Of a stretch of DNA of 44,991 bases, positions 1-44,991 are shown in pieces. The translations under genes and the position numbers were made by a program. The DNA comes from a virus. Where the stretch lies: positions 1 through 44,991 of the IMG/VR virus record IMGVR_UViG_3300046007_008872; one strand, written 5' to 3'. The notes beneath the pieces are model-generated. The model did no database searches. It had not been told where the DNA came from and was given only the letters and a program-made list of their open reading frames with translations. The first letter of the stretch is position 1. Each line of letters begins with the position of its first letter.

Positions 1-53
1 CCAGAAATTTTTTTGCGAATATTTCATTTTTGGCATCGTCCCCCCTTTTCCCC

Positions 54-167
54 TGTCAAAATGTCATATATGGGGGGGATACGGGAGGGAGCCCCCTGTC
101 AATATGTCAATACCCCCATATGGCCCCCAGGTGGTATGCCAAACTAGGGTAGCCGGTCAAATTGTCA
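54..167. repeat. TGTCA-N3-TGTCA direct-repeat pairs and G-runs
   Basis: Three tandem pairs with 8-base periodicity are seen: 54-66, 97-109 and 155-167 (first half GGTCA in the last). Each lies near a run of G or C (71-77, 92-96, 113-117, 125-129). A fourth pair is at 1672-1684, with an extra TGTCA at 1690. Nothing coding is visible in 1-232. The arrangement suggests binding sites for a regulator or replication protein, but the function is not known. Confidence 0.5.
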
Positions 168-232
168 TATTTAATAATTGTTAAATGGGGGACCCCCTTG
201 ATTATGTAAAAAGAATTTATTATATTAATACT

Positions 233-343
233 ATGGAACAGTTCACAACATTTGTATATATAATTGGTGCGGTTATTCTTGCTTTAGCTATAGGTAATAT
301 CTTTAGTTCAAACGATGATGATTATAACCACTACGATAATTAA
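233..343 (+). CDS. Small membrane protein (36 aa)
   Basis: An ATG at 233 opens a 36-codon frame (MEQFTTFVYIIGAVILALAI...) with one clear transmembrane helix at about residues 6-24 and an acidic tail ending NHYDN. It is followed after 7 bases by another small membrane protein on the same strand. A third similar microprotein starting MEQQ lies at 1275. I do not recognise the family. Phage microproteins of this kind often sit in the inner membrane. Confidence 0.55.
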   Translation: MEQFTTFVYIIGAVILALAIGNIFSSNDDDYNHYDN

Positions 344-350
344 TTAACCT

Positions 351-488
351 ATGGCTTTCTTTGTATATACCATATTGTTTTTTGCCACATTCTACTTGGG
401 GGTCCTTGCTGTATCAACATTCATCTTGGACCACTTTCCAACATCAAGGGTATCTGATTGGATAAGGAAATATATTATTAATGATTAG
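351..488 (+). CDS. Small membrane protein (45 aa)
   Basis: The frame MAFFVYTILFFATFYLGVLA... has a hydrophobic helix over about residues 2-27 and a basic C-terminus (RVSDWIRKYIIND), suggesting an inner-membrane protein with its tail in the cytoplasm. It starts 7 bases after the previous microgene, so the two are probably co-transcribed. Its stop overlaps the stop of the convergent minus-strand gene by 4 bases. Confidence 0.55.
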   Translation: MAFFVYTILFFATFYLGVLAVSTFILDHFPTSRVSDWIRKYIIND

Positions 489-943
489 ATATCAAACCAT
501 TCATCAATTATATCACCTTCATTTTCATCCCTATCTGTTTCATCCCAATCCCAAGGATCAATCTCATCTTCATTCTTTAATGTCATTAAGTAAGTACCAT
601 CAAGACTACCTGAAAGATATGTTTCAATTTCCCCAGTATGTGTTTTCTCAACATATACCCTTTCTTTTGTAACCCAGTTAACTTCTTCTTCTTCAAGTTG
701 GGGTCTATCATCATATGGACCACCTTCCGGATTGTTTTCCAATAGGTAATATAGATATTCAAGATCCAGTCTACCAATGTTTACCCCAACTGGGGATCCA
801 ATCTTTATCCTAATAGGGTCGTCATACATTATCGCCTGATAAAAATCATCCATATCAGCGAATCTATTTTTGACAATCTTATCAAAGTATTTCATATACT
901 TATTAAGTTGTTCATCACTTAGTCTTTCAAATTTTGATCCCAT
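485..943 (-). CDS. Hypothetical acidic protein (152 aa)
   Basis: Not recognised. The N-terminus is helical and basic (SDEQLNKYMKYFDKIVKNRF). The C-terminal third is strongly acidic and rich in D, E and W (DPWDWDETDRDENEGD). No signal peptide, membrane helix or catalytic motif is evident. The start is supported by an ATAAATATT element (961-969, top strand) 17 bases upstream. The opening could be a degenerate form of the leaders found further along, but it does not match closely. Confidence 0.7.
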   Translation of the reverse strand: MGSKFERLSDEQLNKYMKYFDKIVKNRFADMDDFYQAIMYDDPIRIKIGSPVGVNIGRLDLEYLYYLLENNPEGGPYDDRPQLEEEEVNWVTKERVYVEKTHTGEIETYLSGSLDGTYLMTLKNEDEIDPWDWDETDRDENEGDIIDEWFDI

Positions 944-967
944 TGTTAATTAATTTTATTATAAATA

Positions 968-999
968 TTTGTGTATGTCAAAAATTATTTGTACCTTTG
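968..999 (+). promoter_or_regulatory. Bacteroidota-type promoter upstream of an RNA candidate
   Basis: TTTG at 968-971, 20 bases, then TACCTTTG at 992-999 matches the TTTG / TAnnTTTG consensus of Bacteroidota housekeeping promoters. No open reading frame follows directly; the downstream sequence can fold. Confidence 0.5.
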
Positions 1000-1005
1000 T
1001 ATTGT

Positions 1006-1200
1006 CAGTGGTTAATACCGAGATAGGTTCAGTCCGGCCATTTGGATTGCAGAGGGTAGACTCCAACCTACTTTATATAAATAAAGAATCTCCCCACCGT
1101 TTGGTAGGAAGTGTGAATGTTTTTTGTTTGATTTCATCTTAATCTTTACGGTTCACCTGGAATCCTGATTAACTAATTCCCTACTGTGGGGAAAATGATT
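1006..1200 (+). ncRNA. Candidate structured non-coding RNA
   Basis: Downstream of the promoter at 968-999 the sequence is non-coding and relatively GC-rich. It has a nested fold: TAGGTT 1024-1029 pairs with AACCTA 1065-1070 around CAGTCC 1030-1035 / GGATTG 1044-1049 (one G-U) and GAG 1052-1054 / CTC 1061-1063, which is a three-way junction. Next come hairpins CTTTAT/ATAAAG (1071-1086) and GGAAT/ATTCC (1159-1180), and a long-range TCCCCAC 1091-1097 / GTGGGGA 1186-1192. The 3' end is uncertain. It does not look like a tRNA, and no known RNA family was recognised. Confidence 0.35.
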
Positions 1201-1223
1201 TCACTAAATAAATATCCCCATTG

Positions 1224-1255
1224 TTTGGAAAAGTCAATAGTTTGTTGTATCTTTA
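1224..1255 (+). promoter_or_regulatory. Bacteroidota-type promoter for microgene at 1275
   Basis: TTTG at 1224-1227, 20 bases, TATCTTTA at 1248-1255 (one mismatch to TAnnTTTG), then a 19-base gap to the ATG at 1275. Confidence 0.45.
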
Positions 1256-1274
1256 CTTTATTAAATTATTTATT

Positions 1275-1379
1275 ATGGAACAACAACTTATTGGATTTAT
1301 TATTGGGATGATTGGATTTTGTGTATTAGTACTTAGCTTTTTATTTTCGTCAATTGAGAATGAGAATGATCCCTTATAA
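1275..1379 (+). CDS. Small membrane protein (34 aa)
   Basis: MEQQLIGFIIGMIGFCVLVL... has one transmembrane helix (about residues 5-25) and a short acidic tail (SSIENENDPL). It resembles the microprotein at 233-343 in size, MEQ start and layout. A host-type promoter lies directly upstream. The 3' end overlaps the convergent gene at 1333-1626 by 47 bases, which is unusual for unrelated genes but common in dense phage genomes. Confidence 0.5.
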   Translation: MEQQLIGFIIGMIGFCVLVLSFLFSSIENENDPL

Positions 1380-1626
1380 GATGATCAATCTTATGGAAGT
1401 CACCAGGACCACTTACTTTCCCCTGTTTGTATAGGTATTCAATTACATCATCCATTTGACATTGAGTCATAATGTGTATTCGTTGTTTGAACTTCTTTAC
1501 CTTTCCTTGAAGGACACATTCTTCATACACACAAGTACCAGAATAGTTATTGTGACAATATGTCACAGTTATGGTGTTACCTGATCTTGATACCTGGGGG
1601 TTGAAAATGTCTAATGTAGTGTTCAT
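1333..1626 (-). CDS. Hypothetical protein (97 aa)
   Basis: Not recognised. The first half is beta-like with Cys pairs (TVTYCHNNYSGTCVYEEC). The second half is basic and helical, ending in a His-rich stretch (DFHKIDHLIRDHSHSQ). Four Cys and several His could bind metal, but no standard finger spacing is seen. An ATAAATATT element (1645-1653) lies 18 bases before the ATG. Confidence 0.6.
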   Translation of the reverse strand: MNTTLDIFNPQVSRSGNTITVTYCHNNYSGTCVYEECVLQGKVKKFKQRIHIMTQCQMDDVIEYLYKQGKVSGPGDFHKIDHLIRDHSHSQLTKIKS

Positions 1627-1671
1627 ATTGGGGTTTTGTTGTTAATAAATATTTGTTAATTTACTTGATTT

Positions 1672-1694
1672 TGTCAAAATGTCAGTTCGTGTCA
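1672..1694. repeat. TGTCA direct repeats (fourth cluster)
   Basis: TGTCA at 1672, 1680 and 1690. The first pair has the same 8-base period as the pairs at 54, 97 and 155. It lies at the start of the 880-base non-coding stretch. Confidence 0.4.
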
Positions 1695-1773
1695 AACCTT
1701 ACACAATCCCCTCGTCCATATTTCCCCACTTTTTACCACTCTATAGTTCCCACAATTTACCACCATAATCTTT

Positions 1774-1791
1774 GTTCTGAATATACAGAAC
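1774..1791. promoter_or_regulatory. Inverted repeat GTTCTG-N6-CAGAAC
   Basis: A perfect 6-bp inverted repeat around AATATA. It could be an operator or a small hairpin; no gene starts close by. Confidence 0.35.
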
Positions 1792-1806
1792 CCCATTTTT
1801 TCCCCT

Positions 1807-1822
1807 TTCTAGGTACCTAGAA
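1807..1822. promoter_or_regulatory. Perfect 16-bp palindrome TTCTAGGTACCTAGAA
   Basis: All 16 bases are self-complementary with no spacer, which suits a dimeric protein site rather than an RNA hairpin. It lies in the non-coding stretch 1627-2508. Confidence 0.45.
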
Positions 1823-1866
1823 GACCGTTTTTTTAACTATATCTATTTCCCAGCTAAAAAAGTAAG

Positions 1867-1927
1867 TAATAGTCCATTAGCCAGGGACAGACATTTATGT
1901 CGTTAGTAAATCACTTATAGACTATTA
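1867..1927. other. Nested inverted repeats, possible RNA fold
   Basis: TAATAGTC (1867-1874) pairs with GACTATTA (1920-1927) and encloses the hairpin GACAT-TT-ATGTC (1890-1901). A further small hairpin CCACT-TT-AGTGG follows at 1945-1956. Either strand could be transcribed; no promoter was identified. Confidence 0.35.
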
Positions 1928-2020
1928 AAAAGACAACTTCAACACCACTTTAGTGGACATCTCAACATCTGACCCTTCAAACTTACACATTAATTAACAC
2001 ATAGTCAAGTGGTAAAATGT

Positions 2021-2119
2021 GGGGTTACTAAAAACCCCCCAACTGAAAAGGAGGTGGGTTATGTTTTATATCACTTAAGCAAGGTTTAACCTTGCAATAA
2101 AGATATATTTAGTAACCCC
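2021..2119. ncRNA. Candidate three-way-junction RNA or cruciform (99 nt)
   Basis: GGGGTTACTAAA (2021-2032) is perfectly complementary to TTTAGTAACCCC (2108-2119). Inside the 12-bp closing stem are two hairpins. One pairs AACCC 2033-2037 with GGGTT 2056-2060, continued by CC/GG after one mismatch. The other is GCAAGGTT-T-AACCTTGC, a perfect 17-base palindrome at 2079-2095. Such nesting strongly suggests a conserved RNA fold or a replication/packaging structure. The strand of expression cannot be told and no known family was recognised. Confidence 0.45.
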
Positions 2120-2168
2120 TCTCATCACCACACCAAAATATAATACCATACTGTTCATTCATTTAATC

Positions 2169-2187
2169 TGTTCAGTGACACTGAACA
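2169..2187. promoter_or_regulatory. Perfect palindrome TGTTCAGTG-A-CACTGAACA
   Basis: A 9-bp inverted repeat around one central base, typical of a repressor operator. Related half-sites lie near it (GTTCA at 2152-2156, GTGAACAC at 2198-2205). A shorter GGTCA-G-TGACC is at 2296-2306. Confidence 0.45.
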
Positions 2188-2259
2188 TCCTCTGAAAGTG
2201 AACACTTAATCATTATACCATATGTGTTACTCTTACCGTGTAATTCACCGGTCACATTA

Positions 2260-2326
2260 AAATGGGGGGATTTTACCGTTTGTTATTAAAATGGGGGTCA
2301 GTGACCACCACATTGTAAATGGGGGG
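2260..2326 (+). repeat. AAATGGGGG repeats
   Basis: Three copies of AAATGGGGG(G) start near 2260, 2289 and 2317. The first two extend to ATTAAAATGGGGG. Another copy is at 183-191. The regularly spaced G-runs could be protein sites or could form a G-quadruplex; no function is known. Confidence 0.4.
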
Positions 2327-2425
2327 AAATAGTTTTTACAATAGTATGGGATTATGTTAATACTATTTTACATTATGATTTAAGATATGTCCCAGAAATT
2401 ACCACATAACCTTTATAGAGATGTA

Positions 2426-2501
2426 AGTATAAGATTAAATTATGAGGCGAATTCCGGAACGGTAGTGGAGGACTATGAGGCGAATGAATTAATCTTATAC
2501 T
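2426..2501. other. 13-bp inverted repeat enclosing twin TATGAGGCGAAT repeats
   Basis: AGTATAAGATTAA (2426-2438) is perfectly complementary to TTAATCTTATACT (2489-2501). The 50-base loop holds two exact 12-base direct repeats, TATGAGGCGAAT, at 2441-2452 and 2474-2485. Between them is the palindrome TTCCGGAA (2452-2459). The element ends 8 bases past the 3' end of the ParB-like gene. It has no U-run, so it is not an ordinary terminator. It could be a structured RNA, an origin element or a site for a recombinase. Confidence 0.45.
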
Positions 2502-2508
2502 GTACTAC

Positions 2509-2973
2509 TTAATCTTTATAAATACCTAACACAGGAACATTATCTAATCCTTTTCTTACGTATGAATGAAACCTATGCCACCCATCAATAATTAATTCCT
2601 CATCATCAAAATCAATTATTATTGGTAAAACAGAATCTCCGTGATCTGTATCATCACCATACCATTTATGGTATTCATCAAAAGTTTCATAACCCATTCT
2701 ATCTTTAACTTCATCTTTGATTAAATCAATTGGGACTTCTCCGTAATAAAATACTTTTCGTTTTTCTTTTGGGGTTAACTCATCAAGTAATTCATTTATA
2801 ATCTCATCATCATTACCAACACCTTCATTCCTGGCTATCATTAATGATTTTTTATAGTCATAGGGTAATTTGTTGAAGGTTTCAGTGTTTAAATACGAAT
2901 AAATGTCATTAGCAGATTCATTAATAACTCCCATCATTGATTGTATTCTTGATATTTGTTCTTGTAGGTTCAT
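2509..2973 (-). CDS. Leader-bearing ParB/sulfiredoxin-fold protein (154 aa)
   Basis: Residues 1-19 are the shared leader MNLQEQISRIQSMMGVINE, whose INE end fits a prohead-protease site. The C-terminal half carries the ParB-like motif IIDGWHR (128-134), followed by GLDNVPV and preceded by an acidic strand, as in the ParB/Srx fold. Members of that fold bind nucleotide (CTP) or act as DNases or kinases. I infer a packaged effector acting on DNA or nucleotides. Its start overlaps the stop of the upstream leader gene by 4 bases (ATGA), so the two are translationally coupled. Confidence 0.7.
   Translation of the reverse strand: MNLQEQISRIQSMMGVINESANDIYSYLNTETFNKLPYDYKKSLMIARNEGVGNDDEIINELLDELTPKEKRKVFYYGEVPIDLIKDEVKDRMGYETFDEYHKWYGDDTDHGDSVLPIIIDFDDEELIIDGWHRFHSYVRKGLDNVPVLGIYKD
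2930..2973 (-). repeat. Leader cassette DNA repeat, copy 1
   Basis: This stretch encoding MNLQEQISRIQSMMG is nearly identical in DNA to copies at 3436-3479, 4140-4171 (shortened), 6583-6626 and 7525-7568. Confidence 0.7.
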
Positions 2974-3479
2974 ATTATGTTTCTGTGGTAATTTATTAAT
3001 TCCTTATATGTACGTGGAAATAAATCTTTAAATTCTTTCATACTATTTGTAATATCGACCCAATTATTTTTATTACCATATAAGTATTTAATTATTTTTT
3101 TATCATCTTTATTTTGTAAATCAAAAACACTTCTATTAAAATTGATTTTGGATTCATAATCTTGGTAATTATTATAAATCCACGGATCAATAATATATCT
3201 ATCGTTCATTACCGCAAAATGATGTCCTTCATCACCTTCTTCATCTGAAAAGTATTCCGAATCAGGATTTTTATCTACACTAAAACCATAAATTTTAACA
3301 TCATCTCCCTCTAACATTTTTACGGCAGATGCAACAAATGAACAAATAAACGAAGTTCCATCTTTTTCTATCGCATTTTCAATCTCTTCAACAAACTTGG
3401 GGTTATCGTAAATAAATGGGTTTTTACTACCCATCCCCATCATTGATTTCATTCTTGATATTTGTTCTTGTAGGTTCAT
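2970..3479 (-). CDS. Leader-bearing papain/transglutaminase-like protein (169 aa)
   Basis: The leader MNLQEQISRMKSMMGMG (1-17) lacks the usual (I/L)xE end, so it may not be cut in the same way. A possible Cys-His-Asp triad is visible: C46 in SFICSFVASA, H86/H87 in GHHFAVM and D98 in YIIDPW. The order and spacing fit papain-like or transglutaminase-like folds, which include peptidases, deamidases and toxins. I infer a packaged enzyme that modifies or cleaves a host protein. It follows the gene at 3481-3840 after one base and overlaps the next gene by 4 bases. Confidence 0.6.
   Translation of the reverse strand: MNLQEQISRMKSMMGMGSKNPFIYDNPKFVEEIENAIEKDGTSFICSFVASAVKMLEGDDVKIYGFSVDKNPDSEYFSDEEGDEGHHFAVMNDRYIIDPWIYNNYQDYESKINFNRSVFDLQNKDDKKIIKYLYGNKNNWVDITNSMKEFKDLFPRTYKELINYHRNII
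3436..3479 (-). repeat. Leader cassette DNA repeat, copy 2
   Basis: A 44-base stretch nearly identical to 2930-2973. The differences cluster at the QS/KS codons. Confidence 0.7.
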
Positions 3480-3480
3480 A

Positions 3481-3840
3481 TTAACAATTCCTTAAAGCTT
3501 CTTTGAAGTAATCTCTTATGTATTTTTCATAACCACCTTCATTTATTAATTCCTCAACTGTTTTTTGATGTCTTAAAAGTTGCACAAAAGAAGGTTCCTC
3601 ATTATCAAGTTGAGCTATCCTAAATGAAATATCATAAATTATTGATTGTTTAAGTTGACTCACAAAATGATCTTCAGCATTACCAAAAGTTTCTTTGTCC
3701 CATTCTTCATCCGAGTATGATGAATCACAAATATCTTGTTGTGAAAAATTTTCATCAAGATGTTCCATCATAAAACCATAAATTCTTCTTAAATAAGAAT
3801 TTAATTTATTGTGTTGTTCTTCTGTGATTATAATCTTCAT
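3481..3840 (-). CDS. Leader-bearing hypothetical protein (119 aa)
   Basis: The start is placed at the ATG of MKIIITEEQHNKLNSYL because this matches the second leader type (MKIxITExQ) and lies 4 bases after an ATAAATATT element. An upstream in-frame extension would run into the neighbouring gene. The body is acidic and helical (DENFSQQDICDSSYSDEEWD) with no recognised domain. By the shared leader I infer a virion-packaged protein of unknown activity. Confidence 0.65.
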   Translation of the reverse strand: MKIIITEEQHNKLNSYLRRIYGFMMEHLDENFSQQDICDSSYSDEEWDKETFGNAEDHFVSQLKQSIIYDISFRIAQLDNEEPSFVQLLRHQKTVEELINEGGYEKYIRDYFKEALRNC

Positions 3841-3844
3841 ATTA

Positions 3845-3853
3845 ATAAATATT
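3845..3853 (-). promoter_or_regulatory. ATATTTAT-type late promoter candidate
   Basis: AATATTTAT on the gene strand, 4 bases before the ATG at 3840. Confidence 0.4.
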
Positions 3854-3859
3854 ATTGTA

Positions 3860-4456
3860 TTACCTAGACTGCCACTTATTATAGATGTTGCGTATTTTAT
3901 CATCATACATTTCAGCAACTTGATTTACATAATCAATTTCTTCTTGTTCTGGTAAGTCTTCCCACCCCATATTATACTCCTGCCATATAACGTGTTCTAA
4001 TGATTTTAGAACCAATTCATATTTAAATTGTTTGTAGGTATCTGTTGTAAAAAATACATCATCATCAAATACGGAAAAATATTTTGCAACTTCTTCCGGT
4101 GTTACTCTTCTAAGAAAGAATTTTGTTTCATTGATTGTCCCCATCATTGATATTTGTTCTTGTAGATTCATCATAATCCTATTGTACAACTTTCTGGTTC
4201 GATCCTCAAGAAGATTACTAAAGTATTCCACAAGTTTATCATACATTTGTTCGAGATGTAAATCTATGTGGTCCATAATGTGTAAATCCTCAACAATTAT
4301 TACAGCAATACTGTGATTGAAGTTATGAAAACTATAGTCCTGGTCAAACTCATTTTCAGCATATCTATAGTTTTGATCAATAATAGACATAAGTGTTGGG
4401 TAATCTATTCTTCTTAATAGATAATTCCTAATCTTATTTTGTTCTTGTGGGTTCAT
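3860..4456 (-). CDS. Two-module leader protein with FLRR motifs (198 aa)
   Basis: The frame begins MNPQEQNKIRNYLLRRID, a degenerate leader running straight into an LRRID motif. At about residue 96 a second, shortened leader MNLQEQISMMGTINE is followed by FFLRRVTPEEVAKYF. The protein is therefore two copies of one module, helical and with RR near the start, related to 6628-6981, 7209-7568 and 9165-9455. The internal ATG codons (4174, 4171) follow AGGATT, so the second module may also be translated on its own. Function unknown. Confidence 0.65.
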   Translation of the reverse strand: MNPQEQNKIRNYLLRRIDYPTLMSIIDQNYRYAENEFDQDYSFHNFNHSIAVIIVEDLHIMDHIDLHLEQMYDKLVEYFSNLLEDRTRKLYNRIMMNLQEQISMMGTINETKFFLRRVTPEEVAKYFSVFDDDVFFTTDTYKQFKYELVLKSLEHVIWQEYNMGWEDLPEQEEIDYVNQVAEMYDDKIRNIYNKWQSR

Positions 4457-4461
4457 ACTAT

Positions 4462-6072
4462 TTAATAACCATCATTATCAATTGGGTCTGGGTTGTTTTC
4501 CCTATCTTCTCTATTAATTCTATCTCGTTCTCTATTACGGAGTTTTTCTAAATATGTTTTTTCAATCCATCCTGGTTCTTCTTCTTCGTGTCGTTCCATA
4601 TCTCTATAAGAAAAAAGAGTATTGTCCTTAATGTAATCCATCATTTCTTGTGTTTCCACGTCTTCCGGTTTTGTAATTGGTGGAACACATAAATTACCTT
4701 TTTTGTTGTTTGTTTTGGTAACATAATCTAAAGACAAATCATTTCTATTAAACATCTGTTGGATTTTATCCATATATGTATCTTCAAACCATTCCTCAAT
4801 AAGATACATTAAATAGTTTTCCCTAACTGGTAAAACTTTTTTTATCATATCAACCATATTTGGGTAAATATATAACATTACTTCCTTAACATCTCTTTCA
4901 CTTTGTGGTCTTGGGTCTCTTGGTCCCCAGTCTGGACTTCTATCATCCAATTCAACCCTTAAATCACCTATTTCTCTACCATTTTTACAAAACTCAAAAC
5001 TAAAACCGTGATTTTTCCAATGTTCATTTTGGTAAATTTGACTATTAGCAAAGTAACTATTTAACAAAGTATAAATTCCTTTGTCCAATTTTTCGTTTGG
5101 TTTGGGGAACTTCTTATTAACCTCTTCCCTTAATACTTTTTTTATATGTTCTTGTAAGTTTTTTGACTCAAATAAATCATCAATACTCATATTTTTTATA
5201 TCATCAGGAATTTGTTCGTAACTTTTTTTATGTTCAGAGTCTCTAATTGAATCTTCTTTTTCTTTTCTTATTTTTTCCTCTTCTTTTCTTTTTCTTTTTT
5301 CTCTTTCCTCTCTTTCTTGTTCAGGAGTCATTATTTTATCTTCATCATATGTTTTGAGACTATTTGTATTTATTTTATCGATAACTTTGACTGCTGATTT
5401 TGGAATAGGTTGATTTGTGTAAATTGCTTCTAATGTAACCATTGATGCCGGATCGTTATAAAATTTGTGATTTGGTATTTGACTTAAATCAATTTCTAAA
5501 ACATAATAATTTTTAATAATCTGTTTTCTTTCTTGACTTAATGAATTCCATAATGTTGTAGCCATATCTTTGGAATTATTTTTATTTAAATATAGATATA
5601 TTCTTTCTGGATGGTCACCTAATTTACTTTCGGATTTCAAATTAATACCATTCTTAATTATGCTATCAACAAAAGTGTCTGGTGTGACATGATAAACCTT
5701 AGATTGTTTTAGATTTATTTCTTTACCTATTTTTACTTCATATCCAATTTCAACATCATCTTTTCCAATATAGTTTTGGACACTATTTGAATAAGTGTGT
5801 TGTTTCATACCGGATAGTCCAATACTTGTTGGGAACCACCCTTTTTTAGTCATAAAATTGTTTATAACAACTAAAGTTTTTTGATCTAACCGGTCAACAA
5901 CTATATTAAAACTTGAATCAAATGAACCAAAATTATGTTTGTACTCAACTCTGTTTCCATTTTTTATTTTGGATGGTCCTAGTATGTTTGTTAGTTCAGA
6001 TTGAGTTGTTTTCATATCAACTGATTCAACTTCTTCCCTTAATACTTTTCTTATATGTTCTTGTAGGTTCAT
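4462..6072 (-). CDS. Tandem leader fusion: ART-like domain plus second cargo (536 aa)
   Basis: Leader MNLQEHIRKVLREE (1-14). Residues 125-235 resemble the ADP-ribosyltransferase / RNA 2'-phosphotransferase-like fold: VYHVTPDTFVDSIIKNGI with H128, PERIYLYL at 155-162 and EAIYTNQPIP at 215-224, a likely last catalytic Glu strand. A charged E/K/R-rich linker (249-285) leads to a second leader copy, NLQEHIKKVLREE (305-317), and a different C-terminal module (about 220 aa, unrecognised, acidic). T4 Alt is the precedent for an ART packaged by an N-terminal tag. I infer that a protease could split this into two packaged proteins. Confidence 0.7.
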   Translation of the reverse strand: MNLQEHIRKVLREEVESVDMKTTQSELTNILGPSKIKNGNRVEYKHNFGSFDSSFNIVVDRLDQKTLVVINNFMTKKGWFPTSIGLSGMKQHTYSNSVQNYIGKDDVEIGYEVKIGKEINLKQSKVYHVTPDTFVDSIIKNGINLKSESKLGDHPERIYLYLNKNNSKDMATTLWNSLSQERKQIIKNYYVLEIDLSQIPNHKFYNDPASMVTLEAIYTNQPIPKSAVKVIDKINTNSLKTYDEDKIMTPEQEREEREKRKRKEEEKIRKEKEDSIRDSEHKKSYEQIPDDIKNMSIDDLFESKNLQEHIKKVLREEVNKKFPKPNEKLDKGIYTLLNSYFANSQIYQNEHWKNHGFSFEFCKNGREIGDLRVELDDRSPDWGPRDPRPQSERDVKEVMLYIYPNMVDMIKKVLPVRENYLMYLIEEWFEDTYMDKIQQMFNRNDLSLDYVTKTNNKKGNLCVPPITKPEDVETQEMMDYIKDNTLFSYRDMERHEEEEPGWIEKTYLEKLRNRERDRINREDRENNPDPIDNDGY

Positions 6073-6626
6073 CTATTTAAATAATTATCTATAATTTCTT
6101 GAACTTTAGGATTATCTCCAGTATAAATTATATCAATAACATAATTGTGTAGTGGGTATATCTTATCGGTAAAAACTCTTTCTTCCATTTCAGGATTTTT
6201 CTTTCGTCTTGTCATCCATTTTGGTAATTCGATACCTTTGTTTCTATAATCTCTATCACCAATTATGTCATAACTAAAAGGTTCTAATTTGTATTTTGTT
6301 TTTAACTTGTCTCTGTCAACCACAAAAGTTATATTAGTATCTTCTATTTTACTTCCACTTCCCACACCAATTGATTGGTCAGGTTCCCAATTTTTATCTC
6401 TTGTAAATGAAATTGCACTTTGTTTTTCTGTGTTTCGTAGTTCATCATCTAATTTTAAATATTCATCAGATGGTCTTGACGTTATTAATGAATCCGAGTC
6501 CATAATCTTTAATCCCCTACTTGTTGATGTCTTATGATATAATGGTGTTCCTTTTATATCTTCTAACTTTTCAGATATAACCCCCATCATTGACTGGATT
6601 CTTGATATTTGTTCTTGTAGGTTCAT
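6069..6626 (-). CDS. Leader-bearing ADP-ribosyltransferase-like protein (185 aa)
   Basis: Start chosen at the leader MNLQEQISRIQSMMGVISE, 4 bases from an ATATTTAT element; a longer frame would overlap the upstream gene. The body has features of ART-fold enzymes: LYHKTS with H31, ISFTRDKNW (72-80), FVVDRDKL (101-108) and MEERVF with E148/E149 before IYPLHNYVIDI. These suggest an H-(S/Y)-E type active site. I infer a toxin-like transferase delivered with the DNA. It overlaps the next gene by 4 bases. The host target cannot be predicted. Confidence 0.65.
   Translation of the reverse strand: MNLQEQISRIQSMMGVISEKLEDIKGTPLYHKTSTSRGLKIMDSDSLITSRPSDEYLKLDDELRNTEKQSAISFTRDKNWEPDQSIGVGSGSKIEDTNITFVVDRDKLKTKYKLEPFSYDIIGDRDYRNKGIELPKWMTRRKKNPEMEERVFTDKIYPLHNYVIDIIYTGDNPKVQEIIDNYLNR
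6583..6626 (-). repeat. Leader cassette DNA repeat, copy 4
   Basis: Nearly identical to 2930-2973 and followed upstream by ATTAATAAATATT, as at 3840. The conserved block therefore includes the promoter-like element. Confidence 0.65.
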
Positions 6627-6627
6627 A

Positions 6628-6981
6628 TTAATAAATATTCCACTCTGCACAATATTTTTCATATTGATTGTAGTAGTCAACTATTCTATCTTTATAAAAT
6701 TCTAATAACCCATTAAAAAAAATTTCATAGAATCTTGCGTTCATACCATAACCACTAAGTGAAAAATTAACATTTAAATATGAACTGGATAATAAGTCAT
6801 TAATTACACTATTAGTAAATATTTCTAACCTATCTTTCTTATTATAATAAAGATAATTTGTAATTCTAACCTTACTTATGTAATTTATAAAAGAATTTTC
6901 TAATTCTTCCGGAGTATATCTTCTTTTTATTTCTATTGGTAAGTTCTTATATCGGTTTTTATTTTCCTCTTCCATCACCAT
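6628..6981 (-). CDS. KRR-motif family protein (117 aa)
   Basis: It has no packaging leader but shares the motif LPIEIKRRYTPEELE (residues 14-28) with LPPFIKRRFTEDELD in the gene at 7209-7568, and has the same helical length and a Tyr-rich end (EFYKDRIVDYYNQYEKY). Function unknown. The start may be the ATG at 6981 or 6975. It overlaps the upstream gene by 23 bases. It could be a paralogue kept in the cell, for instance as partner or immunity factor of the packaged form. Confidence 0.6.
   Translation of the reverse strand: MVMEEENKNRYKNLPIEIKRRYTPEELENSFINYISKVRITNYLYYNKKDRLEIFTNSVINDLLSSSYLNVNFSLSGYGMNARFYEIFFNGLLEFYKDRIVDYYNQYEKYCAEWNIY
6631..6639 (-). promoter_or_regulatory. ATATTTAT-type late promoter candidate
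   Basis: 4 bases before the ATG at 6626, inside the 3' end of the upstream gene. Confidence 0.4.
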
Positions 6982-7159
6982 CTATGTATAGTATTTTTTG
7001 TACCTCATCATTACCAATGATTGAAATGGTATCATACTCACCATTTTTATTTACTTTTTTGTGGTGTCCTTCCGGTGTTGGCCAGATTTCATAACCGTAC
7101 TCAAAACAAAGTTGATCCACCTTGTCCAGAAACTCATTCATTTTTTCACTCATTTCCAT
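6959..7159 (-). CDS. Small conserved protein, paralogue of 31298-31477 (66 aa)
   Basis: Start set at MEMSEKMNEFL because the frame upstream runs into a terminator hairpin. A TATCTTTC element lies 5 bases before it. The pattern NEFLDKVDQLCFEYGYEIWPT...SIIGNDEVQKILYIDGDG matches the 59-aa protein at 31298-31477 (KEFLDKVDKLCWEYRYEI...IIGDGEMVKLIYIDGEG). Small alpha/beta proteins of this sort recur in phages. Function unknown. Confidence 0.65.
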   Translation of the reverse strand: MEMSEKMNEFLDKVDQLCFEYGYEIWPTPEGHHKKVNKNGEYDTISIIGNDEVQKILYIDGDGRGK

Positions 7160-7164
7160 AAAAA

Positions 7165-7172
7165 GAAAGATA
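7165..7172 (-). promoter_or_regulatory. TATCTTTC host-type promoter element
   Basis: 5 bases before the ATG at 7159, downstream of the terminator of the preceding unit. Confidence 0.35.
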
Positions 7173-7205
7173 AAAAAAATCCTCAAGTTTTACAAGTTGA
7201 GGATT
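7172..7205 (-). terminator. Rho-independent terminator
   Basis: On the minus strand AATCCTCAA pairs with TTGAGGATT and is followed by a run of eight U. It ends the transcript of the gene at 7209-7568. Confidence 0.85.
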
Positions 7206-7208
7206 AAA

Positions 7209-7568
7209 CTATTTCATCATTGATTTATATTCTTTTGTGATTTCATCTCTGTAATAATCTTTTAACACGTTCTCAACCGTTTCATACCACTGAACATCTT
7301 GTGGTAGTCTATCTGTTAACATAGCATGAAGATTATCTATTAATACCCTTATTGTTAAACTAATATAATTTTCCAGTGTTCTTTCTTGTCGACTATAAAT
7401 ACGTTCAAATAAACCATTTGTATATTCTAAAGCATCGTAAAACTCAAAATCAAGTTCATCTTCTGTAAATCTTCTTTTAATAAAAGGTGGTAATTCTTTT
7501 TTTTCTTTTGACTCATTGATTGTACCCATCATTGATTTCATTCTTGATATTTCTTCTTGTAGGTTCAT
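7209..7568 (-). CDS. Leader-bearing KRR-motif protein (119 aa)
   Basis: Leader MNLQEEISRMKSMMGTINE (1-19), then LPPFIKRRFTEDELDFEF (about 26-43) and a helical body ending YYRDEITKEYKSMMK. It is the packaged version of the family also seen at 3860-4456, 6628-6981 and 9165-9455. No enzyme motif is visible. It is the last gene of its unit, with a strong terminator 4 bases downstream. Confidence 0.65.
   Translation of the reverse strand: MNLQEEISRMKSMMGTINESKEKKELPPFIKRRFTEDELDFEFYDALEYTNGLFERIYSRQERTLENYISLTIRVLIDNLHAMLTDRLPQDVQWYETVENVLKDYYRDEITKEYKSMMK
7525..7568 (-). repeat. Leader cassette DNA repeat, copy 5
   Basis: Nearly identical to 3436-3479, with one change giving QEEIS in place of QEQIS. 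Confidence 0.65.
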
Positions 7569-7573
7569 ATTAG

Positions 7574-7582
7574 ATAAATATA
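7574..7582 (-). promoter_or_regulatory. ATATTTAT-type late promoter candidate
   Basis: 5 bases before the ATG at 7568. Confidence 0.4.
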
Positions 7583-7583
7583 T

Positions 7584-7853
7584 CTAACAATGAATTAAAT
7601 ACAGTAAATAACCTTCTATATCTCTAATCATTTGTCCTACCACCGGATATGATTTGTTGTTTCTTACAACAGATTTTGATGTTAGGTATATCATTCCATT
7701 TGGTAATGTTTTTATTGTAACAGTTACACCGTTTGAAAAATGTATTCTTTTTTCGGTTCTTTTTGTAACCTCAATTTTATTTTCTCCGGAAAGATAGAAG
7801 TCACCGACTTTTGCGTCGTAAATAAATAAGTTTGCTTGTAAGTTTAAATCCAT
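7584..7853 (-). CDS. Hypothetical beta-rich protein (89 aa)
   Basis: Not recognised. MDLNLQANLFIYDAKVGDFYL leads into a chain of beta strands (KIEVTKRTEKRIHFSNGVTV). This resembles small proteins that form a compact barrel. Start at ATG 7853, two bases after the stop of the upstream gene. The opening NLQANLF loosely recalls the NLQE leader but has no protease-like site. Confidence 0.55.
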   Translation of the reverse strand: MDLNLQANLFIYDAKVGDFYLSGENKIEVTKRTEKRIHFSNGVTVTIKTLPNGMIYLTSKSVVRNNKSYPVVGQMIRDIEGYLLYLIHC

Positions 7854-7855
7854 TA

Positions 7856-8104
7856 TCAATATTTTTTAGTTAATTCGTATTCCCAGGAATTTAGATTTAA
7901 AACTGATTTTAATATTGTTCTAATTCTACCATTAATAGTAAGACTAGAATATATACCACATTTATTTGTTAATTTAAAAATAATAAGAATTGGTTGCTTA
8001 CCTCTTCTAGTTCTAAAAATCTTAACTATCTCAATTTTATTTTTAAAATGTAACTTAATTAATTTTTCTATAATAGGAACAAGTTTATCGTATTTATCTA
8101 ACAT
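7856..8104 (-). CDS. Hypothetical protein (82 aa)
   Basis: A basic protein with a helix (KLVPIIEKLIKLHF) followed by strands (ILIIFKLTNKCGIYSSLTINGRIR). Not recognised. The ATG lies 4 bases after TATCTTTG, so its mRNA is probably leaderless or nearly so and made by the host-type RNA polymerase. It is followed closely by the gene at 7584. Confidence 0.55.
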   Translation of the reverse strand: MLDKYDKLVPIIEKLIKLHFKNKIEIVKIFRTRRGKQPILIIFKLTNKCGIYSSLTINGRIRTILKSVLNLNSWEYELTKKY

Positions 8105-8108
8105 ACCA

Positions 8109-8116
8109 CAAAGATA
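8109..8116 (-). promoter_or_regulatory. TATCTTTG promoter (leaderless)
   Basis: Exact TATCTTTG followed by TGGT and the ATG; the same 15 bases occur before the UvrC-like gene at 34392. Confidence 0.55.
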
Positions 8117-8155
8117 TGAAAATATTACTAATAATAAAAATTAAGATTGATTGTT

Positions 8156-8803
8156 TTATTCTTTTTTCTTTATATCGTAAAAGAAATCATCACTATCACC
8201 GGTTGCCCATTTATTAGCGTCTTCACAATAAAACTCTTTTGTTGAAACTTTAAAATCTGGAGTTGTTATTCCCTTTGGTGTTAATGATTGGTCATAAAAT
8301 AAAACTCTATTATTTGGTTGTGCGGCAAACTGACCATTATCCATTTTAATTATGTTAAATGATTTGTGTTCATTTGGTGTTTCCGATAATGAGACATTTA
8401 GTTCGTTTGGATCGGAATGACAGGAATCAATTGTAAACATATAAATCCCATTATAGAATTTCTTATCTTTCATAAAAACTCTACAATTAAGTCCGGATAA
8501 TGTTGATTTTTTTATTACAGTTATGTTATATGAAAACGCATCCCAGATTTCAAGAAAATCAAGTGGATGTAACTCTTTCTCTTTAACATCTGTTTTCCAA
8601 ACATATGCCGAGATTGGTAACTTATCATATAGGGCACCATAATTTTGTAAATAAGACTCAATGTATAGTGCTTTACCTTTAATTGATTTTACTGACACCC
8701 AGTAACAAGGTTCAAACTCACCGTGTCCTTTTTGGAAATCATATAGATATTCTTTTCTTACAAAACATTGAACTGGTGGTAGGTTGGCAACTAAATAACT
8801 CAT
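8156..8803 (-). CDS. Conserved T4-like marine phage protein (215 aa)
   Basis: The opening LVANLPPVQCFVRKEYLY, then GHGEFEPCYWVSVKSI, NYGALYDKLPI and WDAFSYN, matches from memory a protein conserved in marine T4-like phages (cyanophages, pelagiphages) with no assigned role. It is soluble, with no signal or membrane segment. An ATATTTAT element lies 5 bases before the start, consistent with late expression. It is one of the better markers that this is a phage genome. Confidence 0.7.
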   Translation of the reverse strand: MSYLVANLPPVQCFVRKEYLYDFQKGHGEFEPCYWVSVKSIKGKALYIESYLQNYGALYDKLPISAYVWKTDVKEKELHPLDFLEIWDAFSYNITVIKKSTLSGLNCRVFMKDKKFYNGIYMFTIDSCHSDPNELNVSLSETPNEHKSFNIIKMDNGQFAAQPNNRVLFYDQSLTPKGITTPDFKVSTKEFYCEDANKWATGDSDDFFYDIKKKE

Positions 8804-8808
8804 ATAAA

Positions 8809-8816
8809 ATAAATAT
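8809..8816 (-). promoter_or_regulatory. ATATTTAT-type late promoter candidate
   Basis: 5 bases before the ATG at 8803. Confidence 0.4.
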
Positions 8817-8829
8817 GAGTTTAATTGTA

Positions 8830-9111
8830 TTATTTTTTTACGTATTGGTTAAATAATGACTTTAATTTATCATTATATAATTCTTTTACGTAAGAATCAA
8901 CTAAACCTTTAACTTTTTTATATTCATTCATATGAACAAATTTATCAATAAGACCGTCTGTCATTGTTGATACAAATTTTTTTGCAAAATCATCAAAGTT
9001 TTTTTCTTTATACCAAGAGTTTCTTTTTATCCAACGTGATTGGTCATTAAAATTTTGATCCAATACTTTTTCCGATATTTTTTTACTAACAAATAAACTC
9101 ACTACTTCCAT
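8830..9111 (-). CDS. Hypothetical helical protein (93 aa)
   Basis: Start set at MEVVSLFVSKKISEKVL because the upstream extension has only a TTG start and contains the promoter element TATCTTTA (9125-9132), 13 bases away. The rest is helical and basic, ending LVDSYVKELYNDKLKSLFNQY. This end recalls the KRR-motif family, but the RR motif itself is not obvious (WIKRNSWYKE). Function unknown. Confidence 0.5.
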   Translation of the reverse strand: MEVVSLFVSKKISEKVLDQNFNDQSRWIKRNSWYKEKNFDDFAKKFVSTMTDGLIDKFVHMNEYKKVKGLVDSYVKELYNDKLKSLFNQYVKK

Positions 9112-9124
9112 AATTAACTTTTTG

Positions 9125-9132
9125 TAAAGATA
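9125..9132 (-). promoter_or_regulatory. TATCTTTA promoter element
   Basis: One mismatch to TAnnTTTG, 13 bases before the ATG at 9111. Confidence 0.35.
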
Positions 9133-9164
9133 GTATTTTTTTTTTACTTTCAAAAAATAATTTA

Positions 9165-9455
9165 TTATAATTTACCGTTTTTTTTAAAGTTATTATAATA
9201 ATGTTTAGTTAACTCACCAAACTTGTCGTCTAAATATTGAATAAAACTATCAGTATCTTTGGTTGGTATTTCTTCTAAATTTATGTTGTAGCCATAAAAA
9301 AGATAATTTTCTAATGTTACGTGAAATAATTTATATTTGAAGGTTTTGGAATCTGGTGAATCATAATAGGTATATGGAATGCCTTTTCTCATCATTTTTT
9401 CAAACTTATGGAGATCAATTCTTCTTGTAAAAACTGGTGGTAAATTATTTTCCAT
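9165..9455 (-). CDS. TRR-motif family protein (96 aa)
   Basis: MENNLPPVFTRRIDLHKFEKMM places an RR motif at residues 11-12, as in the family at 7209-7568. The end (FGELTKHYYNNFKKNG) also resembles that family. There is no packaging leader. The first base of its start codon coincides with the last base of the DHH gene, so the two are translationally coupled. It may be a partner of the DHH protein. Function unknown. Confidence 0.55.
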   Translation of the reverse strand: MENNLPPVFTRRIDLHKFEKMMRKGIPYTYYDSPDSKTFKYKLFHVTLENYLFYGYNINLEEIPTKDTDSFIQYLDDKFGELTKHYYNNFKKNGKL

Positions 9456-11275
9456 TACTTTCTTGAGTATGGTCTAAACCTCATCGGACTTGATTTTAAA
9501 GCCGGTTCCGAAAATCTTGTACCAGATCCTTGTCTTCTTGCCATTTTTAATGTTCTAGCATATTCATCTAAATCTCTTTTTTTTCTACCTTGACAATGTG
9601 CTTTTTGTGAAAAACCTTTTGGGTTGTTACAATCAATACTTCTTTTATATTTTTCTGACCATTCTTCACCAAGTTCTTTTGTTTCACTTTCTTGATTTAT
9701 CTTTTCTTGTAGAACATCAACAAATAAATTTTGTATCTCTTTTACAAGATCAACATAAGTTTTATCTGTTTTTTCACTACTTTCAAATGTAGTTGATAAA
9801 CCTTCTTTTTCTATTTGTTTAATGGCCATTTCTTTTTGTTTATCGGATAATGTACCAAATCTTAATAGTTTTGATTTTATATCATTCACAAATCTATCAG
9901 ATCCTTCATAATTTGCAATTGGTTTTAATTCATCTGGTACATTTTGTTTTTCAGTATTGTTACCTTTTTTTCTGTAAAGAAAATTAATACCAGATATATT
10001 TGTTATACACTTATGACCACCAGAGTTTGCTTTAATTACATCAAGACCATTTACTGTTATCTTTTCAAATAATTCTTTTTGTTTTGGTGATAATGTTCTA
10101 TATAATTTTTTTGACATATCTTCCAATATTTCAAAAAGTCTCTCACCACCGTTTACTTTAAATGATGGTACTGAACCATATATTGCTACCATATCTCTTA
10201 ATGTAAAACCAACTGATGAATATTCAGCTTCAAATTCTGATACTTTTTTAATATCACCAAAACTAACTTTAAGACTTTTTAATTCTGAACTCATTTGTTC
10301 TAAAACCTCATCTTTAACTTCACCTAAATTAATACCTTTAAGTGCTCTTTCTTTTTTGAACGGATTACAAGAAGATTGGACCATACCCATTGGCATGCCG
10401 GTAACAATAAAATCAGCGTCCGGATTATTTCTAAATGGTGTATATCTATCATAAGCCCCAGGTTTTGATGTACCACCAAACCCATATTGAGTTATTATAT
10501 TACCAATTGTTTTTACAGCTTTAGGGTCCTTTCTACTTTCAAGATATTTTGCTTGATTTTGTATCATATCTTCAGGTTTTGCAAAACCTTTTTCAACTGC
10601 TTGTTTTCTAATGTTATTTAAAATACTAATTAAAGATGGTTGTGCATTTAAAACAACATCTTCCATAAAACCAGGTTTATTCTTATATGCTAATAATAAT
10701 TTATTAACAACAAGACCCATTAACATTTTGTTTCTTTCTAATGTTTTATCTTTATCGTATTTAAATAAATAATTCATAACCATTTCTGGTGTAATATCGT
10801 GTTCTATAAAGTTTGCAGAATCTACTGTTGAGATAAGTAATATGTCTTGCGATGGAAATATTTCTTTTGGTGACATTACTTGTGATATTGTTTCAACATT
10901 TGACCTTGATGGTCTAAAACTTGTTGACTTTGTATCTTCAGCTCCGGCTTGTGTGTCGTGGTGATCGGTGTGAATCTCAAACATTGGTTTTCCGTGTGCA
11001 AAATCAACTAAAACCGGCATAACCTCACCGGAAGCGTCAGGTTTTTTAATTGCAAATTCCTTTGCACCATATTGTATTTTTTCAGCATCAACAACTTTAA
11101 TTCCGTGTTGTTCCAAATAGTTTTTCATACCTAAAGCTGTTGTTACACCATCAAGATCTTGATGAAAATATATCTTTGCTTTTGGGTATCTTTTTGCAAG
11201 TTCTTTTATCCCTTTAATACCAGACTCTAATAATAGAGTATGTTCTCTTAAAATTTTCTTAATTAAATCTTTCAT
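9455..11275 (-). CDS. Leader-bearing DHH-family phosphoesterase (606 aa)
   Basis: Leader MKDLIKKILREHTLLLE (1-17), with LLE as a possible cut site. DHH motifs follow in order: FHQDLDG (37-43), D91 in VLVDFAHG, HTDHHD (102-107) and D152 in STVDSANF. These are the metal ligands of RecJ/NrnA-like exonucleases and phosphodiesterases. The C-terminus carries RSIDCNNPKGFSQKAHCQGRKK-type sequence (C549, H560, C561), a short basic Cys motif I recall at the ends of other phage proteins. I infer a packaged nuclease or phosphodiesterase, perhaps degrading host DNA or cyclic-nucleotide alarm signals. Long for the family. Confidence 0.75.
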   Translation of the reverse strand: MKDLIKKILREHTLLLESGIKGIKELAKRYPKAKIYFHQDLDGVTTALGMKNYLEQHGIKVVDAEKIQYGAKEFAIKKPDASGEVMPVLVDFAHGKPMFEIHTDHHDTQAGAEDTKSTSFRPSRSNVETISQVMSPKEIFPSQDILLISTVDSANFIEHDITPEMVMNYLFKYDKDKTLERNKMLMGLVVNKLLLAYKNKPGFMEDVVLNAQPSLISILNNIRKQAVEKGFAKPEDMIQNQAKYLESRKDPKAVKTIGNIITQYGFGGTSKPGAYDRYTPFRNNPDADFIVTGMPMGMVQSSCNPFKKERALKGINLGEVKDEVLEQMSSELKSLKVSFGDIKKVSEFEAEYSSVGFTLRDMVAIYGSVPSFKVNGGERLFEILEDMSKKLYRTLSPKQKELFEKITVNGLDVIKANSGGHKCITNISGINFLYRKKGNNTEKQNVPDELKPIANYEGSDRFVNDIKSKLLRFGTLSDKQKEMAIKQIEKEGLSTTFESSEKTDKTYVDLVKEIQNLFVDVLQEKINQESETKELGEEWSEKYKRSIDCNNPKGFSQKAHCQGRKKRDLDEYARTLKMARRQGSGTRFSEPALKSSPMRFRPYSRK

Positions 11276-11280
11276 ACTCT

Positions 11281-11287
11281 ATAAATA
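11281..11287 (-). promoter_or_regulatory. TATTTAT late promoter candidate
   Basis: 5 bases before the ATG at 11275 (AGTATTTAT on the gene strand). Confidence 0.4.
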
Positions 11288-11310
11288 CTATTAAATTCAA
11301 ATAAAATTTG

Positions 11311-11318
11311 TATCTTTG
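11311..11318 (+). promoter_or_regulatory. TATCTTTG promoter (leaderless)
   Basis: Exact TATCTTTG, then TCAT and the ATG at 11323. Confidence 0.55.
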
Positions 11319-11322
11319 TCAT

Positions 11323-11673
11323 ATGAGAAAATTACTTTTTGAATTATTAATTAAGATAATAACTGGTTCAGTAGCTAAAACTGAAAGAGTTATGGAAATT
11401 GTTTATGGTGAACCAATTGTTGGTATAAACGATGCTGGATATGCTCTTTGTAGTGATGGTCATTATTTTAAAAAAGAAAAGGGTATTTGTAATTTTTGTA
11501 AAAAAAATAAAATTGAGAATATTGGTTCAGTTGAAAACAAAAAATCTAAACCAAACTCAAAAAAACAAGAAATATTAGATTCGTTATCTTATTTGAAGAA
11601 TAAAAAAGTAAAAACTGTAAAGGATAAGGATTCTATCTATACTCTTGAGATGGTTTTAAAAAATATGAAATAG
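11323..11673 (+). CDS. Hypothetical Cys/His protein (116 aa)
   Basis: Start at ATG 11323 (MRKLLFELLIKIITG), 4 bases after a TATCTTTG element. A longer frame would have to start at a TTG upstream of that element. The middle has ALCSDGHYFKKEKGICNFCKK, a possible zinc site (C, H, C, C). The C-terminal half is Lys-rich. Not recognised. It is a rare plus-strand gene in this region and converges on the next gene with no gap. Confidence 0.6.
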   Translation: MRKLLFELLIKIITGSVAKTERVMEIVYGEPIVGINDAGYALCSDGHYFKKEKGICNFCKKNKIENIGSVENKKSKPNSKKQEILDSLSYLKNKKVKTVKDKDSIYTLEMVLKNMK

Positions 11674-12069
11674 CTACCACTGTCTATTTGTATTGGTATT
11701 AATTAATTCGTTTTCATTAAAATTTAACTGGACTTTATATTTTTGTTTTATCCTATAGGCTAATGCAATAAGAAAGTCACTAAAGTCTTGGCTTGCAAAT
11801 AAAGATGAAAAATATATGTCTACATCAACCTTAATTATTGGGTATTTACTTGTTATTTTTATTAGTCCTGGAACTGATTTTACTTGTTCACTATTGACCG
11901 CTTGAATTTTTTCAATTGATTCTAGAGTTTCACAATCATCAAAATTTAACCAGCCTGGCCAAGTATCAGCATCTGGAACTTCACAAACATTTCTAAACTC
12001 ATTTAAGGTATCATTTATTAATTTTTGTGTAACAGAATCAAATTGTCCTTCAGTTATTAGATATTTCAT
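11674..12069 (-). CDS. Leader-bearing hypothetical protein (131 aa)
   Basis: The opening MKYLITEGQFDSVTQKLIND fits the MKIxITExQ leader type. The body is alpha/beta with no recognised motif (NVCEVPDADTWPGWLNFDD, then KYPIIKVDVDIYFSSLF). An ATAAATA element lies 5 bases upstream. I infer packaging in the virion from the leader only. Confidence 0.6.
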   Translation of the reverse strand: MKYLITEGQFDSVTQKLINDTLNEFRNVCEVPDADTWPGWLNFDDCETLESIEKIQAVNSEQVKSVPGLIKITSKYPIIKVDVDIYFSSLFASQDFSDFLIALAYRIKQKYKVQLNFNENELINTNTNRQW

Positions 12070-12074
12070 ATTAA

Positions 12075-12081
12075 ATAAATA
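12075..12081 (-). promoter_or_regulatory. TATTTAT late promoter candidate
   Basis: 5 bases before the ATG at 12069. Confidence 0.4.
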
Positions 12082-12116
12082 GTTGTTTTATTCAAAAATA
12101 AAGATTACATTTATTT

Positions 12117-12419
12117 ATGTTTGATTCAAAATTACATTCCGCATTTCAAAAGTTTTTAATTAAACAAAGTGGTGGTAATATAATAAACATTAAATCATTT
12201 AGTGTTCAAGCCGATACTGGACATTATGGTACCGGTTTTAATACTATTGTTACATTTGAACGTAAATTACTAATTGAATGTACTTGTGTAAATAGTAATT
12301 ATTTTCCTGGTATTGAAAATTTAAATGAAAGGTTTTTTACTTTTTTTAAAAATTACCTTAATGGGATTTCAGATGTTCAGATACATTATCACTACTCAAT
12401 GTATTATTGTCGTGATTAA
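12117..12419 (+). CDS. Hypothetical protein (100 aa)
   Basis: MFDSKLHSAFQKFLIKQSGGN... has a helical start and then beta strands (NTIVTFERKLLIECTCV). Not recognised. CATTTAT sits just before the ATG. The last 62 bases overlap a minus-strand lipoprotein gene, an unusual antisense arrangement. It could be a remnant, but the frame is intact. Confidence 0.5.
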   Translation: MFDSKLHSAFQKFLIKQSGGNIINIKSFSVQADTGHYGTGFNTIVTFERKLLIECTCVNSNYFPGIENLNERFFTFFKNYLNGISDVQIHYHYSMYYCRD

Positions 12420-12507
12420 TTTTACCATAAGCATCACAACTAGCTTTACTTGTTTTACAAGAATTTAAAAGAATTACAGAAATTAGTATTAGTATTAATT
12501 TTTTCAT
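12358..12507 (-). CDS. Small lipoprotein (49 aa)
   Basis: MKKLILILISVILLNSC has a basic N-terminus, a hydrophobic core and a lipobox LLNSC with Cys17 as lipidation site. The mature peptide is about 33 residues. It lies one base after the end of the alpha/beta hydrolase gene on the same strand, so it belongs to the peptidoglycan-enzyme unit. Its small size suggests a spanin-like or envelope-modifying lipoprotein, but no partner was identified. Confidence 0.6.
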   Translation of the reverse strand: MKKLILILISVILLNSCKTSKASCDAYGKINHDNNTLSSDNVSEHLKSH

Positions 12508-12508
12508 A

Positions 12509-13441
12509 TTACATTTGATTTGAATATTTCTCAAAAAATAGTTTAGGTATTTGTAAATGTGAAGTACTGACTTTTTCAGCGTCTCCGTTTTTTTCCATTT
12601 GTCTTAAAAGACGACCAATACCAGCGTGACGCCCAGTCCAATTATTAGAATTTGATACTACTTTTACATTATCTGGTAAGTTTGAATAAACCTTTGATGT
12701 TGATGGATCGATTAAACCAACAAAATCATAATTTCCATTAATTTCTTTCCAAGTATTAACCCCACCTCTTGAAAATCCACTAACCGAATTTATTTTGTAG
12801 TCACCTAAATCATTATCTTCTAATATTTTTTTAACATTTAAAATTGAATTTTCGTAATTACTATAAATTACATTTTTATTTTTAAAAAACTCTCTACCAA
12901 TTTTTTCCATAAATTTAGCACCATAGTTAATACTTGGCATACCACCCCAAATTAGAGTAATTTTTTTTGAGTTTGGGTTGTTTAAATTAATAATATATGA
13001 ATTTTTAATTATTTGTTTTTTTTCTGTATTATCAGATTTTTCTGTTTCTTCTGGTTCTTTTGTTTCTTCTGGTTCTTTTGTTTCTTCTGGTTTTTCATTA
13101 TATTTTTTTATAATAAGTTCAAGTAATTTTTTTGTAAAATCTTTATCTATTTTTCCGGTAATTTCTAAATCTTGGTCTTTTTGGAATTTTTCAACATTTT
13201 TTAATGTTTCATTACCAAATTTTCCATCTATACCAAATTTATTAAAGGTATAATTAAGTTTGTCTAAACCTGATTGTACTGCAGCAACGCCAGAATTATA
13301 TTTATATGAGTCCATACCTTTAGTAAAAACTTGATCACCATCTATTATTTTCTGTAAGTCAGTTTTATAATCTTCTAAAGACATACTTTCCATTAATCTA
13401 ATAAGTCTTTTTGTTTGACTTTCTGTTAATATTATTTTCAT
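12509..13441 (-). CDS. Leader-bearing PG-binding + alpha/beta hydrolase (310 aa)
   Basis: Start at the leader MKIILTESQTKRLIRLMES (1-19). A peptidoglycan-binding type 1 domain follows (about 52-110: GIDGKFGNETLKNVEKFQ). Then come three EETKEP-type repeats (119-133) and an alpha/beta hydrolase-like domain with ITLIWGG (161-167), the nucleophile elbow GFSRGG (S224), LIDPS (D245) and H272 or H295 as candidate triad. Layout PG-binding plus esterase recalls mycobacteriophage LysB, though the host here should lack mycolic acids. I infer an esterase acting at the envelope. Confidence 0.7.
   Translation of the reverse strand: MKIILTESQTKRLIRLMESMSLEDYKTDLQKIIDGDQVFTKGMDSYKYNSGVAAVQSGLDKLNYTFNKFGIDGKFGNETLKNVEKFQKDQDLEITGKIDKDFTKKLLELIIKKYNEKPEETKEPEETKEPEETEKSDNTEKKQIIKNSYIINLNNPNSKKITLIWGGMPSINYGAKFMEKIGREFFKNKNVIYSNYENSILNVKKILEDNDLGDYKINSVSGFSRGGVNTWKEINGNYDFVGLIDPSTSKVYSNLPDNVKVVSNSNNWTGRHAGIGRLLRQMEKNGDAEKVSTSHLQIPKLFFEKYSNQM
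13037..13095 (-). repeat. Tandem codons for EETKEP linker
   Basis: A near-exact 18-base unit is repeated about three times, encoding the acidic linker between the PG-binding and hydrolase domains. Confidence 0.6.
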
Positions 13442-13445
13442 ATTT

Positions 13446-14972
13446 TTATGTTTGTAAAATTGATGCCGCATAAGCATAAGATTCATTAGGTATTTTTCCT
13501 TTTAAATCAGTAAAAGGAATTTTTTCATCTAAAGCAGTTTTATATATTTTTAAATTAGGCCCACTATTATACCCAGAAAATGCTAAATCAAGTCTTCCTG
13601 GAAACTTTTTAACTAATTTATCCATAAATGCTACATATGCAGATAAAGCGTCAGTTGGTTTGCAAGGATCTCCTCCTTTACCATATGTTGGCCAAGTTGT
13701 TGGCATAAACTGTGCAAGACCCATAGCACCAGATCTTGATTTTCTTTTACAACTAATAACATCTGGTGAAAACCCAGATTCGCTATGTAATTGTCTCATT
13801 GCAAACTTAATAGGTATTCCAACTGATTCAATGTCTGATTTAAATTTATCATAATCAACACCAGGTATATTTTTAAATTGTTGTTCTAAATCTGAAGGGT
13901 ATTTTCTAACTTGGACTCCTGGATTTTCTATTACTCTAACATTATCAACAGATTCTTTATTGTTAGAATCTTTTTTATCTTCTGAATTTGTTTTTTGTGT
14001 AGGTGTGTATGATGGAAATAATTTTTTTGCTAACTCTTGTTGTGTTTTAACATCAAAATATCCAGTACTTTGTAGACCATTTTTACTTTGGAAATCTAAG
14101 ATATCTTTTTTAGTTTGCTCGTCAAATTTACCTAAATCTTTATTTTCAGTACTTTGTCTAAGATAGAAGTATAAAACAATTTGCATTCTTTTTATGTCAT
14201 TTTTTTTACTATTTTCATCAACATTTTGATTTTTTTCTAAGAACTTAAAATAGTTTTCAAAGAACTTTTTAAAAGCTTCTCTTTTATCATCATTATTTTC
14301 ATTTGAATTTTGATTTTCGTTTTCTTTTTTTGACTGCGTAATATATCTAGAAACATAGTCTTTTATAGTTCTGTGTTGTGAAGTACCAATATGGATTCCA
14401 TCACTAGGAGCCCAAGAATCATCCCCATCAATTGTTGGAATTATTGTTGCGTTTTTAATTTGTGAACTTAAATCTTTTTGTAGCTGTACCATTCTTTCTC
14501 TACCTTTTTTCATACACGTTGGGTCACAAAGATATGTACCGTCTTTTTTCTTGGTTGGTTTTAAGTTTTTATCTGTCATAACACTATCTGCAGCATAACC
14601 TAAAAACACATAAGATTGTCCGCCTTGATTATTAACAGCGTCAACCATTTTTTGTATATCAGAAACTGCATCTGATAAGTTTGACCCAACCCAAAAAGCG
14701 TTATTGGTTCCACCCCAAATAAAAACTTTATCGTATTTTTTTTTACTTAAATTTGATAACATATTAGTTAACATCCAATCTGTTTTCATACCACGTTTAA
14801 CTACGTGAGTTACATTCCATTCTGGATGATCTTTTGCTAATTGGTAATTCCAAGTATTACCAGGACTATCACTTAAACTATCACCAACAAACATAACATT
14901 AATCTTATCATCATCTTCAGTGATTAAGTTAATTAGTTTTTTAAGTTGATTTTCTGTGACAAGAATTTTCAT
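13446..14972 (-). CDS. Leader + SGNH esterase + PG-binding + lytic transglycosylase (508 aa)
   Basis: Leader MKILVTENQLKKLINLITE (1-19, LITE end). An SGNH/GDSL hydrolase follows: block I FVGDSLSD (28-35, S32), block III GGTNN (87-91), block V DGIH (D191, H194). Residues 230-320 are a PG-binding-like domain related to that of the next gene. At 380-508 is a lysozyme-like lytic transglycosylase domain: ESGF (E398), GAMGLAQFMPTTW (415-427), SGYNSG (467-471). Together these could deacetylate or deacylate glycan and cleave it. The start lies 6 bases after a TATTTAT element. Confidence 0.8.
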   Translation of the reverse strand: MKILVTENQLKKLINLITEDDDKINVMFVGDSLSDSPGNTWNYQLAKDHPEWNVTHVVKRGMKTDWMLTNMLSNLSKKKYDKVFIWGGTNNAFWVGSNLSDAVSDIQKMVDAVNNQGGQSYVFLGYAADSVMTDKNLKPTKKKDGTYLCDPTCMKKGRERMVQLQKDLSSQIKNATIIPTIDGDDSWAPSDGIHIGTSQHRTIKDYVSRYITQSKKENENQNSNENNDDKREAFKKFFENYFKFLEKNQNVDENSKKNDIKRMQIVLYFYLRQSTENKDLGKFDEQTKKDILDFQSKNGLQSTGYFDVKTQQELAKKLFPSYTPTQKTNSEDKKDSNNKESVDNVRVIENPGVQVRKYPSDLEQQFKNIPGVDYDKFKSDIESVGIPIKFAMRQLHSESGFSPDVISCKRKSRSGAMGLAQFMPTTWPTYGKGGDPCKPTDALSAYVAFMDKLVKKFPGRLDLAFSGYNSGPNLKIYKTALDEKIPFTDLKGKIPNESYAYAASILQT

Positions 14973-14978
14973 TATATT

Positions 14979-14985
14979 ATAAATA
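14979..14985 (-). promoter_or_regulatory. TATTTAT late promoter candidate
   Basis: 6 bases before the ATG at 14972. Confidence 0.4.
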
Positions 14986-15011
14986 CAATTAAAAAATTAT
15001 TAGTGAATATT

Positions 15012-15206
15012 TTAATTTAGTTTTTCTTTCCAGAATTTAAACAAATTTAAATCGTCATATTTTTTATTTTTTTGATTCCAACCACACATATGACATAAAT
15101 AAGGTTGTTTGTCTTTTTTTTCTTTAACCCAAGAATGGTCACATTTACATTTTATTTTTTCACCAAATAATTTTTCTGCTTGTTTTTCAGTAATTATTAT
15201 TTTCAT
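15012..15206 (-). CDS. Leader-bearing zinc-ribbon protein (64 aa)
   Basis: MKIIITEKQAEKLFGEK (leader) is followed by KCKCDHSW...PYLCHMCGW, a CxCxH...CxxCGW zinc ribbon. I recall this at the ends of other large-phage virion-type proteins (CKCGHSW...YLCHKCG). The protein is little more than tag plus ribbon, so it may carry no activity of its own or bind DNA in the capsid. It overlaps the upstream VanY/M23 gene by 4 bases. Confidence 0.7.
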   Translation of the reverse strand: MKIIITEKQAEKLFGEKIKCKCDHSWVKEKKDKQPYLCHMCGWNQKNKKYDDLNLFKFWKEKLN

Positions 15207-16741
15207 ATTTTCTTTATATTATTTTCATAAGCACTAAGTTTATCTGGTTTTATAAATGTGAATATTTTTTCATCAATATCTTTTGGGTCAGAGTCTTTAA
15301 CCGATTTTGTTATATTACCTTTTGTTTCTTTTCTTTCTTGTGCGTTTGGTGGAAAATATTCAAAATGTAAATGTGGACCGGTAGATGGTCCTTTATTTCC
15401 AACTGTAGCTAACACAGAACCAGGTTTTATTATATCACCAGTCTTGAAATAAACACTTTGACAATGGCACCATTTTGTTTGTGATCCATCTGGATGACTT
15501 AATTCAAAACAATATCCTGATGGATATCCACTTTTTATCATTTTACCTTCAATGAGTAAAACAATTGGTGTTCCAACTTTAAGGCCACCATAATCTCTAC
15601 CAGCATGCCAATGCCAATTACAATATCTTGACTTAGATTTACTACATAAACTAGGTATTGCACCTCTCCAACCGTAAGTTTTACCTCTTTTTGATGAAGG
15701 TGATATTAAATTATTTGTGTCTAATTTAGAAACATCTAAACGAGTTAACGATATTTTTGTTTCAAAACTTTGATTTTGTGATTGATTTTGTGATTGATTT
15801 TGTGATTGATTTTGTGATTTAAATAAATCTGCTAATTTTTTTTGTGTTTCTAAATCAAAATATCCTGTTTTTGTTAAATTATTATTATTCTGGAATTCTT
15901 CAATATCTTTTTTGGTTTCGTCAGTAAATATACCATCGGTTTTTATTTTTTGATTTTTTGTAACAATAAAAAGAACTATCTGCATTCTCATTATATCGTT
16001 TTTACTACTTTTTTTATCAACTATTGTTTTTTTATCAACAAATTTAATAAAATTACCAATAAAAGTTTTTAAAGTATCTGTATTTGTATTAGATTCTGTA
16101 TTTGTATTAGATTCTGTATTTTTTTTATCTGATGAACTTATATCACCTGTATAATATAAATGCCAAGGTTCCGCCATTCTTAATACACCATCTTTTTGGT
16201 ATGAAATTTTAAATCCAAATCTACCACAGTTATCTGCAACCCAATCTTTAATATCTTTATTACTATTCCACCATTCTGGTCTTAAATCCAAAATATCAAA
16301 AGTTTTACCTGTTGAGTGTTGTGAAAATCCAGGTAATGCAGATGCTCTTTGTCTACCGGAAACTCCACCTTGTTCTTTTATTTTACCACCAAATACAGAA
16401 ACTTGTGTTATATAACCTCTATAACCAGATTGACAACCGGCTAAATTATTACAGTTACTATTTTTTGGTTTAGGCGCATTTGGAAATTTTTTATATAATT
16501 CATCCAAAAATTCTTTTAGTTTTTGGAATGCTGTGTTATCTATTTTACCATTGTCCGGATAAGTTTGACCTTCTTGTTCAAACTCTTTTTTAATATTTTC
16601 ATCGGTAATTTTTACACCATAATTTTGTTCAATTTGTTTTATAGCATTTTGAATATTTGAAGGTAGTTTTGCTAATTCAGTAGATTCATTTAAAATAAAA
16701 TTTATTAATTTTGATTGTCTTTCTGTAATTATTAATTTCAT
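15203..16741 (-). CDS. Leader + VanY-like peptidase + PG-binding + M23 peptidase (512 aa)
   Basis: Leader MKLIITERQSKLINFILNE (1-19). A LAS-type D,D-carboxypeptidase follows: SQHSTGKTFD (S140, H142, D149) and EPWH (E191, H194). Two TESNTN repeats, a PG-binding-like domain (245-306), an NQSQ-repeat linker and an M23 glycyl/L,D-endopeptidase (H379/D383 in HAGRD, HLHF with H457, H459) complete it. Both zinc sites look intact. It should cut peptide stems and cross-bridges, complementing the transglycosylase gene next to it. It overlaps the nuclease gene by 4 bases. Confidence 0.8.
   Translation of the reverse strand: MKLIITERQSKLINFILNESTELAKLPSNIQNAIKQIEQNYGVKITDENIKKEFEQEGQTYPDNGKIDNTAFQKLKEFLDELYKKFPNAPKPKNSNCNNLAGCQSGYRGYITQVSVFGGKIKEQGGVSGRQRASALPGFSQHSTGKTFDILDLRPEWWNSNKDIKDWVADNCGRFGFKISYQKDGVLRMAEPWHLYYTGDISSSDKKNTESNTNTESNTNTDTLKTFIGNFIKFVDKKTIVDKKSSKNDIMRMQIVLFIVTKNQKIKTDGIFTDETKKDIEEFQNNNNLTKTGYFDLETQKKLADLFKSQNQSQNQSQNQSQNQSFETKISLTRLDVSKLDTNNLISPSSKRGKTYGWRGAIPSLCSKSKSRYCNWHWHAGRDYGGLKVGTPIVLLIEGKMIKSGYPSGYCFELSHPDGSQTKWCHCQSVYFKTGDIIKPGSVLATVGNKGPSTGPHLHFEYFPPNAQERKETKGNITKSVKDSDPKDIDEKIFTFIKPDKLSAYENNIKKI
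15770..15820 (-). repeat. Four 12-base tandem repeats (NQSQ linker)
   Basis: Exact repeats of a 12-base unit encode NQSQ four times, a flexible linker before the M23 domain. Copy number is likely to vary. Confidence 0.75.
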
Positions 16742-17610
16742 CGGAATCTGATTTCTTCAACATTTATTGGTATACTATTAAATAGTACTTTGTCATAAAC
16801 AAATCCTTTTTTTGAAGTCAAATCGTTTTGGATTTTAATGTCGGTGTCATTTTCTAAAATTATGTATTCATTTTTTTGTTGGTTATGAAAAATAATATAA
16901 TCAACCTTGTCTATATTATATCCTTTTGTTGGATATTTCTTTGTAAAAACTTCTGTTTTCATACCAAGTTTATTATAAAACATTAATGGTTTGACTTGAA
17001 ATGTTGCTTTTAATCCATTTTTTTCTAAAATAAAGTCTTGTCCACCTTTTGTATCCGTTTTTGATCCAGGACAAAAATTAAATTCACCACTTAATTTTAA
17101 TTTATCTTTAATATCTTTATAAACTTCATTTTCTGAAACGGAACCTTTTGTTATTGCTCTCAAATTCATAATAACAAGTTCTTCAAATTCTGAAGTTCCT
17201 TTTTTTTCTCTAATAAATTCATTAATAAAATCTAAAAAATTATCAACTGTTTCATCTAAATCAGTTCTTCTAAATTTTTGTAAAAGTGAATCTAAAACCA
17301 AACCACTTGTATTAAAAAAGTTTATAACGGACCAATTAGATTTTGGACATTTAAGTCTTTCACTATAATCTGTAAAAGTATATATTCCAATAACACCAAA
17401 ATTGGTATAACAATCTATTTCTGGTTTATTAGCCGTACCCCAATTACCGGTTGGTTCAAAAATTGATTTTAACATTAATAAAAATTTATTTTTAAAATGT
17501 TGATTATTTTTTAAACCATTTGATGATAATAAATCTCTTTTAATATCTTGTTCAGAAATAAGGCCCATCATTTTTTTTATTCTACTATGTTCTAATATAC
17601 TTGTGTTCAT
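16738..17610 (-). CDS. Leader-bearing PD-(D/E)XK-like nuclease (290 aa)
   Basis: Leader MNTSILEHSRIKKMMGLISE (1-20) is a variant of the MMGxINE type. The C-terminal half shows GGQDFIL (D192) followed by ATFQVK (Q205, K207), the D...(E/Q)xK signature of restriction-like nucleases, with E143/E144 as a possible further acid. I infer a DNase packaged with the genome, perhaps for host DNA breakdown. The assignment rests on a short motif, so moderate. It is the first gene of the peptidoglycan-enzyme operon. Confidence 0.6.
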   Translation of the reverse strand: MNTSILEHSRIKKMMGLISEQDIKRDLLSSNGLKNNQHFKNKFLLMLKSIFEPTGNWGTANKPEIDCYTNFGVIGIYTFTDYSERLKCPKSNWSVINFFNTSGLVLDSLLQKFRRTDLDETVDNFLDFINEFIREKKGTSEFEELVIMNLRAITKGSVSENEVYKDIKDKLKLSGEFNFCPGSKTDTKGGQDFILEKNGLKATFQVKPLMFYNKLGMKTEVFTKKYPTKGYNIDKVDYIIFHNQQKNEYIILENDTDIKIQNDLTSKKGFVYDKVLFNSIPINVEEIRFR

Positions 17611-18326
17611 TAATTAAAATAACTTTCATCAATTATTATTCTCTTTCCTTTTCTAAATTCTCTATCATATACTTCTAAACTAACATATGATGTTTCTTCT
17701 TCTCTTCCACAAACAATTGTAGCATCAAAACCATCACCATCACCAATTTCATCATAATCATTTTCACCAAGTATTTTAAATTTTAATAATCTTTTAATTT
17801 CGGCTCGTAACATATAATAGTCATTAACTTTACCACTAACAACTTTACCATTTTTGTATTGTAAACTAAAATCACTTAAATTAAAATCATCATCTCTTAC
17901 ACTACAATCAAAAATTAACTTTTCTACATTTTTATTTTTGTTAAATACATTTGAAATATAGTCGACTTCTATTGCCGGAATATCCCACCAGTCCCAACCT
18001 TTTCTATATTGATTTGATGTGTATTCCATATAATTGGCTTGTAAAATAATTTGTTTTTCATTAGGGTTAACTGTTACATCGACATTCCAAATTGAGTCTT
18101 CTTTATTTGTTGAGTTCCACATTTCAAAACCATTTTCATTACATAAACTAACAATAAAATCTTTAAACATTTTTATTACCTTAATTGGATTACTATTTTC
18201 TTTCCACATTACACCATCAAAATATTCTACGCTATCGGTGTTCATTTCAATATTAGTTCCAACACTACCTGTTGATTTTATGTATGTAATTAAACCGTTA
18301 AATATTTTTAATTCATTATTCATCAA
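17610..18326 (-). CDS. Paralogous array protein 4 (238 aa)
   Basis: Most divergent of four tandem paralogues (17610-20379). It shares the start plan (ELKIFNGLITYIKSTGSVGTNIEMN), the central beta region, and acidic patterns, but has lost the GDSG motif (FDCSVRDDDFNLSDF instead). Its start overlaps the preceding gene by 11 bases and its last base is the first base of the nuclease gene's ATG. Function unknown. Confidence 0.6.
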   Translation of the reverse strand: MMNNELKIFNGLITYIKSTGSVGTNIEMNTDSVEYFDGVMWKENSNPIKVIKMFKDFIVSLCNENGFEMWNSTNKEDSIWNVDVTVNPNEKQIILQANYMEYTSNQYRKGWDWWDIPAIEVDYISNVFNKNKNVEKLIFDCSVRDDDFNLSDFSLQYKNGKVVSGKVNDYYMLRAEIKRLLKFKILGENDYDEIGDGDGFDATIVCGREEETSYVSLEVYDREFRKGKRIIIDESYFN

Positions 18327-19011
18327 AATCTTCTGGTTTTACTTCTAAATTTATTTCATTTGTATATTGTTCTTCAGTATTCCATTCGTGATTAACTATA
18401 ATTTCATCTTTTGTAAAATCTATTGTACCTTGTGATCCTTCATTTATTTCCCAACCTCCGTATTCTTCAAGTAAATTATAACAAATACTTTCAATATCAT
18501 CATCTATTTGTCCGCTCTTATTTTTAGATGTATAATCACTTTCAATATATCCTGAATCACCACTACCATTATAACTAACGGTCATATCTTCAATTCCTTC
18601 ATGTTCTAAAAATTTTCTTACTTCCATAAATGCTTCATACATACCGTCACCTTCTGTATTATCACTAATATCATATGACATACCAGTAGATTCACTTCCA
18701 TATTCGGTATGTGTTGTTTCATTAAAGATAAGTTTATTTTTTTCTGGATAAAAGGTAAGTTCGACTTGAAAATAATCACTAGCACTATTACTACTTGATC
18801 CAGGACCAAAATCATATAATTCTTCAACATAATGTTCTACAATTTCTTCAACTATTGACTCAACATTTGATGGTAAAGATAAATTACTTTTTCCTCTACA
18901 ATAAGGGTTTATATAATCAATTGTGTTATAGTCAATATCAATATTAATACTGAACTCTTCACATTTGAGTGCTTTTATATAAGCAATTAAAAATTGTATT
19001 TTCTTTTTCAT
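18316..19011 (-). CDS. Paralogous array protein 3, DUF6878-like pattern (231 aa)
   Basis: MKKKIQFLIAYIKALKCEEF, then MTVSYNGSGDSGYIESDY (about 143-160) and YGGWEINEGSQGTIDFTKD (about 189-207). The pair of motifs YxGxGDSGxI and GWExxxGSxGxI is one I associate with DUF6878-type proteins. It starts one base after the preceding gene stops. Function unknown; acidic, cytoplasmic. Confidence 0.6.
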   Translation of the reverse strand: MKKKIQFLIAYIKALKCEEFSINIDIDYNTIDYINPYCRGKSNLSLPSNVESIVEEIVEHYVEELYDFGPGSSSNSASDYFQVELTFYPEKNKLIFNETTHTEYGSESTGMSYDISDNTEGDGMYEAFMEVRKFLEHEGIEDMTVSYNGSGDSGYIESDYTSKNKSGQIDDDIESICYNLLEEYGGWEINEGSQGTIDFTKDEIIVNHEWNTEEQYTNEINLEVKPEDFDE

Positions 19012-19012
19012 A

Positions 19013-19702
19013 TTATTCTTCTTTTACATTATCTGGTGTTACTTCAATACGCATTCCAGTATCTTCATATTCTTCTTCATATTTTACATAATCTAAAAAC
19101 ATAACACTATCCCAAACTACTAAATCACCTTCAGCACCAGGACCTTCATTCCAATATGGTCCTCCTTCTGCTTTGTGCATTAAATCAACAACTAGTCCCC
19201 AAAATCCATCATCATCATCATCAAAATTATGTCTTCTATTATCAAAATAAACACTGTCTATTTCACCATCATCCCATCTTCCGGTAAATTCTATTTCAAA
19301 TTTTGTTAAACCTTCATTCTCTTCATATACTTTATTTATAAAATCTTTGTTTTCTTGTCTTAAATCTTTAAAATCATATTGTTTTTTATTTCTTGTTGTT
19401 TTTTCTACTTTACATTCACTTGTAAAAATTAATTTATTTTCAAATGGTTTAATGTGTATTTCTAAATACCAATATTCGTCAACACTATAATCATTATATC
19501 TAAGAAAATCATCATAATATAATTCAATTAATTCTTCAATTATTTTAATTATTGAACCTGTTGGTTTTATACGTTTATTATTAACTTGGAACTTTTCATC
19601 CCAATCTTCAATATGACTTCTATCAAAAGTTATATGTGTATGAACATTCTTATCTTTTAGAGCTCTAAAATAAGCAAATAACATTTTTAATTTATTTTTC
19701 AT
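19013..19702 (-). CDS. Paralogous array protein 2, DUF6878-like pattern (229 aa)
   Basis: Same layout as its neighbours: MKNKLKMLFAYFRALKDKNV, IEFTGRWDDGEIDSVYF in place of GDSG, and GGPYWNEGPGAEGDLVV in place of GWEINEGSQG. The central motif is therefore degenerate in this copy. It overlaps the upstream paralogue by 4 bases. Confidence 0.6.
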   Translation of the reverse strand: MKNKLKMLFAYFRALKDKNVHTHITFDRSHIEDWDEKFQVNNKRIKPTGSIIKIIEELIELYYDDFLRYNDYSVDEYWYLEIHIKPFENKLIFTSECKVEKTTRNKKQYDFKDLRQENKDFINKVYEENEGLTKFEIEFTGRWDDGEIDSVYFDNRRHNFDDDDDGFWGLVVDLMHKAEGGPYWNEGPGAEGDLVVWDSVMFLDYVKYEEEYEDTGMRIEVTPDNVKEE

Positions 19703-20379
19703 TCTTCAAAATCGTTTTCTGTTATTTCTTTTTTATAACTGGATTCTTCCATTTCTCTCATATTCCAGTTGTGTTCAATATCAATAACAATTGTATCATC
19801 ATATTGTCTATATATTTTAATTTCACCATTTGATCCATCATCTATTTCCCAACCACTAAAAGCACGTTCAAGGTCACCGTATAGTGTGTTTTGAATTAAT
19901 TTTTCATCTTCATCTTGAGTGCCCCAACTAATATTTGCTGCCTTACCGTCAATTTCAATATATTCAATTTCCCCACTATCACCACCACCATTATATCTTG
20001 CAGTAATTTCATCAATTTCTTTTCTATTGAACATCTCAATAAATTTTTCATCATTAATGTCCCTTGAATAAGATTCTTGTTGTTCTGTATACATTTCATA
20101 GTCACAACTAATTTCTACTTTGTTTTTAAATGGATATATTGTAAGTACAATTCTGTAATATTCAGTATCACTTCCTGGTGCTTCTTCATATACTTCTTCC
20201 CAAAACATTTCAGCAATTTCTGTTGCAATATCTTTTATATTTGATGGTATTTTTTCAACGTTAGAATGGGGCCATTCCCATTCTGGACCTTCGCCTTCAT
20301 AACAAGACCAACTAAACCCAATAGTGTCTTTTTTATATGCTTTTAAAAAAGCTAATAGGGCCTTAAATTTTCTTTTCAT
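19699..20379 (-). CDS. Paralogous array protein 1, DUF6878-like pattern (226 aa)
   Basis: MKRKFKALLAFLKAYKKDTI, ITARYNGGGDSGEIEYIEI (about 127-145) and SGWEIDDGSNGEIKI (about 175-190). It is the head of the four-gene array, starting 4 bases after a TATTTAT element, so the array is probably one late transcript. The basic N-terminal helix shared by all four copies could be a targeting tag different from the other leaders, but it has no obvious cut site. Confidence 0.6.
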   Translation of the reverse strand: MKRKFKALLAFLKAYKKDTIGFSWSCYEGEGPEWEWPHSNVEKIPSNIKDIATEIAEMFWEEVYEEAPGSDTEYYRIVLTIYPFKNKVEISCDYEMYTEQQESYSRDINDEKFIEMFNRKEIDEITARYNGGGDSGEIEYIEIDGKAANISWGTQDEDEKLIQNTLYGDLERAFSGWEIDDGSNGEIKIYRQYDDTIVIDIEHNWNMREMEESSYKKEITENDFEE

Positions 20380-20383
20380 ATTT

Positions 20384-20390
20384 ATAAATA
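20384..20390 (-). promoter_or_regulatory. TATTTAT late promoter candidate for paralogue array
   Basis: 4 bases before the ATG at 20379. Confidence 0.4.
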
Positions 20391-20391
20391 C

Positions 20392-20745
20392 TTAGTCATC
20401 AAATTTAAGGTCCAAAGTCCGCATCATCCACATAGGTTTTTCTTTATCTTGTAGAGCTTTTATCCATTCTTTTGCCGATGGAATGTGATTAAAACAATCT
20501 TCTTTCACATGATCTTCACCAACGTAACGAGTATAAACCGTTTTTCCATCACTATTTTGAAATGAGGAACCGAATGTTTTTTCGCATTCAAATATACCTT
20601 CACTGTGATGTCTAAATGCTCTATGAAATGAATGTCCAATCCAGGCTTTTGTTTCATCAAACCAGTTATGGATGTGAATATAATCTTCAACTTTTCCTCC
20701 ATATTTCTTCACAGAACTTTTTGCGTGTATTTCAGGGTGTGCCAT
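20392..20745 (-). CDS. DUF6915-like conserved phage protein (117 aa)
   Basis: The sequence AHPEIHAKSSVKKYGGK, IHNWFDETKAW, FRHHSEGIFECEKTFG and RYVGEDHVKED matches the pattern of a His-rich protein widespread in phages and some bacteria (DUF6915 by memory). No activity is established; the conserved His residues suggest metal binding. ATAAATATA (20762-20770) lies 16 bases upstream, in a 62-base divergent promoter region. Confidence 0.75.
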   Translation of the reverse strand: MAHPEIHAKSSVKKYGGKVEDYIHIHNWFDETKAWIGHSFHRAFRHHSEGIFECEKTFGSSFQNSDGKTVYTRYVGEDHVKEDCFNHIPSAKEWIKALQDKEKPMWMMRTLDLKFDD

Positions 20746-20792
20746 AGTAATTATTTTTTTGATAAATATAGTTTATTAAATGACGTTTTTGA

Positions 20793-20801
20793 AGTATTTA
20801 T
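20793..20801 (+). promoter_or_regulatory. AGTATTTAT late promoter candidate (plus strand)
   Basis: 6 bases before the ATG at 20808. The same orientation relative to the gene as on the minus strand, which argues that the motif reads TATTTAT and not ATAAATA. Confidence 0.45.
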
Positions 20802-20807
20802 TTTTAT

Positions 20808-22664
20808 ATGCGCGACATTATTAGACAAGTATTAAAAGAAGAATCCGGTGATGATAAGTTAATATCTTATTTCATAAAAAAATGGAATAAAGGAAAGAAT
20901 AGTGATGGTAAACCAACATTTAATCCGGGTGAAATTAAAAAACTTGGTCTTATGAAACACTTTAATAAAATCAGATTAGGTTTTATTGATTATTATGAAG
21001 AAAATATTGGTAATCCGGTTGATGATATTTTAAAAGAATTAACAGAAACTACTTTCACGACTGATGATATTAAAAAATTAGGAATTGATGTTGGTGGTTA
21101 TGATTTTAAATTTGATATTGAAGATATTTTAACCTACGACGCAATAGAAAAAGGAAGTTTTGGTAAGATAAAACCATACGCAAGAGTTAAAGAAGGTACT
21201 GTAACACACGATGGTGAAACTTTTGATTTAACCGATATAAATAACGCCGAAGAACATAAATACTGGAATGATGTTGAATATGAGGTTGAGGACTTGATTA
21301 GTTTTTTTATCGAAAAGAAACTTCTTTCATATGGATTTAATCTAGATGACTTGGAACTTGTTGTTTATATGTATAAGAACAAAGGTTCATTAAACGAAAG
21401 TGTTGATGATAAAAAAATAGATATTGCAAATAAATTTTTTAATAGTTTAAGATTAATTCCATATCATAGTAAAGGGTATAAAATGGAATTTCTTGGAACA
21501 AAAAAAGGTATCTATTTATTTATGTCACATCGTAAATCAGTTACAATACAAGATAACATATACGATATGTTATTAAAAATTTTGGGTAAAGAAAAATATG
21601 TTGAAAGTTTTGTTTGGAATAAATTAAAGGATTTAGGTTTTACATTAGCACCGCCTGAATTTATGTATTTTGAAAAAGATGATGCTGTTGGTTCTTTTGA
21701 ACCTAGCGATGATGAAGATTACGGATTATTAAAAGAGCCAAAAAAATTAAATGAAGCAAAAATGTTACCAAAAAACAAATTTGCAAAACAATGGCTTTCA
21801 AGATATAACAACTTAAAAAAATACAAATCTGAAGATGGTAGATTTATTTATCTAGCAAATGATAATGGAAGTATTATTGTTAGTTTAGATACACAGATAA
21901 ATGAAACTGCTGTAAGTTGGGAACATATTTGGTCAATGTTAGAAAAACATTTTACAGAAAAAGAAACAAGAAGAAAAATAATTGGTTGGTTACTTGACCG
22001 GTACCATTTAGCTGATATGGGTTATGTTTATGATGAAAGTCAGGATATGATGGGTAAAATCGATAGTAGTGATGTTTTAATTGAGTCAAGACAAATAACA
22101 GAATCTCAACAAAAAAGTCAACTAAAAGACTATTTCTTCAAAAAGTGGACAAAACAAAAAGAACAAGGTCAATTACCAAAATTAAGTTTTAAAGAAATAA
22201 AAGGTTTAGGTTTAAAAAAATATATGAATGAGATTATATTTTATTATTCTGAATTTATGAACCTTGATCCAAATGACACAAATAGAAGAACAGAAATAAT
22301 TAAAAATTATTTATTAAATAATACTTTTGATGAAAATGATATCACAGAAATGAAAAATTCTTTTGATGATGGTAAAATAAAAGTAAGATTTAGTAAAGTT
22401 GAGTTTTCAGAGAATGAAAATCAGGTTAAAAATTACATAAATTTAGACATTGAGTTTTTAGTTTTAAGTGGTTCATTTTATAATCAAACAGAAAATCAAA
22501 CTGTAAATTTTTCAAGTACAGAAAATCCGTTTGATGATTTTGTACAATATTTTGAATTTAAAGAAGTTATTGAACAAGTTGTTGAGAGTTTTATTTTTGA
22601 ACTTATCGAATCATTTGGTTTTAATATTAATAATGATATTGATTATATAAGTGTTAAATGGTAA
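20808..22664 (+). CDS. Leader-bearing polyprotein-like protein (618 aa)
   Basis: Leader MRDIIRQVLKEE (1-12). Module A (17-180, KLISYFIKKWNKGK... EIKKLGLMKHFNKI) recurs as module C near the C-terminus (QLKDYFFKKWTKQK... EIKGLGLKKYMNEI) and again in the next gene. Between them are a different module with YKMEFLGTKKGIYLFM and another with WLSRYNNLKKY. The joints read SLNES, KLNEA, LIES and ITES, all (I/L)xE sites like those ending the leaders. I infer one precursor cut into several packaged proteins. No enzyme motif is seen. Confidence 0.65.
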   Translation: MRDIIRQVLKEESGDDKLISYFIKKWNKGKNSDGKPTFNPGEIKKLGLMKHFNKIRLGFIDYYEENIGNPVDDILKELTETTFTTDDIKKLGIDVGGYDFKFDIEDILTYDAIEKGSFGKIKPYARVKEGTVTHDGETFDLTDINNAEEHKYWNDVEYEVEDLISFFIEKKLLSYGFNLDDLELVVYMYKNKGSLNESVDDKKIDIANKFFNSLRLIPYHSKGYKMEFLGTKKGIYLFMSHRKSVTIQDNIYDMLLKILGKEKYVESFVWNKLKDLGFTLAPPEFMYFEKDDAVGSFEPSDDEDYGLLKEPKKLNEAKMLPKNKFAKQWLSRYNNLKKYKSEDGRFIYLANDNGSIIVSLDTQINETAVSWEHIWSMLEKHFTEKETRRKIIGWLLDRYHLADMGYVYDESQDMMGKIDSSDVLIESRQITESQQKSQLKDYFFKKWTKQKEQGQLPKLSFKEIKGLGLKKYMNEIIFYYSEFMNLDPNDTNRRTEIIKNYLLNNTFDENDITEMKNSFDDGKIKVRFSKVEFSENENQVKNYINLDIEFLVLSGSFYNQTENQTVNFSSTENPFDDFVQYFEFKEVIEQVVESFIFELIESFGFNINNDIDYISVKW

Positions 22665-23239
22665 TGAAAGAGTTAATTAGACAAATATTAAAAGAAGATA
22701 GTAGTGTTAATGCTCTTAAAAAGTATGTAATGACAATCTTTAAAAGACAGGTCGATTCTGGTATAATACCGCACATACCTTACGAGGATTTTAGAAGAAA
22801 AAAAATTACAAAATACATTGAATTAATTGATAAATGGTATTTTGAATTTTTGGAAAGTCATTATGGTGTTAATGATGGTTTTGAAAAGGCCAAAACTTTA
22901 TTCCATAATACGATTGAGGATATTAACGAGGAAGATTTAAAGAATGTTGGGATTGGTACTGGTCAAGACCGGTTTGAAGTATCTATTCCTTGGATTGAAT
23001 TTTCTGGAGAGATAATACAATTAGACGTTGAGTTTGGTTTTAAAATAAACGATTGTTATTTAGAAACTGAAGATGGAATGAAGACTTACGAAGAAATGTT
23101 ATTTAATGATAATTTTTCGGATTACGAATGGATTGAGGTAACAGATTTTTTAAGAAGTGGGGTTGAGGAATACGTCCAAAGAAAAGGTTATGATTTTGGC
23201 CTAAATATTTTTGATGTCGAATCAGAGTGGGCCGACTAA
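22664..23239 (+). CDS. Leader-bearing module-A paralogue (191 aa)
   Basis: Start at the second ATG (MKELIRQILKED), which gives the MK(D/E)LIxxILKE leader and shares one base with the stop of the upstream gene; a start at 22658 is also possible. The body (ALKKYVMTIFKRQ... FRRKKITKYIELIDKWYFEF) repeats the module found twice in the 618-aa neighbour, so this gene probably arose by the same duplication. A bidirectional terminator follows. Confidence 0.65.
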   Translation: MKELIRQILKEDSSVNALKKYVMTIFKRQVDSGIIPHIPYEDFRRKKITKYIELIDKWYFEFLESHYGVNDGFEKAKTLFHNTIEDINEEDLKNVGIGTGQDRFEVSIPWIEFSGEIIQLDVEFGFKINDCYLETEDGMKTYEEMLFNDNFSDYEWIEVTDFLRSGVEEYVQRKGYDFGLNIFDVESEWAD

Positions 23240-23245
23240 AAACAA

Positions 23246-23268
23246 AAAACCGGACTTAATCCGGTTTT
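23246..23268. terminator. Bidirectional terminator
   Basis: AAAACCGG-N7-CCGGTTTT between convergent genes, with U-runs in both directions. Confidence 0.8.
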
Positions 23269-23272
23269 AATT

Positions 23273-23521
23273 TTAAAGTGAGTAATTAACCCTTTTATCC
23301 CCTAACAATTCAATCGCATTCTTTATAGCCTCATCTTTTGTAGTAAAGTTTCCTTTAACTAATTTTTTTGCATGAAGGATGTTATAAACTGTTGCTTTAA
23401 CATCTGGTTTCACAAACTTATACTTTGATTCTTTTTTTGGTTTAAAACTGTCTTTTGCATAAACATCCAAGTAACCAACTTTTGTGATGTAACGTCCTTT
23501 GTTTCCTGATTTTGTTGCCAT
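23273..23521 (-). CDS. Small basic protein (82 aa)
   Basis: MATKSGNKGRYITKVGYLDVYAK is strongly basic, with further Lys-rich strands (KPKKESKYKFVKPDVKATV). Such proteins may bind nucleic acid. Not recognised. It converges on the plus-strand module gene across the terminator. Confidence 0.55.
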   Translation of the reverse strand: MATKSGNKGRYITKVGYLDVYAKDSFKPKKESKYKFVKPDVKATVYNILHAKKLVKGNFTTKDEAIKNAIELLGDKRVNYSL

Positions 23522-23573
23522 TTATTTTTTTATATTTTTAAGTTAAACAATAAACAAATGTAATAATAATTTT

Positions 23574-23933
23574 TTAATCTGTCAAAATAAAATTTATAAA
23601 TTTTCTAACAGTTTTTACAATTTTCACTCTTTTTGGGTCTCTTTCATCTAAATCATAAGGCCAGAAGTCAATAACATCACCTTCAACTAACATACGAAAA
23701 ATGTTATTTTCTATATTTTTTTTTGAGCTGTAGAAGCTATTAAACCCAAAACCTGGTAATCCTTCAAAAGTATATTCAGTAACTTCAATTGGTTTAAAAT
23801 CATCCCAATCACTACCAAGTTTTCTTTTTTCTTTTTTAATTCTTCTCATTAAAAAATTAAATATACGAGAATCAATCTCCTCGTGTTGTGAGGAGATCTG
23901 ATTCTTTTCTTCTTCATTTAAAACTATCTTCAT
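23574..23933 (-). CDS. Leader-like hypothetical protein (119 aa)
   Basis: The start MKIVLNEEEKNQISSQ resembles the MKIxITExQ leaders. Codons 13-22 contain a strong mRNA hairpin (CTCCTC/GAGGAG). The rest has MRRIKKEKRKLGSDWDDF and ends in a helix (VKTVRKFINFILTD). Function unknown. It overlaps the upstream leader gene by 4 bases (ATGA). Confidence 0.6.
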   Translation of the reverse strand: MKIVLNEEEKNQISSQHEEIDSRIFNFLMRRIKKEKRKLGSDWDDFKPIEVTEYTFEGLPGFGFNSFYSSKKNIENNIFRMLVEGDVIDFWPYDLDERDPKRVKIVKTVRKFINFILTD

Positions 23934-24430
23934 TGTCTTAATCTATTAATAACTTCTTCTTGGAAAAAGTTTTGGATTTCAGCTTCGTTATCTTCACTTT
24001 TTAATACGTCTTCTAATCTAACATCATCATCACTTAATACACTATAAAAGTCGTAATCAATTAAATAACCTCTTTTATCTGTTACAATAACACCAAGAAA
24101 TTCATCACCATTAAATGTTATTTCACCATAATATTCAATTGTATCACCCTTATCCATTTCTTCAGAAAATTCAAATTTAAAAGGTCTACCTTTTAAATTA
24201 TATTTAAATTTCATCCCTTCTCTATCGTCAATTTCATAAACATCATCCTGGTCAAACACAAAATCTTCTGGATTACCACCTTTTTTTGTGTATTTTTCAA
24301 AACTACGTAAAATATCATTTTCAGATGGTTTTAATGTTTCACCTCTTCTCTTTTTTGAGAAGAGGTCTAACACTTGATCAAAGTTTTCAATCAGTCTTTT
24401 ATATTGGTCTTCTGTTATTAATATTTTCAT
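23930..24430 (-). CDS. Leader-bearing hypothetical protein (166 aa)
   Basis: MKILITEDQYKRLIENFDQV is a full MKIxITExQ leader (LIE at 13-15). The body is acidic and beta-rich (KFKYNLKGRPFKFEFSEEM, YYGEITFNGDEFLGVIV). A perfect 10-bp mRNA hairpin lies at codons 22-30 (24343-24368). It overlaps the upstream DUF5856-like gene by 4 bases. No enzyme motif is seen. Confidence 0.65.
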   Translation of the reverse strand: MKILITEDQYKRLIENFDQVLDLFSKKRRGETLKPSENDILRSFEKYTKKGGNPEDFVFDQDDVYEIDDREGMKFKYNLKGRPFKFEFSEEMDKGDTIEYYGEITFNGDEFLGVIVTDKRGYLIDYDFYSVLSDDDVRLEDVLKSEDNEAEIQNFFQEEVINRLRQ

Positions 24431-24969
24431 TTAAGAAATCTTAACTTATAAATTGTTGAGTTAATTAATTCCTGTACTGTATCAATCTGGTTTTGGATGT
24501 ATGTATCTTCAACTGAATCTCTCTTTTCGTCAATAATATCCAATAATCTTTTAAAATAAGAAATTGTTTTTTTACCGTTTTTATATTGCTCTATCTTAAA
24601 TGTTTTGAAATTTTTAATAATACCGTATTTACCTTGGTACGATTCTACAATACCATCGAATAACAATAAAACACCATCATAATAATCATTTAATGCTTTG
24701 TGTTCGGCAAATGACTGCGTTTGAAGATGGAATACGTGTGCTTGGTTTCTTGAATGTAAGATGTTACAAACCATTTCACAAAAATCATCGTTTAACCCTA
24801 CTTCATCACTATCTTCTTCCTCTTCTTCACTCTCATCCTCATTATCAATGTCTTCATCGTCAGTTTCTTCTTCATCATCATCTTCAAAATCTTCATCATC
24901 CTCTTCTTCTTCAAAGAGTCTTCGTTTTTTGAGTTCTTCATAAAGTTTTTCTGTTAAATTTTTTTCCAT
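24427..24969 (-). CDS. DUF5856-like protein with acidic N-terminal tract (180 aa)
   Basis: Residues 1-20 (MEKNLTEKLYEELKKRRLFE) may be another leader. Residues 20-60 are almost all D/E. From about 63 the sequence FCEMVCNILHSRNQAHVFHLQTQSFAEHKALNDYYDG... matches my memory of DUF5856, a four-helix, Dps/ferritin-like phage family. E/H residues in these helices suit a di-iron site. I infer a virion or DNA-associated protein; the role is not established. Confidence 0.7.
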   Translation of the reverse strand: MEKNLTEKLYEELKKRRLFEEEEDDEDFEDDDEEETDDEDIDNEDESEEEEEDSDEVGLNDDFCEMVCNILHSRNQAHVFHLQTQSFAEHKALNDYYDGVLLLFDGIVESYQGKYGIIKNFKTFKIEQYKNGKKTISYFKRLLDIIDEKRDSVEDTYIQNQIDTVQELINSTIYKLRFLK

Positions 24970-25020
24970 AATATTTTTTATTTTATTATAAATATTATGA
25001 AAGTTGTGAATTTAAGTAAA

Positions 25021-25719
25021 TTAAACTTCAACAAACTCAATTTCATTTGTTTCCGGATTCCAATCAATTGTTAAAGGTTTGTTACGATACTCATAACGAC
25101 CATTTAAAACTGCGGCATTTATATAATGAGTTGTACCATCAAAAACATAACCATAACCTTCGTGGATGTGACCAAATACGTGGATTTTTGGTTTAATATC
25201 TTGGATTCGGGTTAATAAATCTTCACAACCAACATTAACGTTATCGTATGGTACATAATCTAATTTACCCATTGGTGGTCCGTGAGTTATAAGAATGTCA
25301 GTATCCATAGGTATCATATCCCACTTTTCTTTTATTTTTTCACCACGAGGAAGATTAAAAGCCCAGTTATGAAATTCTGGTTGCCAAGGACTTCCCCAGA
25401 TTTTAACCATTCGTTCATATTCTTCACCAACCATCATCCAATCGTCTTGAAGATAGTCTATGTTTTTGTAACCTGTGAGTAATCCTTTTACTTTTTCTGA
25501 ATCATCTTGGAAACCAAAATCGTGATTACCACATATGAATACTTTGGTATCGTAGTTATTGATTTTATCATACCACTTAGCGAAGTTTTCTATTTCAGTA
25601 AGATATCCTCGGCTAGTTAAATCACCAGCATGTATTAATATATCACCACCAATCAAGAAACCGTTAAGTTTATCGTGTTTGGTATGAGTGTCGCTTATAA
25701 ATGTGATTCGTTTTTTCAT
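25021..25719 (-). CDS. Calcineurin-like metallophosphoesterase (232 aa)
   Basis: The motifs of the family are complete: SDTHTKHDKL (9-18), GGDILIHAGDL (24-34), CGNHDFG (64-70), THGPP (about 149) and FGHIHEGYG (about 183-191), giving two metal sites. It hydrolyses phosphoesters; substrates in this family range from nucleotides to proteins. It starts 4 bases after TATCTTTG, so an early leaderless transcript is likely. The length is normal. Confidence 0.88.
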   Translation of the reverse strand: MKKRITFISDTHTKHDKLNGFLIGGDILIHAGDLTSRGYLTEIENFAKWYDKINNYDTKVFICGNHDFGFQDDSEKVKGLLTGYKNIDYLQDDWMMVGEEYERMVKIWGSPWQPEFHNWAFNLPRGEKIKEKWDMIPMDTDILITHGPPMGKLDYVPYDNVNVGCEDLLTRIQDIKPKIHVFGHIHEGYGYVFDGTTHYINAAVLNGRYEYRNKPLTIDWNPETNEIEFVEV

Positions 25720-25723
25720 ACTA

Positions 25724-25731
25724 CAAAGATA
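25724..25731 (-). promoter_or_regulatory. TATCTTTG promoter (leaderless)
   Basis: Exact element, then TAGT and the ATG at 25719. Confidence 0.55.
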
Positions 25732-25736
25732 ATAAA

Positions 25737-26144
25737 TTATTTTGAATTAATACCAATAAGTTCTTGAATTCTTCTTCTACCTTTTTCTCCAATTGGAATG
25801 GGGTGACTATCTTCATCAATATGAACAAACTTAATATGTGTTTTTAAAACAACAACTTGTTTTCCGGTATAAACATTGTGTGCTCTAGCTTCCATATATA
25901 TTGTAACTGAACTATTACCAACTTCGGTTGGGTATCCATATATTTTTAACAACTGCCCTTCTCTACCTGGTTTCTCAAAATTACATTTATCAATCGAGAC
26001 TGTAACCATTCTTGGTGTATCACAAATCTGTATTGAGTATCCATATGCAGCAGCATCAATCCAGGATAATAATTTTCCACCAAATAGATTTCCGTGAAAT
26101 CCTAAATCTGATTTTTTAATTGGGTGTGTATTTAATAACTCCAT
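25737..26144 (-). CDS. YciA-like hotdog acyl-CoA thioesterase (135 aa)
   Basis: MELLNTHPIKKSDLGFHGNLFGGKLLSWIDAAA is the typical entry of the acyl-CoA thioesterase hotdog fold, with the catalytic Asp in SWIDAAA, followed by EKPGREGQLLKIYG and SSVTIYMEARA. It should hydrolyse acyl-CoA. Such a gene is unusual in a phage and may reshape host lipid or CoA pools. Its start codon shares a base with the stop of the upstream gene at 26144. Confidence 0.8.
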   Translation of the reverse strand: MELLNTHPIKKSDLGFHGNLFGGKLLSWIDAAAYGYSIQICDTPRMVTVSIDKCNFEKPGREGQLLKIYGYPTEVGNSSVTIYMEARAHNVYTGKQVVVLKTHIKFVHIDEDSHPIPIGEKGRRRIQELIGINSK

Positions 26145-26464
26145 TAATATGTGTCAATTTTATTTTTTATTTTTTCAATTAACTCCTCTGAAAGATTGTC
26201 AGTTGTTAATATTTCACCTAACAAATCTTTAATATCTTTTTTGGATCTTTCTTTTGATTTTCTTCTTGTTTTTAATTCAACTTGATATATGTGGTACGAT
26301 ACCTCATCAACAGTTTTTAGTTTTGTTAAATACTTTTCAATTCTTTGATCTAAAACTCTACCACCATATACGTCCATCATTATATCAAATGATTTAAATA
26401 ATTCATCTAACCTACCTTTAAGATATTGTATCTCTCCGAATTTTAAAATTTCTTGCTGTGTCAT
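26144..26464 (-). CDS. Hypothetical helical protein (106 aa)
   Basis: Start at MTQQEILKFGEIQYLKGRL, because the frame upstream of it lies in a terminator. It is a predicted coiled or helical protein (RIEKYLTKLKTVDEVSYHIY) with a basic patch (KTRRKSKERSKKD). Not recognised. Confidence 0.55.
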   Translation of the reverse strand: MTQQEILKFGEIQYLKGRLDELFKSFDIMMDVYGGRVLDQRIEKYLTKLKTVDEVSYHIYQVELKTRRKSKERSKKDIKDLLGEILTTDNLSEELIEKIKNKIDTY

Positions 26465-26502
26465 AAAAAAAATGTTTCTTACCAAAAGATAAGAAACATT
26501 TT
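26465..26502 (-). terminator. Rho-independent terminator of the endolysin gene
   Basis: On the minus strand AATGTTTCTTA pairs with TAAGAAACATT and is followed by a run of U, just before the ATG at 26464. Confidence 0.85.
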
Positions 26503-26521
26503 CAACTATTTCAATACGAAA

Positions 26522-27400
26522 TTATAAACTTAATAACATATCAATTAAATCTGGATGTGGGTACATATCCACTTTTCCTCTTATCACATTTGTGTGGGTA
26601 TATAGTCCAGGTGTTTTTTCTGCTTTTGCAACATCTAATACATCAAATCCATCAGCACCTTTAGCTTTAACATATTCAACTAAACCAACTCTTGGGTCGA
26701 TAGAATATTTCTCGGCAATAAATTTAATCCAATTTTCAAGAGCTTTTAATTGTGTTTCAGAGTAGTTGTGCCAGTATTGGAACCCTCTAAATGGTTTTGC
26801 TAATTTAATAATTTGACTTTCGGCAGCTGGAGTTCCAACATAAGTCTTACCGTTTACAATCTGTCCCATAGAACAAACTTCAATACCAATTGAATTTCTG
26901 TGCATTACAGAATTTCCGGTTCCAGTATGCCAACCATATCCTCCGTCTGGAAAACACTGAACTAATTCACCATCAAATTTTGATGATTTACCATCAACTG
27001 ATTGTCCACCTAAAATATATTCTGTTGCAACATTACCACGGTTGTCTCTAGCCCACATATCTGCAACTTGATATGGGTTTGGTCCACCGGCTGTATGGTG
27101 TAAAAAAATCCAATCCTTTGGAACTGGTCCTTTAAAATAAGTTCCTTCTGGCATATAGTATTTTTTAATACTCAATGCGTTTACAACTTCAATGTTTTCA
27201 GCATTATCTGTATTTAAAATACCCATTGCTGCCCACGTATTTTTACCAACAATACCATCTGCTGATAATCCGTGAGTTTTTTGCCAGTTCTTAACTGCCG
27301 TTTCAGTTTTTGGTCCAAAATCACCATCAACGGTAATTTTAAGAAATTCTTGTAAAGTTTTAACTGATTCACCTTTACTTCCTAGTTTTAATACTTGCAT
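26522..27400 (-). CDS. N-acetylmuramoyl-L-alanine amidase endolysin (292 aa)
   Basis: An N-terminal peptidoglycan-binding domain (1-62: LKLGSKGESVKTLQEFL, DGDFGPKTETAVKNWQ) is followed by an Amidase_2 domain: IFLHHTAGG (zinc His), GGYGWHTG, SIGIEVCSMG and GLYTHTNVIRGKVDMYPHP near the C-terminus. It cleaves the amide bond between muramic acid and L-Ala. It has no packaging leader and no signal peptide, unlike the enzymes at 12.5-16.7 kb, so it is the likely lysis enzyme. It has its own terminator. Confidence 0.85.
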   Translation of the reverse strand: MQVLKLGSKGESVKTLQEFLKITVDGDFGPKTETAVKNWQKTHGLSADGIVGKNTWAAMGILNTDNAENIEVVNALSIKKYYMPEGTYFKGPVPKDWIFLHHTAGGPNPYQVADMWARDNRGNVATEYILGGQSVDGKSSKFDGELVQCFPDGGYGWHTGTGNSVMHRNSIGIEVCSMGQIVNGKTYVGTPAAESQIIKLAKPFRGFQYWHNYSETQLKALENWIKFIAEKYSIDPRVGLVEYVKAKGADGFDVLDVAKAEKTPGLYTHTNVIRGKVDMYPHPDLIDMLLSL

Positions 27401-27433
27401 AATTTATATTTTTCTTGTTTATTTTTATAAATA

Positions 27434-27670
27434 TTAACTAATTATCCTTATTTCACTTTCCGTTTCAATAACGACTCTTGCACCACAACTTAATAATGGT
27501 TTCTTATCTCCACTACCACAATACTTTATTTTACTTGGTCCAAGTATCTCAACTTCATTACAATAGGTATTTGTTTTACCATCCTTAATTGTTATAACAG
27601 GAAGATCTGTGTCCTTTGTTTTATTGGACCTAATGTGGTGTTGGTTAACGTGTATTCTTTTTATCCCCAC
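27434..27670 (-). CDS. Hypothetical protein, GTG start (78 aa)
   Basis: The only usable start is GTG at 27670, overlapping the stop of a 27-codon gene. The body has beta strands and three Cys (NTYCNEVEIL, IKYCGSGDKK, LLSCGARVV), and might bind metal. Function unknown. Confidence 0.5.
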   Translation of the reverse strand: MGIKRIHVNQHHIRSNKTKDTDLPVITIKDGKTNTYCNEVEILGPSKIKYCGSGDKKPLLSCGARVVIETESEIRIIS

Positions 27671-27744
27671 CCTCTACTTGATTGTGACATCGCGTTTATT
27701 CTTTGTTGTTCTAACCAACCTAAAAATTTAAATAGTTTTTTCAT
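27661..27744 (-). CDS. Microprotein (27 aa)
   Basis: MKKLFKFLGWLEQQRINAMS... is an amphipathic, basic peptide with an intact frame and an AT-rich AATTATG start context shared by its neighbours. It overlaps the next gene by 10 bases. Weak as evidence on its own; supported by its position in a tight chain. Confidence 0.35.
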   Translation of the reverse strand: MKKLFKFLGWLEQQRINAMSQSSRGWG

Positions 27745-27750
27745 AATTAA

Positions 27751-28188
27751 TTAATTAAGTACGTCTGCTAAGTATTGTCCGGAACCTAATTTAATTTTAT
27801 ATAAACTTTGTCCTTCTTGTGGTTCCATATTGTCCATCTCATCCATCCAGTTATCCCAATTTTTATCCAATAGGTCAACAAATGTATCATTATTACCTCT
27901 GTCCTTATATCTTTGAATGTATTCGTCCTTGATGTCTCTGCTTGGATAGACTAATACATAAGGTATACCTTTTTTAAGTAATGCGTCTCTTACGTCTTTA
28001 TGTGACGAGACAAGGATCATATCTACTTTTGGGTCTTGGATGTTTCTTTCAATGTGTTCAATATAGTTTGCTGGAAAGTTTTTCTTATCAAACTTTGAAC
28101 TATCACTATCCAATACGTTTTTATCTGTGGTGTTAAAATAAGTTGTCTTCCCTACACCTGGGAATGCTGAATATACTTTTGTTTTCAT
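27751..28188 (-). CDS. P-loop kinase-like NTPase (145 aa)
   Basis: Walker A is AFPGVGKTT (8-16). VLDSDSSKF follows as in phage nucleotide-kinase-like proteins, then MILVSSHKDVRD as the Walker B strand and YVLVYPSRDIKDEYIQRYKDRG. The family is common in large phages and probably phosphorylates a nucleotide or nucleoside; the substrate is uncertain. It is near thyA, consistent with nucleotide supply. Confidence 0.72.
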   Translation of the reverse strand: MKTKVYSAFPGVGKTTYFNTTDKNVLDSDSSKFDKKNFPANYIEHIERNIQDPKVDMILVSSHKDVRDALLKKGIPYVLVYPSRDIKDEYIQRYKDRGNNDTFVDLLDKNWDNWMDEMDNMEPQEGQSLYKIKLGSGQYLADVLN

Positions 28189-28189
28189 T

Positions 28190-28402
28190 TTATTTATTTT
28201 TTAATTGACCTATAACTTTATTTATATATCCCTCAAGAAGAAAAAGTTTTCTTCTAATACCAATATTATCCATATCAGCTAATAACCTCAAATAGTCGTT
28301 TAGTTCTTCAAGTTGTGTTTGTGGTTCAACTTCCTTTTGAATTTCAAGGTCAGGAAATGTATTTTTAAGTGCGTTTTTATGTCTATTTGATAGTTCTTTC
28401 AT
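28190..28402 (-). CDS. Hypothetical helical protein (70 aa)
   Basis: A mainly helical, charged small protein (QLEELNDYLRLLADMDNIGI, KLFLLEGYINKVIGQLKNK). Not recognised. It is separated by one base from the kinase gene, so they are probably co-transcribed. Confidence 0.5.
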   Translation of the reverse strand: MKELSNRHKNALKNTFPDLEIQKEVEPQTQLEELNDYLRLLADMDNIGIRRKLFLLEGYINKVIGQLKNK

Positions 28403-28413
28403 AATTATATTTT

Positions 28414-28644
28414 TTATTCATAAGGTATAATTGATACTTTATATTTTAATTTAGTCTCAATAGAAGTTAAACCCCATACAACTGATAATTCTTCTGGTTT
28501 TGCTATAATGGGTGTAACAAAATACCCTTCTACTTTATTTAAAGATTCATCAACAGTTTTAACTAAATCAACTGGTATTTTCGTTTCAATTTCTATTTTT
28601 TCAAATGATTCTGGACTGTAAAAATCTCCTTTGTAATTTTCCAT
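28414..28644 (-). CDS. Hypothetical protein (76 aa)
   Basis: MENYKGDFYSPESFEKIEIE..., a beta-rich protein with no recognised motif, ending in KLKYKVSIIPYE. Part of the same tight minus-strand chain; start context AATTATG. Confidence 0.5.
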   Translation of the reverse strand: MENYKGDFYSPESFEKIEIETKIPVDLVKTVDESLNKVEGYFVTPIIAKPEELSVVWGLTSIETKLKYKVSIIPYE

Positions 28645-28646
28645 AA

Positions 28647-29420
28647 TTATACTTTTTCTTCTGTATTTTCTTTAATAAAGTTTTCTATCTCTTCTGTTGT
28701 TGCTGTTGTGATTTCTCTATTTTTGGTAAACTTTTCAATAAACTTATTTTTTAATTTTTTTGGTATAAGTTTAGTTTTCAAAGTTAATGTTTTATCTTTA
28801 TCTTCACCATTAGGTTCAAGATAAAAAGCCGTATAACTATCGTGTTCTTTGGATTCACCTACTAAAAATGATGGTGATTCTCCACGACCAACTGTTTCAC
28901 AAACACCTCTAAGTAATATTTTTCTTTCACCTTTTACTTTATATTCTTCTGAATTTTCCAAAACATCATCTAACAACTTATGTATATCATTTTTAAATGT
29001 TAATTCTTTATTTATTCCAGAAATATCTTGAGCCATTTCTGGATTCCAAGTTAATAAAATATGTTTTCTTGGCGTAAAATCCATCGGATCATAAATTGTT
29101 GGCCCAATTGCTGCACCATTTTTAACAGGTTTTAGTAATAAATTTGGGTCATACATTTCAGGAGATAAACTCAAATTATACAAATATACTTTACCCTTAA
29201 ATTTTGTATCATCATATAATTTGAATGTCTGTGATGCGTGTGTTGCTTCTTCTATTATTTGAATTGGTAAATCCATAAAAACAATATCATCACAAAACAT
29301 AAATTCTTCACATTTTAACAATTCTTCTTTTAATGGTTCTAAGTCCTTTTTTAAATATTGGTCTGTCGGATATGCCAAATTATCTGCAAATCTTTCAGTT
29401 AGTAATTCTTTTAGTTTCAT
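28647..29420 (-). CDS. Hypothetical protein with possible leader (257 aa)
   Basis: Not recognised. The opening MKLKELLTERFADNLAYP could be a leader (LTE), but it lacks the closer matches seen elsewhere. The body is alpha/beta (ILLTWNPEMAQDISG, KILLRGVCETVGRGESPSFL, SYTAFYLEPNGEDKDK) with a charged helical tail. It overlaps the upstream gene by 26 bases. Confidence 0.6.
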   Translation of the reverse strand: MKLKELLTERFADNLAYPTDQYLKKDLEPLKEELLKCEEFMFCDDIVFMDLPIQIIEEATHASQTFKLYDDTKFKGKVYLYNLSLSPEMYDPNLLLKPVKNGAAIGPTIYDPMDFTPRKHILLTWNPEMAQDISGINKELTFKNDIHKLLDDVLENSEEYKVKGERKILLRGVCETVGRGESPSFLVGESKEHDSYTAFYLEPNGEDKDKTLTLKTKLIPKKLKNKFIEKFTKNREITTATTEEIENFIKENTEEKV

Positions 29421-29655
29421 AATTTAATCCCCATTTTTCACTTATTTCAGTGAATTTATCGTTTATTGTTTCTTCTTTAATTCCATTTAAAGATGAGAAA
29501 TCATTCTCAAATTGTAAACCGTGTTCTTGGTTTGCGTCCGTAATTTTTTGTTTAAGAACGGAAAGTTCGTTTGAAGTATAAAATTCTGTTCCGTGATCAA
29601 TAACTTTCAGTTCCACAAGGGTCTTATCATCAAAGGTTTTTATTTGGTGTCTCAT
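29395..29655 (-). CDS. Hypothetical protein (86 aa)
   Basis: MRHQIKTFDDKTLVELKVIDHGTEF... then a helical region (NELSVLKQKITDANQEHG). Not recognised. It lies two bases after thyA on the same strand and is probably co-expressed. Confidence 0.5.
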   Translation of the reverse strand: MRHQIKTFDDKTLVELKVIDHGTEFYTSNELSVLKQKITDANQEHGLQFENDFSSLNGIKEETINDKFTEISEKWGLNYETKRITN

Positions 29656-29657
29656 AA

Positions 29658-30887
29658 TTAATTTGATAGTGGTGCTTTAATTGGTGGGTGTGATTGATAA
29701 TTTACCAACTGTAGATCGTCATCAATTAAACACCTAATAAAATGTTGTATATTATTATCAAGACCCTGTAAAAATCCATCGGTGGAAATTGGTCCAATAC
29801 CACCCTCACCGGATTCGGTTGGCCACCATTCTGTGTTGATGTTTAAGGTTGGTAGTGGGTATGGTTCTCTACCAATCTGCTCCTTTGCTTGTTCAATATG
29901 ATTCAGGTACAAATGTGTATCACCTAAGTTACCAACCAATTCATCTGGGATCATGTTGGTCATTTTGGCAAGTATTTCTAACAGCAATCCGTAAGATGCA
30001 ATGTTGAATGGTAAACCTAAGAATGTATCCACTGAACGTTGATTCCACATTAAAGAGATTGCTCGTGTTGGAATATTTTGTTTAATTAGAGCTTCTTTAG
30101 TAGCCTCTACAATATCGTATGCTTGCGGTTTAGGATTAAGCAGTTCACATCTCTCTTCCAAACTCAACTCTCTTGTATAAACTTGAAATCCGTAATGACA
30201 AGGTGGAAGAGTCATTTGGTCTAATTCTCCAACATTCCAAGCATTAACCATTAATCGTCTTGAGTCTGGATTTGTTTTAAGATCGTTGATTAGGTTTTGG
30301 ATTTGGTCTATTCCAGGAACGTTATACTCTACTAACTCGCCATATTCAACATGAGTAGGTCCACCAAAACTGCCACCATAAGAACGTTGTTGTTGGTATT
30401 TTTCTTTCTTACCACCCCAACTTCTCCATTGTGATCCATAAATTTTTCCCAAATCACCCCAATGGGTAAATTTATCATCAGTTTTAATTCTATTGATAAA
30501 TTCCTCCTGTGTAAGTGGTAAATAATTATCACCTTCTTTTTTCACACTCATTTTAAGATGCCCGTGTTTTTCGTGAAAATAGTCAGGTTTTTCAAACGTA
30601 ACCACGTTCAAATAATTCTTATAAGCATCACCATCCCAAATATGACAATCGTTATCAACAAGGAACTTGATGTTTGTATCACCACGAAGGAACCATAGTA
30701 ATTCTGTTACGATACCTTTCCAATACATTTTTTTAGTTGTGAGTAATGGAAATCCCTCACTCATTTTATGACGGATTTGTCTACCAAAAACACTAATTGT
30801 GCCCGTCCCAGTACGATCCATTTTACGGGTTCCATTTTCTAAAATGTCCTGTAATAAATCTGTGTATTGTTTGTCTAAATTATTCAT
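29658..30887 (-). CDS. thyA: Thymidylate synthase ThyA with insertions (409 aa)
   Basis: Converts dUMP to dTMP with methylene-tetrahydrofolate. Typical motifs: DRTGTGTISVFGRQIRH (23-39), PLLTTKKM, ELLWFLRGDTN, GSQWRSWG, SRRLMVNAWN, the catalytic Cys in PPCHYGFQ and RSVDTFLGLPFNIASYG. At 409 aa it is much longer than the usual 264-280 aa, with inserts around residues 95-135, 165-200 and 250-275. The catalytic core is intact, so it should be active. It supplies dTMP for phage DNA. Confidence 0.93.
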   Translation of the reverse strand: MNNLDKQYTDLLQDILENGTRKMDRTGTGTISVFGRQIRHKMSEGFPLLTTKKMYWKGIVTELLWFLRGDTNIKFLVDNDCHIWDGDAYKNYLNVVTFEKPDYFHEKHGHLKMSVKKEGDNYLPLTQEEFINRIKTDDKFTHWGDLGKIYGSQWRSWGGKKEKYQQQRSYGGSFGGPTHVEYGELVEYNVPGIDQIQNLINDLKTNPDSRRLMVNAWNVGELDQMTLPPCHYGFQVYTRELSLEERCELLNPKPQAYDIVEATKEALIKQNIPTRAISLMWNQRSVDTFLGLPFNIASYGLLLEILAKMTNMIPDELVGNLGDTHLYLNHIEQAKEQIGREPYPLPTLNINTEWWPTESGEGGIGPISTDGFLQGLDNNIQHFIRCLIDDDLQLVNYQSHPPIKAPLSN

Positions 30888-30894
30888 CTTTGTT

Positions 30895-31122
30895 TTATTT
30901 GTATATTGATGGTCTTGAATTAAGTCTTTGACTCAATAATGTTTCCTTGAAACACTTAACAAATTCTTCTTTTATGTCTTCAACAACAATATCGTTACCG
31001 TACACCATCACATCTTTCTTAACCCTATCTTTCCAGTGATAATTTGTTGGGTAGTTGTATAAAAGGAAGTTCTCCATTTCCTCCATAGTAAAGGAAAGTT
31101 CTATTTTAATTTGTTTACTCAT
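30895..31122 (-). CDS. Hypothetical protein (75 aa)
   Basis: MSKQIKIELSFTMEEMENFLLYN..., a small alpha/beta protein with a Tyr-rich middle (NYPTNYHWKDRVKKDVMV). Not recognised. Its start overlaps the stop of the 55-aa gene upstream (ATGAGTAA). Confidence 0.5.
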   Translation of the reverse strand: MSKQIKIELSFTMEEMENFLLYNYPTNYHWKDRVKKDVMVYGNDIVVEDIKEEFVKCFKETLLSQRLNSRPSIYK

Positions 31123-31282
31123 CTTTATCTTTTAAATTTACATTAACCATATTTGGGAGTTTTCCTTTAGGGGTTATTGATATTAGTTGTTGATATTTTT
31201 CATCACCTATTATACCATCAATAGTCCATTTGGTTTTAATACCATTCTCATAAATCGGTATTGAATATGTTTCTTCACTCAT
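31115..31282 (-). CDS. Small hypothetical protein (55 aa)
   Basis: MSEETYSIPIYENGIKTKWT... is an intact 55-codon frame ending NVNLKDKDE. Start context AAAGATG, like its neighbours. It overlaps the downstream gene by 8 bases. Confidence 0.45.
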   Translation of the reverse strand: MSEETYSIPIYENGIKTKWTIDGIIGDEKYQQLISITPKGKLPNMVNVNLKDKDE

Positions 31283-31297
31283 CTTTGTTTTGATTTG

Positions 31298-31477
31298 TTA
31301 TTTAATACCAATTCCCTCTCCGTCAATGTATATTAACTTTACCATTTCACCATCACCTATAATTGTTAAAGTGGGATATTCATCATCTGGAACAGGATAG
31401 GTGGGTTTTATTTCATAACGATATTCCCAACAAAGTTTATCCACTTTATCAAGAAACTCTTTCATTTTATTCGTCAT
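31298..31477 (-). CDS. Small conserved protein, paralogue of 6959-7159 (59 aa)
   Basis: KEFLDKVDKLCWEYRYEIKPT and IIGDGEMVKLIYIDGEG align closely with the protein at 6959-7159. Two diverged copies 24 kb apart support both as real genes. Function unknown. Confidence 0.6.
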   Translation of the reverse strand: MTNKMKEFLDKVDKLCWEYRYEIKPTYPVPDDEYPTLTIIGDGEMVKLIYIDGEGIGIK

Positions 31478-31489
31478 CTTTATTTCAAT

Positions 31490-31759
31490 TTACATCGTGC
31501 ACATATTATATCTTTCAACATAATAAACATTACCTGATTTTGTAACCAAACTTCCAATACCTTGTTTTGTGTAGTTTTCTAATAGATATACTTCAGCATC
31601 TTCATATGTGTGATGTGGTATACGTTTATGACTACCATCTTCAATATTAAAAACCTCTTTCCATGATTTAAAGAATATCCCTTTGCGTCTTTCAATTACG
31701 AACTCAATACCTTTTTCACCACTATGGTGCATTAACTTAATTATTCTGTATACTTTCAT
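31490..31759 (-). CDS. Hypothetical protein (89 aa)
   Basis: MKVYRIIKLMHHSGEKGIEFVIERRKGIFF-type opening, beta strands, then HHTYEDAEVYLLENY. Resembles short phage proteins of unknown role. It overlaps the 28-codon gene upstream by 4 bases (ATGA). Confidence 0.5.
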   Translation of the reverse strand: MKVYRIIKLMHHSGEKGIEFVIERRKGIFFKSWKEVFNIEDGSHKRIPHHTYEDAEVYLLENYTKQGIGSLVTKSGNVYYVERYNMCTM

Positions 31760-31842
31760 CTTTTAAATTTTGATTTAATTTTCATCCAAACTATTTCTGG
31801 ATAATTCCATAACCACCAAAAAAATATATAAATTTTTTTCAT
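31756..31842 (-). CDS. Microprotein with aromatic membrane helix (28 aa)
   Basis: MKKIYIFFWWLWNYPEIVWM then a basic tail. ATGA overlaps with both neighbours support a translated frame. Likely membrane-associated. Confidence 0.4.
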   Translation of the reverse strand: MKKIYIFFWWLWNYPEIVWMKIKSKFKR

Positions 31843-31961
31843 ATTCTTTCTTCAATTTCTTCTGATATTACGTGCAATATAAAACCAGGTATAACTAATA
31901 TTAATGGTATAATTAATAATGCAACTGATATTATTTTAATTGTCCAATATAGTATTTTCAT
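31839..31961 (-). CDS. Small membrane protein (40 aa)
   Basis: MKILYWTIKIISVALLIIPL... holds one or two hydrophobic segments and an acidic C-terminus (SEEIEERI). It overlaps by 4 bases both the upstream lipoprotein gene and the downstream microgene. Confidence 0.45.
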   Translation of the reverse strand: MKILYWTIKIISVALLIIPLILVIPGFILHVISEEIEERI

Positions 31962-32608
31962 TTTTCTAAAATTATTTTATTTACAATTAAATTTTGATTG
32001 TATAGTAAATCATATGGAATTACCTTAATCATACTAGCCATACCACTTTTTGATTTCAAAGATTTTTCATTTGTAAAACTTTTTATTTTTGATTGAAATC
32101 TTGTTATTGATGTATATGTTCCAGTTTTTAGTTTTTCAAGTTCATTTTGGTTGTAATTATTTATAAAGCCCAAGTATAGACTTGGAATGGATTTATTTAG
32201 AGTTTTATTATCATAACTTACCCAATCATAATCCTTATCTCCGGTATTATAAAAGTTTTTTACAACACTTTTTAAAGCCGTTTCAAGAGTTTCAACATTG
32301 TTAAAATCAAATTGTAATTTGAATATGTAGTTATCGTAGTCCTCTGTTATTACAACATTTTTAATTCCTTCTTGTTCTTTTAATTGTTTTCTAACTAAAA
32401 TTATATTGTTTTTAATGTCAGTTTCTTTTAACATCTTCATACCATCAAGGCTATCAAGTGATAATAAAGCTTTTGCTTTAAGTTTACTTTGACTTAAATT
32501 TAATGTGTATTTAAATGTTCCGGAACCATTAAGATTTATTTGTAAATCATCTATTATCTCAACACAAGATGTTAAGAAAAAAACTAAAATAAAGTAAAAG
32601 TATTTCAT
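31958..32608 (-). CDS. Lipoprotein (216 aa)
   Basis: Start at MKYFYFILVFFLTSC, a signal sequence with lipobox FLTSC (Cys15). An upstream frame extension is not needed. The mature protein is mixed alpha/beta (IDDLQINLNGSGTFKYTLNL opening resembles outer-membrane or periplasmic lipoproteins of Bacteroidota). Probably an envelope protein, perhaps for exclusion of other phages. The function is not recognised. Confidence 0.65.
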   Translation of the reverse strand: MKYFYFILVFFLTSCVEIIDDLQINLNGSGTFKYTLNLSQSKLKAKALLSLDSLDGMKMLKETDIKNNIILVRKQLKEQEGIKNVVITEDYDNYIFKLQFDFNNVETLETALKSVVKNFYNTGDKDYDWVSYDNKTLNKSIPSLYLGFINNYNQNELEKLKTGTYTSITRFQSKIKSFTNEKSLKSKSGMASMIKVIPYDLLYNQNLIVNKIILEK

Positions 32609-32612
32609 ATAA

Positions 32613-32714
32613 TTATTTTTTTTTGTTTTTCCACTCATCGTAAAAATATTGAGCGGTCAAACTAATTACAAATATTAAGACAAGTGTCCATCCGACTAAC
32701 AAAAACTTAACCAT
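32613..32714 (-). CDS. Small membrane protein (33 aa)
   Basis: MVKFLLVGWTLVLIFVISLT... has one transmembrane helix and a Lys-rich C-terminus (DEWKNKKK). It lies 4 bases upstream of the lipoprotein start. Confidence 0.4.
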   Translation of the reverse strand: MVKFLLVGWTLVLIFVISLTAQYFYDEWKNKKK

Positions 32715-32724
32715 TATTCTTAAT

Positions 32725-32997
32725 TTAAACCGTTATTTTTTTCTTTTTTTTGTTAATTATTTTTTTCAAAACAACAAGACATTCATCACAAAAAGGGTGA
32801 TTCATCTTTAATGTTTCCATATCACATTCACAAACCAAACATTTTGGTGGATGTTTTACCAAAACTATTTTTTGTGTTTTGGATTCATCATTCCCATATT
32901 TGTTTTTTAGGTATTTAGTCCAACCTTCTTGTTTTCTTCCGTTAACAAAAAACCACCCTAGGTTTAGTTCAAACCATTTATTTATCTTCCGTATCAT
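32725..32997 (-). CDS. Hypothetical zinc-finger-like protein (90 aa)
   Basis: Start at MIRKINKWFELNLGW. The C-terminal half has PPKCLVCECDMETLKMNHPFCDECL, with CxxC, H and CxxC, a likely zinc site. It is highly basic overall. Its start lies inside the 40-codon gene upstream. Possibly a nucleic-acid-binding regulator. Confidence 0.5.
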   Translation of the reverse strand: MIRKINKWFELNLGWFFVNGRKQEGWTKYLKNKYGNDESKTQKIVLVKHPPKCLVCECDMETLKMNHPFCDECLVVLKKIINKKKKKITV

Positions 32998-33100
32998 CTT
33001 GTTCTGTTTCTTCGTCTTCAGTTTCAATAACAACCTTTACTGGTTCTGGGAATAACATATTCATACCAATTCCCAAATTTAATTCTATTACTTTTTCCAT
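32978..33100 (-). CDS. Small acidic protein (40 aa)
   Basis: MEKVIELNLGIGMNMLFPEP... ends in an acidic run (ETEDEETEQDDTEDK). Its 3' end overlaps the next gene by 20 bases. Not recognised. Confidence 0.4.
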   Translation of the reverse strand: MEKVIELNLGIGMNMLFPEPVKVVIETEDEETEQDDTEDK

Positions 33101-33123
33101 ATTTAAATTATAATTTATTTATA

Positions 33124-34392
33124 TTATAAAAACAACTTTTTTGATTGTTTTTCTCTGTGAAATTTAATTGCAAAACGGTGAACTTCTTCTTGGATTTTAC
33201 CAAATAAAGTAAAGTTCATATCATCTTTTATATTAAACTCGGATCCATCAATCTTATGAATGATTGATGACTTGTGGTTTGAATCTTTTGATATTGAAAT
33301 AAGGTCAACCTGGTTTAAAATTCCAAGTTTTTCAAATACTTTTTTTGCAACACCTAATTGACCTTTACCACCATCAATAATTACAAGATCCGGAAGTTTT
33401 TGTTTTTCATCAATCAATCTTTTGAATCTACGGTTTAACACCTCATCAAATGATTGGTAGTCATCAACCCCAGTAAAACTTCTAATGATATATTTACGGT
33501 ACTCTGATTTATCCGGAGTTTCATTTTTAAATCTAACTGATGCTGCAACATTTGAATCACCCTGGTTGTGTGAGTTATCAAACGCTTCAATTGATGCCGG
33601 AATGTTTTTAAGACCCAGAATGTTTTTAATATCAAAAGCTTTTTTGTTATATTTCTGTAATCTTATAACATTCAACTTACTATCAATACTTTCCAAACTT
33701 GTAAGTTTTGATAATAAGTCTTGTGCTTTTTCAAACTCCATATTGTCTGAATGATACTTCATAGACTTCTTCAACTTTGTTTTAAGACTGGAAATATCAA
33801 GTGATAGAACTTTTTTCACATCACGAATAATCTCATTGTAATAAAACTTTTTGATGTTATTTACGCAAGGAGCATTACATCTTCCCAAGTGAAATTCCAA
33901 ACAAGTCTTGAACTTTTCTTTTGTGATATTTTCTTCCGTTAAATCATAAGAACAACTACGAAGTTCAAAGACATCGTGAATAAGATTATAGATCTCACGA
34001 CATAACATTCCGGAAGTAAAATCAAGTGATAACCTATCGTCTTGTTTGTCTCTAACAATCTCTAGTTTTGGAAAATCTTCATCTGTAAAACACAAAGACC
34101 ATTTTCTTGTCTTATCATCCTTTCCTTTGATGTTGAACTTTGGTTTGTATAACTTGATTAGTTCTTCTTCTAGGATGATTGCTTCTTGTTCTGATGATGT
34201 AATCTTGAACTCAACATCAACAATGTTTTCAACAAGGGTTTTTGTTTTACCAGTATGATTTTTTTGGAAATAAGATGAAACCCTTTTTGGTAAAAACTTG
34301 GACATACCAACATAGATGATTTGTTCTTTGTCGTTTTTGAACAAATAACATCCTGGATTTTTTGGTATGTCTTTAAGTTTATCGGAAATCAT
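33124..34392 (-). CDS. UvrC-like nuclease lacking the C-terminal HhH region (422 aa)
   Basis: A GIY-YIG domain (12-95: PGCYLFKNDKEQIIYVGMS), a Cys cluster (LEFHLGRCNAPC), a UVR-type helix pair (SDNMEFEKAQDLLSKL) and the RNase H-like UvrC domain (EAFDNSHNQGDSNVAASV, DLVIIDGGKGQL, HRFAIKFHR) are all present. Cellular UvrC is about 600 aa; the C-terminal helix-hairpin-helix part is absent. It may cut damaged or host DNA. It starts 4 bases after TATCTTTG. Confidence 0.85.
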   Translation of the reverse strand: MISDKLKDIPKNPGCYLFKNDKEQIIYVGMSKFLPKRVSSYFQKNHTGKTKTLVENIVDVEFKITSSEQEAIILEEELIKLYKPKFNIKGKDDKTRKWSLCFTDEDFPKLEIVRDKQDDRLSLDFTSGMLCREIYNLIHDVFELRSCSYDLTEENITKEKFKTCLEFHLGRCNAPCVNNIKKFYYNEIIRDVKKVLSLDISSLKTKLKKSMKYHSDNMEFEKAQDLLSKLTSLESIDSKLNVIRLQKYNKKAFDIKNILGLKNIPASIEAFDNSHNQGDSNVAASVRFKNETPDKSEYRKYIIRSFTGVDDYQSFDEVLNRRFKRLIDEKQKLPDLVIIDGGKGQLGVAKKVFEKLGILNQVDLISISKDSNHKSSIIHKIDGSEFNIKDDMNFTLFGKIQEEVHRFAIKFHREKQSKKLFL

Positions 34393-34396
34393 ACCA

Positions 34397-34404
34397 CAAA
34401 GATA
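34397..34404 (-). promoter_or_regulatory. TATCTTTG promoter (leaderless)
   Basis: TATCTTTGTGGTATG, the same 15 bases as before the gene at 8104. Confidence 0.55.
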
Positions 34405-34635
34405 CTAAAAAATATCTTCCAAAGTATCTGTATCACAAAATATTGTTCCACAATTTTTACAGGCCATAATTTCAAATGGTTTGACTTTGTATGTATCAGT
34501 TCTTCTCATTGTTTCAAATACTACTTTACCTGTGTATTGACAATTTGGACATTCAATAGTTTCTGTTCTTGAGATTTCTTCAGATTGTTCTTCATTTAAG
34601 TTTTCTTGTTCTTCTGGTGTGTTTAATTCTTCCAT
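34405..34635 (-). CDS. Zinc-ribbon protein (76 aa)
   Basis: A Glu/Gln/Asn-rich N-terminus is followed by IECPNCQYTG and MACKNCGTIFC, two CxxC knuckles forming a zinc ribbon. Likely DNA or RNA binding; the exact role is not known. Confidence 0.6.
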   Translation of the reverse strand: MEELNTPEEQENLNEEQSEEISRTETIECPNCQYTGKVVFETMRRTDTYKVKPFEIMACKNCGTIFCDTDTLEDIF

Positions 34636-34657
34636 TTTTTATTTTTATTTTAGTTTA

Positions 34658-34864
34658 TTAAAACATTAAACCGACTAGTAAACCAATACCAAATCCGGCT
34701 AACATTAAAAGACCTGCTAGAGCTATAATATATTTTTTGAGTTTACCAAACTGAAAAATGTCAGTTGGTTTTGGAGCTAGGTTTTTATAAGCGTTTGGTT
34801 GTAGGCTCTTCATCATCTCATTGAGATTCTTCATCATGTTTGGGTCAAACATATTTTTATTCAT
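34658..34864 (-). CDS. Small membrane protein (68 aa)
   Basis: A soluble N-terminus (FDPNMMKNLNEMMKSLQPNA) and a C-terminal transmembrane helix (YIIALAGLLMLAGFGIGLLV). Tail-anchored layout. Not recognised. Confidence 0.55.
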   Translation of the reverse strand: MNKNMFDPNMMKNLNEMMKSLQPNAYKNLAPKPTDIFQFGKLKKYIIALAGLLMLAGFGIGLLVGLMF

Positions 34865-34865
34865 A

Positions 34866-35093
34866 TCAATTATTTATTACAATGTTATTTTGTATTAGAT
34901 CTCTTCTTTTAAAATCTATTTTGGTTTTTAAGTCAACAATAAACGGTAAAGATAACATACCATCATAATCTTCTTTTTTCATTTGATTTTTAAAATTTTC
35001 AATCAACTTTTCACAAGTTACTAATTGATCCCATGTGTTGGAAGATTTAATAATATTTTCAATCCACTTTTTAATTTGATATTTTTCTGTCAT
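34866..35093 (-). CDS. Helical protein, paralogue of 35400-35627 (75 aa)
   Basis: IKKWIENIIKSSNTWDQLVT...CEKLIENFKNQM and KRRDLI match the gene at 35400 (SKWIEKIIDSCETIEQTFTA..KRLIRNFRKQL, KRRELL). A small helical family with two copies in 800 bases. Function unknown. Confidence 0.55.
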   Translation of the reverse strand: MTEKYQIKKWIENIIKSSNTWDQLVTCEKLIENFKNQMKKEDYDGMLSLPFIVDLKTKIDFKRRDLIQNNIVINN

Positions 35094-35397
35094 TTTTTAT
35101 TATTTTATAATTGTTCAACTTTAACCATGCTAAAAAATCAAGTGCGGTCCATTTGTCTGGATCCAGTTCGCCTAATGGACCATCTCCGAACTGATCAATA
35201 AAACCTTGTAAATAATCTTGTTCAATTTCAAATCCACCTTCCTCACTTTTAACGATTTTAGTCCTAACCATTTCAATAGCGCAGGTTTCACATTGTGTGG
35301 CTCTTTTATCTCCGTGAAATTGTTCTTTACAGGTTACGCATTTACACATATAGTCACCAGGTGCAAAACCACCGATTGGGTATTTTATTTCTTCCAT
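35071..35397 (-). CDS. Zinc-binding conserved phage protein (108 aa)
   Basis: PIGGFAPGDYMCKCVTCKEQF followed by GDKRATQCETC makes a four-Cys zinc site of a type seen in many phage small proteins. The second half is acidic, with DKWTALDFLAWLK. It overlaps the next gene by 23 bases. Function unknown. Confidence 0.6.
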   Translation of the reverse strand: MEEIKYPIGGFAPGDYMCKCVTCKEQFHGDKRATQCETCAIEMVRTKIVKSEEGGFEIEQDYLQGFIDQFGDGPLGELDPDKWTALDFLAWLKLNNYKIIKNDRKISN

Positions 35398-35399
35398 TA

Positions 35400-35627
35400 T
35401 TATTTTAATAATTCTCTTCTTTTATTATTTAGTATGGTTTCAAGTGGCCAAATAACATCGTATTGATATGTATTCCAATATTTATCTGGAGTATTTTTCA
35501 TCAATTGTTTTCTAAAGTTTCTAATTAATCTCTTAGCGGTAAATGTTTGTTCTATTGTTTCACAAGAATCAATTATCTTTTCAATCCATTTTGATACGTC
35601 TCCGTAGTGTGTGCTTCTATTTTCCAT
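35400..35627 (-). CDS. Helical protein, paralogue of 34866-35093 (75 aa)
   Basis: SKWIEKIIDSCETIEQTFTA, RLIRNFRKQLM and NNKRRELLK align with the neighbour at 34866. The pair flanks the zinc-binding gene, suggesting a local duplication. Confidence 0.55.
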   Translation of the reverse strand: MENRSTHYGDVSKWIEKIIDSCETIEQTFTAKRLIRNFRKQLMKNTPDKYWNTYQYDVIWPLETILNNKRRELLK

Positions 35628-35628
35628 T

Positions 35629-35991
35629 TTATAGTTTTTTTAGGATTAAACATCCATTTGAATCTAATTTTGGTTTATCACCAGGTATACAAACACCTTT
35701 CTTGTTTATACCATCACAATTAGGATCCAGACATTCCATATCAATCTCAACTTCAATTTCTGTTGGTTGATATAACTTCATTGCTTCGTTGATACATTCT
35801 TTAGCAAATGCTTCAGTGAATGAATCTATATCTCCATCAAATCCGTTTCTAACTTGTTTATATACAACATCAATAACTCCAAATATCTCATCGCAGTTTT
35901 GTTTGGATAGTTTGTCATTGTCTGTAGCATACATTATATTGTTTACTAACAAGACATACCCATTGTCTACTTTATTTAGTTTTCCTTTCAT
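35629..35991 (-). CDS. Hypothetical phage protein (120 aa)
   Basis: MKGKLNKVDNGYVLLVNNIMYAT opens a beta-rich half; the C-terminal half has EIEVEIDMECLDPNCDG...GVCIPGDKPKLDSNGCLILKKL with Cys pairs. I recall similar small proteins in other large phages, without known role. A well-spaced host-type promoter lies 4 bases before the ATG, just after a terminator. Confidence 0.6.
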   Translation of the reverse strand: MKGKLNKVDNGYVLLVNNIMYATDNDKLSKQNCDEIFGVIDVVYKQVRNGFDGDIDSFTEAFAKECINEAMKLYQPTEIEVEIDMECLDPNCDGINKKGVCIPGDKPKLDSNGCLILKKL

Positions 35992-35995
35992 AGGT

Positions 35996-36027
35996 CAAAG
36001 ATACAAAACTTTTTTTAAAAAAACAAA
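35996..36027 (-). promoter_or_regulatory. Full Bacteroidota-type promoter (leaderless)
   Basis: On the minus strand TTTG (36027-36024), 20 bases, TATCTTTG (36003-35996), then ACCT and the ATG at 35991. This is the best spaced example; the -33 part overlaps the terminator stem. Confidence 0.65.
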
Positions 36028-36050
36028 TCCCACCGATAAAGATGGGATTT
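36014..36050 (-). terminator. Rho-independent terminator
   Basis: AAATCCCA/TGGGATTT stem followed on the minus strand by G and seven U. It ends the transcript of the gene at 36135. Confidence 0.85.
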
Positions 36051-36077
36051 AATATTTTGAAACCCTGTCGTTTATTT

Positions 36078-36134
36078 TTATTTATTTTTTAGAAGTTCAA
36101 TTAGTTCTTCTTTTGAAAGTTTACTTAATTTTAT
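36078..36134 (-). other. In-frame coding-like extension after a TGA stop
   Basis: Directly after the TGA of the gene at 36135-36449 the same frame continues for 18 codons (IKLSKLSKEELIELLKNK) to a TAA. The sequence looks like a genuine protein end, so this is either stop-codon readthrough or a recent nonsense mutation. Confidence 0.4.
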
Positions 36135-36449
36135 TCATTGGAAAGCATTAATAAATCTTCCGGCAACTATCTCAAAGTTTTCTTTATCCTTTGGGTAATA
36201 TTCATTAGCGGCAGCTTCTAATGCTGCTTTCACGTGCATTTTAGCAAATTCAACCATAAGAATTTCAATACTATTTCCTGGATTACCTTTATGGTTTTTG
36301 TGTAAAAAGTTTTGTATAAAATCTTCTGCTGTTGGTGTTTTTTCCGATTTATTAGAAATATTCTCATCAACTTCTTCTGGTTGTTCTTCAATTACTCGTT
36401 TAACAATTCTTGTTAAATCAGTTTCGGTAAGTTTTATTATTTTTTTCAT
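36135..36449 (-). CDS. Leader-bearing protein (104 aa)
   Basis: It has the fourth leader type, MKKIIKLTETDLTRIVKRVIEE (VIEE end), which I recall from many large-phage proteins. The body is short: an acidic linker and a helix pair (SIEILMVEFAKMHVKAALEA). It ends at a TGA followed in frame by a coding-like stretch. An ATATTTAT element lies 4 bases upstream. Packaging is inferred from the leader; activity is unknown. Confidence 0.65.
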   Translation of the reverse strand: MKKIIKLTETDLTRIVKRVIEEQPEEVDENISNKSEKTPTAEDFIQNFLHKNHKGNPGNSIEILMVEFAKMHVKAALEAAANEYYPKDKENFEIVAGRFINAFQ

Positions 36450-36453
36450 ATTG

Positions 36454-36462
36454 ATAAATATT
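36454..36462 (-). promoter_or_regulatory. ATATTTAT-type late promoter candidate
   Basis: 4 bases before the ATG at 36449. Confidence 0.4.
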
Positions 36463-36470
36463 ATAATTTT

Positions 36471-36914
36471 TTAAATTATAGGCCTCATCCAACTCGGAAG
36501 TTGTACATCCAAATTGGTTGTAGTTGTGATTCCACTTAAATTGTAGACCTCACCCAACCATTCCTTTATAAGTTGTTGTGTTTCAGTAAGGTTAAGACCG
36601 AAATCACCTCGTAAAACTAACCAAATTTTATCATAGTCTAGGTAAACGACCTCTTTTTTTCGATTGTAAACCATTAGATTATCACCTTTTTTATAACGAA
36701 ATAATATCAAATCTGAATGTTCCTCACTCTGAACAACATCTAAATCATTAAATAAATTAAAAAAATCTATCGGTGTTTTAATTCCGGATAATTTTTTTAG
36801 ATTCTCGGATCCGTTAACAACTTTTGCTGTTTGTTCCCACCCCAATTTTTTAACCAGTTTCTGGAGTTTTCCTTGGATTGATGATTGTTGATTTTCCGTA
36901 ATTAAGATTTTCAT
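36471..36914 (-). CDS. Leader-bearing hypothetical protein (147 aa)
   Basis: MKILITENQQSSIQGKLQKL is the MKIxITExQ leader. The body is alpha/beta (HSDLILFRYKKGDNLMVYNR, EVVYLDYDKIW) and ends in LPSWMRPII. Several large-phage proteins share this end by my recollection. An ATATTTAT element is 4 bases upstream. No enzymatic motif is seen. Confidence 0.65.
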   Translation of the reverse strand: MKILITENQQSSIQGKLQKLVKKLGWEQTAKVVNGSENLKKLSGIKTPIDFFNLFNDLDVVQSEEHSDLILFRYKKGDNLMVYNRKKEVVYLDYDKIWLVLRGDFGLNLTETQQLIKEWLGEVYNLSGITTTTNLDVQLPSWMRPII

Positions 36915-36918
36915 AATT

Positions 36919-36927
36919 ATAAATATT
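36919..36927 (-). promoter_or_regulatory. ATATTTAT-type late promoter candidate
   Basis: 4 bases before the ATG at 36914. Confidence 0.4.
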
Positions 36928-36935
36928 TTATAAAA

Positions 36936-36966
36936 TAAAAAACCCCAACTTTTTGTGTTGGGGTTC
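36936..36966 (-). terminator. Rho-independent terminator of the SPFH gene
   Basis: AACCCCAAC/GTTGGGGTT stem with a U-rich tail on the minus strand. Confidence 0.85.
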
Positions 36967-36992
36967 TATATTTTAGTGTTGTATGAAAATTA

Positions 36993-37940
36993 TTATTTAA
37001 TGTTCAAAAATGTTCCTGATCCACCTGCAACTGTTGTTGGCAAGACCCCATTCCAACTTTGAGCCTTCAAATATTCAACATAAAGAGGTGTAATTTCTTT
37101 TTGTTTTAATTTCATTGCAAGAGCCAAGGCCTGAGCGTCAATTATAACTTTAGCGGAGTCTCCACGGGCAATCGCAATTTTTTCTTGAGCTTCAGCTTCA
37201 GCAACCAGTTTACGTTGTGTCGCCGCCTGTGCTTCCTGAACCGCCTTTGTTTTACCTTCAATTGCCTTTTGAAGAGACTCTGGCGGTGTGATATTAGTTC
37301 TTAGTTGTGATACTTCAAACCATTTAGATAATCTTTTATTACACTCAGCAACAATTGCAGCTTCAAATTCTTCTCGTTTATTAAAGATTGCATCAACCTC
37401 CCACTTATTTGCCACATCATTTACTGAAGAAACAATCGCATTCATTAACCATCCTTGTTCAATTTGTTTTATATCTAAACGTAAGTTCTCAAACATATTA
37501 CCAATTGCTGTTGGTTTTAATGAATAGTTAAAACTTGGTTTAATTGTTGCTGCAAATCCACCCTTTGTAATTACAGTTTGATCTTTGTATTCAATATGTT
37601 GTTGGTATGTTGGAAACTCTAACATCTGTTCTGTCCAGGTGTTATACATTACCCAACCAGTTTTATATTCATAACTTGACACCCCTCTTTTGTCTCCAGT
37701 TAAATTAACTTTGATTCCAACGTGTCCTGCATCAACTCTTTCAAGGGCAAATGGTTGGATGCTAGAGATTATAATACCTAAGACAAAAATACCAATCGGT
37801 TTAATCAACCACATCGTATTAAACTTCTGTTTTTCATCACCCCATCTGTCCGGTCCTGTTACATACATTCGGTCTCTTGTTGTAAATACCACAAATCCGG
37901 CAATTACCAATCCTAAAATAAAAATTAAAGTACTAATCAT
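36993..37940 (-). CDS. SPFH/prohibitin-family membrane protein (315 aa)
   Basis: Two N-terminal transmembrane helices (2-20; about 46-64) precede an SPFH/Band 7 domain (VDAGHVGIKVNLTGDKRGV, about 70 onwards) and the Ala/Glu-rich helix typical of the family (AVQEAQAATQRKLVAEAEAQ). These proteins form ring-like membrane assemblies and modulate proteases or ion channels. In a phage it may protect the host membrane or block superinfection. It overlaps the upstream small membrane gene by 8 bases. Confidence 0.82.
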   Translation of the reverse strand: MISTLIFILGLVIAGFVVFTTRDRMYVTGPDRWGDEKQKFNTMWLIKPIGIFVLGIIISSIQPFALERVDAGHVGIKVNLTGDKRGVSSYEYKTGWVMYNTWTEQMLEFPTYQQHIEYKDQTVITKGGFAATIKPSFNYSLKPTAIGNMFENLRLDIKQIEQGWLMNAIVSSVNDVANKWEVDAIFNKREEFEAAIVAECNKRLSKWFEVSQLRTNITPPESLQKAIEGKTKAVQEAQAATQRKLVAEAEAQEKIAIARGDSAKVIIDAQALALAMKLKQKEITPLYVEYLKAQSWNGVLPTTVAGGSGTFLNIK

Positions 37941-38139
37941 TTTTTTCTTCTTTTTTGTTAAATAATTTTATTGTTTCGTTTATTACATACATAAGGACCC
38001 CAACCAACCCAACGAAACTTAACAGTTGGAGGAACCCGTTTACTTCTCTGCTGACGATGTATTCGCCAAACATTGTTCCGATTGCGATGAAGCCTAACCA
38101 CATCAGAAACACTTTAAAAAACTTCATTTTATTTTTCAT
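37933..38139 (-). CDS. Small membrane protein (68 aa)
   Basis: Two hydrophobic helices (FFKVFLMWLGFIAIGTMFGE and FLQLLSFVGLVGVLMYVINE) with a charged C-terminus (NKKEEKND). It overlaps the SPFH gene and may be its partner. Confidence 0.6.
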   Translation of the reverse strand: MKNKMKFFKVFLMWLGFIAIGTMFGEYIVSREVNGFLQLLSFVGLVGVLMYVINETIKLFNKKEEKND

Positions 38140-38142
38140 ATT

Positions 38143-38514
38143 TTAATCATTTATAAAGACACAATTCTTAAACTCATAAACTTGTCCGGATCTTGAAGAT
38201 ATTACATCCAATTCAATACTATATCCGATAATGTTTAATTTTTCCGCTTTAAAGTCTTTACCTTTTTTTGGTACTTTAAACTTTAATGGTTTATCAAATA
38301 CAATCCCTTGTCTATATGATATTCTTTTAACAGTATCAGTCCAGGTTGATAATCCATACTTTCCATTATACCTAAACTTTCTACCAACAAATCTTGGGAT
38401 ATCAAAACTTTCATCTTCAACATCTTTAGATAATGGATTCTTTTCTCCTGTCAGTTCTTCATAATATGGATTAAGTTCTCCGGTGTATGGGTCGTGCGTT
38501 GGTATTTTTTTCAT
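38143..38514 (-). CDS. Hypothetical protein (123 aa)
   Basis: Start at MKKIPTHDPYTGELNPYYEEL; an upstream extension would overlap the next gene. The body is beta-rich with basic strands (VGRKFRYNGKYGLSTWTD, KPLKFKVPKKGKDF). Not recognised. Confidence 0.55.
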   Translation of the reverse strand: MKKIPTHDPYTGELNPYYEELTGEKNPLSKDVEDESFDIPRFVGRKFRYNGKYGLSTWTDTVKRISYRQGIVFDKPLKFKVPKKGKDFKAEKLNIIGYSIELDVISSRSGQVYEFKNCVFIND

Positions 38515-38515
38515 C

Positions 38516-38701
38516 TTATTGATTATATAACTTATATAAACTTTCCGCAACTAATTTCAATCTTTTCTCAAGTTCATTAACTTTTTTCTTGTCTTCATCA
38601 GATAATTCAAAATTCTTTTGTTTAATTTCTGAAATTTCATTGATGATGTTTGTGTGCATTGTCATCAACTTTCCTTGTAGTTCTCTTTTGTCTTGTGTCA
38701 T
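38516..38701 (-). CDS. Coiled-coil protein (61 aa)
   Basis: MTQDKRELQGKLMTMHTNII followed by heptad-like helices (KKKVNELEKRLKLVAESLYK). Small structural or regulatory helix; not recognised. Confidence 0.5.
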   Translation of the reverse strand: MTQDKRELQGKLMTMHTNIINEISEIKQKNFELSDEDKKKVNELEKRLKLVAESLYKLYNQ

Positions 38702-38704
38702 ATT

Positions 38705-38956
38705 TTATTTTTTTACAATAGCTTTTGTAAGCTGGTTTATTAGTGCTTGAACTTCTCCAAAATTATGAAACCTAATTTGTGGGTCCGTGTTGAAAACCTC
38801 AACATACCATTTTTCATCTTTTATTTCCTCATTTGTTGGTGTAATAAATGTTAGACCATCCACAATATCAAGAACATAATAATATGAATCGTCTTCATCG
38901 TGTTCTTTAATTTCTTCACTTTTAAAACCTAAAAGTATTAACTCTCTTTCTGTCAT
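38705..38956 (-). CDS. Hypothetical protein (83 aa)
   Basis: Start at ATG 38956 (MTERELILLGFKSEEI), since the longer frame uses a TTG inside the upstream gene. It has DEDDSYYYVLDIVDGLTFIT and KWYVEVFNTDPQIRF, a pattern I recall from small phage proteins of unknown role. Confidence 0.55.
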   Translation of the reverse strand: MTERELILLGFKSEEIKEHDEDDSYYYVLDIVDGLTFITPTNEEIKDEKWYVEVFNTDPQIRFHNFGEVQALINQLTKAIVKK

Positions 38957-38957
38957 A

Positions 38958-39221
38958 TTATTTAGTTTCAACAATGTTATAAGTTCCTTCGATTACACCC
39001 CAAGATGATTCTTCCTGGAATTGGTATGTTTGCACAACATCATTTGAGTCCATCGGTCTTGTTAAATACCAAATCTGGGTTTCTTTCCAGGTTACTGTAA
39101 CTAGTTTACGACCCTTTGGTAGGTTAATTGTTCCTTCACCACCCCAAGCTTTAACTCTTGCATTTTCCGTACAAGATGTTACCATAAAACCCATCATAAT
39201 CGCTAAAAATACTTTTTTCAT
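38958..39221 (-). CDS. Lipoprotein (87 aa)
   Basis: MKKVFLAIMMGFMVTSCTEN gives a lipobox MVTSC (Cys17). The mature part ARVKAWGGEGTINLPKGRKL then VTWKETQIWYLTRPM resembles a small lipoprotein recurring in phages, with no known function. It is probably exported to the periplasm and could act in superinfection exclusion. Confidence 0.7.
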   Translation of the reverse strand: MKKVFLAIMMGFMVTSCTENARVKAWGGEGTINLPKGRKLVTVTWKETQIWYLTRPMDSNDVVQTYQFQEESSWGVIEGTYNIVETK

Positions 39222-39466
39222 TTTAATAATTTTACTTTTTTAATTTTACCTTCTTTATTTGTTTTATATATAATTCTAGCAGTATCAACAACCAAGAAAT
39301 ATTCATTATCAATATTCAAACAATTCCATTCACAAGTTTCGTGATAATATAGATGTACATGTATTTTATCCAATTTTTTACATCTTAAATATGTAACATC
39401 TTTATATTGCCAGTTTGAACAACTTGTAATAAGAATAATAATAAAGATATATAATATATTTTTCAT
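39218..39466 (-). CDS. Lipoprotein (82 aa)
   Basis: Start at ATG 39466 (MKNILYIFIIILITSC), lipobox LITSC with Cys16; the frame before it offers only a TTG. The mature part has further Cys (LRCKKLD, ETCEWNC) that may form disulfides in the periplasm. It overlaps the next lipoprotein gene by 4 bases. Confidence 0.6.
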   Translation of the reverse strand: MKNILYIFIIILITSCSNWQYKDVTYLRCKKLDKIHVHLYYHETCEWNCLNIDNEYFLVVDTARIIYKTNKEGKIKKVKLLK

Positions 39467-39468
39467 AG

Positions 39469-39735
39469 TCAAATTTCTCTTGAGGTTAATTCATTTAATG
39501 TTGCTTCAACAATATTCATATATTTTTCTTGTTTTTTTCTATGATAAAGATATAATAAAAAACAAATTGGGTATATGATTAAAAAACTAATAACACTAAC
39601 AAAACTAAATATTAATAAAATTGACTGTACAATTGAAACAACTGTTAAAACTACCGTTGAGTAAAGGTGTCTATCAGCAATTTTTAAATTTTTCCAAGCT
39701 AAATCTAAAAGCTCACGATCAGTTAACTCTTTCAT
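39469..39735 (-). CDS. Membrane protein with two helices (88 aa)
   Basis: Soluble N-terminal helix (LTDRELLDLAWKNLKIADRH) then two adjacent transmembrane helices (about 24-44 and 45-63). The C-terminal tail is charged. It overlaps the upstream gene by 4 bases. Not recognised. Confidence 0.6.
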   Translation of the reverse strand: MKELTDRELLDLAWKNLKIADRHLYSTVVLTVVSIVQSILLIFSFVSVISFLIIYPICFLLYLYHRKKQEKYMNIVEATLNELTSREI

Positions 39736-39974
39736 TCTAATTCTTTTGATTTTACAAGTTGATGTTTCATTTGAAATTTTTTTAAAATCGTTACAAGTTC
39801 AGAGATATTGTCAAATGCCCATCTTTCTGTTTCAATAATGAAAAAATCGCCCCCACCACCATTTTGTGTTTTGATTTTTAAAAATTGACCATCGCCAGAA
39901 TCACAACAATCTGAATCTTGTGTAAAAGTCATTTCAAATTCTTGGGATAATAAATATGTTTTTCTATCTTCCAT
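39732..39974 (-). CDS. Hypothetical protein (80 aa)
   Basis: MEDRKTYLLSQEFEMTFTQDSDCCDSGDGQFL then KIKTQNGGGGDFFIIETERW. The CCDSGDGQ and GGGGDF segments recall a small conserved phage protein. A TATCTTTA element lies 13 bases upstream. Function unknown. Confidence 0.55.
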   Translation of the reverse strand: MEDRKTYLLSQEFEMTFTQDSDCCDSGDGQFLKIKTQNGGGGDFFIIETERWAFDNISELVTILKKFQMKHQLVKSKELE

Positions 39975-39987
39975 TTTTATTTTTTAA

Positions 39988-39995
39988 TAAAGATA
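39988..39995 (-). promoter_or_regulatory. TATCTTTA promoter element
   Basis: 13 bases before the ATG at 39974; the same gap as at 9125-9132. Confidence 0.35.
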
Positions 39996-40010
39996 GATAT
40001 TTTTTTTTGA

Positions 40011-40232
40011 TTATACAAGTTTTACTATTATTTTTCCTGGATTTAAAAAATCTTCTTGATATACCATATTATAATCATCAACACATTCTTTAACAATTCT
40101 TTTCATTTGTTCGCTAATACCGGTTATAATTGAAACTTCTTTTTGTTTCTTTTGCATATTTTCCCAAAGAAACTGGTCAAGTAAAACTTTAACGTCTGAA
40201 TGTTTAATTCCGTGAAGATCCAACTGTTTCAT
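40011..40232 (-). CDS. Smr-like domain protein (73 aa)
   Basis: LDLHGIKHSDV (4-14) and VSIITGISEQMKRIV are the two hallmarks of the small MutS-related (Smr) fold, with DLHG and the (T/H)G loop. Smr domains bind or nick DNA or RNA. This is about the minimal length. In phages it may act in nucleic-acid processing. Confidence 0.65.
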   Translation of the reverse strand: MKQLDLHGIKHSDVKVLLDQFLWENMQKKQKEVSIITGISEQMKRIVKECVDDYNMVYQEDFLNPGKIIVKLV

Positions 40233-40407
40233 ATGTCACAATTTTGTTTGTGAAAATATTTGATTCAACATCGTGTTTTCCAAGGTTATAAGTAGTGTAT
40301 GTCCCATCTAAATTATTAATTCTTAACATTAAAAAACCTAAATCTGAAACATACACATTTTCAACCTCACCAGTTCCTTTTGGTGTTAAAATCTTAACTT
40401 TGTTCAT
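40204..40407 (-). CDS. Hypothetical beta-rich protein (67 aa)
   Basis: Start at MNKVKILTPKGTGEVENVYV; an upstream extension would run into the membrane gene. A small beta barrel-like sequence (GFLMLRINNLDGTYTTYNL). It overlaps the Smr-like gene by 29 bases. Confidence 0.5.
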   Translation of the reverse strand: MNKVKILTPKGTGEVENVYVSDLGFLMLRINNLDGTYTTYNLGKHDVESNIFTNKIVTYETVGSSRN

Positions 40408-40507
40408 CTTTTTTACCTTTTTTATAGTTTGACTGTAGTTGTACAAAAATAGCAACAACCGCAAATGTAACACCCACTACAATTACCATTGCTTCTAAAT
40501 CTTTCAT
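40394..40507 (-). CDS. Small membrane protein (37 aa)
   Basis: MKDLEAMVIVVGVTFAVVAI... has one transmembrane helix and a Lys-rich tail. It overlaps the next gene by 14 bases. Confidence 0.45.
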   Translation of the reverse strand: MKDLEAMVIVVGVTFAVVAIFVQLQSNYKKGKKDEQS

Positions 40508-40510
40508 TTT

Positions 40511-40816
40511 TTAAATATTATATGTTATCACACCATTTTCTTCATTAACTTCTAAAACACCATCACCTTCTAGTAAAGTATCAATTTGGTTTTGATTTAA
40601 GGTTACTTTTTCTGGTGTCATAAAAATCTTATAAGCTTGTGTTAGTGTTAGTTTTGAATCTGTTACTAGATTAAGAATTTGTTCGGTATTACACTCGATT
40701 AAACTTGGGTACTGACCACCAACTGTTACTATTGCCTTATCACCCAATTCTGGTAAATCTAAAGATACAAGATATGGTTGTTCATTAACCATAAATAATT
40801 TAACTCTCTTTGTCAT
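40511..40816 (-). CDS. Hypothetical protein (101 aa)
   Basis: MTKRVKLFMVNEQPYLVSLD... mixed alpha/beta; later KIFMTPEKVTLNQNQIDTLL. Not recognised. It overlaps the upstream gene by 17 bases. Confidence 0.5.
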   Translation of the reverse strand: MTKRVKLFMVNEQPYLVSLDLPELGDKAIVTVGGQYPSLIECNTEQILNLVTDSKLTLTQAYKIFMTPEKVTLNQNQIDTLLEGDGVLEVNEENGVITYNI

Positions 40817-41120
40817 TTTCTTTTTTTATATATACATATTTATGATTGTAGTTTCCACACTGATTACAGGAAGTTCCTTCATCAGATTCATCAACTTTAT
40901 ATTCGTATTCACCAGACAATTGGGTAACAATTTCAGCAATTGTAGTCCAATCATTCATTCCCATACCACCTTTTAATTCGTGTAGTTTTGAAATCAGTTT
41001 ATCCTGTAGTTCCTCAATTAACTTTGGATTTCTGTTATCATATTCGTGAATAAATAATGATTCGTTGTCAATTTGAACATCTGGACCAAAACAATTTTCA
41101 CTTAATACAATTTTTTTCAT
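40800..41120 (-). CDS. Hypothetical protein with CxxC (106 aa)
   Basis: MKKIVLSENCFGPDVQIDNE..., a helix (NPKLIEELQDKLISKLHELK), then SCNQCGNYNH as a possible half zinc site. Not recognised. It overlaps the upstream gene by 4 bases. Confidence 0.5.
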   Translation of the reverse strand: MKKIVLSENCFGPDVQIDNESLFIHEYDNRNPKLIEELQDKLISKLHELKGGMGMNDWTTIAEIVTQLSGEYEYKVDESDEGTSCNQCGNYNHKYVYIKKENDKES

Positions 41121-41431
41121 AATCTTAAATCGTTTTTAGCGTTCATAGTTATAATATAATCCATTAAGTTACGAACTAAAGAATCTGCATCAACTTTTTC
41201 ATATAATTCCGGATATCTGTCTTGAAGTAACTTATTTTCTTCGTATTCTTTACAGCTTGTGAGTATATCAGACAACATTGATTTTAACATATGTTCTTTA
41301 TCGTAGTTGTCTTCAATCTTCTTTTCAAAAACATTACCTTCAAGTTCGCGACAATATTCAATAAGTTCATCAACGGGAGCAAAATCCATTAAATATTCTT
41401 CACCTTTAAACAGTTGTTTTATATTTTTCAT
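41117..41431 (-). CDS. Hypothetical helical protein (104 aa)
   Basis: Helical and acidic (PVDELIEYCRELEGN, EHMLKSMLSDILTSCKEYEE). Not recognised. It overlaps the HAD gene by 4 bases (ATGA). Confidence 0.5.
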   Translation of the reverse strand: MKNIKQLFKGEEYLMDFAPVDELIEYCRELEGNVFEKKIEDNYDKEHMLKSMLSDILTSCKEYEENKLLQDRYPELYEKVDADSLVRNLMDYIITMNAKNDLRL

Positions 41432-41973
41432 TCCAAAAATTTTAATATTTTTTCTTTAATTCCTGATTGTTTTATTCCCTCAAGATTAGGTCGTTTACAG
41501 TGAACAAAGTTTTCAAGTCCCCAACCATCTCGTTTTGACATATCAAGATCATCAACAGCAACCCAATGTGTTACTTCAGGATGTTCTTTTAACCAATTTA
41601 ATATTTCAATATGTCGTTCATATTCTGTTTTATTAAAGTGTGGTAAAACAAAATCATCAGGTAATTTACCTTCACGAAATAGAACACTACAAAATGGTGT
41701 TATGTCAATTGGTGGTTTAATTCCACGAGTAATAAACATTTCTTTTATTTGTTCTAAAGTTCCGTGTTTTTTCCAATCAGATGAAATAACTAATTCACAA
41801 CCGGTTTCTTCTATGATTTTATTTAATACTTTAACAGCCTTCTCATTAAAACTATCCATTCGTATGTCCATAGGTGTTTCAGGATTTGAGTCGAATCCTT
41901 TTTTCTTATAACGTCCACCCCATTCAGAAGAAAGACAAATAACTCCGTCGTGATCTAAAAATAAAACTTTCAT
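41428..41973 (-). CDS. HAD-like phosphatase or nucleic-acid repair phosphatase (181 aa)
   Basis: MKVLFLDHDGVI carries the nucleophile Asp of the HAD fold (DxDG), LVISSDWK the motif II Ser, and WVAVDDLDM the acidic motif IV. It resembles the HAD domains found in RNA-repair proteins. Start at ATG 41973, 5 bases after a TACCTTTG element. It probably removes phosphates from nucleic-acid ends or nucleotides. Confidence 0.75.
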   Translation of the reverse strand: MKVLFLDHDGVICLSSEWGGRYKKKGFDSNPETPMDIRMDSFNEKAVKVLNKIIEETGCELVISSDWKKHGTLEQIKEMFITRGIKPPIDITPFCSVLFREGKLPDDFVLPHFNKTEYERHIEILNWLKEHPEVTHWVAVDDLDMSKRDGWGLENFVHCKRPNLEGIKQSGIKEKILKFLE

Positions 41974-41978
41974 AGACA

Positions 41979-41986
41979 CAAAGGTA
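41979..41986 (-). promoter_or_regulatory. TACCTTTG promoter (leaderless)
   Basis: 5 bases before the ATG at 41973. Confidence 0.5.
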
Positions 41987-42010
41987 ATAAAATAAAATTG
42001 AACTTACAAA

Positions 42011-42718
42011 TTAATATATGTTAAACTTGATTGGTATATTTAATCTTGATCTAACATTTGTTTTATTGATTCTACCAGGGACCCATTTAGGTGAGTTTTT
42101 AATGACTCTTTTTGCCTCTCTATCAACTTCAAAACTAACACCTTTTGTTACCTTTACATCACCAATACTACCATCAGTTTCAACTATGAATACAACATAA
42201 ACAGTTCCTTGATCATTGTTTTCAATTGCAATCTCAGGGTATTTTAATTCACTCAAAAGATATTTTTTCCAAGCTTCGTAACCCCCAGGAAATTCGGCTT
42301 CAATATCAGGAAAATCTTCAACCTTATCAGGAACAACAACAGGAACGGGATCTACATTAACAATAACCGTAGTATCCCCTTTTGGTAAACCAAGATCCAC
42401 AAACGGATTGTCTTCAATAACATCGGTTGTGTTGTTATTTGTGTTAATGTCGTTATTTAAATCAATGGTCTCATCTTTTTGTGTTGATTGTTGTTGGACC
42501 TGTGGTTGTTCTTTTGGTGGTTCTACTATTGGTGGTTTCTCGGTTGCATCAACCAATAGGCTTGTGTTCTCTAATGCAAATCTTTTAAATTTTTCTTTAA
42601 TAGGTTCTGTTTTTCCATATGAAAATGCCGCTAAAACAACACCACTAATAAAACAAAAACCAACCATAAAATTACTAAATCTTTTTTCTTCTAAATTGTG
42701 ATTACTTTTCTTTTCCAT
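42011..42718 (-). CDS. TonB-family energy transducer-like protein (235 aa)
   Basis: One membrane helix near the N-terminus (FMVGFCFISGVVLAAFSYG), a Pro-rich periplasmic linker (PPIVEPPKEQPQVQQQ and later PVPVVVPD) and a TonB C-terminal domain (YPEIAIENNDQGTVYVVFIV, GDVKVTKG, FDREAKRVI-like helix, KWVPGRINK). This is the usual Bacteroidota TonB plan. TonB drives uptake through outer-membrane receptors. In a phage it may boost import or act as decoy. The start codon lies in a hairpin. Confidence 0.82.
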   Translation of the reverse strand: MEKKSNHNLEEKRFSNFMVGFCFISGVVLAAFSYGKTEPIKEKFKRFALENTSLLVDATEKPPIVEPPKEQPQVQQQSTQKDETIDLNNDINTNNNTTDVIEDNPFVDLGLPKGDTTVIVNVDPVPVVVPDKVEDFPDIEAEFPGGYEAWKKYLLSELKYPEIAIENNDQGTVYVVFIVETDGSIGDVKVTKGVSFEVDREAKRVIKNSPKWVPGRINKTNVRSRLNIPIKFNIY

Positions 42719-42739
42719 AACGTTTTTTTTTCGTTATGG
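42715..42739 (-). promoter_or_regulatory. Hairpin sequestering the TonB-like start codon
   Basis: CCATAACG (42715-42722) and CGTTATGG (42732-42739) are perfectly complementary around nine identical bases (A on the gene strand). The ATG lies in the stem, so translation could be controlled by its opening. Confidence 0.5.
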
Positions 42740-42755
42740 ATTACAAATGTGGTAC

Positions 42756-42763
42756 CAAAATTA
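42756..42763 (-). promoter_or_regulatory. TAATTTTG promoter element
   Basis: Matches TAnnTTTG, 37 bases before the ATG at 42718. The resulting mRNA leader would contain the hairpin. Confidence 0.4.
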
Positions 42764-43054
42764 GTTTAAAGCAACAACATCAATACAATCAATTTCATAT
42801 TTTTCTAATATCCACTTTTTAACATATTCAAATGTTTCATTGTATTCTGTTTTAAAAATTTTTAATATTGGTTCAGTAACATAATTACGATTAAATGTTA
42901 TTATATCATGTTTTATTTCATACAAAAAAATTTTTTTATTCGTATCTGGATGTTGTAAAGAAATATATTGTCCAGATTTATGGTCTGATTTTACAAGATT
43001 ACCAAATCTCATATTCATAAATTTTTCAACTAAAACTTTTTTATTCTCATCCAT
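42761..43054 (-). CDS. Hypothetical protein (97 aa)
   Basis: MDENKKVLVEKFMNMRFGNL, then QYISLQHPDTNKKIFLYEIK and a helix (YNETFEYVKKWILEKYEIDC). I recall similar short proteins in large phages; no role is known. A variant ATATTTTTAT element lies just upstream. Confidence 0.5.
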   Translation of the reverse strand: MDENKKVLVEKFMNMRFGNLVKSDHKSGQYISLQHPDTNKKIFLYEIKHDIITFNRNYVTEPILKIFKTEYNETFEYVKKWILEKYEIDCIDVVALN

Positions 43055-43090
43055 ATATTATAAAAATATTATTAATTTTATTTTTTTAAA

Positions 43091-43120
43091 TAAAAAACCC
43101 CCAATATTTCTACTGGGGGT
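43091..43120 (-). terminator. Rho-independent terminator
   Basis: ACCCCCA/TGGGGGT stem and a run of U on the minus strand. It ends the transcript of the gene at 43299. The 178 bases between hold no frame that I can support. Confidence 0.85.
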
Positions 43121-43298
43121 GTATGGTGAGTAAATATATTTAGAAAATCAAATTAAAGAATTAGAGTTTTGAATATTGACAGAAACTATTTTTGAATTTT
43201 TAAATTTTGAAATTTGAGGACATTATCAATATCAAGTATCCTAGGTCCAAGAATTTGTAGTTAAGTTAATTTAAGTTCTAATATTCTACCCAACCAAA

Positions 43299-43739
43299 TT
43301 ATTCAATAGTTGTTGTTGCATTAAACTGGTCCAACTCATCTTGAATTTGTTCTATTCTTGTTTCTAAAAATTTAACTTCATTATCTCTTTCTTGGACGGA
43401 AATTTCGCTTGTCTTTATTATTTGAGTATCACTTCTTCTTGAATAAAAATCCTCAGCAATACCATTTGTACAATCTAAACTTCTTAATCCTTGAGCTAAA
43501 GATTTTAATTCAGATAAAAGAAAAATTTTATCGTATACCGGAACATTTGCTCTATGAATCTTTGTTTTTAAAACGGTTAATTCATTTATTTTAGCATATA
43601 TTGCGGTCAAAGTTTCCTTTGATGAATAATTTCTCTCATTACCCTCAATGATTGAGTTGTTCGTATGTAATCTAGTGTTTAGTTCTTTTAATTCCTGAAC
43701 TAATTTGTTTTTTTGTTTTAATGCTTGTCTTATTGTCAT
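43299..43739 (-). CDS. DIP1984-like coiled-coil protein (146 aa)
   Basis: MTIRQALKQKNKLVQELKEL, IYAKINELTVLKTKIHRANV, LLSELKSLAQGLRSL and a late ERDNEVKFLETRIEQIQDELDQFNATTTIE-type helix match the plan of DIP1984-family proteins as I remember it. It is predicted to be long helices. Role unknown. It has its own terminator after a 178-base trailer. Confidence 0.5.
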   Translation of the reverse strand: MTIRQALKQKNKLVQELKELNTRLHTNNSIIEGNERNYSSKETLTAIYAKINELTVLKTKIHRANVPVYDKIFLLSELKSLAQGLRSLDCTNGIAEDFYSRRSDTQIIKTSEISVQERDNEVKFLETRIEQIQDELDQFNATTTIE

Positions 43740-43778
43740 AATTATTTGTTTTGTGTTGAAATTATAATTTATTTATTT

Positions 43779-44120
43779 TTAATAGTCAACATCTTCTGTT
43801 AAACATATTTCAGTTTTTGCTAATTCACTATAAACCCAAATATCCCAACCTAACCCACCAGTTGATTTGAAAGTATATTCAAAGTTACCATACATACCAT
43901 AAACACCTTTAATATGTTTTTTCCAATTATCTAACTTTTCAACCTCGTTAGAGTGAATAGTAAATGTCATTGGTTTAAATTTCTCATCTGTTTCTGTTTT
44001 TTCTTGGTATTTTTTTGCAGATTCTTCACTTGTAAAATATGATAAATCCATAACTCTTTCTTTCATTTTTGAAAGTCTTTCGTTTTCTTTTTCGACAATT
44101 CGTTCTTCAAACTTACTCAT
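43779..44120 (-). CDS. Hypothetical protein (113 aa)
   Basis: A charged helical N-terminus (SKFEERIVEKENERLSKMKE) and a beta-rich half (FTIHSNEVEKLDNWKKHIKG, GGLGWDIWVYSELA). Not recognised. Confidence 0.5.
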   Translation of the reverse strand: MSKFEERIVEKENERLSKMKERVMDLSYFTSEESAKKYQEKTETDEKFKPMTFTIHSNEVEKLDNWKKHIKGVYGMYGNFEYTFKSTGGLGWDIWVYSELAKTEICLTEDVDY

Positions 44121-44128
44121 AATATGTT

Positions 44129-44680
44129 TTATTTAAATTCAATCACTTTAGCAGACCAGGGATCAAAAAAATTATCCACTTCACATTTTAGTACTTTATG
44201 TGTCTGTGCATTATAATAAAAGTCACCATTATTAATTTTTTCTTTTTCTTTTATGAGGTATTTTTTACCTTCATCTTCAATCATAAGTTTTTCATCTCTA
44301 TGTTCATCACAAAGTGTATGTATCCATTTTTTTATTCTATGTTGTTCTCCAGGTTCACCACAAACTTCACAAACAGAAAACGTTTCTCTTTCAGCATCCA
44401 CAATAAAATTAAATCCGTTTTCCGGTATGTTATCAATAAAAATACTCATACCACCAAACTTTTCTTTAACATTAACAAATTTTTTATCCCATCCAAGTTT
44501 AATTAAAACTTCAAAAAGTCTCTGGATTATTCCCAACCATCCGTTACCAACACCAAAATACCTTCTTTCCAATATTGGTCCCAAGTGTGGTTTGTGTTGT
44601 ATGGTAACACCACCAATATTTTTTAAAAAATTTTCAAACTCCTGGTCTGTTCTATGATTATCATTCATCCTTATTCCCAT
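44129..44680 (-). CDS. Zinc-binding phage protein (183 aa)
   Basis: It resembles a phage family with VKEKFGGMSIFIDN followed by a zinc site, here CEVCGEPGEQHRIKKWIHTL then CDEH. The start is MGIRMNDNHR at 44680 or the second Met at 44668, which shortens the overlap with the upstream gene to 8 bases. Function unknown. Confidence 0.6.
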   Translation of the reverse strand: MGIRMNDNHRTDQEFENFLKNIGGVTIQHKPHLGPILERRYFGVGNGWLGIIQRLFEVLIKLGWDKKFVNVKEKFGGMSIFIDNIPENGFNFIVDAERETFSVCEVCGEPGEQHRIKKWIHTLCDEHRDEKLMIEDEGKKYLIKEKEKINNGDFYYNAQTHKVLKCEVDNFFDPWSAKVIEFK

Positions 44681-44991
44681 TTTTTCTTTCTTTTCTTACA
44701 ATTGCAATGGCATTTGATAATGTCTCATAACTATCCCAGAATCCACCTCTATCATCAAGGAATATGTTAGCATATAACTTACCATTTACACCATATGGTT
44801 TATCCCATTCAGGGTGCATCTCATTGACACCGTGGACCTCAATACCTAAACTTTCAACTTGTTCTTTTGCTCGTTCTAACTGGTGGTAAGCTCTTGCGGT
44901 GTTTATTAAAAATATAATACCTTCTTTTTGACATTCCAAAATTAAATCAACCATTTTTTTACAGTTGTTTTTAATTTCTTCGTTGTAAGGT
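44661..44991 (-). CDS. HAD-like hydrolase, C-terminal part, truncated by window edge
   Basis: The frame is open to the end of the window: PYNEEIKNNCKKMVDLILEC runs on before the first Met. FLINTARAYHQLERAKEQVE has the motif II Thr of HAD phosphatases and NIFLDDRGGF the motif IV acids. The nucleophile Asp lies beyond the window. Probably a nucleotide or sugar phosphatase. Confidence 0.65.
   Translation of the reverse strand, partial: PYNEEIKNNCKKMVDLILECQKEGIIFLINTARAYHQLERAKEQVESLGIEVHGVNEMHPEWDKPYGVNGKLYANIFLDDRGGFWDSYETLSNAIAIVRKERKNGNKDE

Follow-up and report, generated by a model that had tools for sequence, protein, structure and literature searches.

The window, the whole stretch of DNA analysed here, is a 44,991-base piece of a virus, and its GC content is 28.9%. 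Between positions 12358 and 17610 its minus strand holds six tightly packed genes, with gaps of -4 to +39 bases (Table 1). An earlier note had described this region as a cluster of multidomain wall enzymes, and its genes and domains were borne out, with catalytic motifs present and one hydrolase part recognised by motif only. The spacing of 4-35 bases given there has to be corrected, the gaps around the cluster genes being 1, 4, 39, -4, -4 and -1 bases.

Table 1. Position and content of the cluster genes, of other leader genes and of the endolysin of the window.
Position	Strand	Feature	Basis or comment
12358..12507	-	Small 49-aa lipoprotein with lipobox, starts MKKLILILISVILLNSCKTSK; last cluster gene	Translation
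12509..13441	-	Leader MKIILTESQTKRLIRLME-S + PG_binding_1 (PGB) + putative alpha/beta-hydrolase (GFSRG)	PGB 38.2 bits, motifs
13446..14972	-	Leader MKILVTENQLKKLINLITE-D + SGNH esterase + PG_binding_1 + SLT lytic transglycosylase	Domain scores, motifs
15012..15206	-	Leader MKIIITEKQAEKLFGE + 4-Cys Zn ribbon, 64 aa	22 relatives in IMG/VR
15203..16741	-	Leader MKLIITERQSKLINFILNE-S + VanY carboxypeptidase + PG_binding_1 + M23 endopeptidase	Pfam scores, motifs
16738..17610	-	Leader of another class (MNTSILEHSRIKKMMGLISE-Q) + PD-(D/E)XK-like nuclease; first cluster gene	Motif, Foldseek
11674..12069	-	Type-A leader protein, function unassigned	Homologs with similar start in L005, L006, G003
2509..2973	-	Type-B leader protein (MNLQEQISRIQSMMGVINE-S)	Leader profile model
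9455..11275	-	DHH-like protein with MKDLIKKILREHTLLLE-SGI	Domain and homolog comparison
36135..36449	-	Type-D leader protein (MKKIIKLTETDLTRIVKRVIEE-Q)	Leader profile model
22658..23239	+	Type-C leader protein (MVMKELIRQILKE-D)	Leader profile model
26522..27400	-	Untagged endolysin, PG_binding_1 + Amidase_2; contrast gene	Domain search

In the carboxypeptidase-endopeptidase, VanY, PGB and M23 scored 63, 32 and 57 bits, and the catalytic and metal motifs are intact (SQHSTGKTFD and EPWH in VanY, HAGRD and HLHFE in M23). Among annotated phages this protein has domain-level M23 matches only, without a close homolog. The esterase-transglycosylase combines an SGNH/GDSL part, which at 30.1 bits lies below the Pfam cut-off of 32.9 and has the GDS, GGTNN and DGIH blocks, with PGB (33 bits) and an SLT domain (45 bits) that contains the catalytic Glu and a GLxQ-type motif (HSESG, GAMGLAQ). 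Tagged homologs of it were found in L009/L012 and, over the SGNH part, in L006. The alpha/beta-hydrolase call for the third enzyme is a guess from motifs, namely a GFSRG elbow and a possible Asp/His; this part has no Pfam or PDB match, and the single-sequence AlphaFold model of the protein (pLDDT 36) was unusable for fold.

The first cluster gene is assigned to the PD-(D/E)XK-like nucleases by its D...(E/Q)xK core: a GSK.D...G.D...Q.K pattern is invariant in five homologs, including D192, Q205 and K207. The top Foldseek matches, I-Ssp6803I and Hjc (E 0.008-0.06, none <0.001), are supportive only, the query having been the confident C-terminal part of a low-confidence model. As for the two small proteins, the zinc-ribbon protein keeps its leader in all relatives listed and has no homolog among annotated phages, and the lipoprotein gave no match in a Pfam search. 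A 50-aa lipoprotein at 115342 in the relative G003 resembles the latter by eye.

The three wall enzymes and the zinc-ribbon protein share the start MK[IL][IL][IV]TExQ. The claim that each enzyme of the cluster carries an MKIxITExQ leader thus stands for these four and fails for the nuclease, which starts with a leader of another class (MNTSILEHSRIKKMMGLISE); a nuclease homolog in G001 (208354) carries a type-A leader. The endolysin, as had been claimed, lacks a leader and begins straight in its PGB domain, and this contrast holds in relatives. Further type-B leader genes lie in the window at 2970, 6069 and 7209. Most relatives of the DHH-like protein retain the LxE-[SG]G[IL] end, with divergence upstream of it.

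The window very probably belongs to a T4-like jumbo phage

Of the 86 ORFs of the window, 55 are shared with G002 (257 kb), 40 with G003 (291 kb) and 37 with G001 (304 kb), and the counterpart region of G003 (141-180 kb) largely conserves their order. These three genomes encode a T4-type prohead protease gp21 (PF03420) and the capsid protein gp23 (PF07068); a gp21-type protease is also present in G005, and the window fragment itself is without head genes. A gene for ribosomal S21 (28.8 bits, cut-off 27) lies in G003 between portal and protease, on the opposite strand among TerL, portal, protease and MCP, which is the arrangement of the bS21 jumbo phages. Because of the shared ORFs, the gp21 and gp23 genes of these relatives and the S21 gene of G003, the window very probably derives from a jumbo phage that is T4-like and of the bS21 Bacteroidetes kind, and the host phylum is probably Bacteroidetes. 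The bS21 phages of Chen et al measure 293-331 kb with 31.0-33.7% GC (PMC9723584).

Leaders are short modules on unrelated proteins

We built profile models of five leader classes (A-E), with internal-Met fragments as control. Strict leaders were found on 16 of 92 genes in the window, 42/408 in G001, 24/362 in G002 and 30/377 in G003; with 24-42 genes per related genome compared with 1/230 in the T4-like Flavobacterium phage immuto, the leader of the window is beyond chance. Immuto had been considered as a leader-bearing isolate and was dropped with this one candidate, and the T4-like relative G018 has no such leader. No similarity was detectable between the 90 body clusters into which the 172 leader proteins sort, so that, as in T4-type capsid targeting sequences (CTS), a short N-terminal module sits on otherwise unrelated proteins. 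By strict calls, the leader class differs between homologous bodies in 3 of 29 multi-member clusters, the nuclease among them. A basic charge like that of the T4 internal proteins was also looked for in the cargo, and leader proteins did not differ from other genes.

The leader end usually has the form of the predicted capsid maturation site

The T4 capsid protein gp23 is cleaved at FLTE-A. In the column aligned to this site, G001 and G003 have FLINE-A, G002 has HLINE-A and immuto IVSE-A, and LINE-A is accordingly the predicted maturation site of the G001-G003 capsid protein. The leaders usually end in [ILV]xE (e.g. ILNE-S, LITE-D, VINE-S, VVNE-S), which is the same form. When type A was defined by the first residues only, [ILV]xE fell within residues 12-27 in 79 of 121 proteins; windows further downstream in these proteins gave an expectation of 28.7. 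When each body cluster was represented by a single protein, the end was present in 75/88 (25 expected), a count that is partly circular since the class B-E models include the leader end. Counted across the genome irrespective of leader, LxE at a fixed position rose only slightly.

The leaders thus usually end in the [LI]xE form predicted for the prohead-protease site of their own group, as T4-type CTS do, although type A holds two candidate sites: ITE at residues 5-8 in 72/75 leaders and a later [ILV]xE in 60/75. The zinc-ribbon proteins of many relatives have the first site only, without the later LxE. The N-terminus of T4 Alt, MELITELFDE, resembles MKLIITE... by eye only, and its propeptide is reported as 7 residues (PMC9026906).

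Leader-like proteins occur among head genes

In G003, a protein encoded near the capsid gene (264155) scores as tagged (MNREIKITESQLTSLIRKVVNE-S), and its counterparts in G001 (143912) and G002 (2727) start with other leader-like peptides, as judged by eye. Leader-like starts were likewise seen by eye in two further G003 proteins, one adjoining the terminase (250815, MGHKELEKLIRRIVKE-A) and one encoded between the portal and protease genes (256091, MKFGVLKSKIEKCLIE-S). The tail-gene regions of G001 and G003 hold few strict leaders or none. We also read nine 50-kb pieces of a distant 484-kb phage, LR756508, in which the piece with the capsid gene holds 6 of 13 leader-model matches against an expectation of 1.3 (p=0.0008). 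Rebuilding the model from these six gave 16 matches, 10 of them new, and 6 of the new ones lie again in that piece. The capsid site of this phage is LLKE-A, and several leaders there end in VLKE-S or VLRE-D.

Most other wall enzymes of relatives score as tagged and endolysins do not

With endolysins and Sec-secreted proteins left out and the three enzymes of the window counted in, a search with PF01551, PF01464, PF02557, PF01471, PF00959, PF18013 and PF00182 over 41-45 records yielded 27 distinct wall-type proteins. Setting aside two from the leaderless contigs G018 and G022 left 25 on leader-bearing contigs. Of these 25, 20 score as tagged (p<=0.0013 against internal fragments), compared with 9% of all genes, some of the 20 having been among the seeds of the leader models. 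Fisher and binomial tests were run on 20/27 and took related enzymes as independent, and so overstate the strength of the association. The tagged enzymes comprise M23, VanY, SLT, GH24, GH19, SGNH and Lysozyme2 domains, alone or combined, with leaders of classes A to E. Five wall enzymes below the strict threshold (an M23 protein of G030, VanY+M23 and PGB proteins of G014, and GH24 proteins of G012 and G047) all have [ILV]xE close to the N-terminus. G001 yielded no clearly tagged wall enzyme.

The PGB+Amidase_2 endolysin was untagged in all 70 readable of 80 loci. Only leader-bearing contigs (the window, G001, G003, G012, G030, G032, G039 and L023) are a fair test, because three large endolysin contigs lack strict leaders and have just 2-5 genes in common with the window. 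Three small SLT proteins whose N-termini resemble signal peptides were untagged as well, as were the PGB+GH19 endolysins of G001, G003, G008 and G012. NlpC/P60, searched in 11 records, gave one match, in G003, adjoining a tagged M23 gene; glucosaminidase gave no match. Ten large G003 proteins, mostly from structural regions, showed no wall-hydrolase domain in Pfam, though a tail lysin may have gone unrecognised.

Discussion

Most wall enzymes of this phage group other than endolysins thus carry, as observed here, a modular tag whose end usually matches the predicted capsid maturation site and which recurs in the head-gene cluster, and they are set apart by it from the endolysins. We consider it reasonably probable that the leaders are T4-type capsid-targeting propeptides and the wall enzymes head cargo that is ejected at infection and most likely acts on murein during entry, with the endolysin kept for lysis. 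Through the leaders, the prohead core of this T4-like jumbo phage would take up many unrelated proteins, and the gp21-type protease would probably clip the leaders after [ILV]xE. The D-Ala carboxypeptidase/endopeptidase, the esterase/lytic transglycosylase and the PG-binding hydrolase would travel in the head, leave it at infection and most likely attack murein at entry; between them, the first two would hit both the peptide and the glycan parts of murein. The untagged endolysin would serve lysis. We infer packaging, cleavage, ejection and place of action, the role of the leaders as T4-type CTS by analogy with the targeting and processing of T4 IPIII. In that protein, the first ten residues suffice, with residues 4 and 7 acting in targeting and 8 and 10 in processing, and IPIII CTS fusions are packaged and delivered (PMC9026906).

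The earlier proposal that the leader is a virion address gains indirect support from its T4-CTS form, the capsid-site match and the head-cluster protein. If the tag is of the T4 type, its destination would be the capsid lumen, with exit via the tail, and not the wall of the tail. Entry-phase wall remodelling, which the same note had raised, is plausible because of the T7 gp16 precedent and because no wall-hydrolase domain appeared in the ten large G003 proteins. We hold virion cargo with more confidence than wall opening at entry, because T4 cargo ends in the cytoplasm, which suits the tagged nuclease and not the wall enzymes. Other observations also sit uneasily with the head-cargo reading: G018 has no such leader and immuto one, though both are T4-like; type A has two candidate sites, of which the zinc-ribbon protein often lacks the later; the cytoplasm, a known destination of T4 CTS cargo, offers a wall enzyme no murein; and G001 lacks a clearly tagged wall enzyme, while 5/25 wall enzymes stay under the strict threshold.

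The same cytoplasmic destination could be taken at face value, the enzymes being capsid-targeted virion cargo that reaches the cytoplasm with the DNA and works later, for instance aiding lysis or acting on wall precursors, rather than serving entry. T4 internal proteins and CTS fusions are delivered there (PMC9026906, PMC12373910), and the neighbouring tagged nuclease would need that compartment. We regard this as unlikely, since PG-binding domains and multi-domain murein hydrolases require periplasmic murein, since the tagged enzymes have no signal peptides and since these phages already encode a separate endolysin. A docking tag for the tail or baseplate, or for some structure inside infected cells, left uncut by the prohead protease, seems decidedly improbable: a binding role is conceivable for the first ITE, the second LxE is missing in many zinc-ribbon proteins and leaders are absent from some other T4-like phages, but the leader end agrees with the capsid maturation site predicted for the group, a head-cluster protein bears a leader, leader-like proteins are enriched around the LR756508 capsid gene and the tail-gene regions of G001 and G003 have few or no strict leaders.

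Swapping of leader classes between bodies would also suit a gene-spreading cassette that acts at the DNA level, as a promoter, a translation start or a site of recombination, and whose peptide is inert. The codon statistics disfavour this, and we give it hardly any credence. Codon identity is near what genome usage predicts (0.59 observed versus 0.58 expected for type A, 0.55 versus 0.48 for type D); because residues are kept while codons vary in this way, selection acts on the leader peptide.

Should capsid targeting be right, the capsid content of uncultured jumbo phages would be readable from sequence alone, and an N-terminal pattern would pick, among hundreds of uncharacterised genes, those acting in the first minutes of infection. 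Murein opening at entry would fall to capsid cargo swapped between phages, not to a fixed tail enzyme, and the leaders would provide a set of packaging tags for protein delivery into Bacteroidetes. A broader and more tentative idea, which we rather doubt, is that interchangeable capsid addresses pack dozens of accessory proteins per head, including a replaceable, multi-chemistry wall-opening kit in place of a fixed tail lysozyme, with related address families in other huge phages such as LR756508.

Comparison with known systems

In T4, the CTS of IPI-IPIII and Alt, together with gp21, likewise provide a short N-terminal leader on unrelated accessory proteins and a hydrophobic-x-Glu cleavage logic, and the S77 protease and the gp23 capsid protein are also present in genomes related to the window. 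T4 has four classic internal cargo proteins. Unlike in T4, strict leaders of several classes occur in the present group, on 24-42 genes of each related genome, and the putative cargo includes wall hydrolases. The ip genes of T-even phages were themselves found through their leader (PMC12373910).

The open-access literature that we covered treats capsid targeting and prohead processing in T4, P1 and SPN3US and held nothing on leaders in this group; no virion proteomics for the group was found in the literature. P1 DarB has a CTS, and its N-terminal residues suffice to send a reporter to the capsid (PMC9024508), although P1 is another phage type and the cargo there is an anti-restriction system (PMC9024508). 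SPN3US and phiKZ are giant phages in which many head proteins enter the cell and propeptides are cut after x-x-Glu (PMC5694885, PMC10052503); their propeptides, however, are mostly long (>100 residues), and the majority of SPN3US head proteins escape cleavage. Jumbo phages of the bS21 Bacteroidetes kind are alike in size, GC and, in G003, the S21 gene between portal and protease; the parts of their description covered here do not mention leaders (PMC9723584), and the window lies outside the head region. T7 gp16, a capsid-internal transglycosylase that is ejected and works in the periplasm at entry (PMC8954989), offers the likeness of a murein-cutting enzyme held inside the capsid and then released into the periplasm; in contrast to the leader-bearing enzymes, it is a podovirus core protein without a CTS, and a single enzyme rather than a variable set.

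Wall enzymes, tandem ORFs and leaders in the window and in other phages

The endolysin of the window, which combines PG_binding_1 and Amidase_2 domains, was found at 118 IMG/VR loci. Because its identity of 75-96% among the loci listed extends to contigs having just 2-5 window genes in common, this endolysin seems to transfer between phage lineages.

Further wall-type proteins and one candidate amidase were detected in the related T4-like jumbo phages G001 and G003 and in record G042. The NlpC/P60 protein of G003 has LxE sites in its start (MHNFKGSYISEEKKPTFLVLEQ) without a scored leader, and the G003 protein with a type-C-like leader is a possible amidase cargo. The small SLT proteins, with their signal-peptide-like starts, would be a second, secreted wall-enzyme route in these phages. 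The tiny lipoproteins of the window and G003 have the start SCKTSKxSCDAYG in common; the gene adjoins the tagged enzymes in the window and is located elsewhere in G003.

At least some of the four tandem ORFs are mutually related, and with their relatives, likewise in tandem in the related phage G002, they form a family of 22 members.

Coordinates of the features
Feature	Location
PG_binding_1 + Amidase_2 endolysin	window 26522-27400 (-)
NlpC/P60 protein, neighbour of tagged M23 gene	G003:196355-196984
Type-C-like leader, sub-threshold penicillin-acyltransferase (AAT) match	G003:170225-171166
Small SLT proteins, signal-peptide-like starts	G001:4856; G003:124128; G042:74309
Tiny lipoproteins	window 12358-12507; G003:115342
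Four tandem ORFs, 226-238 aa, without leader	window 17610-20379
Tandem relatives	G002 97715-99824
LR756508.1 leader family	150-200 kb (L248); 219-243 kb (L253)

In the distant, uncultured phage LR756508.1 (484 kb), at least 16 small proteins, the majority encoded close to the capsid gene, bear leaders of a family of this phage's own, M[KR]-[LI]-[TSK]-E-x-K-L-R-x-I-V-K-E-E-I.
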